Source of the DNA: Streptomyces davaonensis JCM 4913 | GTDB lineage: Bacteria > Actinomycetota > Actinomycetes > Streptomycetales > Streptomycetaceae | Assembly (NCBI RefSeq): GCF_000349325.1 | Contig: NC_020504.1 | Span: 5,986,053 to 6,050,052 of the forward strand | Direction: 5' to 3' | Length of the DNA stretch: 64,000 bases | In this document: piece by piece, positions 1-64,000 of the stretch | Numbering within the stretch: the first letter of the stretch is position 1 | How the letters are laid out: each line of letters begins with the position of its first letter | Notes under the pieces: model-generated | What the model was told of the DNA's origin: nothing | The model's database searches: none | What the model saw: the letters and a program-made list of their open reading frames with translations, nothing else | Position numbers and translations under genes: made by a program

Positions 1-1539
1 AGCGCCCCAACTCCGGCCCCCGGTGACGACAGGCCCCGCGAGGGGTATTACCCGGACCCGTCCATTCCTGGATATGTCCGGTACTGGAACGGCGCCTCCT
101 GGGTGCCGGGCACCAGCCGTCCGGCACCGACGGACGGCGAACCGCTCGCCCCGCCGCCCGGCACGACCCCGGCCGTCCCCGCGGCCCCGGTCGAGGAGAC
201 CGGCCCGCACTTCTTCGACGAGGACCCGGCGGGCGAACCCGCCACGGCGCAGGGCCGGTCCCAGCACGGCAGCCGTCCGGAGCCCGCGTCCGCGTGGGGC
301 GCCGACCGCTCCCGCCAGACCGGCTTCGGCGGCGACCAGGACCGCCGCGTCTCCTGGGGCGCCCCGGACCCGCGCACCCAGGACCCGCGCATCGCGGACC
401 CGCGTACCCCGGCACCCGCCGAGGGCGCGACCCAGAGCACGGACGGCACGGCCACGATCCCGCCGGCCGACTCCGACCCCTCCGACACCGGGGCCGCCGC
501 CAACAACACCTTCGTCTTCCGCCGCCCGATCCCCGGTCCCGCCGCCCAGGACGCCGCCGCCCAGGACGCTCCCGCGGACGAGGGCACCATGACATTCCGG
601 GCAGTCTCCCCGCGCACGGGTCGCCCCGAAGGAGCGCCCGCAGCACAGCAGGGGCGCACACCGGGCTCGGTCCCGGGACAGGGGGCAAGTGGGTCCGGCG
701 GTACGGGAGTCGCGGGCGCGTCGGGCTCCGCCCCCCAGGGCCCCGGCTTCGGTGCCGGTAAGGCGGCCGTCGACCGGGCCGCTGCCGCGCAGGGGGCCCA
801 AGTCGCCGCTCCCACGGCGCTGTCCGGGCCGCAGGCGGCTCCGACGGTCCCCCAGCAGTCCGGGCCGCAGTCGGCCCCGCAGGCCCCCGCACAGGGCGCC
901 GCCCCGGCCGCCACCCCGGTCACCAGTGGCCCCGGTGGCGGTCAGCCCTCCTGGGCGCAGCAGGTGCACCGGCTCGCCGGGGACGAGGACCAGCCGGTCG
1001 TCCCGTGGAAGCCCCCGGTCGAGGACCCCTTCCAGGCGGTGGTCCGGCGTCAGGCCGCCGCCCGGCCCGCCTCCCTCGGCAAGCGGCTCGCCGCCCGGCT
1101 GCTGGACACCGTCGTCCTGCTCGGCGTCACCGCGGCGGCCGCCGTACCGCTCGGCACCAAGGCGATGGACCACGTCGACGAGAAGATCGACGCGGCCAAG
1201 CTCTCCGGCGAGACCGTCACCGTCTGGCTGCTGGACGGCACGACCTCGGCGTACCTCGGCATCGTGCTGGGCGTCCTGCTGCTCTTCGGCGCGCTCTACG
1301 AGGCGCTGCCCACCGCCAAGTGGGGCCGCACCCTCGGCAAGAAGCTGTTCGGTCTGGAGGTGCGGGACATCGAGGGCCATGAACCGCCCACCTTCGGCGG
1401 AGCCCTGCGCCGCTGGCTCGTCTACAGCGTCCCCGGACTGCTGGTGATCGGTGTCGTGGGTGTCCTGTGGTGCCTGTTCGACAAGCCGTGGCGGCAGTGC
1501 TGGCACGACAAGGCCGCGGGTACGTTCGTGGCGGGATGA
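1..1539 (+). CDS. DUF2510-RDD family membrane protein (5' end outside window)
   Basis: The reading frame is open from base 1, so the gene begins upstream of the window. The first visible residues form a DUF2510-type module (GYYPDP..., RYWNG.SW) read from bases 46-105. A long Pro/Ala/Gly-rich linker, probably disordered, follows to about base 1000. The C-terminal third is an RDD domain: the R..R..D stretch RLAARLLDTVVLLG, a second hydrophobic segment (YLGIVLGVLLLFGALYEAL), then GRTLGKKLFGLEVRD and a last membrane segment. DUF2510 often sits at the cytoplasmic N-terminus of actinobacterial membrane proteins. The substrate or role of RDD proteins is mostly unknown. The next gene is a shorter RDD paralogue, which suggests tandem duplication. 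Confidence 0.85.
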   Translation, partial: SAPTPAPGDDRPREGYYPDPSIPGYVRYWNGASWVPGTSRPAPTDGEPLAPPPGTTPAVPAAPVEETGPHFFDEDPAGEPATAQGRSQHGSRPEPASAWGADRSRQTGFGGDQDRRVSWGAPDPRTQDPRIADPRTPAPAEGATQSTDGTATIPPADSDPSDTGAAANNTFVFRRPIPGPAAQDAAAQDAPADEGTMTFRAVSPRTGRPEGAPAAQQGRTPGSVPGQGASGSGGTGVAGASGSAPQGPGFGAGKAAVDRAAAAQGAQVAAPTALSGPQAAPTVPQQSGPQSAPQAPAQGAAPAATPVTSGPGGGQPSWAQQVHRLAGDEDQPVVPWKPPVEDPFQAVVRRQAAARPASLGKRLAARLLDTVVLLGVTAAAAVPLGTKAMDHVDEKIDAAKLSGETVTVWLLDGTTSAYLGIVLGVLLLFGALYEALPTAKWGRTLGKKLFGLEVRDIEGHEPPTFGGALRRWLVYSVPGLLVIGVVGVLWCLFDKPWRQCWHDKAAGTFVAG

Positions 1540-1628
1540 CCGAATACGGCGAACCGCCCGGATAATTCCGTACTCCGGACGGCCGCTCGCCGGATGCGCG
1601 GACCGGGGGTTCGCGGTCGACTCGGGCC

Positions 1629-2264
1629 ATGAGCAGTGAACCGCCTCCCGGCTCCGGCGGGCAGCCGCCGGAAGACGACCCGTTCAGGAAGCAGCCCCCG
1701 TCCGGGGACTCCGGCGCGGGCTCGCCGTACGACAGCCAGCCGCCGCCGTACCAGGGCGGTCCCTACGGCGGTGACCCCTACGGCGGTGGCGGATACCCTG
1801 CCGATCCGCTCGCCGGGATGCCCCCGCTCGCGGACAGCGGCCGGCGCACCCTGGCCCGGATCATCGACATGGTGATGGTGGCCGTCGTGGTGTGGCTGCT
1901 CACCTGGGCGTTCCGGGTCAACGAGCTGGACATGAACGCCGACAACGTCGACTACGGCAAGTCCCTCGGCCAGTCGCTGATCGCCGCACTGCTCTACATC
2001 GGCTACGACACCTTCATGATCTCCAGGACCGGCCAGACGCTCGGCAAGAAGTGGCTGGGCATGCGAGTGGCCAACCTGGACGACGGCTCCACGCCCTCCG
2101 TGCAGACCTCGCTGGTCCGCGCGCTGGTGCTGTGGATCCCGTTCGCCTTCTGCTGCGCCTGCATCTGGACCGCGATCTGCGGGGGCTGGAGCTACTTCGA
2201 CAAGCCCTACAAGCAGGGCCTGCACGACAAGGCGGCCAAGACGGTGGTGGTCAGCACCCGGTGA
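1629..2264 (+). CDS. RDD family membrane protein
   Basis: A 211-residue protein. Residues 1-60 are Pro/Gly/Tyr-rich and low in complexity (PYGGDPYGGGGYP). The rest is an RDD domain: SGRRTLARIIDMVMVAVVVWLL carries the Arg and Asp of the family, followed by GQTLGKKWLGMRVANLDDG and a final hydrophobic segment rich in Cys (FAFCCACIW). The ATG at 1629 is the only good start, although its ribosome binding site is weak. The preceding gene has the same C-terminal domain and the spacing is about 90 bp, so the two could be cotranscribed. Biochemical role unknown. Confidence 0.85.
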   Translation: MSSEPPPGSGGQPPEDDPFRKQPPSGDSGAGSPYDSQPPPYQGGPYGGDPYGGGGYPADPLAGMPPLADSGRRTLARIIDMVMVAVVVWLLTWAFRVNELDMNADNVDYGKSLGQSLIAALLYIGYDTFMISRTGQTLGKKWLGMRVANLDDGSTPSVQTSLVRALVLWIPFAFCCACIWTAICGGWSYFDKPYKQGLHDKAAKTVVVSTR

Positions 2265-2285
2265 GGCGCAGCGAGACGACGTGAG

Positions 2286-2308
2286 CTGCCGCGGGGGTGT
2301 CGCGGCAG
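2286..2308. terminator. Hairpin between convergent genes
   Basis: CTGCCGCG (2286-2293) and CGCGGCAG (2301-2308) form an 8-bp perfect stem with a 7-nt loop. It lies between the stops of the RDD gene and the small minus-strand membrane gene. It lacks a U-tract, as is usual for Streptomyces terminators. Confidence 0.5.
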
Positions 2309-2327
2309 TCAGGTCGCGGCAGTGGGG

Positions 2328-2588
2328 TCAGGCGGCGCGCTCGGGAACCGGCGCCGGGGTGGGCGCGTCCTGCGCAGTGACCGCGGGGGACGGCCTGCGC
2401 ATCGCGATCACCCGGGCTTTGGGCGTCGGCACGGTCAGCGCGACCAGCACGCCGAGAGCCAGTGCCGCCACGGCGATGAGTGCGATCGCCGCACCCGAAC
2501 TCGTCTGTGACAGCAGCAGCATGGCGAGGGTCGAGAAGAGCACGGTGCACGAACCGTAGGCGAGCTGTGCGGCGGTCGGACGAGGCAT
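2328..2588 (-). CDS. Small hypothetical membrane protein
   Basis: An 86-residue protein when started at the ATG at 2588 (MPRPTAAQLAYGSC...). The frame is open further upstream, but only this start puts the hydrophobic part at the N-terminus. Two membrane segments are visible, about residues 8-30 (CTVLFSTLAMLLLSQ) and 34-56 (IALIAVAALALGVLVALTV), followed by a basic Pro/Ala-rich tail ending PVPERAA. I recognise no family. It is convergent with the RDD gene and divergent from the M6 protease, with a 400-bp gap between their starts. Confidence 0.6.
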   Translation of the reverse strand: MPRPTAAQLAYGSCTVLFSTLAMLLLSQTSSGAAIALIAVAALALGVLVALTVPTPKARVIAMRRPSPAVTAQDAPTPAPVPERAA

Positions 2589-2840
2589 GTGAATCGTGTC
2601 CTCGGAATCGGGGGTACACGGGGGGTGTGGGCCTGGCATTCCGCCAACCTCTGGGCGTTCCGCCAATCGACTCTAATCGCGTGCATGCCCGAGCGGAACG
2701 AACAGTAAGCGTGACCTAACCAACAGTACCGGTGCACAGGGGGCGCACGGAGTCATGGCGTCCACCAAGTGGACGGCGTCGCGCGCCTGTCGAGCGGGCC
2801 GCAGGTGTCCGTAAAGCGGAACTCGACTTCGCATAGTGCA

Positions 2841-2906
2841 CTTGACCTGCTCAAGTCAAGGTCTGTCTTTTCTGGTGAACCTCTAGTCAAATGTCGTCAC
2901 TTGACT
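2841..2906. promoter_or_regulatory. Pair of TTGAC/GTCAA inverted repeats upstream of the M6 protease
   Basis: The 400-bp gap 2589-2989 holds no gene. Near its right end are two inverted repeats built from one hexamer: CTTGAC (2841-2846) facing GTCAAG (2855-2860), and AGTCAA (2885-2890) facing TTGACT (2901-2906). The second lies 84 bp before the GTG start of the protease gene. TTGAC is also a typical -35 core, so some copies may be promoter elements. The repeated mirrored arrangement suggests a regulator binding two sites. No regulator can be named from sequence. Confidence 0.45.
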
Positions 2907-2989
2907 ACACGCGTTGATCACGCGCGCGCGAACCCTCCATGACCAGGAACCCTCCCGTCGCGCGCGCCGAACGCGGGGGAGGATCTCAA

Positions 2990-5344
2990 GTGACCAGCAG
3001 AACATGGACGTTCAGAGCGGCCGCGACGGCTGTCGCGTTCGCGGCGGCCACCGCCACGTTCTCGACGTTCACCATGGCGCAGGCCGATGACACGGCCAAG
3101 AACGCCATCGACCGGCACGACCCGGCGCCGGCGCACAACGAGGCCGACCACGACCTCGAAGGCCCGCTGAGCCAGACTCAGGAGGCCCAGCGCGAGGAGG
3201 CCCTCAAGCAGGTCATATCGGGCAAGGCCCAGGTGAAGGAGCGCGAAGGCTCCCAGGTCGTCGAGCTCAAGAGCAAGAAGGGCGACAGCAAGTACGTCGA
3301 GCTGGGCCGCGAGAAGACCGACAAGATCTTCACGATCCTGGTCGAGTTCGGCGACCAGACCAAGCCCGAGTTCGGCGGCACCCCCGGCCCCGGCCACAAC
3401 CAGATAGCCCAGCCGGACCGCGCCCAGGACAACAGCACGGCGTGGCAGGCGGACTACAACCAGAAGCACTTCCAGGACCTCTACTTCGGCACCGGCAAGG
3501 GTGTCGAGTCGATGAAGAAGTACTACGAGAAGCAGTCCTCGGGCCGCTACTCCATCGACGGCGAGGTCTCCGACTGGGTCAAGGTCCCCTACAACGAGGC
3601 CCGTTACGGCAACAACGCCTGTGGCGAGACCAACTGCCCGAGCGTGTGGAACATCGTCAGCGACGGTGTCACGTCCTGGGTCGCCCAGCAGAAGGCCGCG
3701 GGCCGCACCGACGCCCAGATCCAGGAAGACGTCAAGCAGTTCGACCAGTGGGACCGCTACGACTTCGACGGCGACGGCGACTTCAACGAGTCCGACGGCT
3801 ACATCGATCACTTCCAGGTCGTGCACGCCGGTGAGGACGAGTCCGCGGGCGGCGGCGCACAGGGCGAGGACGCCATCTGGGCCCACCGCTGGTACGCCTT
3901 CGGCACCGACGCCGGCGCCACCGGCCCGGACAACAACCGCCTCGGCGGCGCCCAGATCGGCGACACCGGCATCTGGGTCGGCGACTACACGGTCCAGCCC
4001 GAGAACGGCGGACTCGGCGTCTTCGCCCACGAGTACGGCCACGACCTCGGTCTGCCGGACCACTACGACACCTCCGGCGGCGGCGAGAACTCCACCGGCT
4101 TCTGGACGCTCATGTCCTCCGGCTCCTGGCTCGGTACCGGCAAGGACGCCATCGGCGACCTGCCCGGCGACATGACCGCCTGGGACAAGCTCCAGCTGGG
4201 CTGGCTCGACTTCGCCAAGGCGAAGGCCGCGACCAAGTCGAAGCACAAGCTGGGCGTCGCCGAGTACAACACCAGGAACAAGCAGGCGCTCATCGTCGAG
4301 CTGCCCAAGAAGCCGGTCACGACGGAGATCGTCACCCCGGCCGAGGGCACGCAGCAGTGGTGGAGCGGCAGCGGCGACAACCTCAAGAACACGCTGGCCC
4401 GTTCGGTGGACCTCACCGGCAAGTCGTCGGCGGCGCTGACCCTCGACGGCTGGTGGGCCATCGAGGCGGGCTACGACTACCTCTACACCGAGGTGTCCAC
4501 CGACGGCGGCGCCAACTGGACCGCCCTGGACGGCACGGCCGACGGCCAGCCGATCGCCCGCGACGGCAGCGACAAGCCCGCGCTGAGCGGCTTCTCCGAG
4601 ACGTACAAGAAGCTGTCCTTCCCGCTGGACGCCTACGCCGGCAAGAAGATCGACCTGCGCTTCCGCTACGCCACCGACGGCGGCGTGGCCGAGAAGGGCT
4701 TCGCGGCCGACCGGATCTCGGTCACCGCGGACGGTGCGGCGCTGTTCACCGACAACGCCGAGTCCGCGGACGCGGCCTGGACGGCGAGCGGCTTCCAGCG
4801 CATGGGCTCGTCCTTCACCAAGGACTACGCGCAGTACTACATCGCCGAGAACCGCCAGTACGTGTCGTACGACAAGACCCTGAAGGTCGGCCCGTACAAC
4901 TTCGGCTTCTCCACCACCCGGCCGAGCTGGGTGGAGCACTACCCGTACCAGAACGGTCTGTTGATCTGGAAGTGGGACACCTCCCAGGCGGACAACAACA
5001 CCAGCAAGCACCCGGGTGTCGGTCTGATCCTGCCGGTGGACTCCCACTACAAGGCGCTGAAGTGGTCCGACGGCACGCTGATGCGCAGCCGTATCCAGTC
5101 CTACGACTCGCCGTTCAGCCTGTACCGCACGGACGGCATCACGCTGCACAACGCGGACGTCGCGACGAAGATCCCGTCGTCGAAGGGCGTGTCGGTCTTC
5201 AACGACCACACGAACACCTACTACGACGCGGCGACCCCGCTCGCGGGCGTCAACATCACTGACACCAACACCAAGATCAAGATCGTCAAGGAGGCCAAGA
5301 ACGGCTCCACGATCTCGATCGAAGTTGGCCGCGCGGTGAAGTAG
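2990..5344 (+). CDS. Secreted M6-family metalloprotease (immune inhibitor A type)
   Basis: I start it at GTG 2990, 6 nt after GGGGGAGGA (2975-2983); a start 17 codons earlier lacks a ribosome binding site. The product has 784 residues. Residues 1-30 are a Sec signal peptide (VTSRTWTFRAAATAVAFA..., cleavage near AQA). A propeptide rich in charged residues follows. The zinc site is HEYGHDLGLPDHYD at about residues 347-360: HExxH plus a downstream ligand region typical of peptidase family M6, with SSGSWLG just after. The C-terminal half is beta-sandwich-like, as in immune inhibitor A proteins. It should degrade extracellular protein. It stands alone between its own upstream repeats and a strong terminator. 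Confidence 0.93.
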   Translation: MTSRTWTFRAAATAVAFAAATATFSTFTMAQADDTAKNAIDRHDPAPAHNEADHDLEGPLSQTQEAQREEALKQVISGKAQVKEREGSQVVELKSKKGDSKYVELGREKTDKIFTILVEFGDQTKPEFGGTPGPGHNQIAQPDRAQDNSTAWQADYNQKHFQDLYFGTGKGVESMKKYYEKQSSGRYSIDGEVSDWVKVPYNEARYGNNACGETNCPSVWNIVSDGVTSWVAQQKAAGRTDAQIQEDVKQFDQWDRYDFDGDGDFNESDGYIDHFQVVHAGEDESAGGGAQGEDAIWAHRWYAFGTDAGATGPDNNRLGGAQIGDTGIWVGDYTVQPENGGLGVFAHEYGHDLGLPDHYDTSGGGENSTGFWTLMSSGSWLGTGKDAIGDLPGDMTAWDKLQLGWLDFAKAKAATKSKHKLGVAEYNTRNKQALIVELPKKPVTTEIVTPAEGTQQWWSGSGDNLKNTLARSVDLTGKSSAALTLDGWWAIEAGYDYLYTEVSTDGGANWTALDGTADGQPIARDGSDKPALSGFSETYKKLSFPLDAYAGKKIDLRFRYATDGGVAEKGFAADRISVTADGAALFTDNAESADAAWTASGFQRMGSSFTKDYAQYYIAENRQYVSYDKTLKVGPYNFGFSTTRPSWVEHYPYQNGLLIWKWDTSQADNNTSKHPGVGLILPVDSHYKALKWSDGTLMRSRIQSYDSPFSLYRTDGITLHNADVATKIPSSKGVSVFNDHTNTYYDAATPLAGVNITDTNTKIKIVKEAKNGSTISIEVGRAVK

Positions 5345-5370
5345 TCGGTAATTCCGCAGGTCAGAAGCGT

Positions 5371-5404
5371 ATCGGCGGCGACCCCCTGGCGGGTCGCCGC
5401 CGAT
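5371..5404. terminator. Strong hairpin terminator after the M6 protease
   Basis: Perfect 14-bp arms, ATCGGCGGCGACCC (5371-5384) and GGGTCGCCGCCGAT (5391-5404), with a 6-nt loop, starting 26 bp after the protease stop and followed by CGTGTTT. Confidence 0.85.
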
Positions 5405-5465
5405 CGTGTTTAGGTGCGTCCTGTGGTTCTCTTATTGACACCGACGCACACGGGGGTGTGACCGC

Positions 5466-5810
5466 ATGGCCGCAGGAGGTTTCTGCAAGCTGCCGACCGG
5501 CAGCGTGGTGGTGGCGCTGAACCTGCCCATGCCGACCGCGGACGGCACGGGCTCGGTCCGCGTCCTCGTCCACGCCCAGAACCGCGCACGCGCCCTGACC
5601 AGGCTGCGCAACCTGGGCCTGCGGGCGGTCTACCTGCGCGGCAACGCCTCCCCGCCGACCCCGGACGAGATCACCGCGGTCCTGCACCACCCCGACGGCC
5701 TCATATGGAGAACGGCCCCCGACAACGGTGTCGCCACGGGCCCGGAACTGGCCCAGGAGCTCTGGCGCCCGATCAGGGCACTGCTGAGACGTCCGGCGGC
5801 CCAGGCGTAG
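5466..5810 (+). CDS. Conserved hypothetical protein
   Basis: A 114-residue soluble protein without signal peptide or membrane segment. The N-terminal half looks like a small alpha/beta fold (GSVVVALNLPMP... SVRVLVHAQNRARALTRLRNLGLRAVYLRG), the remainder is helical. The ATG at 5466 follows GGGGGTGTG. I do not recognise a named domain. Its stop codon ends at 5810 and the pncA stop begins at 5811 on the other strand, so the two genes converge with no spacer. Confidence 0.65.
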   Translation: MAAGGFCKLPTGSVVVALNLPMPTADGTGSVRVLVHAQNRARALTRLRNLGLRAVYLRGNASPPTPDEITAVLHHPDGLIWRTAPDNGVATGPELAQELWRPIRALLRRPAAQA

Positions 5811-6401
5811 CTAGGCCACGACCGGCTTTCCGGTCAGTTCCACCCCGGCCTCGCGCATCTCCTCCAGGGCCCGGTCCGTGGTCTCCTCGGCGACCCCCGC
5901 GGTCAGGTCCAGCAGGACGTGCGTGCGGAAGCCCTCCCTCGCGGCGTCCACAGCGGTGGCGCGTACGCAGTGGTCCGTGGCGATGCCGACCACGTCCACC
6001 TCGGTGACCTCCCGGGCGCGCAGCCAGTCGGCGAGCGTGACGCCGTTCTCGTCGACGCCCTCGAACCCGCTGTACGCCGCCGCGTACGCCCCCTTGTCGA
6101 AGACCGCGTCGATCGCGCCGGAGGCGACGGTGGGGGCGAAGTTCGGGTGGAAGCCGACCCCCTCGGTGCCCGCGACACAGTGCGCGGGCCAGGAGCGGAC
6201 GAAGTCGGGATTGTCGGCGAAGTGGCCGCCCGGCGCGATGTGGTGGTCCCGGGTGGCCACCACGTGCTGATAGCCCGTACCGGCGGCCTGCCCCACCAGC
6301 TCGGTGATGGCGGCGGCGACATCGGCCCCGCCGGCCACCGCGAGGCTGCCCCCTTCGCAGAAGTCGTTCTGCACGTCTACGACGATCAAGGCGCGGCGCA
6401 T
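5811..6401 (-). CDS. pncA: Nicotinamidase (isochorismatase-like hydrolase)
   Basis: A 196-residue cysteine hydrolase that converts nicotinamide to nicotinate and ammonia in NAD salvage. The catalytic triad expected for PncA is visible: Asp9 in VVDVQNDF, Lys103 in FDKGAY and Cys145 in ATDHCVRAT. Metal-ligand candidates are Asp52, His54 and His60 in the RDHH... segment. Length fits the family. It lies 75 bp downstream of pncB on the same strand, so the product of one enzyme is the substrate of the other. A related ureidoacrylate hydrolase is unlikely given the DVQNDF/RDHH pattern and the pncB neighbour. Confidence 0.93.
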   Translation of the reverse strand: MRRALIVVDVQNDFCEGGSLAVAGGADVAAAITELVGQAAGTGYQHVVATRDHHIAPGGHFADNPDFVRSWPAHCVAGTEGVGFHPNFAPTVASGAIDAVFDKGAYAAAYSGFEGVDENGVTLADWLRAREVTEVDVVGIATDHCVRATAVDAAREGFRTHVLLDLTAGVAEETTDRALEEMREAGVELTGKPVVA

Positions 6402-6476
6402 GGTGGACGTCCTTCGACTAAGAGTGAACTTACGAGCCTAGAGACTTCGACGGCACTGCGGGAGGGCGCACCCGCA

Positions 6477-7823
6477 TTAGCTACCCGACCGCCCGGACGG
6501 GTACTCCGTCGGAATGACCGGTTCCCCCCGCGACAACTGCGTCGCCGACAGCGGCAGCCCCGCCCGAGCGGCGATGTGCCGATCCCGTACGGCGTCCAGG
6601 GGCTCGCGCGCGACGACCTCGCCGCCCTTGACCAGCTCCACCAGCAGCTGCCGGTCGGCAAGCTCCGCGGGCACCGCCTCGGTGCCGATGACCTCGGCCT
6701 CCGCCACGCCGTACGCGTCCACCCGCCGCGCCGCCCACTTGCGGCCGCCGATGGAGGTCTTGCCGCCGGTGGACTTCTTCGCCACCGGCACCAGCGGCGC
6801 GCTCGGGTCGGCGGACTCGGCGCGGGCGACCAGCTTGTAGACCATTGAGCAGGTCGGGTGCCCGGAACCGGTCACCAGCTGGGTGCCCACCCCGTACGCG
6901 TCCACCGGCGCCGCGGCCAGCGAGGCGATGGCGTACTCGTCGAGATCCGAGGTCACGATGATCCGCGTGTCCCGCGCGCCCAGCTCGTCCAGTTGCTGGC
7001 GCACCCGGTGGGCCACCAGCAGCAGATCGCCGGAGTCGATCCGGACCGCGCCCAGCTCGGGCCCGGCCACCTCCACCGCCGTACGCACCGCCTCGGCGAC
7101 GTCGTAGGTGTCCACGAGCAGGGTCGTGCCCCGGCCGAGCGAGTTCACCTGGGCCTGGAAGGCGTCCCGCTCCCGGTCGTGCAGGAGGGTGAAGGCGTGC
7201 GCGGAGGTGCCGACGGTCGGGATGCCGTAGCGGAAGCCCGCCGCCAGGTCGGAGGTGGTGCTGAAGCCGCCGACGTACGCGGCGCGGGACGCGGCGACCG
7301 CGGCCAATTCATGGGTGCGCCGGGCGCCCATCTCGATCAGCGGCCGCTCACCTGCGGCCGAGGACATCCGGGAGGCCGCCGCTGCGATCGCGGAGTCGTG
7401 GTTGAGGATGGAGAGGATCACCGTCTCCAGCAGCACGCACTCGGCGAAGGAGCCCTCGACCCGCATGATCGGCGAGCCGGGGAAGTACACCTCGCCCTCC
7501 GGGTAGCCCCAGATGTCGCCGCTGAAGCGGTACCCGGCGAGCCAGTCCAGGGTCTCCTCGTCGACGATGCCGCGCTCGCGCAGGAAGCCGAGGACGCCCT
7601 CGTCGAAACGGAAGTTCTCCACCGCGTCCAGCACCCGGCCGGTGCCCGCGACCACGCCGTAGCGGCGCCCGTTCGGCAACCGTCGTGTGAAGACCTCGAA
7701 CACGCTCCGCCGTTCGGCCGTGCCCGCCTGAAGGGCGGCCCGGAGCATCGTCAGCTCGTACTGGTCCGTGAAAAGCGCCGTCGAGGGAACATCCACCGGC
7801 AGCCCAAGGTCCGCTGTGTTCAT
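6477..7823 (-). CDS. pncB: Nicotinate phosphoribosyltransferase
   Basis: A 448-residue enzyme that makes nicotinate mononucleotide from nicotinate and PRPP. The ATG at 7823 gives [11 protein letters not shown]; an upstream in-frame ATG would add 22 residues of unlikely sequence. Family features include TDQYELTM near the N-terminus, GARRTHE, FSTTSDL, GTSAHAF, RIDSGDL and SDLDEYAI, with [10 protein letters not shown] toward the end. It heads a two-gene NAD-salvage unit with pncA and is divergent from clpS, with 57 bp between the starts. Confidence 0.95.
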
Positions 7824-7880
7824 GACGAAGACGATACCCCACTTCGCGTCAGTGTGACGATTTATCGGGGGCGTGGCAGC

Positions 7881-8198
7881 ATGGGCCATGTGACGTCACC
7901 CGCGCCCGTAGAGATCGAACGCACCGAGTCGGCGGAAGAGGTTTCCGCCGTTCCCGAGCCCGACGTCCCCTGGGTCACGATCGTCCACAACGACCCGGTC
8001 AACCTCATGAGCTATGTGACGTACGTCTTCCAGACGTACTTCGGCTATCCCAAGGACAAGGCCACCAAGCTCATGCTCGACGTCCACCACAAGGGCCGCG
8101 CGGTCGTCTCCAGCGGAACCCGCGAGGAGATGGAACGCGATGTGCAGGCCATGCACGGTTACGGTCTGTGGGCCACCCTCCAGCAGGACCGGAAGTAG
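7881..8198 (+). CDS. clpS: ATP-dependent Clp protease adaptor ClpS
   Basis: A 105-residue protein. The core [19 protein letters not shown] and the following [15 protein letters not shown] and [11 protein letters not shown] match the ClpS fold that binds the ClpA/ClpC N-domain and delivers N-degron substrates. The start is ATG 7881; GTG 7890, three codons later, is an alternative. The next gene follows after 12 bp, so they form an operon. Confidence 0.93.
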
Positions 8199-8210
8199 CG
8201 ACCAGCGCTG

Positions 8211-8813
8211 ATGCCAGGAACCTTCGAACCGCTCCCCGGCGGCGGCGCGGCCGTCGCCCTCGACGAAGTCGAGATCTCCATCATCCGGTCACTGGCCGTC
8301 CAGCTCCTGGAGCTGATCGGCCCGGGACCGGGCGAGGACAAGCCCGACGACCCGCTCGCCGAGCTCTTCGCCGACGGACCGAGCGAACCGCCCGCCGACC
8401 CGGTCCTGCGCCGGCTCTTCCCGGACGCCTACAGCGACCCCGAGGGCACCCCGGGGCCCGAGCAGGCCGAGGAGGAGCGCGCGTACTCCGCCGAGTTCCG
8501 CCGCTACACCGAGAACGACCTGCGCGCCGGCAAGCGGGAGAACGCCCTCGCGGTGATCCGCTCCCTGGACGAGCTCAGCTCCGCGGGTGACGGCGGCGCG
8601 GTGCTGAAGCTGGCGCCGGGGGAGTCCCGGCAGTGGCTCAGCGCGCTCAACGACCTGCGCCTCGCGATCGGTTCGCGGCTGGACATCGTCGACGAGGACG
8701 ACACGGACCTGCTCTACCGGCTCCCGGACGAGGACCCCCGCAAGCCGATGGTGATGGCCTATCTCTGGCTGGGCGGGCTCCAGGAGACCCTCGTCTCGAC
8801 CCTCATGCCCTGA
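8211..8813 (+). CDS. DUF2017 family protein
   Basis: A 200-residue soluble acidic protein. Residues 15-35 (ALDEVEISIIRSLAVQLLEL), the LRRLFPDAY segment and the C-terminal LAWLGGLQE-like helix (YLWLGGLQETLVSTLMP) fit DUF2017. Proteins of this family commonly follow clpS in actinobacteria, which suggests a link to Clp proteolysis, but no activity is known. The start codon lies 12 bp after the clpS stop. Confidence 0.85.
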   Translation: MPGTFEPLPGGGAAVALDEVEISIIRSLAVQLLELIGPGPGEDKPDDPLAELFADGPSEPPADPVLRRLFPDAYSDPEGTPGPEQAEEERAYSAEFRRYTENDLRAGKRENALAVIRSLDELSSAGDGGAVLKLAPGESRQWLSALNDLRLAIGSRLDIVDEDDTDLLYRLPDEDPRKPMVMAYLWLGGLQETLVSTLMP

Positions 8814-8822
8814 TGTGACCGA

Positions 8823-8849
8823 TTGAGTGTTCGCTCAGCGGACGCTCAA
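8823..8849. terminator. 27-bp near-perfect palindrome after the clpS operon
   Basis: TTGAGTGTTCGCT (8823-8835) faces AGCGGACGCTCAA (8837-8849) around one central base. All 13 pairs form in RNA, two of them G-U. It starts 10 bp after the DUF2017 stop, so termination is the likeliest role; a protein-binding palindrome is possible. Confidence 0.6.
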
Positions 8850-9134
8850 ATCCGGATAACGATCGCGTCACCCACCCGGCCTGCTGTGTCCCTTTTGTGC
8901 GCCGCTTGTCCCCTTCTCCCTGTGTGATACGCCACAGATCCCTCGGATGATCAATCCGGCGGCCGTGATAAATCTTCACGACCGCCCGGCGAACACCACC
9001 CATGTTCCGTCCGGGTGCGCCACCCACCGGCAGATCGCCGGTCAGGCACAACGCTCCATCAATCCGGGGGGATCGAGAACCGATCCGAGGCCGACGAGAG
9101 GCCCGGTTCGGCGTGGAGAAAGGCGCACGAATAC
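8850..9134. other. Intergenic region upstream of the amino-acid permease
   Basis: No gene is supported in these 285 bp. It is locally AT-richer (8890-8935, and GTGATAAATCTTCAC around 8966-8980, an imperfect 15-bp palindrome), so it probably holds the permease promoter and a long 5' leader. I see no recognisable riboswitch. Confidence 0.4.
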
Positions 9135-10562
9135 ATGACCTCCGCTCAGGTCGACACGGAGAAGGCCCCGGAAGAAGAGGGCTACGAGCGCGGCCTCGGC
9201 AGCCGCCAGGTCCAGATGATCGCCATCGGCGGCGCCATCGGCGTCGGCCTCTTCCTGGGGGCCGGGGCGAACATCGCCAAGGCCGGTCCCAGCCTCATCC
9301 TCATGTACGCCCTCGCGGGCGTCATCATCTTCTTCATCATGCGAGCGCTCGGCGAGCTGCTCCTGTACCGCCCGGTCTCGGGCTCCTTCGCGGAGTACTC
9401 CCGCGAGTTCCTCGGCCCGTTCTTCGGCTACTTCACCGGCTGGACGTACTGGCTGATGTGGGTCGTCACCGGTATGGCCGAACTGACGGCCGCCGCGATC
9501 TACGTCAACTATTGGTTCCCTCAAGTCCCGCAATGGGTCACGGCCCTGGTCTTCCTGGTGGTGCTGTTCGCGGCCAACCTGATCTCGGTGAAGCTGTTCG
9601 GCGAGATCGAGTTCTGGTTCTCGATGGTCAAGGTGACCGCGCTGATCGGCATGATCGTGATCGGCCTCGGCGTCCTCACCTTCGGCTTCAGCAACGCCGG
9701 TGACACCGCCGCGGTCTCCAACCTGTGGGAGTTCGACGGCTTCTTCCCCAAGGGCATCGGCTCCTCCCTGATGACCCTCCAGGGCGTGATGTTCGCCTAC
9801 CTCGCCGTCGAGCTGGTCGGCGTCACCGCGGGCGAGTCGGAGAACCCCGAGAAGACCCTCCCCAAGGCGATCAACACGCTGCCCTGGCGCATCGCACTCT
9901 TCTACGTCGGTGCCCTCACCGTCATCCTGTGCGTGGTCAAGTGGACCGAGTTCGCGGAGGGCGTCAGCCCCTTCGTGAAGGCCTTCGCGGTCATCGGCAT
10001 CCCGGCCGGCGCCGGCATCGTCAACTTCGTGGTGCTCACCGCCGCCCTGTCCTCCTGCAACTCGGGCATGTACTCCACCGGCCGCATGCTGCGCACCTTG
10101 GCCGACAACGGCGAGGCCCCGCGCGTCTTCAGCAAGCTGTCCTCCACCAAGACGCCCGCGCTCGGCATCACCATCTCGGTCGTCTTCATGGGCATCGGTG
10201 TGGTCCTGAACTACATCGTCCCGGAGAAGGCCTTCGGCTACGTCGTCTCCGTCGCCACCGCGGCCGGCATCTGGACCTGGCTCATGATCCTCGTCAGCCA
10301 CGTCCTGTACCGCCGCGCGGTCGACGCGGGCCGCCTGCCGGCCTCGTCCTTCCCGGCCCCGGGCGGCGCGAAGTGCAGCTGGGTCGCCATCGTCTTCCTG
10401 CTCTTCGTCACCGGCCTCATCGCCTACGACGCCGACTCCCGCGTCTGCCTGTACGTGATGGCGGGCTGGGCCGCGGCGCTCGGCGTCGGCTGGCTTGTGC
10501 TCAAGTCCCGCAGCCCCGAGGTCACGCAGCGCCGTGAGCCGGAGTTCGAGAAGGTCGGCTGA
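9135..10562 (+). CDS. Amino-acid permease (APC superfamily)
   Basis: A 475-residue integral membrane protein with about 12 hydrophobic segments. The frame is open further upstream but ATG 9135 (MTSAQVDTEKAPEEEGYERGL) gives the usual short hydrophilic N-terminus. The hallmark of the amino-acid transporter branch is present: RQVQMIAIGGAIGVGLFLGAG, then FIMRALGELLLYRPVSGSF and the ESENPEKTLPKAI loop. The family imports amino acids such as GABA, proline, asparagine, D-alanine or D-serine by proton symport. The substrate cannot be told from this sequence. It is monocistronic, with a terminator right after it. Confidence 0.9.
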   Translation: MTSAQVDTEKAPEEEGYERGLGSRQVQMIAIGGAIGVGLFLGAGANIAKAGPSLILMYALAGVIIFFIMRALGELLLYRPVSGSFAEYSREFLGPFFGYFTGWTYWLMWVVTGMAELTAAAIYVNYWFPQVPQWVTALVFLVVLFAANLISVKLFGEIEFWFSMVKVTALIGMIVIGLGVLTFGFSNAGDTAAVSNLWEFDGFFPKGIGSSLMTLQGVMFAYLAVELVGVTAGESENPEKTLPKAINTLPWRIALFYVGALTVILCVVKWTEFAEGVSPFVKAFAVIGIPAGAGIVNFVVLTAALSSCNSGMYSTGRMLRTLADNGEAPRVFSKLSSTKTPALGITISVVFMGIGVVLNYIVPEKAFGYVVSVATAAGIWTWLMILVSHVLYRRAVDAGRLPASSFPAPGGAKCSWVAIVFLLFVTGLIAYDADSRVCLYVMAGWAAALGVGWLVLKSRSPEVTQRREPEFEKVG

Positions 10563-10587
10563 CCCCCATCCCAGCCGTCCGGCATGT

Positions 10588-10624
10588 GGGCCGCCCCGTA
10601 CCACTCCTCGGTACGGGGCGGCCC
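10588..10624. terminator. Strong hairpin terminator after the permease
   Basis: Perfect 15-bp arms GGGCCGCCCCGTACC (10588-10602) and GGTACGGGGCGGCCC (10610-10624), 7-nt loop. It ends 20 bp before the Mec+ start, so that gene needs its own promoter very close to the start codon. Confidence 0.85.
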
Positions 10625-10631
10625 CTCTGCT

Positions 10632-10637
10632 TATCCT
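10632..10637 (+). promoter_or_regulatory. Candidate -10 box of a leaderless mec transcript
   Basis: TATCCT lies 7 nt upstream of ATG 10645, squeezed between that ATG and the upstream terminator. A -10 box at this distance would place transcription start at or next to the A of the start codon. No -35 is apparent. Confidence 0.4.
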
Positions 10638-10644
10638 GGCCAGC

Positions 10645-11067
10645 ATGCTGACCATCACCCAGGCCCTCGTCGACCAGATCGTCGCGCACGCGCGCAAGGA
10701 CCACCCGGACGAGGCGTGCGGCGTCGTCGCGGGGCAGGCCGGTACCGACCGCCCCGAGCGCTTCATCCCCATGCTGAACGCGGCCATGTCGCCCACGTTC
10801 TACGAGTTCGACTCCGGTGATCTGCTCAAGCTGTACCGCGAGCTGGACGACCGGGACGAGGAGCCGGTGGTCATCTACCACTCCCACACGGCGACCGAGG
10901 CCTACCCGTCCCGCACGGACATCTCCTACGCCAACGAACCCGGCGCGCACTACGTCCTCGTCTCCACCGCCGACACCGACGGCCTCGGAGAGTTCCAGTT
11001 CCGCTCGTTCCGGATCCTGGAGGGCGAGGTGACCGAGGAGGAGGTCAAGGTCGTAGAGGCGTACTGA
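10645..11067 (+). CDS. mec: JAMM/Mov34 metalloprotease, CysO-cysteine hydrolase (Mec+)
   Basis: A 140-residue MPN+ domain protein. Zinc and catalytic residues are visible: Glu in DHPDEACGVV near the N-terminus and the JAMM motif HSHTATEAYPSRTD (H-x-H-x10-D) in the middle. In Mycobacterium tuberculosis, Mec+ hydrolyses the CysO-cysteine adduct to release cysteine. The downstream cysO and cysM genes make the same assignment secure. Because CysO here ends in Gly-Gly-Met-Val, this protease may also trim those two residues. ATG 10645 is chosen because upstream in-frame sequence runs through the terminator. Confidence 0.92.
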   Translation: MLTITQALVDQIVAHARKDHPDEACGVVAGQAGTDRPERFIPMLNAAMSPTFYEFDSGDLLKLYRELDDRDEEPVVIYHSHTATEAYPSRTDISYANEPGAHYVLVSTADTDGLGEFQFRSFRILEGEVTEEEVKVVEAY

Positions 11068-11134
11068 TCTCATTGCGTGGATGGTTTATGTCCGGTAGGT
11101 GAGATCACACTCCAGGAGCCGGTCCGGGAATCGA

Positions 11135-11140
11135 TACGAT
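11135..11140 (+). promoter_or_regulatory. Candidate -10 box upstream of the leader peptide
   Basis: TACGAT ends 6 nt before the ATG of the leader peptide at 11147, again consistent with a leaderless transcript that would begin at the peptide itself. No clear -35 is seen. Confidence 0.4.
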
Positions 11141-11146
11141 GAACCC

Positions 11147-11242
11147 ATGGTTCTTCTCGACGTGAGCGACAAGGCGCCGGGCACACTGCTCGTTGCGCGG
11201 CTGCACGTCGACCTGTGCAGGCTGAACAGCGCCATCTGTTGA
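11147..11242 (+). CDS. Cys-containing leader peptide upstream of cysO-cysM
   Basis: A 31-codon ORF encoding MVLLDVSDKAPG..., ending RLHVDLCRLNSAIC followed by TGA. The R-x-HVDL-x-R-x-x-SA-x-C ending is that of the actinobacterial putative leader peptides found before sulfur and cysteine genes. Work in mycobacteria showed that Cys-rich upstream ORFs give cysteine-responsive control. Here one Cys is the last codon before the stop and another is eight codons earlier, so cysteine shortage would stall the ribosome near the end. It sits 94 bp before cysO. A chance ORF is unlikely given the motif. Confidence 0.85.
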   Translation: MVLLDVSDKAPGTLLVARLHVDLCRLNSAIC

Positions 11243-11336
11243 CCGTCCCGCTGTAAGCCGTACGGCCGCGCAGACGCGGCGTGCCGCCGCGCGCCCACCG
11301 AGACCAGACCACTTTTTCCGACAGGAGCCCTTCGCC

Positions 11337-11615
11337 ATGGCCATCGAGGTCCGCATCCCCACCATCCTCCGCACGTACACCGACGGTCAGAAGGCGGTGG
11401 AGGGCTCCGGGGACACCCTCGCCGAGCTGTTCACCGACCTGGAGACCCGGCATGCGGGCATCCAGGCCCGCATCGTGGACGGCGAGCAGCTGCGCCGCTT
11501 CGTCAACGTCTACCTCAACGACGAGGACGTCCGCTTCCTCGACGGCATCAACACCAAGCTCACCGACGGCGACAACGTCACGATCCTGCCGGCCGTGGCC
11601 GGCGGCATGGTCTGA
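11337..11615 (+). CDS. cysO: Sulfur carrier protein CysO (MoaD/ThiS family)
   Basis: A 92-residue ubiquitin-fold carrier. It begins IEVRIPTILRTYTDGQKAV and contains RFVNVYLNDEDVRFLDG and GDNVTILPAVAGG, all close to mycobacterial CysO. The carrier is activated at the C-terminal Gly as a thiocarboxylate that donates sulfur to O-phosphoserine through CysM. Unlike the mature GG form, this one ends Gly-Gly-Met-Val, so two residues must be removed first. It sits 6 bp before cysM and is preceded by the leader peptide. Confidence 0.93.
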   Translation: MAIEVRIPTILRTYTDGQKAVEGSGDTLAELFTDLETRHAGIQARIVDGEQLRRFVNVYLNDEDVRFLDGINTKLTDGDNVTILPAVAGGMV

Positions 11616-12572
<957 letters not shown>

Positions 12573-12600
12573 GCCCCCGGCCGTCACTCTTGAGGGTGGT

Positions 12601-13029
12601 TCACGACGCCAGGTGACGGACCTGGTCCCACAGGACCGGGTCCACCACCCCCACCTTCCGCCGGAAGTCCCACACCGGCACCTCGCGCAGCTCGTCCGTC
12701 TCCAGGAAGCTCGCGCGGCCCTGGGCATCGCTCACCGCACCCGGGGGAAGCGGAATCACCCCGGAACGCTCGTCGTGGTAGCGGCTGGTGATCTTCGCGA
12801 CGCGCACCCGCTTGCCGTGCACCGCCAGCACCAGACACGGCCGGTCCTTCGCGCCGGGCCGGTCCTCGAACGGCACGCTCGCCCACCAGATCTCCGTGGG
12901 CCGCGGCCGCACCCCCGTCCGCCGCCGCCCCGGCCGCCCGGCGGGCCTGCGCCCCCACCCGTCCACCAGCGCGGCGACCAGCGCGAGCAGCACCACCGCC
13001 GCGAGCGCGAGCCACCAGGACGTGTCCAT
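12601..13029 (-). CDS. Membrane-tethered PemK/MazF-like protein
   Basis: A 142-residue protein. Residues 4-22 (SWWLALAAVVLLALVAALV) form a single membrane anchor, followed by a basic linker (GRRPAGRPGRRRTGV). The remainder resembles the PemK/MazF fold: EIWWASVPFEDRPGAKDRPCLVL, then VRVAKITSRYH and the closing VWDFRRKVGVVDP. MazF/PemK proteins are usually soluble mRNA interferases paired with an antitoxin; none is adjacent here and the anchor is unusual. It is convergent with cysM, 28 bp away. Nuclease activity is not certain. Confidence 0.75.
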   Translation of the reverse strand: MDTSWWLALAAVVLLALVAALVDGWGRRPAGRPGRRRTGVRPRPTEIWWASVPFEDRPGAKDRPCLVLAVHGKRVRVAKITSRYHDERSGVIPLPPGAVSDAQGRASFLETDELREVPVWDFRRKVGVVDPVLWDQVRHLAS

Positions 13030-13241
13030 AGGACGACGTTACCGGCGCGCGCCACCCCGCGCGCGCCCTTCTCGCGCCTCACCTGCCGCGGTGCCAGCCG
13101 AACCGGTGACAGCACAGGTGAGTTCGCCCACAACAGCCCTTGGCGGAGGAGCGACAGGACGTTTTGCGCCTTACGCTCGACGAACCGCACGACCCCCGTC
13201 GCCCCCTATCCGGATTTCCCGCCAGCGGAGGTTTCTGCTTC

Positions 13242-13994
13242 ATGAAGCTCACCGTCGTCGGCTGCTCGGGGTCGTTCCCGTCCGCGGAATCGGCCTGCTC
13301 GAGCTACCTCGTCGAGGCCGACGGCTTCCGGCTGCTCCTCGACCTGGGCAACGGCGCCCTTGGCGAGCTTCAGCGCCACTGCGGTCTCTACGACCTCGAC
13401 GCGATCTTCCTGAGCCATCTGCACGCCGACCACTGCATCGACATGTGCGCCTACTTCGTCGCGCGTTACTACCGGCACGACGGCGGCCGCTGCGACCCGA
13501 TCCCGGTCTACGGACCCGAGGGCACGGAGCACCGCCTGACCACCGCCTACGCCGACACCCCCTCTGCCTCCTCGATGAGCGAGGTCTTCGACTTCCACAC
13601 GGTCAAGCCGTCCACCTTCGAGGTCGGCCCGTTCACCGTGCACACCGAGCGCGTGGCGCATCCGGTGGAGGCGTACGGCATCCGCGTCGAGCACGCCGGG
13701 AAGTCCCTGACGTACTCCGGCGACACGGGTGTGACCCCGGTGCTCGACGAACTCGCCCGGGACACGGACCTGTTCCTGTGCGAGGCGGCCTTCACGCACG
13801 GCAAGGAGAACATCCCCGACCTGCACCTCAACGGCCGCGAAGCAGGCGAGACGGCAACCCGCGCGGGCGCCCGCCGCCTGGTCCTGACCCACATCCCCCC
13901 GTGGACCGACCCCCAGACCAACCTCGCCGACGCGCGAGCGGTCTACGACGGTCCGGTGACACTGGCGGCGCCGAGGCAGACGTACGAGATCTAG
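13242..13994 (+). CDS. MBL-fold metallo-hydrolase
   Basis: A 250-residue protein started at ATG 13242 behind AGCGGAGG. The metallo-beta-lactamase metal motif is SHLHADHCID (HxHxDH) near residue 60; further ligands are His in ERVAHPVEAYG, Asp in TYSGDTG and His in LTHIPPW. Organisation resembles RNase Z/ElaC-like and related hydrolases, but the flexible arm of RNase Z is not evident, so substrate is open. Monocistronic, with a strong terminator behind it. Confidence 0.85.
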   Translation: MKLTVVGCSGSFPSAESACSSYLVEADGFRLLLDLGNGALGELQRHCGLYDLDAIFLSHLHADHCIDMCAYFVARYYRHDGGRCDPIPVYGPEGTEHRLTTAYADTPSASSMSEVFDFHTVKPSTFEVGPFTVHTERVAHPVEAYGIRVEHAGKSLTYSGDTGVTPVLDELARDTDLFLCEAAFTHGKENIPDLHLNGREAGETATRAGARRLVLTHIPPWTDPQTNLADARAVYDGPVTLAAPRQTYEI

Positions 13995-14006
13995 CCGGTA
14001 CGCAGT

Positions 14007-14043
14007 CGAAGGCCCCGGTACCTGTTCGGTACCGGGGCCTTCG
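14007..14043. terminator. Strong bidirectional terminator
   Basis: Perfect 16-bp arms CGAAGGCCCCGGTACC (14007-14022) and GGTACCGGGGCCTTCG (14028-14043) with a TGTTC loop, between the convergent MBL and nagE2 genes. Confidence 0.9.
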
Positions 14044-14057
14044 TCATCGTGCGGGGC

Positions 14058-15305
14058 TCACGCCTTCGTGAGGTCCTCGACCTCCTCCTCGGGCTCGCGG
14101 CCCGGGGTGGGGAGATTGAACTTGGCGATCGCGAAGCGGAAGACGAAGTAGTAGACCGCCCCGAAGACCAGGCCGATCGGGATGATCAGCCATGGCTTGG
14201 TGGACAGCGACCAGTTGAGCCCGTAGTCGATGGCGCCCGCGGAGAACGTGAAGCCCGCGTGGACGCCCAGCGCCCAGGTGATCGCCATGGACAGGGCCGT
14301 GAGCACCGCGTGGATCGCGTACAGCAGCGGCGCGATGAACATGAACGAGAACTCGATCGGCTCGGTCACACCGGTCACGAAGGAGGTCAGCGCGAGCGAG
14401 ATCATCATGCCCATCACGGCCTTGCGGCGCTCGGGACGGGCGGCGTGCGCCATGGCGATCGCGGCGGCCGGCAGACCGAACATCATGATCGGGAAGAAGC
14501 CCGACATGAACTGACCGGCGTCCGGGTCACCGGCGAAGAAGCGATTCAGGTCACCGTGCACCACATCGCCCGCGGCGTTGGTGAAGTCGCCGATCTGGAA
14601 CCAGGAGACGGTGTTCACGAACTGGTGCATGCCGATGGGGATCAGCGCGCGGTTGATCAGACCGAACAGACCGGCACCCGCGGCGCCCAGACCGGTGATC
14701 CACTCACCGGCGTCGGAGATGACCTCGCCGATCGGCTCCCAGACCAGGCCGAAGAAGACACCCATGGCGGTGCCGACGAAGGCCATGATGATCGGGACCA
14801 GTCGGCGGCCGTTGAAGAAGCCCAGCCAGTCCACCAGCTGCTTGCGGTGGTAGCGCTGCCACAGCACCGCGGAGAGCAGACCCATGAGGATGCCGCCGAG
14901 GACACCGGGGTTGTTGTAGGTCGCGGCTATGTCGGCGCCCGCCTGGACCTTGGCCTCGGTGACCGGGAACGCCTTCAGGACGTTGCTGTAGACCAGGAAG
15001 CCGACCAGCGCGGCCAGCGCGGTCGAGCCGTCGGCCTTCTTCGCGAAGCCGATCGCGACACCGATGCAGAACAGCATCGGCAGGTTGTCGAAGATCGCGC
15101 CACCGGCCGTGGCGAAGACCGCCGTGACCTTGTCGGGCAGGTTCAGCTTCTCCTGAACGTCCGCCTGGCCCAGCCGCAGCAGGATGCCCGCCGCCGGCAG
15201 TACGGCGATCGGGAGCTGGAGGCTGCGGCCGACCTTCTGAAGACCCTGGAACAGGCCGGATCCCCACTTCTTCGTGGGGGCCGCCGATGCGGTGGCGGTG
15301 CTCAT
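14058..15305 (-). CDS. nagE2: PTS N-acetylglucosamine transporter subunit IIC (NagE2-like)
   Basis: A 415-residue membrane permease of the glucose/GlcNAc PTS family, IIC domain only. Features: LQKVGRSLQLPIAVLPAAGI at the N-terminus, the conserved NGRRLVPI loop, GMHQFVN, FFAGDPDAGQFMSGFFPIMM, and GVTEPIEFSFMFIAPLLY, which holds the TEP substrate motif. The phosphate would come from the free EIIB encoded at 16911. In Streptomyces coelicolor NagE2 is the GlcNAc permease and is controlled by DasR; a double DasR-like site lies just upstream here. Confidence 0.92.
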   Translation of the reverse strand: MSTATASAAPTKKWGSGLFQGLQKVGRSLQLPIAVLPAAGILLRLGQADVQEKLNLPDKVTAVFATAGGAIFDNLPMLFCIGVAIGFAKKADGSTALAALVGFLVYSNVLKAFPVTEAKVQAGADIAATYNNPGVLGGILMGLLSAVLWQRYHRKQLVDWLGFFNGRRLVPIIMAFVGTAMGVFFGLVWEPIGEVISDAGEWITGLGAAGAGLFGLINRALIPIGMHQFVNTVSWFQIGDFTNAAGDVVHGDLNRFFAGDPDAGQFMSGFFPIMMFGLPAAAIAMAHAARPERRKAVMGMMISLALTSFVTGVTEPIEFSFMFIAPLLYAIHAVLTALSMAITWALGVHAGFTFSAGAIDYGLNWSLSTKPWLIIPIGLVFGAVYYFVFRFAIAKFNLPTPGREPEEEVEDLTKA

Positions 15306-15323
15306 AGACTTCCTCCATCGGGT

Positions 15324-15356
15324 GGTGGTCTACACCACTCAGTGGTGTAGACCTGT
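15324..15356. promoter_or_regulatory. Double DasR-responsive element (dre) upstream of nagE2
   Basis: Two dre-like 16-mers are fused. GGTGGTCTACACCACT (15324-15339) and AGTGGTGTAGACCTGT (15341-15356) each resemble the DasR consensus AGTGGTCTAGACCACT. Together, GGTCTACACCACT (15327-15339) and AGTGGTGTAGACC (15341-15353) form a perfect palindrome with one central base. It lies 19 bp upstream of the nagE2 start codon, where bound DasR would block transcription or its initiation. GlcN-6-phosphate is the known effector releasing DasR. Confidence 0.85.
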
Positions 15357-15440
15357 TGTAGCACGATGAAGGGCGCATAAGGAACCCGCGATTCCGTCGT
15401 CGGAACCGCGGGTTGCGCAACCGTTATTCGGGACTGAACG

Positions 15441-16733
15441 TCAGACCTTGGTGACGTCCTCCACCTGGTCCTCCGGCTCCCTGCCCGGCGTCTTCAGATC
15501 GAACTTGAGGATCGCGAAGCGGAAGATGACGTAATACACGACTGCGAACGCGAGGCCGATCGGAATGATCGCCCACGGCTTCGTCGCCAGGTTCCAGTTG
15601 ATGATGTAGTCGATGAGACCGGCGGAGAAGCTGAAGCCGTCGTGCACCCCGAGCCCCCACGTCACCGCCATCGACACACCCGTCAGCACCGCGTGCACCG
15701 CGTACAGCAGCGGCGCGATGAACAGGAACGAGTACTCGATCGGCTCGGTGATGCCGGTGACGAACGACGTCAGCGCGACCGAGAGCATCAGACCCCCGAC
15801 CTCCTTGCGGCGATTCGGCTTCGCGCAGTGCGTGATCGCCAGCGCCGCCGCCGGCAGCGCGAACATCATGATCGGGAAGAACCCCGACAGGAACTGCCCC
15901 GCGTCCGGATCGCCCGCCAGGAACATGTTGATGTCGCCGTGCACCTCCGTGCCGTCCGGCTTGGTGTACGTGCCGAACTGGAACCAGATGGGCACGTTCA
16001 GGAACTGATGCAGTCCGATCACCAGCAACGCCCGGTTCGCGACACCGAAGATGCCCGCACCCCACGAGCCCGCGTCGCTCAGCCAGTCGCTGAAGTTCTC
16101 CAGCGCGTCACCGATCGGCGGCCACACCCACAGACACAGCGCCGCGAACGCGATCGCGACGAACGACATGATGATCGGCACCAGTCGGCGGCCGTTGAAG
16201 AAGCCCAGCCAGTCCACCAGCTTGGTGCGGTGGTAGCGGGCCCAGAAGAAGGCCGTCAGCAGGCCGATGACGATGCCGCCGAAGACCCCGGGGTTCTGGT
16301 AGGTGAACGCCTCCACCGCCCCGTCGGCGGTCCCCTGGCAGCCGATGTTCGTGACGGCCTTCGTGCCGTCCGGGCAGTCCTCGGGGAACTGGCGCAGCAC
16401 CTGGTAGTAGACGAGGAAGCCCGCCACCGCCGCGAGCGCGGTCGAGCCGTCCGCCTTCTTCGCCATGCCGATCGCGACACCGACACAGAACAGCAGCGGC
16501 AGCCCCAGCGACCCGTCCAGCAGCGCGCCGCCCGCACCCGCCATGACCTTGGAGACGTCCGTCCACCCCAGCCCGTCGTCGCCGAACACGTCCGGCTGGC
16601 CAAGGCGGTTGAGGATGCCCGCAGCCGGAAGTACGGCGATCGGGAGCTGAAGGCTGCGGCCCATTTTCTGAAGGCCCTGGAACAACTTGTTCCAGCGCAC
16701 CCGCGCAGGGCTCAGCGCCTCGTCGGAACTCAT
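15441..16733 (-). CDS. nagE1: PTS N-acetylglucosamine transporter subunit IIC (NagE1-like)
   Basis: A 430-residue IIC protein, paralogue of the next gene downstream, with the same landmarks: LQKMGRSLQLPIAVLPAAGI, NGRRLVPI, GLHQFLN, FLAGDPDAGQFLSGFFPIMM and GITEPIEYSFLFIAPLLY. It carries an insertion with two cysteines (about residues 115-135) absent from the neighbour. 135 bp separate its stop from the nagE2 start, so each gene has its own control region. It is divergent from the EIIB gene and shares a dre-containing region with it. Confidence 0.92.
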   Translation of the reverse strand: MSSDEALSPARVRWNKLFQGLQKMGRSLQLPIAVLPAAGILNRLGQPDVFGDDGLGWTDVSKVMAGAGGALLDGSLGLPLLFCVGVAIGMAKKADGSTALAAVAGFLVYYQVLRQFPEDCPDGTKAVTNIGCQGTADGAVEAFTYQNPGVFGGIVIGLLTAFFWARYHRTKLVDWLGFFNGRRLVPIIMSFVAIAFAALCLWVWPPIGDALENFSDWLSDAGSWGAGIFGVANRALLVIGLHQFLNVPIWFQFGTYTKPDGTEVHGDINMFLAGDPDAGQFLSGFFPIMMFALPAAALAITHCAKPNRRKEVGGLMLSVALTSFVTGITEPIEYSFLFIAPLLYAVHAVLTGVSMAVTWGLGVHDGFSFSAGLIDYIINWNLATKPWAIIPIGLAFAVVYYVIFRFAILKFDLKTPGREPEDQVEDVTKV

Positions 16734-16775
16734 CCGGACCCCTTAGCTGGAAGCGGGTTTGGCGACCGCCCGTCA

Positions 16776-16791
16776 GGTGGTGTAGACCAGT
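16776..16791. promoter_or_regulatory. DasR-responsive element between nagE1 and the EIIB gene
   Basis: GGTGGTGTAGACCAGT (16776-16791) differs from the dre consensus AGTGGTCTAGACCACT at the first base, the centre and one flank position. It lies 43 bp before nagE1 and 119 bp before the divergent EIIB start, so one DasR site could control both. Confidence 0.8.
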
Positions 16792-16910
16792 TGACGGGGC
16801 GGTTCCGCTGTCATGATCGCCATCATTCGGCACGTACGGCATGACCGCTCGCGAAGATGGGCCAACTGTGGGTTACTGCGACAAAGCGGTTCGGATCAGG
16901 GAGAAACGAC

Positions 16911-17144
16911 ATGGCCAGCAAGGCTGAGAAGATCGTTGCCGGTCTCGGCGGCATCGAGAACATCGAAGAGGTCGAGGGCTGCATCACCCGCCTGCGCACC
17001 GAGGTCAGCGACGCCTCCCTCGTCGACGAGGCGGCCCTGAAGGCGGCCGGCGCCCACGGAGTCGTCAAGATGGGCACGGCGATCCAGGTCGTCATCGGCA
17101 CCGACGCCGACCCGATCGCGGCGGAGATCGAAGACATGATGTGA
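16911..17144 (+). CDS. nagF: PTS GlcNAc-specific subunit IIB (NagF)
   Basis: A 77-residue free-standing EIIB domain. The phosphorylated cysteine is Cys24 in [10 protein letters not shown], the motif of the glucose/GlcNAc EIIB family; the following [17 protein letters not shown] completes the domain. ATG 16911 follows CAGGGAGA at 16897-16904; the frame is open 18 codons further but with no ribosome binding site. It passes phosphate from EIIA (Crr, not in this window) to the sugar taken in by NagE1 or NagE2. Confidence 0.92.
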
Positions 17145-17164
17145 GCCGCACCCGCTCACTCGTG

Positions 17165-17194
17165 AGGGGCTCTTCCCACCGGGGAGGAGCCCCT
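17165..17194 (+). terminator. Hairpin terminator after nagF
   Basis: AGGGGCTCTTCCC (17165-17177) pairs with GGGAGGAGCCCCT (17182-17194), 13 pairs including one G-U, 4-nt loop. It separates nagF from rph. Confidence 0.75.
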
Positions 17195-17208
17195 TCCGCA
17201 TGTCCGGC

Positions 17209-17214
17209 TAGGCT
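17209..17214 (+). promoter_or_regulatory. Candidate -10 box of leaderless rph
   Basis: TAGGCT is 7 nt from ATG 17222, and rph has no Shine-Dalgarno sequence. The same arrangement is seen before the GroES-like and DUF1707 genes in this window. Confidence 0.5.
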
Positions 17215-17221
17215 CATCGCC

Positions 17222-17959
17222 ATGTCACGCATCGACGGCCGCACCCCCCAACAGCTCCGCCCCGTCACCATCGAACGCGGCTGGAGCAAGCACGCAGAGG
17301 GCTCCGTCCTCGTCTCCTTCGGCGACACCAGGGTCTTCTGCACCGCCTCCGTCACCGAAGGCGTCCCCCGCTGGCGCAAGGGCAGCGGCGAAGGCTGGGT
17401 CACCGCGGAGTACTCCATGCTCCCCCGCGCCACCAACACCCGCGGCGACCGCGAGTCCGTCAAGGGCAAGATCGGCGGCCGTACGCACGAGATCAGCCGA
17501 CTCATCGGCCGCTCCCTGCGCGCGGTCATCGACTACAAGGCACTCGGCGAGAACACCATCGTCCTCGACTGCGACGTCCTCCAGGCCGACGGCGGCACCC
17601 GCACCGCGGCCATCACCGGCGCCTACGTCGCCCTCGCCGACGCCATCTCCTGGGCCCAGGGCAAGAAGCTGATCAAGGCAGGCCGTCAGCCCCTGACCGG
17701 AACCGTGTCCGCCGTCTCGGTCGGCATCGTCGGCGGAGTCCCCCTCCTGGACCTCTGCTACGAGGAGGACGTCCGCGCCGAGACCGACATGAACGTCGTC
17801 TGCACCGGCGACGGACGCTTCGTCGAGGTCCAGGGCACCGCAGAGGCGGAACCCTTCGCCCGGGACGAACTGAACTCCCTGCTGGACCTGGCGGTTTCGG
17901 GCTGCACGGAACTCGCTGTCTTGCAGCGCACCGCACTTGATACCGTCCTCCAAAAGTAA
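17222..17959 (+). CDS. rph: Ribonuclease PH
   Basis: A 245-residue phosphorolytic 3'-5' exoribonuclease acting on tRNA 3' ends. Family motifs: [82 protein letters not shown] and EVQGTAE. Length is typical. ATG 17222 is chosen by alignment to the usual N-terminus. It is followed by a GC-rich hairpin. Confidence 0.96.
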
Positions 17960-17973
17960 AGGGCGTACCAAGA

Positions 17974-18015
17974 GACGCGGGGGGCGCGGGCAACCAGGCC
18001 GCCCGCCCCCGCGTC
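17974..18015 (+). terminator. GC-rich hairpin after rph
   Basis: GACGCGGGGG (17974-17983) pairs with CCCCCGCGTC (18006-18015); inside it GCGGGC and GCCCGC-like segments can extend the stem around a small bulge. Confidence 0.65.
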
Positions 18016-18092
18016 ACTACGAGTACGGGCGTACGCCCGCCAGGTACGGGGGCCTGCACCGAGGCAGGACCTGAGCACGGGAGGGACACAGC

Positions 18093-18494
18093 ATGGGCGC
18101 GAGCCGACGCCGTCGGAGCCGTATCACCATCGTCGCCGCAGTGGCGGCCGTAGGGCTGACCGTGGGGCTGACCACCGGCTGCGATGCCGTCAGCAAGGCG
18201 CTGGACTGCGTCCAGACCGCCGAGGCGGTCGCCGACAGCGTGACCGAACTCCAGCAGGCCGTGGAGTCCGCCGCGAACGACCCGACGCAGATCGACGAGT
18301 CCCTCGACACCATCGACGAGAACCTCGACAAGGTCGGCGACAAGACCGACAACGCCGACGTCGAGAAGGCCGTCGACGACCTCGCCGCGGCCGTCGACAA
18401 CGTCCGTACGGCCGTCAAGAACGGCGACGAGACCCCGGACCTGACCCCGGTCACGGACGCGGCCGGCGAACTGACGAAGGTCTGCACCCCCTGA
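18093..18494 (+). CDS. Small secreted lipoprotein
   Basis: A 133-residue protein with an RRRRSR n-region, a hydrophobic core (ITIVAAVAAVGLTVGL) and lipobox LTTGC at about residues 26-30, so Cys30 should be lipidated. The mature part is acidic and helical, with heptad-like spacing (VTELQQAVESAANDPTQIDE and VEKAVDDLAAAVDNVRTAV), probably a small coiled coil. No known family recognised. It lies 25 bp upstream of rdgB and may be cotranscribed with it. Confidence 0.75.
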   Translation: MGASRRRRSRITIVAAVAAVGLTVGLTTGCDAVSKALDCVQTAEAVADSVTELQQAVESAANDPTQIDESLDTIDENLDKVGDKTDNADVEKAVDDLAAAVDNVRTAVKNGDETPDLTPVTDAAGELTKVCTP

Positions 18495-18519
18495 TCCCGG
18501 GGCCCCCGATACTGGGGAC

Positions 18520-19122
18520 ATGACCCGCCTGATCCTCGCCACACGCAACGCCGGAAAGATCACCGAACTGAAGTCGATCCTCGCCGACGCAGGTCTGCCC
18601 CACGACCTCGTCGGCGCGGACGCGTTCCCGGACATCCCCGACGTCCCCGAAACGGGAGTGACGTTCGCCGAAAACGCCCTCCTGAAGGCCCACGCCCTGG
18701 CCAAGGCCACGGGCCTGCCCGCGGTGGCCGACGACTCGGGGCTCTGCGTAGACGTCCTGAACGGCGCCCCGGGCATCTTCTCGGCCCGCTGGGCGGGGCA
18801 GCATGGCGACGACAGGGCGAACCTGGAGCTGTTGCTGGCCCAACTGTCGGACATCACAGCGGAACACCGGGGAGCCCACTTCGCCTGCGCAGCGGCGCTC
18901 GCCCTGCCGGACGGCCGCGACCGAGTGGTCGAGGGCCAACTGAGAGGCGTACTCCGCCACACCCCCTCCGGCACCAACGGCTTCGGCTACGACCCCATCC
19001 TCCAGCCGGACGGCGAGACAAGGACGTGCGCCGAACTGAGCCCGGAGGAGAAGAACGCGATCAGCCATCGGGGGAAGGCGTTCCGGGCGTTGGTGCCCGT
19101 CGTGCGGGAGTTGCTCGGTTAG
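18520..19122 (+). CDS. rdgB: Non-canonical purine NTP pyrophosphatase (RdgB/HAM1)
   Basis: A 200-residue enzyme that hydrolyses ITP, dITP and XTP to monophosphates, keeping hypoxanthine out of nucleic acids. Motifs: LATRNAGKITELKSIL (substrate binding), FAENALLKA, ADDSGLCVDVLNGAPGIFSAR (catalytic Asp region), GFGYDPI and MSPEEKNAISHRGKA-like ending (LSPEEKNAISHRGKA). Length and motif order are typical. Confidence 0.95.
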   Translation: MTRLILATRNAGKITELKSILADAGLPHDLVGADAFPDIPDVPETGVTFAENALLKAHALAKATGLPAVADDSGLCVDVLNGAPGIFSARWAGQHGDDRANLELLLAQLSDITAEHRGAHFACAAALALPDGRDRVVEGQLRGVLRHTPSGTNGFGYDPILQPDGETRTCAELSPEEKNAISHRGKAFRALVPVVRELLG

Positions 19123-19126
19123 AGAC

Positions 19127-19213
19127 TGGTGCGGCCGGAGGGACTCGAACCCTCACGGGAGTTACCCCACTGGGACCTAAACCCAGCGTGACTGCCAATT
19201 CCACCACGGCCGC
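19127..19213 (-). tRNA. tRNA-Leu (anticodon UAG)
   Basis: On the minus strand the acceptor GCGGCCG (5' end at 19213) pairs with CGGCCGC, followed by discriminator A and an encoded CCA (19129-19127). The anticodon arm is CTGGG-TTTAGGT-CCCAG, giving TAG. The TPsiC arm GAGGGTTCGAGTCCCTC and a long variable arm are present, as expected for a class II leucine tRNA. It reads CUA, a rare leucine codon in this organism. Confidence 0.97.
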
Positions 19214-19219
19214 CGGAGA

Positions 19220-19247
19220 CTGCCCGGCCATGCTACTGGCCGGGCAG
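19220..19247 (-). terminator. Hairpin terminator of bcp
   Basis: CTGCCCGGCC (19220-19229) and GGCCGGGCAG (19238-19247), a perfect 10-bp stem with 8-nt loop, just past the bcp stop and before the tRNA on the same strand. Confidence 0.75.
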
Positions 19248-19252
19248 GGGAG

Positions 19253-19720
19253 TCAGATGCCCAGGTCCTTGATGATCTTGGCTACGTGGCCCGTGGCTCG
19301 GACGTTGTACAGGGCTCGTTCTACCTTGCCCTCCTCGTCCACCACGATCGTGGAGCGGATGACGCCCATGTACGTCTTGCCGTAGTTCTTCTTCTCGCCG
19401 TAGGCGCCGTAGGACTCGGTGACCGACTTTTCGGGGTCCGCCAGGAGCGTTACCTTCAGGGACTCCTTGTCGCGGAACTTCGCCAGCTTCTCCGGGGTGT
19501 CGGGGGAGATGCCGATGACGTCGTAGCCGGCGCCGGCCAGGAGTTCCAGGTTGTCGGTGAAGTCGCAGGCCTGCTTCGTGCAGCCGGGCGTCAAAGCCGC
19601 CGGGTAGAAGTAGACGATGACCTTGCGGCCCTTGTGGTCCGACAGGGAGACGCCCTTGCCGTCGGCGTCGGGGAGGGTGAAGGCGGGGGCTACGTCCCCG
19701 GGCTGGAGTCGCTCGCTCAT
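19253..19720 (-). CDS. bcp: Thioredoxin-dependent peroxiredoxin (BCP/PrxQ)
   Basis: A 155-residue peroxiredoxin that reduces hydroperoxides. AFTLPDADG, then VIVYFYPAALTPGCTKQACDF holds the peroxidatic Cys47 and the resolving Cys52, the spacing of PrxQ/BCP enzymes. The normally Thr-Lys-containing motif is kept (TPGCTKQ). It stands alone on the minus strand between tRNA-Leu and the divergent DUF3618 gene. Confidence 0.94.
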   Translation of the reverse strand: MSERLQPGDVAPAFTLPDADGKGVSLSDHKGRKVIVYFYPAALTPGCTKQACDFTDNLELLAGAGYDVIGISPDTPEKLAKFRDKESLKVTLLADPEKSVTESYGAYGEKKNYGKTYMGVIRSTIVVDEEGKVERALYNVRATGHVAKIIKDLGI

Positions 19721-19813
19721 CTCGCTAGCGTAACCGGGGGTCCTGACAGTGCGGCGGCGCGGAGAGCTGACAGACTGTCCGGAACAGTATCAGCGGACTT
19801 CGGAGGCCGTACG

Positions 19814-20143
19814 GTGGCGGAAACGTCGGACACCAGAACCCCGGCGCAGATCGAGGCGGACATCAGGCGCCGCCGCGAAGCGCTGGCCGAGACGCTCGAC
19901 GAGATCGGGGTTCGGGTCCACCCGAAGACCATCGTCGGGGATGCCAAGGCCAAGGTTGTCTCCAACATTGATCACACCCTCGGGCGTGCCTACGTTCAGG
20001 CCAACCGGGTCGTCAGCGACGTCAAGGCCAAGTTCGTCGACGACGAGGGCGCTCCCCGGCTGGAGCGGGTCGTCCCCGCCGCGCTGCTCGTCGTGGGCGT
20101 CGTGGGGCTGCTCGCCGTCGGCACCCGGCGCCGCAGGCGCTGA
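19814..20143 (+). CDS. DUF3618 membrane protein
   Basis: A 109-residue protein started at GTG 19814 (VAETSDTRTP). RTPAQIEADIRRRREALAETLDEI is the DUF3618 signature; a central amphipathic part (DAKAKVVSNIDHTLGRAYVQ) follows. The C-terminus is one membrane helix (VVPAALLVVGVVGLLAVG) with a basic end (TRRRRR). Proteins of this family often lie near phage-shock or stress genes, but no function is established. It is divergent from bcp and 43 bp upstream of the GroES-like gene. Confidence 0.85.
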   Translation: MAETSDTRTPAQIEADIRRRREALAETLDEIGVRVHPKTIVGDAKAKVVSNIDHTLGRAYVQANRVVSDVKAKFVDDEGAPRLERVVPAALLVVGVVGLLAVGTRRRRR

Positions 20144-20174
20144 CCCGGCGGCGTACGGACGCGGCAAAGGCAGG

Positions 20175-20180
20175 TAGGTT
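20175..20180 (+). promoter_or_regulatory. Candidate -10 box of a leaderless GroES-like gene
   Basis: TAGGTT ends 6 nt before GTG 20187, with no Shine-Dalgarno between, matching the leaderless pattern seen before rph. Confidence 0.45.
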
Positions 20181-20186
20181 CGAGGC

Positions 20187-20540
20187 GTGAGCGCCAACAG
20201 AAACGACACCACCCACCACGACAAGCTGCCCATCCGGATGCTGCACGACCGGGTTCTGGTGCGGCAGGACACCAGCGAGGGCGAGCGGCGTTCCGGTGGC
20301 GGGATCCTGATTCCGGCCACCGCGGCGGTCGGCCGTCGGCTGGCCTGGGCCGAGGTCGTCGCGGTGGGGCAGAACGTACGGACGGTGGAGCCCGGTGACC
20401 GGGTGCTGTACGACCCGGAGGACCGGGCCGAGGTCGAGGTGCGGGGCATCGCCTATGTGCTGATGCGGGAGCGCGATCTGCATGCCGTGGCCGCCGATCG
20501 GTTCGAGGGTTCCGAGGACTCGACCGGTCTGTACCTGTAG
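20187..20540 (+). CDS. GroES-like co-chaperonin family protein
   Basis: A 117-residue protein with a Cpn10 fold: PIRMLHDRVLVRQD, then a mobile-loop-like segment GERRSGGGILIPATAA, AWAEVVAVGQNVRTVEPGDRVLYDPED and AYVLMRERDL. It has a His/Asp-rich N-terminal extension and a C-terminal tail (EGSEDSTGLYL) not found in canonical GroES, and there is no groEL next to it. It is therefore probably a divergent paralogue, not the main co-chaperonin. The GTG start at 20187 is supported by the promoter-like box upstream. Confidence 0.85.
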   Translation: MSANRNDTTHHDKLPIRMLHDRVLVRQDTSEGERRSGGGILIPATAAVGRRLAWAEVVAVGQNVRTVEPGDRVLYDPEDRAEVEVRGIAYVLMRERDLHAVAADRFEGSEDSTGLYL

Positions 20541-20551
20541 ATCAGTGGCTC

Positions 20552-20585
20552 GAAGGGGCCGGTGACCATCGTCACCGGCCCCTTC
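20552..20585 (+). terminator. Strong hairpin terminator after the GroES-like gene
   Basis: Perfect 15-bp arms GAAGGGGCCGGTGAC (20552-20566) and GTCACCGGCCCCTTC (20571-20585), CATC loop. Confidence 0.88.
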
Positions 20586-20615
20586 TGTCATTCCTTTGCT
20601 AGCTTTGAAGGCAAC

Positions 20616-20657
20616 CCCGACGAGACGCGCCGTACCGGGACAACGCAAAGACGACGC
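20616..20657 (+). promoter_or_regulatory. Guanidine-III (ykkC-III) riboswitch candidate
   Basis: The segment reads CCCGACGAG, then GCGCCGTACCGGG (20627-20639), then CAAAGACGACGC (20646-20657). These are the conserved blocks of the guanidine-III class (CGACGAG, GCGCCGUAC, CAAGACGGCGC), in order and with matching spacing. P1 forms from CCCG (20616-20619) and CGGG (20636-20639). The pseudoknot GCGCCGU with ACGACGC has one C-A mismatch at its centre. It lies 53 bp upstream of an SMR exporter, the usual cargo, and just after a terminator. Confidence 0.82.
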
Positions 20658-20710
20658 ACCGACGTCCGTTCGTTCGTCCGTTCGCGTTTCTGTCTCTCGG
20701 AGGTTTCCCC

Positions 20711-21031
20711 ATGGCCTGGGTCCTGCTCGTCGTCGCCGGTCTGCTCGAGGTCGGGTGGTCGGTCGGGATGAAGTACACCGACGGGTTCACCCGTCTCGTG
20801 CCCAGCCTCTTCACCGGTGCCGGAATCGTCGCCAGCATGCTGCTGCTGTCGTACGCCGCCCGTTCGCTGCCCATCGGCACCGCCTACGGGGTGTGGGTCG
20901 GTATCGGGGCGGCCGGTGCGGCGGTGGTCGGGATGGTGGTGCTGGGTGAGCCGGCCACCGCCGCGCGGATCTTCTTCGTCTGTCTGCTGCTGGTCGCCGT
21001 GGTGGGTCTCAAGGCGACCAGCGGTCACTGA
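20711..21031 (+). CDS. gdx: SMR-family guanidinium exporter (Gdx/SugE-type)
   Basis: A 106-residue four-helix membrane protein, the usual SMR length. The N-terminal helix carries the essential Glu13 in LLEVGWSVGMKY; the motif GIGAAGAAVVGMVVLGEP in helix 4 region and YGVWVG fit the SugE/Gdx branch rather than EmrE. Family members guided by guanidine riboswitches export guanidinium in exchange for protons. A ribosome binding site (GGAGG, 20699-20703) precedes ATG 20711. The upstream riboswitch candidate supports guanidinium as substrate. Its stop is 8 bp from that of the convergent PBP gene. Confidence 0.9.
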   Translation: MAWVLLVVAGLLEVGWSVGMKYTDGFTRLVPSLFTGAGIVASMLLLSYAARSLPIGTAYGVWVGIGAAGAAVVGMVVLGEPATAARIFFVCLLLVAVVGLKATSGH

Positions 21032-21039
21032 TCAGGGGC

Positions 21040-23424
21040 TCATTCGCGGCGGCTCGTGTACAGCGGGCCCGCCGCCGTCCCCGCCCCCGTATCGCCCCCG
21101 GTCGTCCCGCCCCCGGTGGTCGTGTCACCCGTCGTGCCGCCGTCCGCCGTGCCCCCGCCCGTCGTGGTGTCGCCGCCGGTCGTCTCGCCGGTCGTCGTGC
21201 CGCCGTCGGTGGTGGTGCCGCCGTCCGTCGTGCCGCCGTCGGTGCCGCCGGTCGTGGTGCCGCCGGTGGTGGTGTCACCGCCGGTCTGGCCCTCGGTCTG
21301 TCCCTCGGTGGCGCCCGGGGTCTGGCCCCCGGTGTCCGCGCCGCCGGTCGTCGTACCGCTCTCCTCCTCGTCCTCCTCGCCCGTGCCCGGGTCGGTGGGC
21401 GGCTCGACGGGCAGGGTGTCGACGATGTCGGCGCCCTCCTGGAGCTCCAGGTCGAAGTCGGTGACCGGCTTGCCCTTGAGGGCGTCCTCGGTGAACTGGG
21501 CCCAGATCTCCGCGGGCGCCCCGCCGCCGTTGATGCGGGGCAGGCCCATCACGTCGTACAGCGACTTGTGCTCGGCGGTTTCCGGGTCCTGGCCCATCAC
21601 GGCGACGACGGTGGCGAGTTCGGGGGTGTAGCCGGCGAACCAGGCCGCCATGTCCTCCTCCGCGGTGCCGGTCTTGCCGGCGGCGGGGCGGCCCGCGGCC
21701 TGGGCGGCGGTGGCGGTGCCGGACTCCACGACGCTCTGGAGCACCGAGGTGGTGGTGTCGGCGGCGGCCCGGCTGATGACCTGGGAGGTCTTGCGCTCGG
21801 GCAGGTCGATGACGTCGGCGCCGTCCTTGGTGATCCGCTCGATCATCGTGTACGTGCCGTGCTTGCCGTGGTTGGCGAGCGTCGCGTACGCCTCGGCCAT
21901 GTCCAGCACGCTGGCGGTGGCGGTGCCCAGCGCGATCGACGGGTACGGCTCCAGGTCCGGGGTGTTCGTGGGCAGTCCGAGGTCGATCGCGGTCTGCTCG
22001 ACCTTCTCGGGGCCGACGTCCACGGCCATCTGCGCGTACACCGAGTTCACCGACTTGTCGGTGGCCTCGCGGACGGTGATGTCGCCGTAGGAGTACTGGT
22101 CCTCGTTCTCGGGGGCGTAGGTCTCGCCGGTCCAGCCCTGGACGGGGCGCACGTTGGTGCCGTCGTAGATCGTGTTGGGGGTGATCAGGCGGCCGTCCTG
22201 GGTGTTGGAGGTGTTCTCGACGGCGGAGGTGAACACGAACGGCTTGAAGGTGGAGCCGACCTGGAAGTCCCGGCGGGTGGCGTTCGGGGTGTACTGCTTG
22301 ACGTAGTCGATGCCGTTGTACATCGCCACGACCTTGCCGGTTCTGGGGTCGACGGAGGCGCCGCCCGCGCGGACGTAGGAGTCGACCTTGCGGGCCTTGG
22401 GGTCGAGCTTGTCGATGAGCTTGTCGTTGACGGCCTTGACGAAGGCGTCCTGCCGGGTCCTGCTGAGGGTGGTGGTGATGCGGTAGCCGCCCGCCTCCAG
22501 CTCCTTCTCATCGACGATCTTGTTCGTGATGAGGTAGTCCTTGACGATCCGCACGATGTAGCCGCGCTGCCCGGACAGGTTGGTGGAGACCGTCGCCTCC
22601 TTCGGCATCGGGAACTTCAGTCCCGTCCGCTTCGCCTGGCTCAGCCAGCCTTCCTTGACCATGCCGTCCAGGACGTAGTCCCAACGGGCCTCGGCGGCCG
22701 CCTTGTTCTCGGGGTGGGCGACGACGTCGTACTCGCTGGGCGCGTTGAGCAGCGCGGCGAGGTAGGCGCCCTGGGCGGCGCTGAGCTCGGCGGCGTCGAC
22801 GCCGTAGTAGGCCTGGGCTGCGGCCTGGATGCCGTAGGCGTTGCGGCCGAAGTAGCTGGTGTTGAGGTAGCCCTCCAGGATGTCGTTCTTGGACTCCTCG
22901 CGGTCCAGCTTGATGGAGATGAAGAACTCCTTCACCTTGCGCGTGACGGTCTGTTCCTGCGCCAGGTAGTAGTTCTTGACGTACTGCTGGGTGATCGTGG
23001 AGCCGGACTGCTTGCCCTTGCCGGTGGCGGTGTTCCAGGCGGCGCGCAGCATCGCCTTGGGGTCGATCGCGGACTCGCTGTAGAAGTCCCGGTCCTCGGC
23101 GGCCAGTACGGCGTGCTGGGCCTCCTTGGAGATCTGCGAGAGGGTGACGTTCTCCCGGTTGACCTCGCCGTCCCGGGCGAGCTGGGTGCCGTCGGAGTAC
23201 AGGAAGACATTGGCCTGTTTGGTGGCGAGCGCGTTGGCCGGCGGGATCTTGACGAGGGAGTAGCCGAGGAAGAACAGGCCGACCAGGAGCATCACACCGA
23301 TGACGAAGGTGCCGAGCACCATGCGCCAGGTGGGGATCAGCCGACGCCAGCCGGTGCGCCTGGGCCGCTTGGGCTTCTCCGTCGACTGCTCTGGCTGCGG
23401 CTGTGGCTGCGGCTCGTCGCTCAT
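21040..23424 (-). CDS. Class A penicillin-binding protein (transglycosylase-transpeptidase)
   Basis: A 794-residue bifunctional peptidoglycan synthase. ATG 23424 (MSDEPQPQ) is chosen; the frame opens 29 codons earlier without signals. After a Pro/Gln-rich cytoplasmic tail, one membrane helix spans residues 35-56. The GT51 domain has Glu110 in AAEDRDFY and the GSTITQQYVKN motif. The transpeptidase has Ser391 in GSTFKP, SVN, and Lys584 in KTGT. The last 120 residues are a Thr/Gly/Asp-rich low-complexity tail, probably in the wall. It polymerises and crosslinks peptidoglycan outside the membrane. Confidence 0.95.
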   Translation of the reverse strand: MSDEPQPQPQPEQSTEKPKRPRRTGWRRLIPTWRMVLGTFVIGVMLLVGLFFLGYSLVKIPPANALATKQANVFLYSDGTQLARDGEVNRENVTLSQISKEAQHAVLAAEDRDFYSESAIDPKAMLRAAWNTATGKGKQSGSTITQQYVKNYYLAQEQTVTRKVKEFFISIKLDREESKNDILEGYLNTSYFGRNAYGIQAAAQAYYGVDAAELSAAQGAYLAALLNAPSEYDVVAHPENKAAAEARWDYVLDGMVKEGWLSQAKRTGLKFPMPKEATVSTNLSGQRGYIVRIVKDYLITNKIVDEKELEAGGYRITTTLSRTRQDAFVKAVNDKLIDKLDPKARKVDSYVRAGGASVDPRTGKVVAMYNGIDYVKQYTPNATRRDFQVGSTFKPFVFTSAVENTSNTQDGRLITPNTIYDGTNVRPVQGWTGETYAPENEDQYSYGDITVREATDKSVNSVYAQMAVDVGPEKVEQTAIDLGLPTNTPDLEPYPSIALGTATASVLDMAEAYATLANHGKHGTYTMIERITKDGADVIDLPERKTSQVISRAAADTTTSVLQSVVESGTATAAQAAGRPAAGKTGTAEEDMAAWFAGYTPELATVVAVMGQDPETAEHKSLYDVMGLPRINGGGAPAEIWAQFTEDALKGKPVTDFDLELQEGADIVDTLPVEPPTDPGTGEEDEEESGTTTGGADTGGQTPGATEGQTEGQTGGDTTTGGTTTGGTDGGTTDGGTTTDGGTTTGETTGGDTTTGGGTADGGTTGDTTTGGGTTGGDTGAGTAAGPLYTSRRE
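21080..21345 (-). repeat. Degenerate tandem repeat encoding the Thr/Gly-rich PBP tail
   Basis: Short irregular units such as GTGCCGCCGTC and GTGGTGTCGCCG repeat, coding for GGTTTGGT and DGGTT runs at the C-terminus of the PBP. Prone to length variation between strains by slippage. Confidence 0.75.
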
Positions 23425-23622
23425 CTGGTGCCGTGACTCCTGTTTCGCGTCGTACGTTCCCGTACGACCTTGTACGCGTTCTGCGCCCCCAGTTGAAGAC
23501 TCTCGCACCATGCGTTCCGTTCCCGAATCGCGGCACGCTTCGGCAACGGAAAACGCGTGGCGGGCGTCACCGGCTGCGCGCTAGGCTCCTGCGCTTCGGT
23601 GTCCGGCGGGGCGAGGAGGGCT

Positions 23623-24429
23623 GTGGCGGTGGGTTCCGGACGGTTGTACGGGGCCGTCGCGGCGGGGGGATTCAGGCGGTACGCGACTTATCGGGCCGCC
23701 ACCGCCGCCGGGGTGTTCACCAACACCGTCTTCGGGATCATCCTGGTGTACACCTACCTGGCGCTGTGGGACGAGAGACCGCACCTCGGGGGGTACGACC
23801 AGACCCAGGCCGTCACCTACGCGTGGCTGGGCCAGGCCCTGTACTCGACGCTCGCGATCCAGGGCGGCGGCGCCGAGAAGGACCTGATGACCCGGATCCG
23901 CACCGGGGAGATCGCGGTCGATCTGTACCGTCCTGCCGACCTCCAACTGTGGTGGCTGGCAAGCGACTTGGGCCGCTCCGCGTTCCAGCTGCTGGGCCGC
24001 GGAGTGATCCCTTTCACCTTCGGCGCGCTGTTCTTCACCATGGCGCTGCCCCGGTCCGCGGCCACCTGGGCGGCCTTCCTGGTCGCGGTGGTGCTGGCGA
24101 TGCTGGTGAGCTTCGGGATCCGCTACCTCGCCGCGCTGGCGATGTTCTGGCTGATGGACGACCGGGGCGTCAACCAGACCCTGATGATCGCGGGCGTCTT
24201 CTGCTCCGGCATGGTCCTGCCGCTGAACGCCTTCCCGGAACCGTGGGGCGACCTGGTGCGGGCGCTGCCGTGGGCGGCGCAGCTCCAGATCCCGGCGGAC
24301 GTGCTGATGGGAGAGACGTCGCTGTGGAGCGCGTACGCCTTCCAGGCGGCCTGGGCGGTGGCGCTGCTGGCGGCGGGACGGCTGCTCCAGTCGGCGGCGA
24401 CGCGGCGGGTGGTGGTGCAGGGTGGCTGA
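23623..24429 (+). CDS. ABC-2 type transporter permease
   Basis: A 268-residue membrane protein started at GTG 23623 behind GAGGAGGG. About six hydrophobic segments; FRRYATYRAATAAGVFTNTVFGIILVY at the start and MTRIRTGEIAVDLYRPADL in the second cytoplasmic part are typical of the uncharacterised permease pair that works with a COG4586-like ATPase. It overlaps the next permease gene by 8 bp, and the ATPase follows. Such trios are thought to be exporters. Substrate unknown. Confidence 0.88.
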   Translation: MAVGSGRLYGAVAAGGFRRYATYRAATAAGVFTNTVFGIILVYTYLALWDERPHLGGYDQTQAVTYAWLGQALYSTLAIQGGGAEKDLMTRIRTGEIAVDLYRPADLQLWWLASDLGRSAFQLLGRGVIPFTFGALFFTMALPRSAATWAAFLVAVVLAMLVSFGIRYLAALAMFWLMDDRGVNQTLMIAGVFCSGMVLPLNAFPEPWGDLVRALPWAAQLQIPADVLMGETSLWSAYAFQAAWAVALLAAGRLLQSAATRRVVVQGG

Positions 24430-25252
24430 GACTTCCGTGCCGTCCCGGCTCGGGGAGGGCCTTCGGGCGTACCGGATGATCGCCGGGATGTGGATCCGCT
24501 CCACGACGGCCTACCGCACCTCCTTCGCCCTCACCGTGGTCGGCAACCTGCTGATCACCGGGCTGGACTTCGCGGCGATCCTGCTGATGTTCTCGCAGGT
24601 CGACTCGCTCGGCGGCTGGACGCTGCCCGAGGTCGCCCTGCTGTACGGCCTGGCCGCGACCGCGTTCGGCCTCGCCGATCTGCTGCTCGGCTCGATGGAC
24701 GTCCTCGGCGGCCGGATCCGCGACGGTTCCTTCGACGTCCTGCTGGTGCGCCCCGCGCCGGTGCTCGCCCAGGTCGGCGCCGACCACTTCGCGCTGCGCC
24801 GCCTCGGCCGGATCACCCAGGGCGTACTGGTGCTGGGGTACGCGCTGGCGGCCGTGGACGTCGAGTGGACGGCGGCGAAGGTGCTGCTGGTGCCGGTGAT
24901 GGTGATCTGCGGCGGGGTGATCTTCAGCTCGGTGTTCGTGGCGGGCGCGGCCTTCCAGTTCGTGGCGCAGGACGCGGCCGAGGTGCAGAACGCGTTCACG
25001 TACGGCGGCAACACGCTGCTCCAGTACCCGCCGACGGTGTTCGGGACGGATCTGGTGCGCGGGGTGACGTATCTGCTGCCGCTGGCCTTCGTCAACTGGG
25101 TGCCGGCCGCTTATGTGTTGGGGCGGCCGTATCCGCTGGGCCTGCCGGAGTGGGCGGCCTTCGCGCCGCCGGTGGTGGCGGCGGGGTTCGTGCTGGTGGC
25201 GGGGCTCGCGTGGCGGGCGGGGTTGCGGGCGTATCGAAGCACGGGGAGTTGA
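24422..25252 (+). CDS. ABC-2 type transporter permease (second subunit)
   Basis: A 276-residue permease with six hydrophobic segments; GTG start at 24422 overlaps the end of the first permease. RDGSFDVLLVRPAPVLAQV parallels TGEIAVDLYRPADLQLW of its partner, showing that the two are related and probably form a heterodimer. The segment VAGAAFQFVAQDAAEVQNAFTYGGN precedes the last helices. ATPase start is 7 bp downstream, so the three genes are tightly coupled. Confidence 0.88.
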   Translation: MAETSVPSRLGEGLRAYRMIAGMWIRSTTAYRTSFALTVVGNLLITGLDFAAILLMFSQVDSLGGWTLPEVALLYGLAATAFGLADLLLGSMDVLGGRIRDGSFDVLLVRPAPVLAQVGADHFALRRLGRITQGVLVLGYALAAVDVEWTAAKVLLVPVMVICGGVIFSSVFVAGAAFQFVAQDAAEVQNAFTYGGNTLLQYPPTVFGTDLVRGVTYLLPLAFVNWVPAAYVLGRPYPLGLPEWAAFAPPVVAAGFVLVAGLAWRAGLRAYRSTGS

Positions 25253-25259
25253 TGATTGC

Positions 25260-26219
25260 GTGTTCATTGAGGTGGACGGCGTCGAGAAGGTCTTCGACGT
25301 GCGCCGGAAGACCGGGTTCCTGAAGCGGGAGCGGCGGCAGGTGCGGGCGGTCGACTCGATCTCCTTCACCGTGGCGCGGGGCGAGATGGTGGGGTACATC
25401 GGTCCGAACGGCGCGGGCAAGTCGACGACGATCAAGATGCTCACCGGGATTCTGACGCCCAGCGGAGGGCGGCTGCGGGTCGCCGGGATCGACCCCTCGC
25501 GGGAGCGCCGGCGTCTTGCACACCGGATCGGCGTCGTCTTCGGCCAGCGCACCACGCTCTGGTGGGACCTGCCGCTGATCGACTCCTACAAGCTGATGCA
25601 CCGCATGTACCGCATCCCGGACGCCCGTTACCGCGAGAACCTCGACCGCTGCGTGGAACTCCTGGAATTGGGCGGCCTGTTGGAGGTCCCGGTACGGCAA
25701 CTGTCGCTCGGCCAGCGGATGCGCGGCGACATCGCGGCGGCGCTGCTGCACGACCCCGAGGTGCTGTACCTGGACGAACCGACGATCGGCCTGGACGTGA
25801 TCTCGAAGGCGAAAGTCCGGGGCTTCCTGCGGGAGTTGAACACCGACCGCGGCACCACAGTCCTGCTCACCACCCACGACCTCCAGGACATCGAACAGCT
25901 CTGCTCCCGGGTGATGGTGATCGACCACGGCCGCATGGTCTACGACGGCGCGCTGGCCGGGCTGCACGAGGCGGGTGGCAGCGAGCGGATCCTGGTGGTG
26001 GACCTGGAGCGGGAGCTGGCGCCGATCGAGGCGGGTGAGGCGGCGCGGGTGGTGAAGGTGGAGGGACCGCGTCAGTGGCTGGCCTTCCCGGCGGGCGAAT
26101 CGGCGGCGGGCCTGGTCGCCCGGATCGCGGCGGAGTATCCGCTGGTGGACCTGTCCGTCCGGGAGCCCGACATCGAGGCCGTGATCGCACGGATGTACGC
26201 GGACAAGGCCACCGCATAG
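25260..26219 (+). CDS. ABC transporter ATP-binding protein
   Basis: A 319-residue ATPase started at GTG 25260, 7 bp after the permease stop. Walker A GPNGAGKST, Q-loop FGQRTTLWWDLP, signature LSLGQRMR (a variant of LSGGQ with Leu-Gly), Walker B VLYLDEPT and switch His in TTHDL are present. The C-terminal 90 residues are an accessory domain (DLERELAPIEAGEAARVVKV...). The LSLGQ signature and FGQRTTLWW loop are characteristic of the COG4586-type exporters. Powers the two preceding permeases. Confidence 0.93.
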   Translation: MFIEVDGVEKVFDVRRKTGFLKRERRQVRAVDSISFTVARGEMVGYIGPNGAGKSTTIKMLTGILTPSGGRLRVAGIDPSRERRRLAHRIGVVFGQRTTLWWDLPLIDSYKLMHRMYRIPDARYRENLDRCVELLELGGLLEVPVRQLSLGQRMRGDIAAALLHDPEVLYLDEPTIGLDVISKAKVRGFLRELNTDRGTTVLLTTHDLQDIEQLCSRVMVIDHGRMVYDGALAGLHEAGGSERILVVDLERELAPIEAGEAARVVKVEGPRQWLAFPAGESAAGLVARIAAEYPLVDLSVREPDIEAVIARMYADKATA

Positions 26220-26239
26220 TCCCGGGCCGTTGGAACTCG

Positions 26240-26245
26240 TAGGCT
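26240..26245 (+). promoter_or_regulatory. Candidate -10 box of a leaderless DUF1707 gene
   Basis: TAGGCT ends 6 nt before ATG 26252, the same box and distance as at rph. Confidence 0.45.
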
Positions 26246-26251
26246 GAACGC

Positions 26252-26968
26252 ATGACCGAGGAACTCCCTGAGCTTCGAGCATCCGACGCCGACCGTGAGC
26301 GGGTCGCCGAGATCCTGCGGGAAGCCCTGGCCGAGGGGCGGCTCGACATGGAGGAGTTCGGGGAACGGCTGGACGCGACGTACCAGGCGAAGACCTACGG
26401 CGAACTGACCCCGATCACTCGTGACCTGCCGGTGGCGGCGGCCACCGTGAACCTGGTCAAGGGCCCTGAACCGGACGGCAGTTGGCCGAGCCGCATCACC
26501 GGCGGCGAGGGCTCCTCCACCCTGGGCATCGCGGTCCTGTCCGGCTTCGAGCGCAAGGGCCGCTGGACCGTGCCGCGCCGCTTCAACTGCTTCGCCTTCT
26601 GGGGCGGCGGGGAGATCGACCTGCGCGACGCGAACTTCGCGGACCGCGAGGTCGTGATCAACTGCGTGGCGATCATGGGCGGGGTGAACGTCATCGTGCC
26701 GCCCGGCGTGGAGGTGGCGACCCGCGGGATCGGCATCATGGGCGGCTTCGACCAGCGCGAGGACGGCGTCCCGGGCGACCCCGGCGCCCCGCGCGTCGTC
26801 ATCACCGGCTTCGCCTTCTGGGGCGGGGTCGGCGTGGAGCGCAAGGCCACCAGGGCCGAACGCCGACGGCTGCGCGAGGAGCGCCGCCAGGAGAAGCTGG
26901 AGCGGCGGAAGGCGCGGGGGGCCCTGGACGGGCACGGCTTCCACCACCGGTCGCGGGACGACGACTGA
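26252..26968 (+). CDS. DUF1707 (SHOCT-like) protein with LiaF-type C-terminal region
   Basis: A 238-residue soluble protein. Residues 8-60 (LRASDADRERVAEILREALAEGRLDMEEFGERLDAT, read in parts) form DUF1707, a short helical domain. The middle contains two similar blocks, FNCFAFWGGGEIDLRDA and ITGFAFWGGVGVERKA, with VAIMGGVNVIVPPGVEV and IGIMGGFDQ between, the beta-helix-like repeat of cell-wall-active (LiaF/DUF2154) proteins. The C-terminus is highly charged and probably helical. Role unknown; envelope-stress sensing is suggested only by the domain. Confidence 0.85.
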   Translation: MTEELPELRASDADRERVAEILREALAEGRLDMEEFGERLDATYQAKTYGELTPITRDLPVAAATVNLVKGPEPDGSWPSRITGGEGSSTLGIAVLSGFERKGRWTVPRRFNCFAFWGGGEIDLRDANFADREVVINCVAIMGGVNVIVPPGVEVATRGIGIMGGFDQREDGVPGDPGAPRVVITGFAFWGGVGVERKATRAERRRLREERRQEKLERRKARGALDGHGFHHRSRDDD

Positions 26969-26986
26969 CCCTTCGGCGCGATCGGC

Positions 26987-28321
26987 TCAGAGCCGCGCCG
27001 GCGCCGCCCCCTTCAGGCTCTTCAGGTCGACAGCCTCCGCCATCTGCTCATAGCCCCGGTCGCTCATGTGGAGGTGGTCGCCCGAGTCGTAGTCGGGCCG
27101 GAGCTTGCGCGGGTTGTACGGGTCCCGCAGTGCCTCGTCGAAATCCGCCACCGCGTCGAAGACCTTGCCCGCCCGGATCTCCGAGTTGATCTGCTGACGG
27201 ACCCCTTCCCGCTCGTCGGTGTAGCCCCGGTGGCCCCCGAACGGCATGAGCGTCGCGCCGATCACCTTCACCCCGCGCGCGTGGGCCTGGCCGACCAGCG
27301 TGCGCAGGCCGCCGAGGATGCGGTTCGGGTCCGCGAGCTGCGGGTCGCGGAGGATGTCGTTGACGCCGAGGACGATGACGACGACCTTCACGTTCGTCAC
27401 GTTCAGCACGTCACGGCCGAAGCGGTCCAGGCCGCTCGGGTTGTCCGCGGGCCGGCCGAGCCCGCCGGTCAGGATCCGGTTGCCGCTGATCCCCTGGTTG
27501 ACCACGCTGTAGCGCGGCAGGTCCTCCCCGGCCGCGAGCGCCGTGCGCAGCCGCCGCGAAAGGGCGTCCGGCCAGCGGCGGTTGGCCCCCGAGGTGGAGG
27601 TGATCCCGTCGGTCAGCGAGTCCCCGAGGACCACGATCGTGCCGTCGGCGTCCTTGGACAGCACGTCCAGCGCGGTGAGGTACCGCCAGACCCCGACCTC
27701 CTCCGTGTACGCCGTGCCGGTCGCGTCCTCGGTGCGGTCGCCCCGGGCGACGTAGGAGGTCTGGCGCGCGTGCGGGTGGTAGGTGACCGGGCCGGATGCG
27801 GTCGGGGAGTACGTCGTGACCAGCACGTCCGCGTCCGCGGGTACGCCCACGCGCACGGCGTCGCTCATGACCTGCCCGCCCGGCGGGATGACGACCGTGG
27901 TGTCACCGCCGAAGGTGAGCCGCCGCATGCTGTGCGTCACCGCGGCGGCCGTGTCCGACCCGGAGGCGACGGCCAGCGAGGCGTGGGTGATGGTCAGCGG
28001 CGACTGGCCGAAGAGGTTGGACAACGTGATCCGGGCGCTCGTCCCGCCGACGCCGGTGTGCACGACATTGCGGACCGAACGTCCCGCCATGCCCTCCGTC
28101 TCGGTGCCGGGCTCGGCGGCGGCCGGTGAGGTCGACCAGGAGCCGACCCAGGTGCCGGTGGAGACCGGTGCCGCGGGGTTGCGCGGGGTGTTCCCGCTGG
28201 CCAGGGTGGACTCGCGGCCGCTTCCGTCGTCGGCGGCGACTCCGACGTAGATCGCCGCGGACAGGCCCAGGATCAGGGCGACGACGGCGGACAGCAGGGC
28301 ATAACCGTAACGCCTGGTCAT
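26987..28321 (-). CDS. Secreted SGNH/GDSL hydrolase
   Basis: A 444-residue protein started at ATG 28321, preceded by GAGGAG; upstream in-frame ATGs lack this. A signal anchor or peptide lies at residues 5-27 (YGYALLSAVVALILGLSAAIYV). The SGNH blocks are in order: Ser in VVLGDSLTDG, Gly in NQGISGN, Asn in LGVNDI, and the Asp-x-x-His pair in GDHLHMS. An N-terminal beta-rich region of about 190 residues precedes the catalytic part. Members hydrolyse esters of lipids or polysaccharides; substrate not evident. Confidence 0.9.
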   Translation of the reverse strand: MTRRYGYALLSAVVALILGLSAAIYVGVAADDGSGRESTLASGNTPRNPAAPVSTGTWVGSWSTSPAAAEPGTETEGMAGRSVRNVVHTGVGGTSARITLSNLFGQSPLTITHASLAVASGSDTAAAVTHSMRRLTFGGDTTVVIPPGGQVMSDAVRVGVPADADVLVTTYSPTASGPVTYHPHARQTSYVARGDRTEDATGTAYTEEVGVWRYLTALDVLSKDADGTIVVLGDSLTDGITSTSGANRRWPDALSRRLRTALAAGEDLPRYSVVNQGISGNRILTGGLGRPADNPSGLDRFGRDVLNVTNVKVVVIVLGVNDILRDPQLADPNRILGGLRTLVGQAHARGVKVIGATLMPFGGHRGYTDEREGVRQQINSEIRAGKVFDAVADFDEALRDPYNPRKLRPDYDSGDHLHMSDRGYEQMAEAVDLKSLKGAAPARL

Positions 28322-28548
28322 GCGGTGCGTATCTCCTCGGGCAATGGGAGCCCGAGGCTCCGATGTGATCATCTCATGATGCGTCATGAGAGTGGGAGGA
28401 CTCGAACAGACCCCCCATTGGGCCATGGACCAACCCGGAGATTTCCCCGGTGTTCCCCCCTCCGAACAGACGCCGGGAACTCTTGTTCCGTTCCATGAGT
28501 CGGTCAGGAAGGGACAATGTGTACGGGGATCGCGGACGGGTGGAGCGG

Positions 28549-29919
28549 ATGGAACGATCGAAAACGGAACTGTCGGGGGCTTCGGACGTAGGGGAGCATT
28601 CCCGGCGGGACGCGTCGGCCAATCCTGTCGGCGTCCCCGCCTCGGCCGTCCGTGCGATGACGACCTTCAGCGCCGCCGACGAGGAGAAGCAGCGCGGCGT
28701 CCGCCGGATGAAGCTCACCGCGACCGGACTGCTGCTCTTCGTGGCCCTGGTGTACGTCCTCGCGAAGTGGGCGTCGAACGAGGGCGCCGGCGCCTGGGCG
28801 AACTATGTCGCCGCAGCAGCCGAGGCGGGCATGGTCGGCGCGCTGGCCGACTGGTTCGCCGTCACCGCCCTCTTCCGCCACCCCCTCGGCATCCCCATCC
28901 CGCACACCGCGATCATCCCCACCAAGAAGGACCAGCTGGGCGTATCCCTGGGCGAGTTCGTCGGCGAGAACTTCCTCTCCGAGGACGTCGTACGGCAGCG
29001 GCTGCGCTCCGTCGGCATCGGCAGCAGACTCGGCGCCTGGCTGGCCGAACCGGACCACGCCGACCGGGTCACCGCCGAGCTGTCGGCCGCGCTGCGGGGC
29101 GCGCTGACCGTGCTGCGGGACTCCGACGTCCAGGCGGTCGTCGGGGAGGCGATCACCCGGCGGGCCGACGCCCAGGAGATCGGCCCCGGCATCGGCAAGA
29201 TGCTGGAGAAGGTGGTGGCCGACGGCGGCCACAAGCGCGTGGTCGACCTCGTCGTCTCCCGTGCGCACGACTGGCTGGTCCTGCACGACGAGCAGGTCAT
29301 GGACGCCGTCCAGGGCGGGGCGCCCGGCTGGACCCCCCGCTTCGTCGACAAGCGGGTCGGCGAGCGCGTCTACAAGGAGTTGCTGCGCTTCGTCACCGAG
29401 ATGCGCGACATGCCCTCCCATCCGGCGCGCGGCGCCCTCGACCGCTTCCTCAACGACTTCGCCGCCGACCTCCAGTCCGACACCGAGACCCGGGCGCGCG
29501 TGGAGCGGCTCAAGGGCGAGGTGCTCGGCCGGGGCGAGGTGCAGGACCTGATCGCGTCCGCCTGGACGGCCGTACGATCCATGATCGTCTCGGCGGCGGA
29601 GGACGAGCGCAGCGAGCTGCGGCTGCGGCTGAGGGCCTCGCTGCTGTCGCTGGGCGCCCGGATGGCCGTCGACCCCAAGCTCCAGAGCAAGGTCGACAGC
29701 TGGGTGGAGGGCGCCGCGGTCTACGTCGTCACCACCTACCGCAAGGAGATCACCTCCCTGATCACCGACACCGTGGCGAGCTGGGACGCCGAGCACACGA
29801 CGAAGAAGATCGAGGCGCATATCGGCCGTGACCTTCAGTTCATCCGGATCAACGGCACGGTGGTGGGCTCGTTGGCGGGGTTGCTGATCTATACGGTGTC
29901 GCGGGCGCTGGGGGCGTAG
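28549..29919 (+). CDS. DUF445 family membrane protein
   Basis: About 456 residues from ATG 28549 (MERSKTELSG), preceded by GGTGGAG; an ATG 33 codons upstream is possible. One hydrophobic segment near residues 65-80 (ATGLLLFVALVYVLAKW), then WANYVAAAAEAGMVGALADWFAVTALFRHPLGIPIPHTAIIP (read in parts), which is the DUF445/YjiN signature. The long middle is amphipathic helical and the C-terminus returns to the membrane (GTVVGSLAGLLIYTVSRAL). Function unknown; some family members affect membrane lipid or division processes. Confidence 0.85.
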   Translation: MERSKTELSGASDVGEHSRRDASANPVGVPASAVRAMTTFSAADEEKQRGVRRMKLTATGLLLFVALVYVLAKWASNEGAGAWANYVAAAAEAGMVGALADWFAVTALFRHPLGIPIPHTAIIPTKKDQLGVSLGEFVGENFLSEDVVRQRLRSVGIGSRLGAWLAEPDHADRVTAELSAALRGALTVLRDSDVQAVVGEAITRRADAQEIGPGIGKMLEKVVADGGHKRVVDLVVSRAHDWLVLHDEQVMDAVQGGAPGWTPRFVDKRVGERVYKELLRFVTEMRDMPSHPARGALDRFLNDFAADLQSDTETRARVERLKGEVLGRGEVQDLIASAWTAVRSMIVSAAEDERSELRLRLRASLLSLGARMAVDPKLQSKVDSWVEGAAVYVVTTYRKEITSLITDTVASWDAEHTTKKIEAHIGRDLQFIRINGTVVGSLAGLLIYTVSRALGA

Positions 29920-30036
29920 AGGCGGCTTGGGGGGCTGTCCGGGGTGGGTGGCGCAGGTCACATTTTCCCGTGTCACACGGCGTCGGGCCGTTCCGTCATA
30001 GGGGTGTAATCACCTACGACGGCTAAGGAGCCAGTC

Positions 30037-30510
30037 ATGGAAGCCCGCCTCAACCTCTTCGAGAACCCGGTCCTGGCCAAGGTCTTCCGGCACGTCAACA
30101 CCGCGGCCAAGGCGGTGGCCGACTCGACGCTGCCCGACTCGACCGCGGAGCTCGTGAAGATCCGCGCCAGCCAGATCAACGGCTGCGGCTTCTGCACCGA
30201 CATGCACACCAAGGACGCCGTCGCGGCCGGGGAGACCCACCAGCGCCTCCACCTCGTCGCGACCTGGCGCGAGGCGACGGTCTTCACCGAGCCGGAGCGA
30301 GCCGCGCTGGAACTGGCCGAGCAGGGCACCCGCATCGCCGACGCGGCGGGCGGCGTCCCGGCCGAGGTGTGGGAGAACGCCGCCAAGCACTACGACGAGG
30401 AGCAGCTCGGGGCGCTGGTGGCGATCATCGCGCTGATCAACACGTACAACCGGGTCAACGTGATCCTTCAGCAGCCGGCTGGCGACTACGTGGTGGGCAT
30501 GTTCGGGTGA
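30037..30510 (+). CDS. AhpD-like carboxymuconolactone decarboxylase family protein
   Basis: A 157-residue helical protein with the redox motif INGCGFCTDMHTKDA, i.e. CxxC followed by His three residues later, as in alkylhydroperoxidase AhpD-type enzymes. VKIRASQ before the motif and TYNRVNVILQ at the end are family features. AAGGAG (30024-30029) precedes ATG 30037. It likely reduces peroxides or acts as a disulfide reductase; no ahpC is adjacent. Confidence 0.9.
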   Translation: MEARLNLFENPVLAKVFRHVNTAAKAVADSTLPDSTAELVKIRASQINGCGFCTDMHTKDAVAAGETHQRLHLVATWREATVFTEPERAALELAEQGTRIADAAGGVPAEVWENAAKHYDEEQLGALVAIIALINTYNRVNVILQQPAGDYVVGMFG

Positions 30511-30561
30511 GTTTGGGTGTGGGGCTGAAGGTGGGGGCGTGTGTGCGCCCCCTCGGCCCGG

Positions 30562-31983
30562 CTACTCGGTGGTCCTGCCCCGGCGGCGCAGCAGGAGCAG
30601 TCCGCCTGCCAGCGCGCCGATACCGGTCGCGGCGGCCCAGCCGAGGAGGTCGTCGGAGCCGGTGGCGGCGAGGTCGCCATCCGTGGCCGACGGGGCGGCG
30701 CTGGAGCTTCCCCGGGGGCGGGGGCCGTCGGACGGACCGGCTGAGGGCGTCGCCCGTACGGCCGTCTTGGCCCGCGTGAACGCCAGTGTCCCGAAGCCGA
30801 GTTGGTCGTATCCGCCGCTGTTGGGCCCGTAGTCCCCGCCGCCGCCCTCGGGGCCGGACTGGGCGGCGATCCGGATGACGTAGGAGGCGTCCAGCGTCCG
30901 GCGCCTGGTGTAGTGGTTGGCGATCATCGCCCAGATGGGCCGGGTCATGGCCGGGTCGACCGGCGCGGCCTCGGTGACGGTCTCGCTCCCCGACCAACCA
31001 CCGATCGCACCCTTCTTGCGGGTGCTGGCGGTGAACGGCACGTCGCCACCCATGGCCCACTTGGCCACGTACTGGGCGCCCTTGAGGAAGCGGCTGTCGT
31101 CGTAGCCGTACAGATCGATGCCCTGGTTCCAGGCCATCTCGCAGAACGTGCCCATGAGCCCGACGCCGAGGAGCGCGTGCCCCTGGTCGCGCCCGGCCTC
31201 CAGCCACTCGCCGAGTCCGTCGTCGTGGAGGACGGGAATGGCGTGGCGGATGGACCCGAGTCCTTCGCCGTGCTTGAAGTAGTCGACGGCGCGGGCGACT
31301 TGGGCCTTGTCGTCGCAGAGGATGCCGGTGGCCAGGACGCATGCCATGGCGGCGAGATCCCAGTTGGTCCAGTAGTTGGAGACGACGGCGCCGTTGTGCC
31401 GTACCAGGAAGTCGTCGCTGACCGCGCCGAAGACGGTGCTGAGCATCTCCTGGAACCGGGCGAGCTCGAAGTCCGGGTGGTCGCGGACGAGTTCGGCGGC
31501 GTTGGCGAACTGGTAGCCGTACAGACCGGCGGCGAGGAACCGGTCGGCGCTGCCCGCGAGTTGGGTCAGCTTCCCGGACCAGGCGTTGAGGACGGTGACG
31601 GCGGCGTCGAGATGGGCGTCGTCGCCGCTGACGTGACCGCGCAGGGCGTTCTGGTAGGCGGCGTGGATGTCGTTGTAGAGGATCGCGTAGTTCTCCGGCG
31701 AGCCCGCGCCGCGGTAGACGGTGGCCTGCGGGTTGGCGGTCCAGGTGCTCTGGGAGTGCCGGTTGGCGGTGAGCCTGGCGAACCCGCCTGTGTAGGGGGC
31801 GGCGCCCTTGCCGACCTTCTTGGCCATGCGGTCCAGGTCGGTACGGGTGTGCAGGAGCCCGGGATGAGCGTAGGCGGCCGGGGCGGCAGCGGCGGGCGCT
31901 GCCGTACCGATGGCGACGGCTCCGGCTCCCGCCGCGGCACCGGTCGCCTTGAGCAGGCTGCGGCGGCTGATCTGACGTATCAC
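30562..31983 (-). CDS. Tat-exported, cell-wall-anchored alginate-lyase-like protein
   Basis: A 473-residue protein. The N-terminus MIRQISRRSLLKATG has the twin-arginine motif and a hydrophobic stretch ending in APAAAAP. The catalytic part is an alginate-lyase-type alpha-barrel (TANRHSQSTWTANPQATVYRG, NYWTNWDLAAMACV, HDDGLGEWLEAGRDQGHALL). The C-terminus has a Ser/Pro-rich spacer, LAATG, a membrane helix and RRRGRTTE, which is a sorting signal for class E sortases. So the enzyme should be folded in the cytoplasm, exported, then fixed to peptidoglycan. Actual polysaccharide substrate unknown. Confidence 0.88.
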   Translation of the reverse strand: MIRQISRRSLLKATGAAAGAGAVAIGTAAPAAAAPAAYAHPGLLHTRTDLDRMAKKVGKGAAPYTGGFARLTANRHSQSTWTANPQATVYRGAGSPENYAILYNDIHAAYQNALRGHVSGDDAHLDAAVTVLNAWSGKLTQLAGSADRFLAAGLYGYQFANAAELVRDHPDFELARFQEMLSTVFGAVSDDFLVRHNGAVVSNYWTNWDLAAMACVLATGILCDDKAQVARAVDYFKHGEGLGSIRHAIPVLHDDGLGEWLEAGRDQGHALLGVGLMGTFCEMAWNQGIDLYGYDDSRFLKGAQYVAKWAMGGDVPFTASTRKKGAIGGWSGSETVTEAAPVDPAMTRPIWAMIANHYTRRRTLDASYVIRIAAQSGPEGGGGDYGPNSGGYDQLGFGTLAFTRAKTAVRATPSAGPSDGPRPRGSSSAAPSATDGDLAATGSDDLLGWAAATGIGALAGGLLLLRRRGRTTE

Positions 31984-32092
31984 GTGCGCGTACCTCGGCG
32001 TCGGGGGTGGGGACGCAGAGGAGACGGGGGGTAGGGGGAGGGGATAACAGAAACCGGCGACACCTACTCACCCACGTACCCGGGGGCCCGTG

Positions 32093-32455
32093 ATGACCAT
32101 CCGCAGAATCGTCCCGAACATCCAGGTCGAGTCCGCCGAGGCACTGCCCCCGAGCCGCGACTTCTACGGCCTCCTCGGCTTCGAGGAGGTCATGAACATG
32201 GGCTGGGTGACCACCCTGGCGTCCCCATCCAACCCCACCGCCCAGATCAGCCTCTTCACCGAGGAACGCACCGCCGCGGTCGTCCCCGACCTCAGCGTGG
32301 AGGTCGAGGACGTGGACGCGGTGTATGCCCAGGTCACCGCCTCAGGCGCGGAGATCGTGCGCGAGCTGCGGGACGAGGAGTGGGGGGTGCGGAGGTTCTT
32401 CGTACGGGATCCGAATGGACGGGTGGTGAATGTGCTGACGCACAAGGACCGCTGA
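32093..32455 (+). CDS. VOC-family protein (glyoxalase/bleomycin-resistance type)
   Basis: A 120-residue protein with one VOC module pair: RRIVPNIQVES... FYGLLGFEEVMNMGWVTTLA and VEVEDVDAVYAQV... WGVRRFFVRDPNGRVVNVLTH. RDPNGRVVNV is a typical closing strand. A GTG one codon upstream is an alternative start. Such proteins bind metals or small toxic compounds; no partner gene suggests the substrate. Confidence 0.88.
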   Translation: MTIRRIVPNIQVESAEALPPSRDFYGLLGFEEVMNMGWVTTLASPSNPTAQISLFTEERTAAVVPDLSVEVEDVDAVYAQVTASGAEIVRELRDEEWGVRRFFVRDPNGRVVNVLTHKDR

Positions 32456-32552
32456 GGTCTGTAGGCCCTACGAGCGTCACTGCCCCAGCCACACAGCAGC
32501 GGCCGGGGAGGCAGTACTCATGCCACCCCGGCCGTCAGGTCTGTTGGTTCCG

Positions 32553-33050
32553 TCAGAGCTGACCGGACGCCGAGATCGTGATCTTCGCCGACGTCGTGCC
32601 GCTGCGCGAACCCAGCGCCTCGATCTTCTTCACCAGCTTCATGCTGTCCTCGTCCGCGACCTCGCCGAAGACGACGTGCTTGCCGTCCAGCCAGTCGGTG
32701 ACGATCGTCGTGATGAAGAACTGGGAGCCGTTGGTGTTCGGGCCCGCGTTGGCCATGGAGAGCAGGCCCGGGCGGGTGTGCTTGAGCTGGAAGTTCTCGT
32801 CGGCGAACTTCTCGCCGTAGATGCTCTTGCCGCCCGTGCCGTTGCCGGCGGTGAAGTCGCCGCCCTGGAGCATGAAGTCCGGGATGACCCGGTGGAAGGA
32901 GGAACCGGCGTAGCCGAAGCCCTTCTCGCCCGTGGCCAGGGCACGGAAGTTCTCGGCCGTCTTCGGGACGACGTCGTCGAAGAGGTTGAAGTTGATGCGT
33001 CCCGCGGGCTCGCCGTTGATGGTGATGTCGAAGTAGACCTTGGTAGTCAT
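32553..33050 (-). CDS. Peptidyl-prolyl cis-trans isomerase (cyclophilin)
   Basis: A 165-residue single-domain cyclophilin, started at [13 protein letters not shown]. Active-site residues are visible: Arg in [17 protein letters not shown], the [11 protein letters not shown] loop, and [15 protein letters not shown], with [10 protein letters not shown], where Trp is the cyclosporin-contact residue. It closely resembles the eukaryote-like cytoplasmic cyclophilin A described from streptomycetes. Cytosolic protein folding catalyst. Confidence 0.95.
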
Positions 33051-33164
33051 ACCCCCCATCCTGCACCCTCCGGTCCCGTGCCACAGTCGCAGGGGCTTGT
33101 CAGCGACGTCATGGCGTGCGGTCAGTGGTCCTTGGGGGGTGCTCTACGGGTGTTTCGTGAGTGC

Positions 33165-34832
33165 TCAACGGGCGCTCCACGGGTCCGCCCGTCTCGCCAG
33201 CCTGCCCGCCCTTCGGCGCAGCGCCGGCGGGAGGCGGTGGAGCAGGTTGCGGGTCGTGCGGCGCAGGTCGGGGGAGGTCGTGGTGCGCAGGAGCAGACGG
33301 TGGTGAAGGGCCGTGGCGCCCGGCGGGCCCACCGCCAGCCGTAGTTGCCCCTCATGGGGTGTCCTCGTCGGGATGATCAGACGAGGCGGGCTGCCCGCGG
33401 CCGCCGTGCGGATCCGTGCGAGGCTGCCGTCCGGGATGACGCGTGCTCGGCGGCCCACCCCCAGAAGCTGCGCACTCGCCCACACGAGGTGCGTACCCGG
33501 CAGCAGGGGCTCGCCGCCCGCCAGGGTCAGCGGGTCGATCCTGGTCGTGCCCGAGAGCAGTACGCGGTGGCGGCCCCCGCCCGCTGGTTCCGTCCGTGGC
33601 GCCAGGTCCGCGTCCGGAAACCACCACTCGTCGCGGGTCGTGTCATGGGTGAGCAGTTCGCCCTCGGCATGCGCCAGGGGGTCCGGGACCGTCCAGTTCT
33701 CGGCGCCCTTGATGCCGTTCAGGAGCTCGGGGTCGAGGCAGAGGCGGCCCTTGCGCTCGTGGAGCATGAGAGGCTCGCCGTCCGGGCGGAGCATGTCGAT
33801 CGTCGTGGTGATGTGGAGCCCGCCGCCGCGCCAGTGGATGTCCTCCACCGTCAGCCGCGGCCTGATCGCCCGCACCCTCCGCGCCAGCTCGACCAGGGAG
33901 TCCAGGCGGCCCTCCTCAAGCAGCGTCGCCCTCAGGCGGGAGATCGCGGGCAGGCCCTCCCGTACGCCCGTCGGGAAGCAGTCGAGGGCCGTACGGCGAA
34001 CCGTGGTGAAGTAGCGGTCCAGAGCCGCTCCGCTGCGTTGCAGGACTCTCGGTTCGCTCACCGGGCGCAGGAGTTCCACCCGGTAGGAGCGGCGCAGGAG
34101 GTCGTCCTGGAGCGGGCCCGGGTCGGTGCCCTCCTTCACCGCGTCGATCACCTGGCGCAGGTGGGCGTAGTACGTCTCCGGCGTCGTGGCCGTGGCGCTG
34201 GTGTTGCCGCCGTCCTCGCGGCGGTTCCAGACGTAGCAGGGCGTGGAGAGGATCGACACCGTTTTGGCGCGCACGTAGGCGCGGGCCATGAACAGTTGGT
34301 CCTCCAGGCGTACCCGGCCCTCGGGGAACTCGATGCCGTGGTCGAGGAGGAAGGCCCGGCGGAACATCTTGTGCGGGGTCAGGCTCTCGAAGAGCGGGGC
34401 GTCGGCGACGGTGCAGCGGTCGACTGTGCGCTTGAAGACCCTGCTGGGGCCCGCCATTGTGCCGACCACCCGGCCCAGGACGATGTCCGAGTCGTTGCGC
34501 ACCGCGAGGGCGTACAGATTCTCCAGCGCCCCCGGCAGCAACTCGTCGTCCTGGTCCACGAACTGTACGTACTCCCCGCGGGCGTGCCGCACCCCGACGT
34601 TGCGGGGCTTGCCCGGCCAGCCGGAATTCTCCTGGTGCACCACGCGGACGTGTTGCGGGTGCTGTGCCGCCAGCCGGTCCAGGCGCGCTCCGGAGCCGTC
34701 GGTCGAGCCGTCGTCGACGTAGACGATCTCGTACGCGTCGCGGCCGATGGTCTGGCGGAGGAGGGAAGGGGCGCAGCGGTGCAGGTAGTCGCCGGCGTTG
34801 TGGACGGGGACTACGACCGTGACTTTGAGCAT
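33165..34832 (-). CDS. Family 2 glycosyltransferase
   Basis: A 555-residue protein. The first 220 residues are a GT-A domain: VTVVVPVHNAGDYL, VYVDDGSTDGSG and FVDQDDELLPGAL (nucleotide-sugar and metal binding), with LEDQLFMARAY later as the catalytic-base region. The remaining 300 residues are a beta-rich domain and a basic C-terminus (LRRRAGRLARRADPW). Similar enzymes make wall teichoic or teichulosonic polymers by extending glycosyl-glycerol units, which is only an inference here. 20 bp downstream of the alpha/beta hydrolase. Confidence 0.88.
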   Translation of the reverse strand: MLKVTVVVPVHNAGDYLHRCAPSLLRQTIGRDAYEIVYVDDGSTDGSGARLDRLAAQHPQHVRVVHQENSGWPGKPRNVGVRHARGEYVQFVDQDDELLPGALENLYALAVRNDSDIVLGRVVGTMAGPSRVFKRTVDRCTVADAPLFESLTPHKMFRRAFLLDHGIEFPEGRVRLEDQLFMARAYVRAKTVSILSTPCYVWNRREDGGNTSATATTPETYYAHLRQVIDAVKEGTDPGPLQDDLLRRSYRVELLRPVSEPRVLQRSGAALDRYFTTVRRTALDCFPTGVREGLPAISRLRATLLEEGRLDSLVELARRVRAIRPRLTVEDIHWRGGGLHITTTIDMLRPDGEPLMLHERKGRLCLDPELLNGIKGAENWTVPDPLAHAEGELLTHDTTRDEWWFPDADLAPRTEPAGGGRHRVLLSGTTRIDPLTLAGGEPLLPGTHLVWASAQLLGVGRRARVIPDGSLARIRTAAAGSPPRLIIPTRTPHEGQLRLAVGPPGATALHHRLLLRTTTSPDLRRTTRNLLHRLPPALRRRAGRLARRADPWSAR

Positions 34833-34852
34833 GACTGACCCCTGGGATTCAC

Positions 34853-35695
34853 CTACGGTTCATTTGTGCGTAGATGACACGTTATGTCAGCTTCTGGGGT
34901 ACTGCGCGCTGTCGCGGCCATGAACGCCTCCACCACCGCGTACAACCGCTCAGGCTGGTCCAGGTGTACGTCGTGCGCGGCCGACGGGATCGTGTGCAGT
35001 TCAGTGTGATCCCGGGTGGTCGCCATGGTCTGGAACTCCTCCTCCGGCATCCAGCCGTCCGCGCCCCTGATCACCAGCGCGGGTGCCGTCGTACTGCTCC
35101 ACTCGGCCCAGTAGTCGCGCCTCGTCAGGTCCGTGATCATCCCCACCATCACGTCCCGGTCCGCCCTCGGCCACCAGCCGTCCGCCCGCTCCTCCAGACC
35201 CCTCGCCCACGCCTCGTGGCCGAGGAAGTCGCTCGCCTCCTGGAACGACTTGAACGGCTTCGGCCAGCTGTCCAGCCACGCACCTATCTGCGCGGGGAGT
35301 TCCGCGGGAGGCCGCCCCGGGCCCGCCTCGATCAGGACCAGCGCCGACACCAGGTCCGGACGGGCCACCGCCCGCAGCATCGCCGTATGGCCGCCCAGGG
35401 ACTGGCCCACCAGCGTTACGGCGGACAGAGACAGATGCTCGATCAGCGCCGCCGCGTCCGCCACGCACACCTCTCGCGTCACGCTCCGCGGACGGCGCGT
35501 GCTCGCGCCGTGGCCTCTCGCGTCGTACGTCACCACCCGGTGGCCGCCGGCCAGCAGGCGGGCCGTCAGGTCGTCCCACTCGCCCTGGTGGCCCGCCAGG
35601 CCGTGGAGGAGGAGTACCGCGGGGCCGGGGGCACGGTGGTCGCGGTAGGCGATACGGGTGCCGTCGGGGGCGGTGAGGTGCTGGTTCTGTGTCAC
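34853..35695 (-). CDS. Alpha/beta hydrolase
   Basis: A 280-residue hydrolase. Oxyanion region LLLHGLAGHQGEWDDL, nucleophile elbow LVGQSLGGHTAM (Ser), acid Asp in VIRGADGWMPEEEF and catalytic His in SAAHDVHLDQP are all in place. No signal peptide. Substrate cannot be told. The glycosyltransferase follows after 20 bp on the same strand. Confidence 0.9.
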   Translation of the reverse strand: MTQNQHLTAPDGTRIAYRDHRAPGPAVLLLHGLAGHQGEWDDLTARLLAGGHRVVTYDARGHGASTRRPRSVTREVCVADAAALIEHLSLSAVTLVGQSLGGHTAMLRAVARPDLVSALVLIEAGPGRPPAELPAQIGAWLDSWPKPFKSFQEASDFLGHEAWARGLEERADGWWPRADRDVMVGMITDLTRRDYWAEWSSTTAPALVIRGADGWMPEEEFQTMATTRDHTELHTIPSAAHDVHLDQPERLYAVVEAFMAATARSTPEADITCHLRTNEP

Positions 35696-35805
35696 CGTGC
35701 TCTCTCAAGTGGGCGGTCCCCCATCCTGCCGGGGCGTTCGAGTGATCGTCGAGCGGGACGATTAGCCTCTTTCCCATCAGTCACGTAGGCAGGAGGCAGG
35801 CAGAC

Positions 35806-36108
35806 ATGGCAAAGATTCCCAGCGCGGCGATCGCCGCGGGCGGGCTCCTCGGCGGGTACGGCGTGGCCCGGTGGACGAAGAAGCGGCCGCTCGGTGGTGT
35901 TGTGCTCGCCGCAGCCGGGGCGGCCGCCGCCAAGCAGTGGCGGCAGCGGGCCGGCGGACCGGCCGCGGGCGCGCTGACGGCCGCGTACGTCGCCGGGTTC
36001 GCCGGGTCCCACCCCCTCGCCAAGAAGGTCGGCGCCTGGCCGGCCGTGGTCGGCGTGGCCGGAGTCGTCGCCCTCGCCTCGTGGGCCGTGGCCGACCGCA
36101 ACGGCTGA
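35806..36108 (+). CDS. Small hypothetical Gly/Ala-rich membrane protein
   Basis: A 100-residue protein with three weakly hydrophobic Ala/Gly-rich segments (AAIAAGGLLGGYGVA, GGVVLAAAGAAAA, AWPAVVGVAGVVALASWAVA) separated by basic stretches. ATG 35806 follows GGAGG. No family recognised. A strong terminator is 11 bp downstream and marks the edge of the accessory island. Confidence 0.7.
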   Translation: MAKIPSAAIAAGGLLGGYGVARWTKKRPLGGVVLAAAGAAAAKQWRQRAGGPAAGALTAAYVAGFAGSHPLAKKVGAWPAVVGVAGVVALASWAVADRNG

Positions 36109-36119
36109 TTCAAGAGGAT

Positions 36120-36154
36120 CGGCCACCCCACGGGAGCTAGTCGTGGGGTGGCCG
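36120..36154. terminator. Strong hairpin at the island boundary
   Basis: CGGCCACCCCACG (36120-36132) and CGTGGGGTGGCCG (36142-36154), perfect 13-bp stem with a 9-nt loop. Confidence 0.87.
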
Positions 36155-36408
36155 CATGCTTCTTCCGGTCATCAGTACCTCGTGGTTCGCGAAGAGCGAG
36201 CCCAGGTCGAACCGCCGTCGGATCGACGCTGTCCCCACCGCGCCTGGGTGAGGATCCACTGGGCCCGATCCTCATCATGGGCACGCCCTCCGAGGCTGTG
36301 CGCCAAGCGCCACAGCACCTCACCGTCGCTGCTCTCGTCGACCATGGTGACGACGGGCCCTGATCGTGAGAGCGATCGAGTCACTGAGCTGACGCGTATG
36401 GTGCCGCT
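36155..36408. other. Gap without a convincing gene
   Basis: A minus-strand frame from ATG 36345 to the stop at 36172 would give 57 residues beginning MVDESSDGEVLWRLAHSL, placed downstream of the DUF397 gene in the same direction. It has no recognised domain and a poor ribosome binding site. It may be a remnant or a real small gene of the whiJ-like set. Confidence 0.35.
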
Positions 36409-36603
36409 TCACCGGAGCAAGTGATCTGCCTTGCCTGCCTTGATGTTGAGGATCATGGTGCGCAGGGCCTCTCGACTGTCCGTGATGAATCGATCCTCCT
36501 GGCCGTGCACTGCTATGTAAGCGTTGCCGTCTTCGTCGACCCCTATTCGGAAGCATGCATTGCCTTCCCCGCAGAAGGGCTCTTCCCACTGGATCTCGCG
36601 CAT
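36409..36603 (-). CDS. DUF397-like small protein (whiJ-locus type)
   Basis: A 64-residue acidic protein: EEPFCGEGNACFRIGVDEDG, ITDSREALRTMILNIKAG. The Gly/Cys-containing middle, the DS..., and the closing helix fit the DUF397 proteins that accompany XRE regulators in Streptomyces. It starts 7 nt after the XRE stop on the same strand. In whiJ-type loci the small protein is thought to act with the DNA-binding partner; here this is by analogy. Confidence 0.75.
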   Translation of the reverse strand: MREIQWEEPFCGEGNACFRIGVDEDGNAYIAVHGQEDRFITDSREALRTMILNIKAGKADHLLR

Positions 36604-36610
36604 GACGCCC

Positions 36611-37462
36611 CTAGAGTTCGCGTGCGATGGTGCGGATCAAGTCCCTTGAGTCGTCAGGGGACAAGGTGAGTTCTTCCGTTCGATCCAATTGGGCACGATA
36701 CTTGGCCAACTCGGACTGGCCGTGCAGGAAGTCCGGGCCGTGAGAGTTGTCGATCTGCACTGTGTCCAAGCGTTCCGCGGGACCTTCCGCGTACAGCACA
36801 GTCTGGCCTGCACCAGGGAATGCTCCCCGGACGAAGGGCACTGCCAAGACCGTCACGCTGGGCCGTTCGGACTGGTTCAGCAAGTGCTGAAGTTGCTCAC
36901 GGGCCACCCGACGCCCTCCGAACTGCATTCGGAGCGCAGCCTCATGAACAATGGCGATCAAGGGGGGAGGGGCATCACGGCGCAGAACCTCCTGGCGATG
37001 GCTACGATGCGCAGCCCTCATCGCCACCTCGTGTTCCGGTAGGGGTGGAAGGACGGCCCGAAACACCGCTAACGCGTGGTCCGTTGTCTGCAACAGTCCC
37101 GGAACATGCACCGTGGACGCCACGCGCATGCGAGTGGCCCGCGCCTCCAACTCTGCGATGTCTAGAAGGCCTTGAGGAAGAGATCCGCGGTACTGATCCC
37201 ACCAGCCCTGGTTGCCGGCCGAGGCCATGTCGACCAACGCATCGACATACTTCTCATCGTGGCACTGGCAGTGGTGAGCCAAGGTGCGTAGACGCGCCTC
37301 GCTGATGTTCCGAACCCCGGACTCCATGTTGGAGATCTTTCCTCGGTCGACGCCGAGGAGGTTCGCTGCCTGCTCTGCTGACATCCCTGCGGCTACCCGC
37401 ATGCTGCGCAACTCATGACCCAGGCGCTTCTGGCGCTGACTGAGGAGTGCCTTCGGGGACAT
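36611..37462 (-). CDS. XRE-family regulator (WhiJ-like, HTH + DUF5753)
   Basis: A 283-residue protein from ATG 37462 (MSPKALLSQRQKRLG). The HTH spans about residues 14-60 (LRSMRVAAGMSAEQAANLLG and GKISNMESGVRNIS). The rest is the DUF5753 ligand- or partner-binding region: QGLLDIAELEARATRMRVAS, VPGLLQTTDHALAVFRAV, HEAALRMQFGG, VTVLAVPF and LDTVQIDNSHG. A TTA leucine codon occurs at 37070-37072 (residue 131), making translation depend on the bldA tRNA. Divergent from the HATPase gene. Confidence 0.9.
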   Translation of the reverse strand: MSPKALLSQRQKRLGHELRSMRVAAGMSAEQAANLLGVDRGKISNMESGVRNISEARLRTLAHHCQCHDEKYVDALVDMASAGNQGWWDQYRGSLPQGLLDIAELEARATRMRVASTVHVPGLLQTTDHALAVFRAVLPPLPEHEVAMRAAHRSHRQEVLRRDAPPPLIAIVHEAALRMQFGGRRVAREQLQHLLNQSERPSVTVLAVPFVRGAFPGAGQTVLYAEGPAERLDTVQIDNSHGPDFLHGQSELAKYRAQLDRTEELTLSPDDSRDLIRTIAREL

Positions 37463-37532
37463 GCCGTTCCTTCCGGTGTGCGTTGAGCGGCAGTCTGCCG
37501 TGTCTTCCATGCCCGAACCACGATCGAGCTAT

Positions 37533-37553
37533 TTTGCCGAAGTAGATGGCAAA
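37533..37553. promoter_or_regulatory. Candidate operator of the WhiJ-like regulator
   Basis: TTTGCC (37533-37538) and GGCAAA (37548-37553) form a perfect inverted repeat with a 9-bp spacer in an AT-rich patch between the divergent XRE and HATPase genes, 71 bp upstream of the XRE start. Typical place for autoregulation. Confidence 0.5.
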
Positions 37554-37731
37554 TTTACCTCAGCATCTCTACGTTGAGTATCGAGCTGCTCACGTGCAGC
37601 GAGCGGAAGTGCATCGTGCAGGCTTGTCGGCCTCTCCTGCCCTGGGAGCGGCGAGCCTGTGCCAGGGAGACAGGCCACTGCTTGCTGGGGATGACGGGTG
37701 GCGTGGATCGACTGAGTCAAGGAGGCCGCAC

Positions 37732-38397
37732 GTGAACCACGACAACTGCGTACCCCGCAAAGGGTGGGAGGTTCCCTTTCGGGCCACTCCGAGAGAGGTG
37801 CCAGCTCTGCGTCGGATCATGCGCCTGCATCTCACGTACTGGGGACTGCTCGATGTGCTGGAGAACGCTCAACTCTGCGTCACTGAGTTGGCCACCAACG
37901 TGGTCAAGCATGTGGGGTTAGGCGTTCCCGCCGTGCTTGCCGTCTGTATGAACGGCACGAAGCTCCATCTGGAAGTGCAGGACCCACATGCGGACGCGGT
38001 CCCGACACTGGACTCTGCAGGAACTCGCGACGAGGGAGGCCGTGGTCTCACGCTCGTTGATGCGATGTCGGAGAGATGGGGCGTGCGCCGTACATCTGTA
38101 GGGAAGGCGACGTGGTGCGAGCTGGCCACAGCGCTCACGTCCCCACATGGGCATGTGCAGGACCACCGCGTTTCTCGCGCTGACGGGTTGCTGTCCTCGT
38201 ACGACGCCCATGCCGCCTGCTTCACGGGGGCGGGCACGAGCATGGCAACCCTCGATCAGGCGGCCAAGGGTGCCGCGAGCCTGATTGTCGATCTCCTGTA
38301 CTGGACTCAGGCTCACGGACTTGATCCCGATTCGCTGCTCGAAGAAGCGCAGGGGTCCTTCGAAGAACTTCGCTCGGGCGCCACCGATGAACTTTGA
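37732..38397 (+). CDS. HATPase-domain (anti-sigma-factor-like) regulator
   Basis: A 221-residue protein from GTG 37732, preceded by AAGGAGG (37719-37725). Residues 10-140 form a serine-kinase-type ATPase fold: VPALRRIMRLHLTYW, LCVTELATNVVKHVG (N box with catalytic-type Asn) and GGRGLTLVDAMSERWGV (G box). The C-terminal 80 residues match nothing I know. A TTA codon at 37918-37920 (residue 63) suggests bldA control. Divergent from the XRE gene; such an ATPase is a standard member of whiJ-like loci. Confidence 0.87.
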   Translation: MNHDNCVPRKGWEVPFRATPREVPALRRIMRLHLTYWGLLDVLENAQLCVTELATNVVKHVGLGVPAVLAVCMNGTKLHLEVQDPHADAVPTLDSAGTRDEGGRGLTLVDAMSERWGVRRTSVGKATWCELATALTSPHGHVQDHRVSRADGLLSSYDAHAACFTGAGTSMATLDQAAKGAASLIVDLLYWTQAHGLDPDSLLEEAQGSFEELRSGATDEL

Positions 38398-38683
38398 TGA
38401 GGACGGAGAGTTGGAACCTGCCAGCGCGTTCAACATCGGCTGGCGCGATCCGGATTCGCTTCGAGTGCTGTGTGAGGTTGCCGGGGAGATCGGACTCCTG
38501 GACGGGGTAGAGGTCGTGCCGCTCGCAGTTGATCCCACAAGGAGCGAGTTGGAGCCTCCTGAGGGTGTGATCGGGATCGGGGCTGCTCATCATGTGTTGG
38601 GATGCCTTGCCGAGATCGCGCGGCGCACCAGAGCTGGACTGGGCAAGTACACCTGGTTGCGGTCCGACCTGTGGTGGCCCTAA
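38387..38683 (+). CDS. Hypothetical protein coupled to the HATPase
   Basis: A 98-residue acidic protein; ATG 38387 overlaps the HATPase stop by 11 bp, suggesting translational coupling. No membrane segment, no domain recognised (LRVLCEVAGEIGLLDGVEVV, GVIGIGAAHHVLGCLAEIA). Its stop overlaps the stop of the convergent SRA-like gene. Confidence 0.6.
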   Translation: MNFDEDGELEPASAFNIGWRDPDSLRVLCEVAGEIGLLDGVEVVPLAVDPTRSELEPPEGVIGIGAAHHVLGCLAEIARRTRAGLGKYTWLRSDLWWP

Positions 38684-39711
38684 GCGGGTATGGGGCAATT
38701 CAGGCAGCGGAAAGGTTGTGGTGTGCTGCTTGGGGACGTGCCTATCTGAAACTCGGAGAAGCCCCCGCTGTCGTTGCGGTACACGAGGCCGATCCCGTGT
38801 TCGGCGAGCAAGTCGCGGAGATCCATATCGGGAAGGGCCGGGGCCAGAACCATCAGGTGCAGCGGCTGATCGTGAGGGATCTCGTTCAAGTAGCGGCGTG
38901 CACGTAGGAGTTGAGCTAGAGCCTGAGTGATTGACTCGCTCGCAGCGGTGCTTGTCGGCTCATACACGGTGTTGTTCGCTGGGTTGTACAGATCGAACAT
39001 GAGCCGAGAAGTTGAACTCCGCATCGATACGTCTAGTTGACCAATCGTTTCCCCACTTGCGGTCTCGCGCTCTTCGAACGCATCCGCCAGATCATCGCGG
39101 GCTGCTGCTACCTGATCGACGTCAGTCTGCGGCCGCCGTTCGCGGATTCGACGTCGAGTCGCTCGGGTGTAGCGGCCTGCGGTTCGGCTGAACCCCAGCC
39201 GGGAATGGGGTGCTCGGTCGAGAGTGTCAGACGCCTCCCGTATGTAGCGGCCGATAGGGCGTAGCCGGAAGACGATGACGTCGCGGTCGTTGCCCAACTC
39301 ATCTTTGGCCTCGCGTATCTCGAACGGCTTACGCTCGTCGAGTTTGAACATCCCGATGTACCTGTGCGTCCGTGTGTCGCTTCCAGGAACCTTCCCCACG
39401 GCGACGAATAGATGCAGGGTGCGTCCCATCCTGGCGTGGTCCAGGATGGATAAGTTGCCGCCTTCAAAGGCCTGGTTGCCCTGTTTACCTGTTCCGGTAT
39501 AGGTGAATACGGGCCCGAGGTCGTCATCTTCGGCCATCCATCCATCGCGATATCCGAAGCGCTTTCCGACCTTGCTGTCGGAGAAAATGAGAACGTTGCG
39601 CTTCTCCACTGCGGGACAGATTCCAGCAAATCCGGCGCCACCAAGCAGGGGGTGGATCTGCTTACGCGTCAGGATGTCACCGGGCTGGAACCCGGAGGGG
39701 GCTGTCGTCAT
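38680..39711 (-). CDS. SRA/YDG-like DNA-reader protein with degenerate PD-(D/E)XK half
   Basis: A 343-residue protein. Residues 8-125 resemble the SRA/YDG-like N-terminal part of actinobacterial modification-dependent endonucleases: PGDILTRKQIHPLLGGAGFAGI, GYRDGW, VFTYTGTGKQGNQAFEGGN and GRTLHLF. A basic linker (residues 170-192) follows. Residues 230-300 look like a PD-(D/E)XK core (Asp240 in LMFDLY, Glu251 in TVYEPT, then ITQALAQLLRARRYL), but Thr253 stands where Lys is expected. A TTA codon lies at 39451-39453 (residue 87). It probably binds modified DNA; cleavage is doubtful. Confidence 0.6.
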   Translation of the reverse strand: MTTAPSGFQPGDILTRKQIHPLLGGAGFAGICPAVEKRNVLIFSDSKVGKRFGYRDGWMAEDDDLGPVFTYTGTGKQGNQAFEGGNLSILDHARMGRTLHLFVAVGKVPGSDTRTHRYIGMFKLDERKPFEIREAKDELGNDRDVIVFRLRPIGRYIREASDTLDRAPHSRLGFSRTAGRYTRATRRRIRERRPQTDVDQVAAARDDLADAFEERETASGETIGQLDVSMRSSTSRLMFDLYNPANNTVYEPTSTAASESITQALAQLLRARRYLNEIPHDQPLHLMVLAPALPDMDLRDLLAEHGIGLVYRNDSGGFSEFQIGTSPSSTPQPFRCLNCPIPA

Positions 39712-39811
39712 GTGCTGAGGCTAGTGCGTTCACTGTTCGTGGAGTGTGACAGGTGGTGCAGTCGTCCGGAAGGTCGTTGTGGCTGTGCCTGGCTCGGGCG
39801 AGGATGGTGCG

Positions 39812-40387
39812 ATGGGTGAGGCAACGGGGACGATCGTCGCGGCTGGTATTGCGTTTGCATCCGCAGTCATTGGGGCCGTGATTGCTGGTAGGTATGCCAA
39901 GGGTGGAGCGGAAGCCGGCGGACGTAAGGCAGTTGAAGCCGCTCTAGCCCAGGTGCACGGTCAGGCGGCAGCGGAGCACTGGCAGTGGGTGCGTAGTCAG
40001 CGGCATCAGTCCTTTGCTGCTCTCTTTGCGGCCTATGCCGTACTCGATGAAGTGCTCACTCGCATCGCCCCCGAGGTGAGAAGCGGCGGTGGACTTGATG
40101 CTGCGGCAAGGCGGGAGTTGGGCGACGGCACGCTTGAAATGCAGGCAAAAACCAGCCAATTGGCACTCTGGGGGCCAAGCGAGGCAAACGAACTGGCCTA
40201 CGCGCTGACGGAGGGGGCGATAGCGGCAGTGGCCTCCTTGCTGGCGGTAGCGAGCGCGAGCCCTGAGAACATGAGCGCAGTTTGGTTCCGCTTCGCCCAA
40301 GCCAAGGAAGAGATGGCGCAAGCTCATGCGGCCTTCCTCCAGAGGGCTGGAGAAATCGTGCGCGATCCACAACAGCCGGTCAGTTAG
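39812..40387 (+). CDS. Hypothetical membrane-anchored protein in the island
   Basis: A 191-residue protein from ATG 39812. Residues 5-28 are one membrane helix (GTIVAAGIAFASAVIGAVIAG, read in part), followed by a basic turn (RYAKGGAEAGGRKA). The remaining part is cytoplasmic and helical, with SQRHQSFAALFAAYAVLDEVLTR and FAQAKEEMAQAHAAFLQRAG, probably a coiled bundle. No family recognised. It is convergent with the helicase gene (17 bp between stops) and divergent from the SRA-like gene. Confidence 0.65.
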   Translation: MGEATGTIVAAGIAFASAVIGAVIAGRYAKGGAEAGGRKAVEAALAQVHGQAAAEHWQWVRSQRHQSFAALFAAYAVLDEVLTRIAPEVRSGGGLDAAARRELGDGTLEMQAKTSQLALWGPSEANELAYALTEGAIAAVASLLAVASASPENMSAVWFRFAQAKEEMAQAHAAFLQRAGEIVRDPQQPVS

Positions 40388-40404
40388 CGGATTCTCGTCG
40401 TTGG

Positions 40405-43400
40405 CTACCCCGCAGTGATCGCCGAGTACGACCACACATCCGCAGGCAGTTCGTGGCGCAACTGCCAGGTGATGGCCATGGGCTTGCTGCCCTTGTGCCG
40501 GACGTAGGTCGCCGGGCCGAGCAGCATCCACGGTTGGGCCTTGCCGATGTCGGTGTCCTTGTAGCGTCGCATGAACATCAGCACATGGCTTCCGCGTTGA
40601 GCGTGCTGCTGGTAGCGCAGCCCGGTGGGTGAGGTCTCTGCGGTTGTGCTCTGCGACTCCCAGTGGAAGAGGGAAGGACTCAGCGCGTAGTCCTTGTAAC
40701 GGACGGTGGGTGAGAAGTCCTTCTCGTTCTTTTCGAGGGTGATCAGCAGCGAATCCGTCTGGTTGCGCTCATCCCACAACACGCCCTGTGCAAAGGACCC
40801 AGGCATCTGGCCACCGAGCCGGGCGACACCTAGCGCGGCGAGGATCTCCGAGCGGTTGTACGCGCTGTGGATTTTGAGAGGTATGTGTGCGTGCGGGCCA
40901 TCGAGCTGGATGGGGAAGTGGTCGGCCTGGCCCATCACATGCTCAAGCACCTGCCGTAGTTCGCTGCGAAGGGCCCGCTGCACACGGAGCGAATCGAGCC
41001 CTTCCGCGTACGAACTGAAACCGCCAGCCTTGTCCCAGAGATTGAAGAACAGCATGCGGGCGAATGTCTTGTCCCGCGGATTCAAGGACTCGTAAGTGGG
41101 CGCGTCATCGCTCAACAAGCGAGCGTAGGCCTCGGCGCGTTCGAGGTCATCCACGTGCAAAAACGCATGCACTCGCTTCAGTAGGTCTTCCTCGCCGGCT
41201 TGTTCGGGTAGGTCAGTCATGCTGGCTCGACGGAGGACGGAAGTCCATGAGTTGCTCGACTTATACAACTCCCGGATCTCACGGCGACTCTCCTTGAGGT
41301 AGTCGGCGAGGAGGGGCGTATCAAACGCCTTGACTTCCTTAGCGAGGGTCTGAACGTTCGCCTTGATCTGGGTGCGGATGTTTTCCAGCACCAGGTCCTT
41401 GGACTTGCCTTCGAGGATGATCTGGCAGCCCGATGGCAGCAACGGAAAGTCGTGCTCAGCGTGCTCAAGGAGCCGGTTACGCGACAGGTTCGTCATCGCG
41501 CGGAACTGCTCCTCGAACCTGAACTCGGCACGATGCTGGCCGATGAAGTCGAGCACCGTGAGCACAGGCTTGTCTGGCGTGCGGCGGAGACCCCGACCGA
41601 GCTGCTGAAGGAAGACGGTGGCGCTGCTCGTCGGGCGCAGAAGGAGCAGCGTATCGACGTCAGGGATGTCCAAGCCCTCGTTGAAGAGGTCTACCGAGAA
41701 GATGACTTGGATCTCGCCCGCCTTGAGCTGGGCCAGCACCCGATCACGGACCTCGGGCTTTGACTCGCTATCCAAGGCCGCAGCCTTGAGGCCTGCGCTC
41801 TCGAAGCACTGCGCCATGAAGTGAGCGTGCTTCCTACTGACACAGAAGCCAAGTGCACGCATGCTCATCGGGTCGGAGACCTTGTCCCGCACCTGTTTGA
41901 GGACGATGCGTGCGCGGGCGTGGTCGGCGGAGAACAGCTCACCAAGTTGGCTCTGGTCGTACGTCCCCGAACGCCAGTTGAGGCGTCTGAGGTCCGTGCC
42001 GTCAGGCAGGCCGAAGTAGTGGAAGGGACAGAGGAGGTCGTTGTCGAGTGCCTCCCACAGTCGCATCTCGGCGGCGATCCGCCCGTCGAAGAACTCGTCC
42101 TGAACGTTGAGACCGTCCGCGCGTTCCGGAGTTGCGGTCAGCCCCAGGAGCTGCTTCGGCTTGAAGTGGTTGAGGACGCGGCGGTACGTCGTGGCGGTGG
42201 CGTGATGGAATTCGTCTACGACGATGATGTCGAAGTGCTCTGGGTCGAACTGGTCCAGCCGCTGGTCAGTGAGAGACTGGACGCTAGCGAAGACGTGCTT
42301 CCAGTCGCGCGGTAGTTCACCGCTGAAGAGAACTTCCCCGAACGACGCGTCATCGAGTACTTCGCGATACTTACGCAGGGACTGCTTGAGAATCTCTTTG
42401 CGGTGTGCCACGAAGAGGAGCCGCGGGTACTGCTTGCCGCCCAACTGCTTGTGTAGGTTTCGGTAATCGAGGGCGGCCATAACGGTCTTGCCCGTACCAG
42501 TCGCGGCGACAAGCAAGTTGTGGTGGTGACCTCGGACTTCGCGTTCGACATGCAGTCGCTCCAGCATGTCGGCCTGATGCGGGTACGGCCGAACTTCAAG
42601 ACCGGAGAGGCTGATCTTGAAGTCTTGTCCAGCTGTCGAACCACCTGCGACGCCTAGAGCCTCGTCCAACTTGAGTGCGTCGCGATCCGGGTCGTAGAGC
42701 TCAAAGGCGATGTCGTTCCAGTAAGCGTCGAAGGTGGCCTCGAACTTCTTGAGCACCACTGGAGTGGCCACTGAAGATAGGCGTACGTTCCACTCCAGTC
42801 CGTCGAGTAGTGCGGCCCTTGAGAGGTTGGAGCTACCGACGTATGCCGTATCGAAGCCGCTCTTGCGGCGAAACAGCCAGGCCTTTGCGTGAAGGCGTGT
42901 CGAGCGGGTCTCGTAGTTGACCTTCACCTCAGCGCCGAAGTCGCGAACGAGTCGGTCGAGCGCATGGCGGTCGGTTGCGCCGATATAGGTGGTTGTAATG
43001 ACGCGAATTGGGACGCCTCGTTCCTTGGCGGCGCGGAGAGAGTCCTCAAGCACCCGTAGCCCGTACCACTTGACGAAGGCGCAGAGTAGATCGATGCGGT
43101 CTGCGGTGGCGAGCTCAGCGCGCAGCTCACTGCCGAGGCTCGGGTCCTCGGGAGAGTTGGTGATGAGGGCGGTCTCCGAGAGGGGAGTAAGCGGGCGTAT
43201 CGCGTAGACGCCAGGGGCTTCCTTCTCAGCCAGTGCCAAAAGCTGGCGAGGTCCATCGGCGATGAGCTCAACACCATCACTCGAGGCGAGTGACTCGATG
43301 ATCTGGTTGGCTGCGGCGACGCGCTGGTCAGGGGGTAGCTGGCTGAGTCGATGGCTCACAGCCCGTCCGATGTGGCGGGCGATTACATGGGGTGATGATT

Positions 43401-43554
43401 CCTCGCTGACTTCGTCATCGATGGCCTTCCAGCCCGCTGCATTCAGCTGCTGCATCTGCTCTTGCATGCGTTGGGTGACGAGTTCCTCGTAAACACCCGC
43501 GACAGGCTGCGACAGATCCCCCGGCAGAGCCACGCCGTATCCCCAATCCCTCAC
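40405..43554 (-). CDS. PLD-nuclease / superfamily 2 helicase / DUF3427 protein
   Basis: A 1049-residue protein, GTG start at 43554. Residues 125-290 are a phospholipase-D-type nuclease domain: His222 and Lys224 in RLHAKAWLF, Asn243 in YVGSSNLSRAAL. Helicase motor 1 starts near 322 (RPYPHQADML) with Walker A ATGTGKT at 351-357, VAHRKEI, DEFHH at 447-451 and GLTATPERADG. Motor 2 has FSVDLFNEGLDIPDVDTLLLLRPT and QQLGRGLRR. The C-terminal 350 residues fit DUF3427 (FPIQLDGPHAHIPLKIHSAYNR, then GVLWDERNQTDSLLITLEK). Members of this family are suspected of phage defence. Likely cuts and unwinds nucleic acid. Confidence 0.9.
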   Translation of the reverse strand: MRDWGYGVALPGDLSQPVAGVYEELVTQRMQEQMQQLNAAGWKAIDDEVSEESSPHVIARHIGRAVSHRLSQLPPDQRVAAANQIIESLASSDGVELIADGPRQLLALAEKEAPGVYAIRPLTPLSETALITNSPEDPSLGSELRAELATADRIDLLCAFVKWYGLRVLEDSLRAAKERGVPIRVITTTYIGATDRHALDRLVRDFGAEVKVNYETRSTRLHAKAWLFRRKSGFDTAYVGSSNLSRAALLDGLEWNVRLSSVATPVVLKKFEATFDAYWNDIAFELYDPDRDALKLDEALGVAGGSTAGQDFKISLSGLEVRPYPHQADMLERLHVEREVRGHHHNLLVAATGTGKTVMAALDYRNLHKQLGGKQYPRLLFVAHRKEILKQSLRKYREVLDDASFGEVLFSGELPRDWKHVFASVQSLTDQRLDQFDPEHFDIIVVDEFHHATATTYRRVLNHFKPKQLLGLTATPERADGLNVQDEFFDGRIAAEMRLWEALDNDLLCPFHYFGLPDGTDLRRLNWRSGTYDQSQLGELFSADHARARIVLKQVRDKVSDPMSMRALGFCVSRKHAHFMAQCFESAGLKAAALDSESKPEVRDRVLAQLKAGEIQVIFSVDLFNEGLDIPDVDTLLLLRPTSSATVFLQQLGRGLRRTPDKPVLTVLDFIGQHRAEFRFEEQFRAMTNLSRNRLLEHAEHDFPLLPSGCQIILEGKSKDLVLENIRTQIKANVQTLAKEVKAFDTPLLADYLKESRREIRELYKSSNSWTSVLRRASMTDLPEQAGEEDLLKRVHAFLHVDDLERAEAYARLLSDDAPTYESLNPRDKTFARMLFFNLWDKAGGFSSYAEGLDSLRVQRALRSELRQVLEHVMGQADHFPIQLDGPHAHIPLKIHSAYNRSEILAALGVARLGGQMPGSFAQGVLWDERNQTDSLLITLEKNEKDFSPTVRYKDYALSPSLFHWESQSTTAETSPTGLRYQQHAQRGSHVLMFMRRYKDTDIGKAQPWMLLGPATYVRHKGSKPMAITWQLRHELPADVWSYSAITAG

Positions 43555-43634
43555 ATAGCAGTGGCTCTGTTGTAGCAGGCGGCTCTGACACTTCGCAGCG
43601 CGCGGCTGTCGGACTCCGCTGTTTTCATGGAGCC

Positions 43635-44102
43635 ATGACCAGTAAGAGTGTCGTGGTTGAGCGGCGTATTGCAGCTGCTCAGGGTGCGGTGTGGGAAGCC
43701 CTAACCGACCTACAAGGCATGCAGCGCGTCCTGAGCGGTGTCTCGAAAGTCGAGGTTCTCTCGGACGGGAGTTTCGGGGTGGGCACCCGTTGGCGCGAAA
43801 CCCGGCGGATGTTCGGGAAGGACGCCACCGAGGAGATGTGGGTGACCGTCTGTGAGGCGCCCGAGCGGTATGTCGTGGAGGCTGAGTCCCACGGTACGCA
43901 CTACACCTCCGAGTGGGGCCTGCGTGCGGACGGGCCGGTGACGACTACCGTCCGCATGACGTTTACGGGGACTACCTCCGGGGGCGGGGTCATGGGCGTG
44001 CTGGCCAAGGTGCTGGGTGGGGTGGGTGCGCGGGCGGTCAGTAAGGCCATTGCCAAGGATCTTGAGGACGTGGCTGCCGCTGTTGAGGGGCGTGCCGGGT
44101 GA
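43635..44102 (+). CDS. SRPBCC-family protein
   Basis: A 155-residue START/SRPBCC fold: VVERRIAAAQGAVWEALTDL, the KVEVLSDGSFGVGTRWRETR strands, WVTVCEAPERYVVEAES, and the long C-terminal helix (VSKAIAKDLEDVAAAVE). Binds a hydrophobic ligand or acts as a polyketide/aromatic-type enzyme; ligand unknown. It marks the return to the usual high GC. Confidence 0.85.
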   Translation: MTSKSVVVERRIAAAQGAVWEALTDLQGMQRVLSGVSKVEVLSDGSFGVGTRWRETRRMFGKDATEEMWVTVCEAPERYVVEAESHGTHYTSEWGLRADGPVTTTVRMTFTGTTSGGGVMGVLAKVLGGVGARAVSKAIAKDLEDVAAAVEGRAG

Positions 44103-44134
44103 GCTCCGGTTCCCCCAGCTGCTCGGCTACTCGG

Positions 44135-45148
44135 TTACTCCGACCCGTGACACGACCCGTACTCCCGGCCCGAACCGCACCAACACACCGCGCCCCGCTG
44201 CGGCGGCCACTCCACCGCCCGCCCCCGCGCCGCCAGCGTCGTCGCGTACTGCGGCAGCAGCGACACCTCGCCCGGTGACATGGCCTCCGACGCCGCGAAC
44301 GCCTCGTACGACGGGACCGTCCCCGTCACGATGCCGAGGTTCGGGGTGCCCGAGGAGGACAGCTCTCGAAGTGACGCCTCTATCGTCGACAGGTGGGTGG
44401 CGTGGGACGGGTACTCGTCCGCGAGGGTCGGGTACGCCTCCAGGAGTTCCGTCAGTTCCGGCTCCGGCCAGTGCAGGACCGCTACCGGGAACGGGCGGGA
44501 CAGGGCCTCGCGGTAGGCGCCCAGTTCCGCTCGGAGGCGGCTGATCTCCGCCTCCAGTTCCGCCGGGTTGTTCGAGCCTAGGGACCAGACGCGCTTCGGG
44601 TCGTGGAGCTCGTCGAGGGAGACCGGGGAGGAGTGCAGCGTGTCCGCCAGCATGTCCCAGTCGTCGTGTGCCGCGCCCAGCATCCTGCGTACCCGGTGGC
44701 GGCCGTACAAGAGGGGGTGCGTCGAGTACGGGGGCTCCGGTACGTCCGTCAGGAGCAGGCGTACTCCCTCCGTGAACGTCTCCTGCGCCGCCTCCAGCTC
44801 GTCGTGTGCTTCCAGGGCCTCCGCCACGATCACCCAGGGCGCCGGGTCCCGGGGTGCCGCCGCGCGGACGCCGTCGATGATGGCTCGGGCCTCCGCCTCG
44901 TGGCCGTACTCCCAGAGGTTCGCGGCCTTCAGGGACCTCACCAGGTGGGGGTGGTCCAGCGAGGCGGGGGACGACAGCAGGCGGTCGTAGAGCGTGGACG
45001 CGGCGGGGCGGGCGCCGGCCAGTTCCAGGTGGGCCGCGGCCCGCAGGAGCAGGGCTTCGGCGTCCTCGGGGTACAGGCCGGCGGTCCGCTCCAGGCGTGC
45101 CGCTTCGGCGTTGTGGTCGACGTTCTCGGCAGGCGTGTCGGGGCGCAT
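44135..45148 (-). CDS. TPR-like protein with C-terminal SEC-C zinc motif
   Basis: A 337-residue protein from ATG 45148 (MRPDTPAENVDHN). Residues 15-150 are helical-repeat-like (AARLERTAGLYPEDAEALLLRAAAHLELAG, in parts; then LKAANLWEYGHEAEARAIIDG). The end is VCWCGSGREYGSCHG, a SEC-C motif: CxCxSGxxxxxCH, which binds zinc and in SecA contacts SecB or ribosomes. Middle is Leu/Glu-rich. Function unknown; convergent with the SRPBCC gene. Confidence 0.8.
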   Translation of the reverse strand: MRPDTPAENVDHNAEAARLERTAGLYPEDAEALLLRAAAHLELAGARPAASTLYDRLLSSPASLDHPHLVRSLKAANLWEYGHEAEARAIIDGVRAAAPRDPAPWVIVAEALEAHDELEAAQETFTEGVRLLLTDVPEPPYSTHPLLYGRHRVRRMLGAAHDDWDMLADTLHSSPVSLDELHDPKRVWSLGSNNPAELEAEISRLRAELGAYREALSRPFPVAVLHWPEPELTELLEAYPTLADEYPSHATHLSTIEASLRELSSSGTPNLGIVTGTVPSYEAFAASEAMSPGEVSLLPQYATTLAARGRAVEWPPQRGAVCWCGSGREYGSCHGSE

Positions 45149-45216
45149 GAGGGACACCGTACTGCGGGGGCCCGGCGAGCGTGAGATATGCGCAGACCAG
45201 GCGCCCCGGGGGGAGA

Positions 45217-46689
45217 TCAGGTCGTCACCCCGTCCACCTGAAGGGTCTGTACCGACCCCGCCGCGAACGTCGCGCTCACCGATTTTCCGGTTACGTATGT
45301 ATTCGTGTACGCGCGGTACATGTCTCCTCCGCCCGTCACCGTGTTCCAGCGCGGGACCAGGCCGCCCGAGCCGCCCGTCACCGTCGTGAAGCGGGAGAGG
45401 TCGAAGGTGAAGGTCTGGGGGGATGTGGAGGTGTTCACCGCTACCAGGACCAGGCGGCGCGCGCTCGCGTCGTACGCCGCCGCCGCGAAGCTCACCCCGG
45501 TGTCCAGGATCGTCATGCCGGGGCGGATGTGGCGGCTGAACTGGGCCATCACGTAGTACTTCGGCTGCACGGTCGTCGGCTGGAGGGTGTTCGCGTCGTA
45601 CGCGATCATTGCCCAGCCCGTTGACGGGTCCATCACTTGCCAGTAGCACCAGGCCGTCGGGTGCAGCCAGCGGAAGTCGTAGCAGAGGTTGCGGGCCATG
45701 CTCAGGCCTGTGCCGTCGCTGTCGCCCGTTTCCGAGTTCCACAGCTTCTTGCCCGATGTCGTCACTACGTCCGTGTAGAGCAAGTCCCTACGGCCGCCTG
45801 TGCCCTGGTAGCCGTGCACGTTGACCTGTGACACCAGGGCCTTTGTCGCCGAGCCGAACGACGACCATGTGCTGCGCGCCGTGTCGTAGTTCGTCTCGTC
45901 CGAGGCCGAGATGCGGACGCCGGTCAAACCCCGCTTGTCCAACTCGCTTCTCATGTAGGGGAGTACGGCCGCCTGCACTGCCGGGTCCAGGTGGCAGCCC
46001 TCCTGGGTGCCGGACGCCGTCCACCAACTCGACGCCGGCTCGTTGAAGGGGTCCACCGTCGCGAAGTTCACGCCCCAGTTCGTCCTCGCGTACAGGGCGA
46101 CCGCCGCCAGGTGGGAGGCGTGCTGGCGGTAGTTCCAGGTCTGGAGGTTGTTGCCGCCGTCCGCCGCGCCGGAGGGGTTGTGGTTGTAACACATCCACCA
46201 CATCGGGGAGTTGGCGAACAGTTCGGTCACAGCGCCGCGCTGCGTCGCCTTCACCAGCATCGCGCGCTGTGTCGCGTCCGCCGTCCAGTCCCAGGCCGAG
46301 GACGTCGGGTCCTCGTTGTTCCAGTCCTGCCAGAAGCCCTCGATCTGCTTGAACGCCGGGATGTTCGGAGACTTCACCATCGTCTCGCCGTTCACGGCGT
46401 TCCAGCTGCACGCGCCCAGGTTGTAGCGGGCGATGTTCAGGCCCAGGCCCGGCAGTGAAGTGCCGTTGTACGTCACCGACTTGGTGGTGAAGAAGAGGTC
46501 CGCGAAGTCGTCCCGGGTGCCGAAGACATTGCCCCACCAGGCCAGGGACGTGCCCCAGCCCTCCCAAGTGCCGTACCTGGTCCCTGGGTTGATCACGATC
46601 GTCGCGTCCGCGTGCGCTGTGCCCGTCGCCAGGGTGCTGCCCAGGACCGCGCCGCCCGTCGCCGCCAGCAGGGTTCTGCGTCGGATCAT
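45217..46689 (-). CDS. Secreted GH30-type glycoside hydrolase (endo-beta-1,6-galactanase-like)
   Basis: A 490-residue enzyme. MIRRRTLLAATGGAVLGSTLATGTAHA is a signal peptide with an RRR start that may use Tat. The (beta/alpha)8 part has WEGWGTSLAWWGNVFG near the N-terminus, the acid/base Glu in TVDPFNEPASSWW and the nucleophile Glu in LWNSETGDSDG. A beta-sandwich (LVLVAVNTSTSPQTFTFDLS, SVSATFAAGSVQTLQVDG) closes it, as in GH30. These resemble the galactan-1,6-beta-galactosidases that act on plant arabinogalactan side chains; exact specificity is inferred. Confidence 0.85.
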   Translation of the reverse strand: MIRRRTLLAATGGAVLGSTLATGTAHADATIVINPGTRYGTWEGWGTSLAWWGNVFGTRDDFADLFFTTKSVTYNGTSLPGLGLNIARYNLGACSWNAVNGETMVKSPNIPAFKQIEGFWQDWNNEDPTSSAWDWTADATQRAMLVKATQRGAVTELFANSPMWWMCYNHNPSGAADGGNNLQTWNYRQHASHLAAVALYARTNWGVNFATVDPFNEPASSWWTASGTQEGCHLDPAVQAAVLPYMRSELDKRGLTGVRISASDETNYDTARSTWSSFGSATKALVSQVNVHGYQGTGGRRDLLYTDVVTTSGKKLWNSETGDSDGTGLSMARNLCYDFRWLHPTAWCYWQVMDPSTGWAMIAYDANTLQPTTVQPKYYVMAQFSRHIRPGMTILDTGVSFAAAAYDASARRLVLVAVNTSTSPQTFTFDLSRFTTVTGGSGGLVPRWNTVTGGGDMYRAYTNTYVTGKSVSATFAAGSVQTLQVDGVTT

Positions 46690-46903
46690 GACTTCTCCGC
46701 CTCACTGGAAATGTTCAGTACATGCCATGCCGCCTCTCGTGACGAAGCATCGGGCGTCCTTCGCGTGCTTGTCGAGGGTTGTGACGGCCCTTTTTCAAAC
46801 CACCGTACGAAGTCTCGAACGGGGCGGGAAACTCTGGTGACTTCGCCTTTCTCCGCCTATCGTTCGGCCCGCCGAGAAGAAGGCGGGGGAAGGAGGCGTA
46901 CGT

Positions 46904-47674
46904 ATGCGCGGACCCCTCGTCGTCCGGCACGGCACCCGTCGCCGCCGCGCCCTGCGGCGCCGTGCGCTGTGGACCGGCGGCGAACTCCTCGTCACCGTCG
47001 GCCTTGTGCTTCTGCTGCTCGTCGCCCATCAGCTCTGGTGGACCAATCGGGAGGCGAAGGCGGAGGCGCGGAGGGGGGTGGCGACGCTGGAGCGGGAGTG
47101 GGGCGACGGCCGGTACAGCCCGACCCCGAGCGCCGCACCCCAGGCATCCCCGAGCGCCGAGCAACAGGCCTCCCCGGGAGCGCCCCGATCCCCCAGCCCT
47201 CAACCACCCCCCACCCCCGACTGGTCCCAGGCCTACGCCATCCTCACCATCCCGGCCCTCGACCTCCGCGTCCCCGTGGCCGAGGGCATCAGCAAGTCCG
47301 GTGTCCTCAACAGGGGTTACGTCGGCCATTACCCCCGCACCCAACAGCCCGGCCACCCCGGCAACTTCGCCCTCGCCGGGCACCGCAACACCCACGGCGA
47401 GCCCTTCCGACGGCTCGACCGGCTCGGTGACGGTGACGAGATCGTCGTAGAGACGGAGGAAGCCGTGTACACGTACGCCGTCGATCAGACGCTCGCGCAG
47501 ACCTCCGCGCATGACAACGGGGTCATCCGGGCCGTGCCCCGCAGCTTCGTCCATCCCGGCCGCGGCTACCGCGAACCCGGGTACTACATCACCCTGACCA
47601 CCTGCACGCCCGAGTACACCTCCCGGTACCGCCTGGTGGTGTGGGGGACACTTCTCTCGATGCGAGCGCGTTGA
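46904..47674 (+). CDS. Class E sortase
   Basis: A 256-residue transpeptidase. A basic n-region and membrane anchor (residues 25-46, GGELLVTVGLVLLLLVAHQLWW) precede a Pro/Ser-rich linker and the sortase barrel. Catalytic His in FALAGHRNTHG, Cys in TLTTCTPEYTS and Arg in SRYRLVV are present. Class E enzymes use LAxTG signals; two such proteins are encoded in this window (30562-31983 and 52662-53423). The next gene is 35 bp downstream. Confidence 0.93.
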   Translation: MRGPLVVRHGTRRRRALRRRALWTGGELLVTVGLVLLLLVAHQLWWTNREAKAEARRGVATLEREWGDGRYSPTPSAAPQASPSAEQQASPGAPRSPSPQPPPTPDWSQAYAILTIPALDLRVPVAEGISKSGVLNRGYVGHYPRTQQPGHPGNFALAGHRNTHGEPFRRLDRLGDGDEIVVETEEAVYTYAVDQTLAQTSAHDNGVIRAVPRSFVHPGRGYREPGYYITLTTCTPEYTSRYRLVVWGTLLSMRAR

Positions 47675-47709
47675 GGTATAACAAAGAGCAACAGGGAGGG
47701 GGGAGTTCG

Positions 47710-48021
47710 ATGATCAAGCGCTGGTCCGCGTTCCGGCCCGCTCTCGTTCTCCTCGCCCTCGTCCTGGACGTCCTGCTCCTCGACTCCGGCAGCCTCTTCG
47801 CCACCGTCGCCCTCGCCGCCACTGCCGCGGCCGGTGCCGCGCTCGCCGTCTGCGCGGTCATCGCCGCGCGCTGTGCGCCCGCCGTGCCGCCCACCCGGGT
47901 GCGTACGGCCATCCGCGACCGGGACCTGCGTACGGCCTTCCTGCCGCAACGCGACCCCGACGCCAAGGGACGCACCCGCCCCCGAGCCCCCGGATTCGCC
48001 CTCCCGGCGACCGCAGCGTAG
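47710..48021 (+). CDS. Small membrane protein (DUF6412-like)
   Basis: A 103-residue protein from ATG 47710 behind a GGGAGGGG stretch. Residues 8-55 are hydrophobic (LVLLALVLDVLLLD and VALAATAAAGAALAVCAVIAA), then a basic Pro-rich tail (RTAIRDRDLRTAFLPQRDP). Similar small proteins precede a second yidC in Streptomyces, which is the case here, 86 bp downstream. Function unknown; possibly an aid to insertion. Confidence 0.7.
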   Translation: MIKRWSAFRPALVLLALVLDVLLLDSGSLFATVALAATAAAGAALAVCAVIAARCAPAVPPTRVRTAIRDRDLRTAFLPQRDPDAKGRTRPRAPGFALPATAA

Positions 48022-48107
48022 GGGCCCCACCTTCGCAGTGACCCCGCGCGGGTCGTCATGCCGCCATTCCGTATCCCGGCACGACGAGACCCCCGGAGGG
48101 CTCACCC

Positions 48108-48794
48108 ATGTCCGTTTTCGCCCGCCTTGTCGAGCAGCTCGCCGAGCTGCTCCAGCCCCTCTTCCACGGTTCCGCGGCCGCCGCCGCGATCGTCCTGTTC
48201 ACGATGCTCGTACGGCTGCTAGTGCTTCCGCTGTCCCGGGCCGCCGCCCGGGGCCAGAAGGCCCGCACCGCGCTTCAGCCGAGGATCGCCGAGCTGCGCC
48301 GCAAGCATGCGCGCAACCCCGACAAGCTGCGGCAGGCCCTGCTGGAGCTGCACACCGAGCACCGGGTGTCGCCGCTGGCCGGGATTCTGCCGAGCCTGTG
48401 CCAGTTGCCGGCGTTCTTCCTGCTCTTCCATCTGTTCTCCAGCTCGGAGACCGGCGGGCGGGCGAATGAGCTGCTCGGGCACGAGCTGTTCGGCGCGCCC
48501 CTCGGCGACCGCTGGGCCGATGCGCTGAGCGGGGGAGGAACGGCGGGGCTCGTGTACGTCGGGCTGTTCGCGCTCGTCGTCGGCGTCGCCTTCTTCAACT
48601 ACCGCCGCACGAAGGCAACGCTGGCCGAGAGCGTGCCCCTGGACACCCCGGGGGCGGGGGCGATCGCCAAGGCCATGCCGTACGTCTCCTTCTTCACGCT
48701 GATCACCGTGGCCGTCGTACCGCTCGCCGCCGCGCTGTACATCGTCACCAGCTCGACCTGGAGCGCCGTGGAGCGGGCGGTGCTGTATCGCTGA
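48108..48794 (+). CDS. YidC/Oxa1-family membrane protein insertase (second paralogue)
   Basis: A 228-residue protein lacking the large periplasmic domain of Gram-negative YidC. The AIVLFTMLVRLLVLPLSRAAARG block contains the conserved Arg in the groove; KARTALQPRIAELRRKHARNPDKL is the cytoplasmic coiled loop; LAGILPSLCQLPAFFLLFHLF is a transmembrane block. It is shorter than the main housekeeping YidC and is not next to rnpA or jag, so it is probably a second, specialised insertase. Confidence 0.9.
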   Translation: MSVFARLVEQLAELLQPLFHGSAAAAAIVLFTMLVRLLVLPLSRAAARGQKARTALQPRIAELRRKHARNPDKLRQALLELHTEHRVSPLAGILPSLCQLPAFFLLFHLFSSSETGGRANELLGHELFGAPLGDRWADALSGGGTAGLVYVGLFALVVGVAFFNYRRTKATLAESVPLDTPGAGAIAKAMPYVSFFTLITVAVVPLAAALYIVTSSTWSAVERAVLYR

Positions 48795-48922
48795 CACCGC
48801 CGTCCTACGGTCCAGTACGTGAACCGGGTATTGCGGAGTGGACTCGGAGCTTGGAGGATCGACCAGTCCTCCGATGGCTGCACACGTCGGCGGGCGCCCC
48901 GCGATCGAGGGAGATTGTGACC

Positions 48923-49792
48923 ATGAAGCTGCTGCGAGTCGGTACGGCGGGAGCGGAGACGCCCGCGCTGCTCGACGCCGAAGGCGTTCTGCGGGACCTG
49001 TCGGGCGTCGTGCCGGACATCGACGGAGCGCTGCTCGCCGACGACGAGGCGCTCGCCCGGATCCGTGCCGTGGCCGGTGACTCGGCGGGAGCCGGTGAGC
49101 TGCCGGTGCTGGACGCGGCCGGGCTGCGGATCGGTCCGCCGCTCGGGCGGATCGGGAAGATCGTGTGCATCGGCCTGAACTACCACGACCACGCCCGCGA
49201 GACGGGGGCCGAGCCGCCCGCCGAGCCGGTCGTCTTCTTCAAGGCCCCGGACACGGTCGTGGGGCCGAACGACACGGTGCTCGTGCCGCGCGGCTCGGTG
49301 AAGACCGACTGGGAGGTCGAACTGGCCGTCGTCATCGGGCGTACGGCGCGGTACGTCGAGTCCGCGGAGGCGGCGCTCGGGCATGTCGCCGGGTATGCGG
49401 TGGCGCATGACGTCTCCGAGCGGGAGTTCCAGATCGAGCGGGGCGGCACCTGGGACAAGGGGAAGAACTGCGAGACGTTCAATCCGCTCGGGCCTTGGCT
49501 GGTCACCGCCGATGAGGTTCCGGATCCGCAGAACCTGTCGCTGAAGCTGTGGGTCAACGGGGAGCTGAAGCAGGACGGCACCACCGCCGAGCAGATTTTC
49601 CCGGTGGGGGAAGTCGTGCGGTACGTCAGCCAGTTCATGACCCTCTACCCCGGGGACGTCATCAACACGGGGACGCCGGCGGGGGTGGCCCTCGGGCAGC
49701 CCGAGCCGAAGCCGTTTCTGCGGGCCGGGGACGTGGTCGAGCTGGAGATCGAGGGGCTGGGGCGGCAGCGGCAGGAGCTCAAGGACGCCTAG
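48923..49792 (+). CDS. Fumarylacetoacetate hydrolase (FAH) family protein
   Basis: A 289-residue protein from ATG 48923 (GTG 48917 is possible), behind GAGGGAGA. IGKIVCIGLNYHDHARETG opens the FAH domain; Asp/Glu metal ligands lie in TDWEVELAVVIGR and GYAVAHDVSEREFQ; TWDKGKNCETFNPLGPWLV and VINTGTPAGVALG complete it. These enzymes hydrolyse acylpyruvates, decarboxylate oxaloacetate or act in sugar-acid breakdown. The neighbouring UPF0303 and Gfo/Idh genes suggest a sugar-acid route, only as inference. Confidence 0.9.
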   Translation: MKLLRVGTAGAETPALLDAEGVLRDLSGVVPDIDGALLADDEALARIRAVAGDSAGAGELPVLDAAGLRIGPPLGRIGKIVCIGLNYHDHARETGAEPPAEPVVFFKAPDTVVGPNDTVLVPRGSVKTDWEVELAVVIGRTARYVESAEAALGHVAGYAVAHDVSEREFQIERGGTWDKGKNCETFNPLGPWLVTADEVPDPQNLSLKLWVNGELKQDGTTAEQIFPVGEVVRYVSQFMTLYPGDVINTGTPAGVALGQPEPKPFLRAGDVVELEIEGLGRQRQELKDA

Positions 49793-49812
49793 CCCCTCGA
49801 CACACCTCTCTC

Positions 49813-50310
49813 TTACTCGGCCTTGCCCAGGAACTCCTCCAGCGCCTCCACCACGAACCGGTGGTCCGCCAGCTGAGGCAGTCCGCTCACCGTCACCGCG
49901 CCGATGACGCCGACCCCCTCCACCGTGAGGGGGAAGGAGCCGCCGTGCGCCGCGTACACGTCCGGGTCCAGGCGGGAGGAGTCCTCGAAGGTCGTGCCCT
50001 TGGCCCGGGAACGGGCGCCGACCAGGTAGGACGCGGAGTGATAGCGCTCCACCACCCGGCGCTTCCGGTCGATCCACGCGTCGTTGTCCGGGGTGGCGCC
50101 CGGGAGCGCGGCATGGAAGAGCTGCTGTCCGCCGCGGTGGATGTCGATGGCCACCGGCGCCTGCCGCTCGCGGGCCAGCTCCACCAGGAGCGAGCCGAGC
50201 CGCCAGGCGTCGTCGGGGGTGAACTCCTTGAAGACCAGGCGGCGTTCCTGGGCCTCCAGCTCCTCGATGGTCGGGGTGATCTCCGGGGTGATTCCGTTCT
50301 TGTGAGTCAC
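49813..50310 (-). CDS. UPF0303-type (GlcG/HbpS-like) protein
   Basis: A 165-residue protein from GTG 50310. FTPDDAWRLGSLLVELARERQAPVAIDI, the ALPGATPDNDAWIDRKRRVVERYHSASY part and the closing GGSFPLTVEGVGVIGAVTVSGLPQLADH match UPF0303, a branch of the GlcG/HbpS heme-binding fold. It overlaps the oxidoreductase gene by 4 bp, so they are translationally coupled. Whether it binds heme is not shown by sequence. Confidence 0.85.
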   Translation of the reverse strand: MTHKNGITPEITPTIEELEAQERRLVFKEFTPDDAWRLGSLLVELARERQAPVAIDIHRGGQQLFHAALPGATPDNDAWIDRKRRVVERYHSASYLVGARSRAKGTTFEDSSRLDPDVYAAHGGSFPLTVEGVGVIGAVTVSGLPQLADHRFVVEALEEFLGKAE

Positions 50311-51374
50311 AGCGCCACCGCCACTCCGTCGCGGGCCGAACGGCGGGCCGCCTCCAGTACGTCGAGGGCGGCGGCCGCCTCCAGGGCGGTCACCGGGTTG
50401 GCGCCGCCGTCGGTAATGGCCCTGGCCACGGCCGCATAGTACGCGGGGTAGTCGCCCGGAAGGGTCGGTTCGGGGCGCCCGCCGCCGGTCAGCGGGGACT
50501 CGCCGGAACCCACCCGGCCCCACAGCGACTCGGGCTCGGTGCCCCAGTCCGCGCCGGGCAGTTCACCCTCGCGCAGGGCCGCCTCCTGGGGGTCGAGACC
50601 GTACTTGACGTACCCCGCCTTGGAGCCGAGGACCCGGAAGCGCGGGCCGAGTTGGGCGGTGGTGGCGGAGACGTAGAGGTGGGAGCGGACGCCGTTCGTG
50701 TGCGTGATCGCGATGAAGGTGTCGTCGTCCGTCGCGGCGCCGGGGCGGCGGATGTCGGACTCGGCGTAGACGGAGGCGGCGGGGCCGAAGAGGACCAGTG
50801 CCTGGTCGACGACATGGCTGCCGAGGTCGTAGAGGAGACCTCCGATCTCTGCCGGGTCGCCGGACTCGCGCCAGCCGCCCTTGAGTTGGGGCCGCCAGCG
50901 CTCGAAGCGGGACTCGAAGCGGTAGACGTCGCCCAGTTCGCCCTCGGTGATCAGCTTGCGGAGGGTGAGGAAGTCGTTGTCCCAGCGGCGGTTCTGGAAG
51001 ACCGACAGGAGCAGTCCGCGGTCCTCGGCGAGCGCCGCCAGCTCACGGGCCTCGGCGGCCGTACCGGCGACCGGCTTGTCGACGACCACCGGGAGGCCGG
51101 CCTTGAGGGCGGCGGTGGCGAGCGGGACGTGCGTCTTGTTCGGGGACGCGATGACGATCAGGTCGAGTTCGTCGGCGCGCGCGAACAGCTCGTCCGGCGT
51201 CGCGGCGATCCGGACGTCCGGGTGCCCGGCTCGGGCCTGCTCCTGCCGCTCCGGGTTGGCGGTGACGACCGTGTCGAGGGTGAGGCCCTCGGTGGCCGCG
51301 ATCAGCGGGGCGTGGAAGACGGAGCCGGCGAGGCCGTAGCCGATCAGGCCGGTGCGGAGGGGTGTGCCAGTCAT
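50307..51374 (-). CDS. Gfo/Idh/MocA-family oxidoreductase
   Basis: A 355-residue NAD(P)-dependent enzyme from ATG 51374. Rossmann motif GLIGYGLAGSVFHAPLI, then VVVDKPVAGT with the Lys-Pro pair, and ESFERWRP-like FESRFERWRPQ; catalytic His in LYDLGSHVVDQAL. Oxidises a sugar or cyclitol hydroxyl. It is divergent from a ROK regulator, with an operator just upstream of both genes. Confidence 0.92.
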   Translation of the reverse strand: MTGTPLRTGLIGYGLAGSVFHAPLIAATEGLTLDTVVTANPERQEQARAGHPDVRIAATPDELFARADELDLIVIASPNKTHVPLATAALKAGLPVVVDKPVAGTAAEARELAALAEDRGLLLSVFQNRRWDNDFLTLRKLITEGELGDVYRFESRFERWRPQLKGGWRESGDPAEIGGLLYDLGSHVVDQALVLFGPAASVYAESDIRRPGAATDDDTFIAITHTNGVRSHLYVSATTAQLGPRFRVLGSKAGYVKYGLDPQEAALREGELPGADWGTEPESLWGRVGSGESPLTGGGRPEPTLPGDYPAYYAAVARAITDGGANPVTALEAAAALDVLEAARRSARDGVAVAL

Positions 51375-51382
51375 GGCCCCTA

Positions 51383-51405
51383 CTTTCGCAACGCTGTTGC
51401 CAAAG
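51383..51405. promoter_or_regulatory. Operator between the oxidoreductase and ROK genes
   Basis: CTTTCGCAAC (51383-51392) and GTTGCCAAAG (51396-51405) form a 10-bp inverted repeat (one mismatch) around GCT. It begins 9 bp upstream of the oxidoreductase start and is 26 bp from the ROK start, the expected place for a ROK repressor. Confidence 0.75.
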
Positions 51406-51430
51406 TGCAAGCGGTGGGGAGAATGGGGGT

Positions 51431-52588
51431 GTGAGCAGCAGCGTGAAGGGGATCAGTGGTGTGGGCGCGGGCGGTGTCGGCTCGGCCGGTGTGGGTGGCG
51501 GGGTGAATCTGCCGGGGCTGCGCAGTCACAACGCCGCGCTCGTGCTGGATCTGCTGCGAACCGCCGGGGCCGACGGGATCAGCCGTCTTGAGCTGGCCGA
51601 GCGGATCGGGCTGACCCCGCAGGCCGTCAGCAAGATCACCGCACGGCTGCGGGCCGAGGGTCTTGCGGCGGAGGCGGGGCGGCGGGCGTCGACGGGCGGC
51701 AAGCCGCGGACCGTCCTGCGCCTGGTGCCGGAGGCCGGACACGCGGTCGGCGTGCATCTGGACCGGGACGCGCTGCGGGCGGTGCTGGTGGATCTGACGG
51801 GGGCGGTGGTCGCGGAGCGGGCGGCTCCGCTGGGTCTCGGGGCCGGGCGGGCGGCGGTCGTCGAGGGCGTGACGAGCGAGGTCACGGCGCTGCTCGGGGA
51901 GCGGCCGGGGGGCGCGCTGCTGGGGGTGGGCGTGGGGCTGCCGGGGCCGCTGGACCATGCCCGGGGAGTGCTGCACCGGGTCACGGGGTTCCCCGAGTTC
52001 GACGGGTTTCCGCTGCGGGAGGCGCTGGAGCGGGGGCTGGGGGCGCCGGTGGTGGTGGACAAGGACACCAACGCGGCGGCGCTCGGGCTCGCGGTGGGTG
52101 GGGCGGGGACGGTCGGCGGGGTGGGGGAGTCCTTTGCCTATCTGCACTTCGGGGCGGGGCTCGGTGGCGGTCTGGTGCTCGGGGGTTTGGTGCATCGGGG
52201 GGCGCGGACCGGGGCGGGGGAGTTCGGGCATCAGGTGATCCAACTGGACGGGCCGGTGTGCGAGTGCGGCAACCGGGGGTGCGTGGAGGCGCTGTGCCTG
52301 GCGGCGGTGGCGCGCGGGGACTTCGAGGAGGCGGCCCGGGTGCTCGGCACGGGCGCCGCGAACCTGGTCGCGCTGCTGGACATCGACGTGGTGCTGCTGG
52401 GCGGTCGTACGGTCGCGGCCCGCCCGGAGTGTTTCGTACGGGGCGCCGCGGCCGTCCTCGAGGAACGCGGCCGGAGGGTCGGCGAGGAGGCCGTGCCGGT
52501 GCGGGTGGCTCCCGGTGGGGGGCGGGAGGTCGCGGAGGGGGCGGCGCAGTTGACGTTGGGGTCGGTGTTCGGGCGGGCGGTGCTCTGA
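51431..52588 (+). CDS. ROK-family transcriptional regulator
   Basis: A 385-residue protein from GTG 51431. Residues 28-85 form a winged HTH (LRSHNAALVLDLLRTAG and LAERIGLTPQAVSKITARL). The ROK part has GVGLPGPLD, DKDTNAAALG, the GAGEFGHQVI loop and the zinc motif CECGNRGCVEAL. The N-terminal phosphate-binding loop is VDLTGAVV instead of DxGGT, so it should regulate rather than phosphorylate sugars. It likely represses itself and the divergent oxidoreductase. Confidence 0.92.
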   Translation: MSSSVKGISGVGAGGVGSAGVGGGVNLPGLRSHNAALVLDLLRTAGADGISRLELAERIGLTPQAVSKITARLRAEGLAAEAGRRASTGGKPRTVLRLVPEAGHAVGVHLDRDALRAVLVDLTGAVVAERAAPLGLGAGRAAVVEGVTSEVTALLGERPGGALLGVGVGLPGPLDHARGVLHRVTGFPEFDGFPLREALERGLGAPVVVDKDTNAAALGLAVGGAGTVGGVGESFAYLHFGAGLGGGLVLGGLVHRGARTGAGEFGHQVIQLDGPVCECGNRGCVEALCLAAVARGDFEEAARVLGTGAANLVALLDIDVVLLGGRTVAARPECFVRGAAAVLEERGRRVGEEAVPVRVAPGGGREVAEGAAQLTLGSVFGRAVL

Positions 52589-52661
52589 TCGAGCGGACTT
52601 CCGGTGCTGTGCGGGGTGGCGTCCGCTGCTCGGGGAGGCGGTCCGGCATGGTCATGTGTTC

Positions 52662-53423
52662 ATGCGACTGCGTTCGTTAGTGCCTTTGCCCCGACTTCTG
52701 TCCGTGCCTCGCTCCCTCTCCGCCTCCCTCGCCGGAGCCGTCGCCCTGATCTCCGGGCCGGGGGTCGCACACGCCGCCGAGCCCGCCGGCACGTGTACCG
52801 CCTCCGACGGGCGCTCCTTTCCGCTGAGCACCCGGATCCGCGGGGGGCCCGAGTCCTATGAGTCCGGTGGGGGATACGGCACCTGGTACCTGGAGCTCAG
52901 CAACGAGACCGGCCGTACCTGCCGCAACGTCCACCCCGTCGTCGTGCTCGTCGACGAGCGGCGCGCGCTCACCCCCGCCCAGCCCCGGATGGAGTTCTAC
53001 GCCGGTGACGAGACCCACCCCGTCCGCTTCGAGACCACCGACGAGGACGAACTCGTCGGCGCCTTCGACGGGTTCCCCGGGTTCACCGTCGGCCCTCGCG
53101 CGACCGTCACCGTGAAGGTACGGCTCTCCCTCACCTCCGACGCCCTGCCCAACCGCGTCACCGCCAACGCCGCGGTCGTCCAGCGCCACGACGACGACGG
53201 CGACTGGATCGGACAGTCCAACGACTACCGGTTCGGCATCGACACCGAGCCGGACACCCCGCTCGACCCCGACCCTCAGAGTTCCACCGGAGCCACCCCG
53301 CCCCCGCTCGCCTTCGCGGACGAACTGGCCGCCACCGGAACCCCCGCCGTCGCCGTCGCCGCCACCCTCGCCATGCTGCTCACGGCAGGCGGCGCGCTGC
53401 TGCTCCTGCGGAGGCGGCGCTGA
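52662..53423 (+). CDS. LAATG-anchored secreted surface protein
   Basis: About 253 residues from ATG 52662; GTG 52656 and GTG 52680 are alternatives. Signal peptide ends at AHAAEP near residue 38. The mature part is beta-rich (GTWYLELSNETGRTCRNVHPV, VTVKVRLSLTSDAL). It ends with a Pro-rich spacer, LAATG, a hydrophobic helix (AVAVAATLAMLLTAGGALLLL) and RRRR, a class E sorting signal. If the upstream start is used, a TTA codon at 52677-52679 falls in codon 6, implying bldA control. Confidence 0.85.
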   Translation: MRLRSLVPLPRLLSVPRSLSASLAGAVALISGPGVAHAAEPAGTCTASDGRSFPLSTRIRGGPESYESGGGYGTWYLELSNETGRTCRNVHPVVVLVDERRALTPAQPRMEFYAGDETHPVRFETTDEDELVGAFDGFPGFTVGPRATVTVKVRLSLTSDALPNRVTANAAVVQRHDDDGDWIGQSNDYRFGIDTEPDTPLDPDPQSSTGATPPPLAFADELAATGTPAVAVAATLAMLLTAGGALLLLRRRR

Positions 53424-53491
53424 GCCGACCGGGTCCGACTGCGACGGTCCCCGCGCCGAGGCGGTCGCGTTCGTCTGCGACGATCCCTTCC

Positions 53492-54247
53492 GTGGACTAC
53501 CCGAACGACCAGGCCCCCGGCGCCCCCGTCCGCTCCGGCATTCCCGAGCACGGGCGCATCCCCAAGTACTACGCGGTCAAGGCGCGCATCGACCGTCTCC
53601 TGGCGGAGCTTCCCGAGGGGAGCGCCATCCCCACCGAGCGGGATCTGTCCGAGGAGTACGACGTCGCCCGCGAGACCGTCCGGCAGGCGCTGCGCGAGCT
53701 GGTGCTGGAGGGCAAGCTGCGGCGGCAGGGCCGCGGCACCGTCGTCGCCGGGCCCAAGCTGGAGCAGCCGCTGTCGCTGGCCAGCTACACCGAGGGCGTA
53801 CGGCGTCAGGGGCGCACCCCGGGCCGTACCCTCGTCACCCTCGACCGCTTCCCCTGCCCCGACGCCCTCGCCGCCGAGACCGGGCTCACCCGGGGTGAGG
53901 CCGTCTGGCACCTGGAGCGGGTACTGCTCGCCGACGACGAGCGGGTCGGCCTGGAGAGCACCTACGTCGCCGTCGCCCGAGTGCCCCGGCTGGACACGGA
54001 CTTCGACCCGGACTCCTCCTTCTACGCCTACCTCCACTCCCAGGGCATCGCCTTCGGCGACGCCGACGAGCGCATCGAGACCGTGCTCGCCACTCCCCGC
54101 GAGGCCCTTCTCATCGGCACCCCGCCCGCCCTGCCGATGCTGCTCATCCACCGTGTCTCGCGGGACACGGACAAGCAGCCCCTGGAACGCGTCCGCACCC
54201 TCTACCGCGGCGACCGCTTCTCCTTCTCGGCGCATCTGAGCGGCTGA
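53492..54247 (+). CDS. GntR-family (HutC/PhnF type) regulator of the phosphonate operon
   Basis: A 251-residue protein from GTG 53492. HTH: PKYYAVKARIDRLLAELPEGSAIPTERDLSEEYDVARETVRQALRELV (read in parts), then GTVVAGPKLEQP. The UTRA effector-binding domain covers residues 90-245 (LASYTEGVRRQGRTP, VWHLERVLLADDERVGLES). It is directly upstream of the aminophosphonate genes on the same strand, 131 bp before them, and probably regulates them in answer to the substrate. Confidence 0.9.
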   Translation: MDYPNDQAPGAPVRSGIPEHGRIPKYYAVKARIDRLLAELPEGSAIPTERDLSEEYDVARETVRQALRELVLEGKLRRQGRGTVVAGPKLEQPLSLASYTEGVRRQGRTPGRTLVTLDRFPCPDALAAETGLTRGEAVWHLERVLLADDERVGLESTYVAVARVPRLDTDFDPDSSFYAYLHSQGIAFGDADERIETVLATPREALLIGTPPALPMLLIHRVSRDTDKQPLERVRTLYRGDRFSFSAHLSG

Positions 54248-54288
54248 AAATCGCTCTGCCGACCCCTCTCCTTTCATCACGAAAAGAT

Positions 54289-54319
54289 AACGGGTCTAGC
54301 CCAAACGTGATAGCCCGTT
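54289..54319. promoter_or_regulatory. Candidate GntR operator before the phosphonate operon
   Basis: AACGGG (54289-54294) faces CCCGTT (54314-54319) with CTA and TAG as inner extensions, in an AT-richer patch 60 bp before the FAD-oxidase start. It also contains GGGTCTAGCCC, like the centre of many HutC-type sites. Weak evidence. Confidence 0.4.
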
Positions 54320-54378
54320 CACGCTCCTGTTGGTAGCCGGACCTTTCCGGTTCCCCGAGTCCGAGGAGCGTTGCCGTC

Positions 54379-55503
54379 GTGAGAGTGATAGTCGTCGGAG
54401 CCGGCGTGGTGGGCACCATGCACGCCTGGCAAGCAGTGGAACGCGGCCACGAGGTCGTACAGATCGAGCGCGAGGCGGAGGCTCGCGGCGCCTCGCTGCG
54501 CAATTTCGGCCAGATCTGGGTGAGTGGGCGCGCGGAGGGCGAGGAGCTGGAGACGGCCCTGCGGGCGCGGGAGTTGTGGGAGGAGATCGGCGCCCGGGTG
54601 CCGAAGCTGGGCTTCCGGGCCAACGGCTCCCTCACCCCCGTCCGCGGCGACCTCGAACTCGCCGTCGCCGAGGCCGCCGTAGCCCGGGAGGACGCCGCGG
54701 CGCGCGGTCGCAAGCTGCTCACCCCGGCCGAGGCGCGCGCCCTCAACCCCGCCCTGCGCGGTGAGTTCACCGCCGCCCTGTACTGCGAGCGGGACGCGGC
54801 CGTGGAGCCGCGTACGGCTCAACTCGCCCTGCGGGAAGAGCTGTTGAGGTCGCCGAACTACACCTTCCTGCCGGGCCGCGAGGTCCGTGAGGTGATCGGC
54901 GAGAGCGCCGTCCGCGACGACCACGGGGACGTGCACCACGGCGATGTGGTCGTGCTGTGCACCGGCGCCTGGCTCGGCGGCCTGGTGCGCGAGCTGGCCG
55001 GGCCCGAGCTGCCCGTGCGCCGGGTCCGGCTCCAGATGATGCAGACCGATCCGCTCGGCGAACCGCTGCCCACGTCGGTCGCCGACGCCGACAGCTTCCG
55101 CTACTACCCGGCCTACCGCGGCGGCGCCCTGGACGACCTCAACTCCGGGCAGCCGCAGGCCGAGACGCCCGCGCGGCACAAGATGCAGCTGCTCATGGTC
55201 CAGCGCGCCGACGGCGGACTGACCATCGGCGACACCCACGAGTACGAGCACCCCTTCGCCTTCGACACCCTCGAAGACCCCTACGACCACCTCACCGAGG
55301 TCGTCGAGTCCTTCCTCGGCCGCCCGCTGCCGAAGATCCGCCGCCGCTGGGCCGGGGTGTACGCGCAGTGCACCGACCCGAGCCGGGTCGTGCACCGGCA
55401 GCGGGTGCGCGACGGGGTGTGGCTGGTCACCGGGCCCGGTGGGCGCGGAATGACCTGCTCGCCCGCGATAGCCGAGACCACCGCGACCGAACTGGGCTGG
55501 TGA
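54379..55503 (+). CDS. FAD-dependent amine oxidase of aminophosphonate catabolism
   Basis: A 374-residue DAO-type flavoenzyme, GTG start at 54379. FAD-binding GAGVVGTMHAWQAVERGHEV at the N-terminus and GPGGRGMTCSPAIAE at the C-terminus; GASLRNFGQIWVSGR is the conserved second part. This type (the TIGR03364 group) recurs beside phosphonate genes; published work on the recurrent FAD enzymes of phosphonate catabolism showed that they turn 2-aminoethylphosphonate or its N-methyl form into phosphonoacetaldehyde. The next gene would take that product. Confidence 0.85.
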   Translation: MRVIVVGAGVVGTMHAWQAVERGHEVVQIEREAEARGASLRNFGQIWVSGRAEGEELETALRARELWEEIGARVPKLGFRANGSLTPVRGDLELAVAEAAVAREDAAARGRKLLTPAEARALNPALRGEFTAALYCERDAAVEPRTAQLALREELLRSPNYTFLPGREVREVIGESAVRDDHGDVHHGDVVVLCTGAWLGGLVRELAGPELPVRRVRLQMMQTDPLGEPLPTSVADADSFRYYPAYRGGALDDLNSGQPQAETPARHKMQLLMVQRADGGLTIGDTHEYEHPFAFDTLEDPYDHLTEVVESFLGRPLPKIRRRWAGVYAQCTDPSRVVHRQRVRDGVWLVTGPGGRGMTCSPAIAETTATELGW

Positions 55504-55508
55504 CCAAG

Positions 55509-56198
55509 ATGACCCCCGACACGCGCACCCAAAAAACTCCCGACATCCGCCTCGTCGTCCTCGACATGGCCGGCACCACCGTCGCCGACGGCGGGCTCGT
55601 CGAGCAGGCCTTCGCCGCCGCCGCTCGCCGACTCGGCGCCGAGCCCGACTCGATGCTGGACCACGTCCGCGCCACCATGGGCGAGTCCAAGATCGCCGTC
55701 TTCCGCCATCTGTTCGGCGAGGAGGCCAAGGCGCAGCAGGCCAACAAGGCCTTCGAGGCGGCGTACGCCGAACTCGTGGACGGCGGCCGGGTCGCGGCCC
55801 TGCCCGGCGCCCGCGAGACCATCGAGGAACTCACCGCCCAGGGCCGTACCGTCGTGCTGACCACCGGTTTCGCCCGCCCCACCCAGGACGCGATCCTGGC
55901 CGCGCTCGGCTGGCAGGACCTGGTGCCGCTCACGCTGTGCCCGGCGGACGCGGGGGGCCGCGGGCGGCCGTACCCGGACATGGTGCTCAGCGCCTTCCTC
56001 CGGACCGGCGCGGCGGAGAGTGTGCGGCAGATCGCGGTCGTCGGCGACACCTCCTACGACATGCTCAGCGGGGTCCGCTCCGGCGCGGGCGTCGTCGCCG
56101 GCGTGCTGACCGGGGCGCACGACGCCGTGGCGCTGGGCGCGGCCGGGGCGACCCATGTCCTGCCGTCCGTGGCGGAGTTGCCGGGAGTGCTCGCATGA
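55509..56198 (+). CDS. Phosphonatase-like HAD hydrolase
   Basis: A 229-residue HAD enzyme; GTG 55500, overlapping the oxidase stop, is an alternative start. Nucleophile Asp19 in VVLDMAGTTV, with Met in place of the second Asp; Lys61 in ATMGESKIAVFRHL matches by context the Schiff-base lysine of PhnX in its cap domain; TTGFARP and GDTSYDMLSGVRSGAG are motifs II and IV. It should split phosphonoacetaldehyde into acetaldehyde and phosphate (PhnX-like group). The following gene starts in its stop codon. Confidence 0.87.
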   Translation: MTPDTRTQKTPDIRLVVLDMAGTTVADGGLVEQAFAAAARRLGAEPDSMLDHVRATMGESKIAVFRHLFGEEAKAQQANKAFEAAYAELVDGGRVAALPGARETIEELTAQGRTVVLTTGFARPTQDAILAALGWQDLVPLTLCPADAGGRGRPYPDMVLSAFLRTGAAESVRQIAVVGDTSYDMLSGVRSGAGVVAGVLTGAHDAVALGAAGATHVLPSVAELPGVLA

Positions 56199-57247
56199 GC
56201 AGCGGTATCCGCTTCGACGGCGTCACCGTCTCCTACGACGGCACTGTCGTCCTCGACGCCCTCGACCTCACCGTCGCTCCCGGCGAGGTCATGGCGCTGC
56301 TCGGGCCGTCCGGATCCGGCAAGACCACCGCGCTGCGGGCGGTCGCCGGGTTCGTACGGCCCGCCGCCGGGCGGGTGTTCCTCGGTGACCGCGATGTCAC
56401 CGGGCTGCCCCCGTACCGGCGGGGCATCGGGATGGTCGTCCAGCAGTACGCCCTCTTCCCGCACATGCGGGTCGAGGACAACGTGGCCTTCGGGCTGAAG
56501 GCCCGCAAGGTCGCCCGCGTCGAGATCCGCGAACGGGTCGCCGAGGCACTGGAGATGACCGGCATGGCGGCCTACGCCCGCCGCTACCCGCGCGAGCTCT
56601 CCGGCGGCCAGCAACAGCGCGTCGCCATCGCGCGGGCCCTCGCCATCCGGCCGGGCGTGCTGCTGCTGGACGAACCCCTGTCCGCCCTCGACGCCCGGCT
56701 GCGCTCCGGCATGCTCGCCGAACTGGCCCGTCTGCACCGCGAGTTGCCGGACGTCTCGATCCTCTACGTCACCCACGACCAGGTCGAGGCCCTCACCCTC
56801 GCCGACCGGATCGCGGTGATGGACCGGGCCCGGTTGCAGGCCGTCGGCACTCCGGGGGAGCTGTACCGGGCCCCGGCCAACGAGTTCACCGCGTCCTTCG
56901 TCGGCAACGCCAACCTGCTGCCGGTGACCGTGAGTTCGGGCGGGGTGACCTTCGGGGGCGTCGATCTCACGGTCGACACCGCCGGTGCCGCGAAGGGCGC
57001 GAGCGCCACCCTGTGCGTACGGCCGCACCTCATCGGCGTCGGCGACGGACCCAACCGGCTCTCCGGGACCGTACGGGAGATCCAGTGGCGCGGCGCCACC
57101 CACCGCCTGTACGTCGAGGTCGACGGGCACCGCATCATGACCGACCTGCGCGAGCTGAAGGACCCGCCCGTCCTCGGCGAAACCGTGGACCTGCATTTCG
57201 CCCCGGAGGACGCGGTCCTGCTCACCGCGGGAGTCAGCCATGACTAG
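56195..57247 (+). CDS. ABC transporter ATPase (aminophosphonate uptake)
   Basis: A 350-residue importer ATPase; ATG 56195 overlaps the hydrolase stop by 4 bp. Walker A GPSGSGKTT, Q-loop VVQQYALFPHM, signature LSGGQQQRVAIARAL, Walker B VLLLDEPLSALDA and switch VTHDQVEA. The TOBE domain is at the end (FVGNANLLPVTV...ATLCVRPHLIGVG). Spermidine/phosphonate-type importers have this plan. Confidence 0.93.
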   Translation: MSSGIRFDGVTVSYDGTVVLDALDLTVAPGEVMALLGPSGSGKTTALRAVAGFVRPAAGRVFLGDRDVTGLPPYRRGIGMVVQQYALFPHMRVEDNVAFGLKARKVARVEIRERVAEALEMTGMAAYARRYPRELSGGQQQRVAIARALAIRPGVLLLDEPLSALDARLRSGMLAELARLHRELPDVSILYVTHDQVEALTLADRIAVMDRARLQAVGTPGELYRAPANEFTASFVGNANLLPVTVSSGGVTFGGVDLTVDTAGAAKGASATLCVRPHLIGVGDGPNRLSGTVREIQWRGATHRLYVEVDGHRIMTDLRELKDPPVLGETVDLHFAPEDAVLLTAGVSHD

Positions 57248-58058
57248 GCGGCTGCTGTGGGCGGCCCCACCCGTCGCCCTTCTCGCCCTCTTCTTCCTCT
57301 ACCCGCTCGGCCTCGTCGTCGAGCAGTCCCTCAAGCCCGACACCGGCGGCGTCTCCCTCCAGCCGTACGCCGACGTCCTCGCCTCCGAGCCCTTCCGTGA
57401 GGCGCTGTGGACCACCGTCTGGCTGGCGCTCGCCGCGACCGCCGGTTGCCTGGTGCTCGGGTTCCTGCTGGCGCTGGTCATCGCCTTCGTGCCGTTCCCC
57501 GGGGCGCGGGCGGTCGCCCGGTTCGTCGACGTCTTCCTCTCCTTCCCGTCCTTCCTGATCACGCTCGCCCTGCTGTTCATCTACGGCACGGTCGGCATGG
57601 CCAACGGGCTGTGGACGGACGCCACCGGGGCCGCCGAGGGGCCCTTCCAGTTCCTCACCACGCCGTGGGGCGTTCTCCTCGCCGAGATCACCTACTTCAC
57701 GCCCTTCGTGATGCGGCCCCTGCTCGCGGCCTTCGCCCAGCTCGACACCGCGCAGCTGGAGGCGGCCGGTTCGCTCGGCGCGCGGGCGCCCAGGATCGTC
57801 CGGCGGATCATCCTGCCCGAGGCGCTGCCCGCCCTCGCGGCCGGCGGCAGCCTGGTCCTGGTGCTCTGCCTCAACGAGTTCGGGATCGTGCTCTTCACCG
57901 GCGCCAAGGGCGTCACCACCCTCCCGACTCTCGTCTACAGCAAGGCGATCCTGGAGTCCGACTACCCGGGCGCCTGTGTCGTCGCCGTCGTCAACGTCCT
58001 GATCTCCGTGGGCCTTTACGGCCTCTACCGGGTGGTGAGCCGTCGTGCTGGTGCATAG
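57240..58058 (+). CDS. ABC transporter permease 1 (aminophosphonate uptake)
   Basis: A 272-residue permease with six membrane segments, start overlapping the ATPase gene by 8 bp. The EAA loop is QLEAAGSLGARAPRIVRRIILPEALP. It pairs with the next permease. Confidence 0.92.
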   Translation: MTRRLLWAAPPVALLALFFLYPLGLVVEQSLKPDTGGVSLQPYADVLASEPFREALWTTVWLALAATAGCLVLGFLLALVIAFVPFPGARAVARFVDVFLSFPSFLITLALLFIYGTVGMANGLWTDATGAAEGPFQFLTTPWGVLLAEITYFTPFVMRPLLAAFAQLDTAQLEAAGSLGARAPRIVRRIILPEALPALAAGGSLVLVLCLNEFGIVLFTGAKGVTTLPTLVYSKAILESDYPGACVVAVVNVLISVGLYGLYRVVSRRAGA

Positions 58059-58842
58059 CCGCCGGGCCAAGTGGGCCGTATGGGCCGTGTTCCTGGTGCT
58101 CTTCCTGCCGCTGTTCGCGCTGCCCCTGCTCGTGGTGGCCGCCGCCTCCTTCGCCACCCACTGGTCCAGCGCGCTGCCCTCGGACTTCACCACCGAGCAC
58201 TACGCCGCCGCCACCCGCGGCGAGGCCCTCCAGGCGCTCACCACCAGCCTGCTCACCGCGGCCGCCGCCAGCCTCCTCGCCCTCACCGCCGGGACCTGGG
58301 CCGCGCTCGCCGCGCACACCCTCGGCAGGCGTGGACGGCGGCTGCTCGACGGGCTGTTCGTGCTGCCGCTCGCGGTGCCCTCCGTGGTGGTGGGCCTCGC
58401 CGTGCTGGTCGCCTTCTCGCAGCCGCCGATGCTGCTCAACGGCACCCGGTGGATCGTGATCGTCGCCCACACCGTGCTGGTCACCGCCTTCGCCCATCAG
58501 TCGGTGTCGGCCGCGCTGACCCGCCTCGACCCCGCCTACGAGCAGGCCGCCGCCTCGCTCGGGGCGCGGCCCTCGTATGTGCTGTGGCGGGTGAAGCTGC
58601 CCCTGCTGCTGCCGTCCCTGTCCGCCGCGGCCGGCCTCTGCTTCGCCCTGTCCATGGGCGAGTTGAGCGCCACGATGATGCTCTACCCGCCCGACTGGAC
58701 CCCGCTTCCGGTCCTGATCTACGCGGCCACCGACCGCGGCGCCCTGTTCACCGGGTCCGCCGTCGCGGTGGTGCTGATGGCGGCGACCCTCCTGGTCCTG
58801 TTCGCCATGTCCCGCGTACGCACCAAAGCCTCGTACCGCTGA
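58045..58842 (+). CDS. ABC transporter permease 2 (aminophosphonate uptake)
   Basis: A 265-residue permease, GTG start at 58045 overlapping the first permease gene by 14 bp. Six membrane segments; EAA loop YEQAAASLGARPSYVLWRVKLP. The ending VLFAMSRVRTKASYR is cytoplasmic. Confidence 0.92.
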   Translation: MLVHSRRAKWAVWAVFLVLFLPLFALPLLVVAAASFATHWSSALPSDFTTEHYAAATRGEALQALTTSLLTAAAASLLALTAGTWAALAAHTLGRRGRRLLDGLFVLPLAVPSVVVGLAVLVAFSQPPMLLNGTRWIVIVAHTVLVTAFAHQSVSAALTRLDPAYEQAAASLGARPSYVLWRVKLPLLLPSLSAAAGLCFALSMGELSATMMLYPPDWTPLPVLIYAATDRGALFTGSAVAVVLMAATLLVLFAMSRVRTKASYR

Positions 58843-58889
58843 TCCTGCCCGCTCACCGACACCCCTTCCCGCAAGGAGTTCACCTCGCC

Positions 58890-59945
58890 ATGCCCAGAAA
58901 CCGCAGCGCGCTCGCCATAGCCCTCGCTCTTGTCGCCACCCCCGCGCTCGCCGCCTGCGGCGGCAGCTCCGCCGCCTCCGACGAGAACGTCGTCACCGTC
59001 TACAGCGCCGACGGCCTCAAGGGCGAGAACGGGGACGGCTGGTACGACCGGGTCTTCAAGGACTTCGAGAAGGAGACCGGGATCAAGGTCGAGTACGTCG
59101 AGGGCGGCTCCGGCGAGATGGTGCAGCGCGCCGTCCGCGAGAAGAGCAACCCGCAGGCCGATGTGCTGGTCACCCTGCCGCCGTTCATCCAGCAGGCCGA
59201 CGGCAAGGGCCTGCTCCAGAAGTACGTCCCGGCCGGCGCCGACCAGGTGAGCGGGGCCGACAAGTCGGCCGACGGGACCTGGACCTCGGTCGTCAACAAC
59301 TACTTCGGGTTCGTCTACAACAAGAAGGAGCTGGCGCAGGCGCCCACCACCTGGGAGGAGCTGCTGGACGGCAAGTACAAGAACAAGCTCCAGTACTCCA
59401 CTCCCGGTGTCGCCGGTGACGGCACCGCCGTCCTCATCAAGGCGATGCACGACTTCGGCGGCGAGCAGCCCGCGCTGGACTACCTCGGCAAGCTCCAGTC
59501 CAACAACGTCGGCCCGTCCGCCTCCACCGGCAAGCTCGCCCCCAAGGTCGACAAGGGCGAGCTGCTGGTCGCCAACGGCGATGTGCAGATGAACTACGCC
59601 CAGTCCAAGGACATGCCGAACCTCGGGATCTGGTTCCCGGCCAAGGAGGGCGGCGAGCCGACGACGTTCGCGCTGCCGTACGCGGCCGGTCTGGTCACGG
59701 ATGCCCCGCATTCGGAGAACGGCAAGAAGCTCTTGGAGTACATGCTCAGCCAGAAGGCCCAGCAGCAGGTCAGCGAGATCGGCGGCGGCTTCACCGCCCG
59801 CCAGGACGTGAAGGCGGTCGACGCCGACGCGATCGCCCTGACGAACCTGATCAAGGACGTGGAGGTCTTCGAACCGGACTGGGACGCCATCGAGAAGAAC
59901 CTGACCGACTACGTCGACCACTGGAAGTCGGCGACCGGCAGCTGA
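58890..59945 (+). CDS. ABC transporter substrate-binding lipoprotein (aminophosphonate)
   Basis: A 351-residue lipoprotein from ATG 58890 behind AAGGAG (58873-58878). Signal peptide with lipobox LAAC near residue 23. Mature part is a family 1/iron-type periplasmic fold: VVTVYSADGLKGENGDGWYDR, FEKETGIKVEYVEGGSGEMV, NPQADVLVTLPP, NNYFGFVYNKKEL and TTWEELLDGKYKNKLQYSTP. This group includes the 2-aminoethylphosphonate receptors. Gene order after the oxidase and phosphonatase supports that ligand. Confidence 0.9.
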   Translation: MPRNRSALAIALALVATPALAACGGSSAASDENVVTVYSADGLKGENGDGWYDRVFKDFEKETGIKVEYVEGGSGEMVQRAVREKSNPQADVLVTLPPFIQQADGKGLLQKYVPAGADQVSGADKSADGTWTSVVNNYFGFVYNKKELAQAPTTWEELLDGKYKNKLQYSTPGVAGDGTAVLIKAMHDFGGEQPALDYLGKLQSNNVGPSASTGKLAPKVDKGELLVANGDVQMNYAQSKDMPNLGIWFPAKEGGEPTTFALPYAAGLVTDAPHSENGKKLLEYMLSQKAQQQVSEIGGGFTARQDVKAVDADAIALTNLIKDVEVFEPDWDAIEKNLTDYVDHWKSATGS

Positions 59946-59974
59946 GCCCTCGCCGGCGAGACAAGCCCCTTACC

Positions 59975-60008
59975 GCCCCGCCCCCGGCACCATCACCGGG
60001 GGCGGGGC
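59975..60008 (+). terminator. Strong terminator of the phosphonate operon
   Basis: GCCCCGCCCCCGG (59975-59987) and CCGGGGGCGGGGC (59996-60008), perfect 13-bp stem, 8-nt loop. Confidence 0.87.
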
Positions 60009-60048
60009 CGGGTCCGAGCACTTACTCTTCCCACCGGAGGAACACGCG

Positions 60049-61575
60049 ATGTCCCATCCGTCCCGCCGCACCGTGCTCACCGCCACCGCAACCACCGCCG
60101 CGGCCCTCACCCTCGGCGCCGCACCCGCCCGCGCCGTGCCGACCCTGCCCGGCGGCACCAGCCAGGACAAGGTCCTCGTCGTCGGCATGGACGGCCTCCG
60201 GCACGACCGGATCGCCGCCGCCAACGCCCCGCACCTCAAGGCGATGATGAGCGAGGGCACCTACGGCACCTCCCTGCTCTACGCCAACCCGATGGCCGCC
60301 ACCTCCTCCGGCCCCGGCTGGTCCACGATCTCCACCGGAGTCTGGCCCGACAAGCACGGGGTGAAGGACAACACCTTCGCGGGCAAGAAGTACGGCCAGT
60401 ACCCCGGCTTCCTCGCCCGCCTCACCCAGGTCCGGCCGGCGCTGTCCACGTACGCCGCCGTCGACTGGCTGCCCCTCGACACCCAGGGCACCATCACCCC
60501 CGGCGCCGACGCCAAGCTCGTCCTCGACGGCGACCGGGACGGGTACACCGGGCACGACGCCACCATCGCCGCCGAGGCCGAGGCGATCATCAAGGGGCAG
60601 AACCCGGACGTCCTCTTCGTCTACTTCGGACAGTCCGACATCGTCGGCCACAACCAGGGCGCGGGCAGCCAGGCCTACCTCGACCAGATCGCCGTACAGG
60701 ACGCCTACCTCGGGCGGCTGCGCGCCGCCATCAAGGCACGGCCCAGCCATGCCACCGAGCGCTGGACGGTCATCGTCGCCACCGACCACGGCCACACCGA
60801 CCCGGGCGGCCACGGCGGTTCGTCCGTCGAGGAGCGGCGCACCTTCGTCCTCGCCACCGGGCCCGGTATCGCGGCCGGAGCCCGCCCCATCGACACGCGG
60901 CTCGTCGACGTCGTACCCACCGTCCTGAAGCAGCTCGGCATCCCGGTCGACCCCGCCTGGGGCCTGGACGGCAAGCCGATCCAGGAACGCTCCGCCGACC
61001 CCTTCGACACCCTCCAGTCCTCCCTCACCGGACGGGTCGACGAGACCGGCATCCCGGCCGGCGTCCTCGGCTTCACCCACACCCCGCCCAGCGGCTGGTC
61101 CCTCATCAACAACGCCATGGGCACCGGCGGGGTGACCGAGTGGCGCGGCTGGTCCTTCGCCACCGACGAGTTCTGGTCCCGCACCCAGCGCGACCAGTCC
61201 CGCGAGCTCAACGTCCGCGCCCGGGGCGTCTTCGCCGTCGCCGACTCCGACGAGTGGTCGGACAAGTCCTTCTCCGGGAACTACGACACGACCCTCGTGA
61301 CGCCCGCGTACGACGTCACCGGCAAGACCACGGTCCGGCTCGACTTCACCACCTTCTACCGACAGGAAGGCGCCCAGAGCGCCCAGATCCTCGTCTCCTT
61401 CAACCTCGGTGCCCCCACCGCCGTCAAGAGCTACACCTCCGACGTCATCTCCCAGCCGCAGTCGGTCAATGTGCCGGTCCCGGCCGGTGCCTCCAGCGTG
61501 AGCTTCCGCTTCCACTACACCGGGTCCAACAACTGGTATTGGGTGATCGACGGGGTCAAGGTGACCACTTCCTGA
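60049..61575 (+). CDS. Tat-exported alkaline-phosphatase-superfamily phosphodiesterase
   Basis: A 508-residue protein. SRRTVLTATATTAAALTLGAAPARA is a Tat signal. Metal and nucleophile residues: Asp in VVGMDGLRHDRI, the nucleophile Ser/Thr in TSSGPGWSTISTGVW, DKHGV, Asp/His in FGQSDIVGHNQG and ATDHGHTDPGGHGG. This is the nucleotide pyrophosphatase/phosphodiesterase branch. The last 190 residues are a beta-sandwich (VTPAYDVTGKTTVRLDFTTF, WYWVIDGVKV). Acts outside the cell on phosphate esters. Confidence 0.88.
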   Translation: MSHPSRRTVLTATATTAAALTLGAAPARAVPTLPGGTSQDKVLVVGMDGLRHDRIAAANAPHLKAMMSEGTYGTSLLYANPMAATSSGPGWSTISTGVWPDKHGVKDNTFAGKKYGQYPGFLARLTQVRPALSTYAAVDWLPLDTQGTITPGADAKLVLDGDRDGYTGHDATIAAEAEAIIKGQNPDVLFVYFGQSDIVGHNQGAGSQAYLDQIAVQDAYLGRLRAAIKARPSHATERWTVIVATDHGHTDPGGHGGSSVEERRTFVLATGPGIAAGARPIDTRLVDVVPTVLKQLGIPVDPAWGLDGKPIQERSADPFDTLQSSLTGRVDETGIPAGVLGFTHTPPSGWSLINNAMGTGGVTEWRGWSFATDEFWSRTQRDQSRELNVRARGVFAVADSDEWSDKSFSGNYDTTLVTPAYDVTGKTTVRLDFTTFYRQEGAQSAQILVSFNLGAPTAVKSYTSDVISQPQSVNVPVPAGASSVSFRFHYTGSNNWYWVIDGVKVTTS

Positions 61576-61652
61576 TTAGGCTGAGGGCGTCGGTACGCCG
61601 TGGTTCCGGCGCCCTCCGCTCATCGCTCGTACGTACGCCAGGAGTCCCGCAC

Positions 61653-62432
61653 ATGGCAGACCGCAAGCCCATCGAGTCATGGCTCACCGACATGGACGGT
61701 GTGCTGATCCACGAGGGCGTACCGATCCCCGGCGCAGACGCCTTCATCAAGAAGCTCCGCGAGTCGGGCAAGCCGTTCCTGGTCCTGACCAACAACTCGA
61801 TCTACACCCCGCGCGATCTGCACGCCCGCCTCAACCGCATGGGCCTGGAGGTGCCGATCGAGAACATCTGGACCTCGGCCCTGGCCACCGCCAAGTTCCT
61901 GGACGACCAGCGGCCCGGCGGCTCGGCGTACGTCATCGGCGAGGCCGGACTGACCACGGCACTGCATGACATCGGGTACATCCTCACCGACCACGAGCCG
62001 GACTACGTCGTCCTTGGCGAGACCCGCACCTACTCCTTCGAGGCCATGACCAAGGCGGTCCGGCTCATCAACGGCGGCGCCCGCTTCATCTGCACCAACC
62101 CCGACGAGACGGGCCCCTCGACCGAGGGCCCGCTGCCCGCGACCGGCGCCGTGGCCGCCCTGATCACCAAGGCGACCGGCAAGCAGCCCTACTTCGCGGG
62201 CAAGCCGAACCCGCTGATGATGCGCACCGGCCTGAACGCCATCGGCGCCCACTCCGAGTCCAGCGCCATGATCGGCGACCGGATGGACACCGACGTACTG
62301 GCGGGTATCGAGGCCGGGATGCAGACCTTCCTGGTGCTCACCGGGCTGACCCGGCCCGAGCAGGTGGAGAACTTCCCGTACCGGCCCTCCCAGGTCGTCG
62401 ACTCCATCGCGGACCTGGTCGACCGGATCTGA
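61653..62432 (+). CDS. NagD-type HAD-IIA phosphatase
   Basis: A 259-residue HAD enzyme from ATG 61653 behind AGGAG. Motif I LTDMDGVLIHEG, TNNS in motif II, GKPNPLMM (motif III Lys) and IGDRMDTDVLAGIEAGM (motif IV), with the large C2b cap between. Members dephosphorylate small phosphates such as glycerol-phosphate, UMP or p-nitrophenyl phosphate. Name is for fold only; no link to the nag genes 45 kb away is shown. Confidence 0.9.
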   Translation: MADRKPIESWLTDMDGVLIHEGVPIPGADAFIKKLRESGKPFLVLTNNSIYTPRDLHARLNRMGLEVPIENIWTSALATAKFLDDQRPGGSAYVIGEAGLTTALHDIGYILTDHEPDYVVLGETRTYSFEAMTKAVRLINGGARFICTNPDETGPSTEGPLPATGAVAALITKATGKQPYFAGKPNPLMMRTGLNAIGAHSESSAMIGDRMDTDVLAGIEAGMQTFLVLTGLTRPEQVENFPYRPSQVVDSIADLVDRI

Positions 62433-62470
62433 AACCCCCCGACCCCGGAAAACGACCCGTACGGAGCAGT

Positions 62471-62497
62471 CGGACCCCGCTGAGGATGCGGGGTCCG
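62471..62497 (+). terminator. Hairpin terminator after the HAD gene
   Basis: CGGACCCCGC (62471-62480) and GCGGGGTCCG (62488-62497), perfect 10-bp stem, 7-nt loop. Confidence 0.78.
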
Positions 62498-62535
62498 TCG
62501 CCCAGGAGGACGCTCCAGGTATCTGGAGGTTCACG

Positions 62536-63072
62536 ATGGGCTCAATGAAAGTCACTCTCTGTGCGGGCGCCGCGGTCCTCTTCACGGCGCTCACCCCGGC
62601 GGCGAACGCGGCGGACGGAGGCGGCATCTCCGTGAACCCCGCCTCGCCCGCCCCGGGCGCCGAGGTCGCGCTGCGCGTGACGGGCTGCGCCGAGCGGACC
62701 GCGAGCGCGGTGTCGGCGGCGTTCGTCAGCGAGGTGCGGCTCAGCGTCACCGGCGAGGAGAACACCCTGGTCGGCGAGAGCCGCATCCGGTCCTCCCTGG
62801 AGGTCGGCACCTACGAGGTCATGGTCATCTGCGGTGAGGCCAAGCGCACGGTCTCCCTGCCGGTCGGGCAGGCGCCCTCCGCGCACGCCTCTCCGGTCGC
62901 GCCCGTGAAGGCGGGCGGTGGCGGCGCCGCGGCCCACCTCAGCACCGCTGACGACGACGCCGGTACGACGGGTCCCGGTACGGCGCAGACGGTGACCGGA
63001 CTGGTTCTCGCCGGTGTCGCGGCGACGGCCGTGGCGCTCAGAAGCGCCCGCCGGAGCCGCAGGACGGACTGA
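62536..63072 (+). CDS. Secreted protein with C-terminal membrane helix
   Basis: A 178-residue protein from ATG 62536 behind CTGGAGG. A signal peptide ends at ANAADG near residue 26. A small beta domain has two cysteines (VTGCAERT and VMVICGEAK), perhaps a disulfide. After a Gly/Ala/Pro spacer a helix (VTGLVLAGVAATAVALRSA) and basic end (RRSRRTD) anchor it. It has the layout of a sortase substrate but no LAxTG or LPxTG is visible. A class F sortase gene follows 4 bp later. Confidence 0.8.
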   Translation: MGSMKVTLCAGAAVLFTALTPAANAADGGGISVNPASPAPGAEVALRVTGCAERTASAVSAAFVSEVRLSVTGEENTLVGESRIRSSLEVGTYEVMVICGEAKRTVSLPVGQAPSAHASPVAPVKAGGGGAAAHLSTADDDAGTTGPGTAQTVTGLVLAGVAATAVALRSARRSRRTD

Positions 63073-63076
63073 TCCG

Positions 63077-63742
63077 ATGTCCGCGCGCCACCGTCCCGCG
63101 TTCTCCGGGCGGCTGCTGACCGGCATGGCCTGGGCGGTCCTGCTGCTCGGTCTGTGGCTGTGGGGACGCGAGGTCACCGACGTACGCCGGGGCATATCCA
63201 CGCCCACCACCGGCGACATGGCGGCCGTCGGCCGCCCGCCCGACGTCGATCTGCCGCCCCCCGCCCTCCCGTTGGGCGAGGCCGGACCCCAGCGCGTCGA
63301 CATCCCCGGCCTCGGCATCCAGGCGCCCGTCGTGGCCCGCGGCCTGGACCCGCAGGGCGCCGTCGACCCGCCCCCCTTCGATCAGCCCGGCGTCGTCGGC
63401 TGGTACGCCGCCGGAGCGGCACCCGGCGCTTCCGGAGCGGCGCTGCTCGTCGGGCACGTCGACACCGAGACCCGGCCGGCCGTCTTCTACAAGATCAGCG
63501 CGCTGAAGCCCGGCGAGACGGTCCGGGTGATCCGCGACGACGGCAAGGTCGCCGAGTTCACCGTCGACGACGTCCAAGTCCTCACCCGCGACCGCTTCGA
63601 CGCCCGCCGGGCCTACGGCCCCCGCGAGCCCGGCCGCGCCGAACTGCGGCTCATCACCTGCGGCGGCACCTTCGACCGGGCCAGCCGCAGCTACACGGCG
63701 AACGTCGTGGTCTCCGCCTACCTCACGGGCACGGGTCTGTGA
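63077..63742 (+). CDS. Class F sortase
   Basis: A 221-residue sortase from ATG 63077. Membrane anchor residues 12-30 (RLLTGMAWAVLLLGLWLWG), a Pro-rich linker, then the barrel with PQRVDIPGLGIQAPVVARGL, catalytic His in ALLVGHVDTETR, Cys in LRLITCGGTFDRAS and Arg in SRSYTANVV. Streptomycetes carry several of these; their substrates are poorly defined. The preceding gene is the likely partner. Confidence 0.9.
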   Translation: MSARHRPAFSGRLLTGMAWAVLLLGLWLWGREVTDVRRGISTPTTGDMAAVGRPPDVDLPPPALPLGEAGPQRVDIPGLGIQAPVVARGLDPQGAVDPPPFDQPGVVGWYAAGAAPGASGAALLVGHVDTETRPAVFYKISALKPGETVRVIRDDGKVAEFTVDDVQVLTRDRFDARRAYGPREPGRAELRLITCGGTFDRASRSYTANVVVSAYLTGTGL

Positions 63743-63750
63743 ACGCACCT

Positions 63751-63794
63751 GGCCCGGTCGACGACCCGCTCCCCCCGAGGCCGCCGACCGGGCC
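63751..63794 (+). terminator. Hairpin after the class F sortase
   Basis: GGCCCGGTCG (63751-63760) and CGACCGGGCC (63785-63794), perfect 10-bp arms with a 24-nt loop. From here to the window end (63795-64000) I see no gene. Confidence 0.6.
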
Positions 63795-64000
63795 GGCCCT
63801 CGACCGCGCGCGCTCGGGCTGCGGGAGTAACCCGGCGGCACGCGCGGGAGGCATGGGTGGTCATCACGGGGGAGGGCGACAGGCCGGGGGCTGGGGCCGT
63901 CTCACACGACTCTAGAACGGATGTGCGCCCGGGCCTAGAGTCCGACTGGCGCCAGGCTGGAGCCCGGTGGCACTGAGTGATCCGCGCAGCTGATGCGCCG

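Follow-up and report, generated by a model that had tools for sequence, protein, structure and literature searches.

A SauUSI-type restriction locus of Streptomyces davaonensis with a predicted nuclease-dead SRA companion and a closely linked membrane gene

The closest described system is SauUSI of Staphylococcus aureus, in which a PLD nuclease, an SF2 ATPase and a C-terminal recognition domain of SRA type lie in one chain. This C-terminal region is reported to be an SRA fold reading m5C and hm5C (PMC7913695), and the single polypeptide is described as sufficient (PMC3874153). Binding of modified DNA had been a predicted role of DUF3427 before (PMC7159879). A Streptomyces member, ScoA3I/Sco2863 of S. 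coelicolor, is tabulated with in vivo restriction of m5C DNA in PMC3874153, and is termed 'unverified, SauUSI-like' in PMC6212794. Other relevant SRA proteins are the MspJI family, with an N-terminal SRA-like and a C-terminal PD-(D/E)XK domain, and the SRA-HNH enzymes TagI and ScoA3IV, which carry an HNH nuclease domain.

Our window, the whole stretch of 64,000 nucleotides that was analysed, comes from the 9.56 Mb, two-contig genome assembly of Streptomyces davaonensis JCM 4913, and its best named homologues are from Streptomyces. A preliminary description had pointed to three neighbouring genes in DNA of lower GC content, and all three are indeed open reading frames, inside DNA of 60-64% GC that extends from about 36 to 44 kb of the window (Table 1). 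They encode a SauUSI-type enzyme of 1049 residues, an SRA companion of 343 residues and a probable membrane protein; the membrane gene sits between the other two and is transcribed rightward, in contrast to its leftward neighbours. The open frame of the membrane protein begins at 39746; since most of its listed homologues are 191 residues long, the ATG at 39812 fits as the start, which leaves a head-to-head gap of 100 bp to the SRA gene, and from this gap we infer a promoter in common. Unlike SauUSI, for which a single polypeptide is described as sufficient, the enzyme here is encoded next to an SRA companion and a membrane gene.

Table 1. Features of the locus and of its flanks, in window coordinates.
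Feature	Position	Strand	Basis
Predicted SauUSI-type ATP-dependent type IV restriction enzyme, 1049 aa	40405..43554	-	PADLOC PDLC03659 mREase_IV; PDB 7clg
PLD nuclease domain, aa 170-279, H222 and K224	42718..43047	-	Pfam PLDc_2 E 9e-12; HxK conserved
Single SF2 motor, two RecA lobes, aa 321-657	41584..42594	-	Pfam ResIII E 9e-38, Helicase_C E 9e-15
DUF3427, predicted SRA-fold target-recognition domain, aa 891-1043	40426..40884	-	Pfam E 4e-19
Companion, SRA and apparently inactivated PD-(D/E)XK, 343 aa	38680..39711	-	AlphaFold2 model, homologues, motif alignments
SRA domain of companion, aa 4-161	39229..39702	-	
PD-(D/E)XK-like domain of companion, aa 204-323; D240, E251, T253 replacing Lys	38743..39102	-	
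Probable single-pass membrane protein, helical body, 191 aa	39812..40387	+	91 homologues; helical model
Intergenic region between divergent SRA and membrane genes	39712..39811	.	ORF coordinates
XRE-DUF5753 regulator	36611..37510	-	Pfam, neighbour survey
HATPase (anti-sigma-like)	37546..38397	+	Pfam HATPase_c_2, neighbour survey
SEC-C/TPR-like protein, flank of variable site	44135..45190	-	site comparison; 88/111 genomes
Conserved 100-aa protein, other flank of variable site	35806..36108	+	site comparison; 88/111 genomes

Judged by its sequence, the 1049-residue protein very probably belongs to the SauUSI type of ATP-dependent type IV restriction enzymes and has an SRA-type reader of its own, DUF3427. 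The PADLOC match (1723 bits) covers residues 105-1046, and the best solved relative is SauUSI itself (7clg, E 1.1e-84), to which the phmmer alignment spans nuclease and motor, with a second, weak stretch in the C-terminal domain (residues 931-1018). Every part of SauUSI, namely PLD nuclease, SF2 motor and SRA-type recognition domain, is present with its motifs intact: across 113 aligned enzyme sequences H222 of the HxK motif is kept in all and K224 in 112, while the Walker A lysine, the DEFH motif and the first two arginines of motif VI are kept in all 113. In the 7clg alignment, with residues counted by hand, D955 and W965 fall opposite D858 and W868 of SauUSI; they are conserved in 112 of the 113. 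By its published description (PMC3874153), ScoA3I/Sco2863 would share this architecture; from SauUSI the enzyme differs by about 100 extra N-terminal residues. By analogy with SauUSI, it most likely cuts m5C/hm5C DNA in an ATP-dependent manner. Pfam bears out the PLD, helicase and DUF3427 domains of the preliminary description, the helicase being a single motor with two RecA lobes. The remark there that no named system with this set is known is not supported, the PLD-SF2-DUF3427 protein being of the SauUSI family. An unnamed PLD-helicase system was rejected on the PADLOC and 7clg matches.

The AlphaFold2 model of the companion (pLDDT 87.7) and its structural alignment give an SRA domain followed by a PD-(D/E)XK fold, the same domain order as in the MspJI family; the alignment to MspJI follows its chain, at an rmsd of 14-17 because the domains sit differently. 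Unlike the MspJI family, the companion has no catalytic lysine: an intact (D/E/Q)xK active site is missing, and the motif reads E251-P-T253, with Thr253 in the place of the lysine. Paired relatives also lose D240 (to E, G, A or T) and E251 (to Q), two homologues (P0108 and P0112) have Gln instead of the lysine, and among 11 aligned members of the window's companion clade there is no conserved lysine in the motif region. Based on these alignments and the model, the companion is an apparently lapsed nuclease, which keeps its SRA fold and has lost its own nuclease lysine and, in some relatives, the acids too. In the SRA part of the family, W58, Y71 and T72 do not vary over 57 rows, and 90% or more of these rows have E61. 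By their spacing these residues are candidate counterparts of the flipped-base pocket (aromatic, carboxylate, YTG) of TagI; an hhalign comparison of the companion SRA with SRA-HNH proteins is weak (probability 25%). In contrast to ScoMcrA, the companion has no HNH match in Pfam (the copy used did not report PF26348, the ScoMcrA-like SRA), nor did a sulfur-binding domain turn up among its Pfam matches, and where TagI and ScoA3IV carry an HNH nuclease domain it has a PD-(D/E)XK domain that appears to have lapsed. Searched against PDB sequences, profile A2 gave no solved-structure match at E 0.1. A Phage_capsid_4 match in Pfam was rejected as weak and below cut-off, the residues covered being mostly those of the PD-(D/E)XK-like part.

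For the membrane protein, Pfam, PADLOC and NCBIfam all came back empty, and a Foldseek search with its model gave nothing below E 0.07. This model, with one N-terminal helix and a helical body, has a mean pLDDT of 80.6, falling below 60 across most of the first 40 residues; we read the sequence as a first helix that probably crosses the membrane, with the body inside. A chance open reading frame was rejected on a median dN/dS of 0.20 (96 pairs) and on the presence of the gene in 39 loci (the window included, and the samples overlapping), each of them with an SRA gene lacking the lysine.

Across 392 genomes of the genus, the SRA family was found in 70 (E 1e-10) and the SauUSI-type enzyme in 117 (E 1e-100); the best five SRA and best two enzyme candidates were scored per genome, so that second copies may be missed, and the SRA profile also takes in proteins that match in the SRA part only. 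By our own count of the lists 40 genomes have both genes, which lie within 3 kb on one contig in 20 of them; in G317 the two genes are split over two contig ends, and G373 was kept apart from the 20. Some 21 of the 117 enzyme-bearing genomes thus have a companion adjoining the enzyme gene, and since the enzyme has its own reader and is without a companion in most genomes, the companion would be dispensable for basic function. The lysine is absent from 15 of the 21 paired rows (the 20 pairs and G317) as against 2 of 45 unpaired ones, a count that sets aside one SRA-HNH protein (L147) and one lysine-less row (L079); the intact motif in the other six paired rows means that pairing does not force the loss. 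Two unpaired SRA relatives without the nuclease motif, L135 and L136, come from genomes without a SauUSI-type gene at E 1e-100. Class-wide, 27 of 394 genomes have the SRA family; 24 were checked for the enzyme, of which six match at E 1e-20 and two are paired (G670 and G638), one of these loci being lysine-less with the membrane gene and the other having an intact motif, and all 16 unpaired regions examined keep the lysine.

The linkage was also examined in 79 named loci, of which 27 are lysine-less, 51 keep the lysine and one, a fragment without the second domain (L359), was left out of the counts. Every lysine-less locus has the membrane gene, and in 25 the enzyme gene is 687-2754 bp away, the contig ending first in the other two, which answers the earlier proposal of a conserved co-occurrence of SRA and PLD-helicase genes in the affirmative. 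The membrane gene is in none of the 51 lysine-keeping loci and the enzyme gene is in the flank of 8, some of these flanks being short (for instance L313, L318, L328, L353 and L354). In the loci examined, the membrane gene occurs only with the lapsed SRA form; both this restriction and the lapse of the nuclease had been missed in the earlier reading. The 392-genome and 79-locus samples overlap (L286 is G049, for example), and their counts must therefore not be summed.

The dead nuclease domain and the membrane gene are both under purifying selection at a dN/dS of about 0.2; for the companion the medians are 0.11 in the SRA domain and 0.20 in the dead domain (55 pairs). On a tree of 124 rows, pruned of near-identical rows and of 28 named ones including L079 (L137-L139, L141 and L147 having been left out of an earlier tree), pairing changes state at least seven times and the active site three times, gain and loss not being distinguished. 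A single clade for all paired rows was rejected (p 2.7e-8), while the two dead paired clades as one group were not (p 0.059), both in a hand-chosen subset of 45 rows. Loss of the lysine in the paired clades is compatible with one or two events, and because a single shared loss is not rejected, the tree is no proof that pairing drives the loss; an independent-pair test of this dependence gave p 1, having no power with so few independent events. The dead clades differ in their motif letters (E-P-T as against S-V-R or A-I-R), which suggests, short of proof, two separate losses.

Gene arrangement varies by clade, from an enzyme gene, an antisense membrane gene and an SRA gene to a tight run of enzyme then SRA, an SRA-then-enzyme order with an antisense DUF6602 gene between, an SRA gene directly before the enzyme gene, and a divergent order. 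This variety favours repeated pairing, a possible alternative history being that pairing was gained once and then lost repeatedly. In G207 (L056, L092) the enzyme is 90% identical to that of the window and its partner belongs to the other dead clade, a mismatch that points to partner exchange.

The SauUSI-type enzyme is of an already known kind; what is new is the nuclease-dead SRA partner with its closely linked membrane gene. Among the matches listed in open-licence PMC, we found no description of a SauUSI-type enzyme paired with a nuclease-dead SRA protein. We favour, with a probability of about 0.5, a type IV enzyme that has a dedicated, non-cutting second reader and the membrane protein as a partner. 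The enzyme would bind modified cytosine through DUF3427, hydrolyse ATP and cut DNA carrying two sites, as the biochemistry of SauUSI implies; the 343-residue protein would bind modified DNA without cutting it, and may help, gate or widen the target choice of the enzyme; and the membrane protein, encoded head-to-head with it, would work as its partner, perhaps tethering it to the membrane. The idea of a modification-dependent defence locus with an SRA reader beside a PLD-helicase is supported. The accompanying division of labour, in which the reader binds and the PLD-helicase destroys, is not required, as SauUSI already has a reader with an SRA fold in its own C-terminal domain. A stronger form is a two-reader, membrane-anchored type IV system: the dead SRA and the membrane protein would make up a membrane-bound sensor of modified DNA, and when modified phage or plasmid DNA comes in, this sensor would load the motor-nuclease onto it or license its action there. 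This form is speculative and we think it unlikely.

The main rival, which we regard as rather doubtful, is that of independent layered defences, in which the genes are together only because type IV modules accumulate at this site, the SRA protein working by itself. The locus lies in a variable Streptomyces chromosomal site (window 35806-45190; compare loci L362-L381) between the 100-residue gene and the gene of a protein that we presume to be of the SEC-C kind, a relative of which has a weak TPR match. Each flank gene is found in 88 of 111 genomes; site rows were picked by eye for both flanks on one contig, as in 70 genomes, and in 66 the flanks are within 60 kb (spacing 194 bp to 58 kb). These 66 sites have the enzyme between the flanks in 25 cases, elsewhere in one and absent in 40, a tally of absence that includes G082, G093 and G100, whose matches are weak or incomplete (E 5e-33 to 4e-35). 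Other type IV genes do share the site without known co-operation: SRA-HNH (11), MrcB_N with a PD-(D/E)XK-like tail (7), GmrSD (5) and Vsr (4) gather beside the enzyme gene in 113 loci, which include two from the class search (L185 and L186) and three from other genera, and Vsr (10), SRA-HNH (3) and MrcB_N (3) recur at 20 sites hand-chosen from the 40 without the enzyme. Examples beside the enzyme gene are L258:3311-4321, L253:7826-8941, L245:8440-10443 and L215:4024-4500. The gene counts at the 113 loci and the 20 sites are lower bounds, as the automatic gene caller picked up no copy of the membrane gene and overlooked some SRA genes (L084, L185).

Against this rival, the companion SRA family was seen at the site in the company of the enzyme gene alone: it is found at none of the 20 enzyme-less sites, in agreement with the genome-wide SRA matches, and the SEC-C flank accompanies none of 106 unpaired SRA loci (many of other genera and with limited flanks), as against 30 of 38 and 5 of 5 loci of the two dead paired clades; of the other paired loci, 8 of 15 have it. 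The 100-residue flank had no tblastn match in any of these loci, so that site membership rests on SEC-C within the fetched flanks; even so, the site alone does not explain the pairing. In Spongiactinospora (L327) the SRA and enzyme genes are 28 bp apart and none of the tested flanks was found. Moreover, a lone restriction enzyme would not be expected to retain a dead nuclease domain under selection.

The dead SRA protein could instead act as a brake or in self-protection, covering modified cytosines of the host or inhibiting the enzyme, so that methylation, native or acquired, would not kill the cell. A competitor of this kind would be expected to look like a dead copy that has kept its reader, and m5C is reported in S. 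coelicolor (PMC10148868), but most SauUSI-type genes have no dead SRA partner of this sort, and we hold this role to be improbable. That the PD-(D/E)XK domain still cuts through other residues, as an unusual active enzyme, is very improbable: such enzymes with a moved lysine are known and the fold is predicted confidently, but the losses of D240 and E251 in paired relatives and the want of a conserved lysine in the 11 clade members speak against it.

Should the second-reader interpretation be true, a restriction nuclease would have turned into a regulatory subunit, which makes a testable case, and some type IV enzymes would rely on a second reader, perhaps with their action at the membrane; SauUSI is described as self-sufficient. 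The poor uptake of methylated plasmid DNA by some Streptomyces may also be related to it.

Some further features of the relatives may be recorded. The companion clade of the window has a conserved C-x-x-C-P tail at the C-terminus, absent from the five lysine-keeping and the two Gln homologues of the motif alignment. In another paired clade an antisense gene, placed like the membrane gene of the window, lies between the SRA and enzyme genes (L086:7867-8712, L087:8321-9166, L088:6090-6935 and L084:6586-7449); the L086 copy is a DUF6602 gene with a NucC-like PADLOC match (E 9e-21). The second dead clade has, in four of five loci, a third gene of about 320 codons (cluster c40) 3' of the SRA gene (L090:8813-9790, L089, L091 and L092), the L090 copy being without a Pfam or PADLOC match. 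Finally, the XRE-DUF5753 and HATPase pair (window 36611-38397), sometimes with DUF397, lies close to the enzyme gene in a majority of the 113 loci, the XRE-DUF5753 family neighbouring it in 69 and the HATPase family in 66, and its position relative to the SRA gene varies among relatives.
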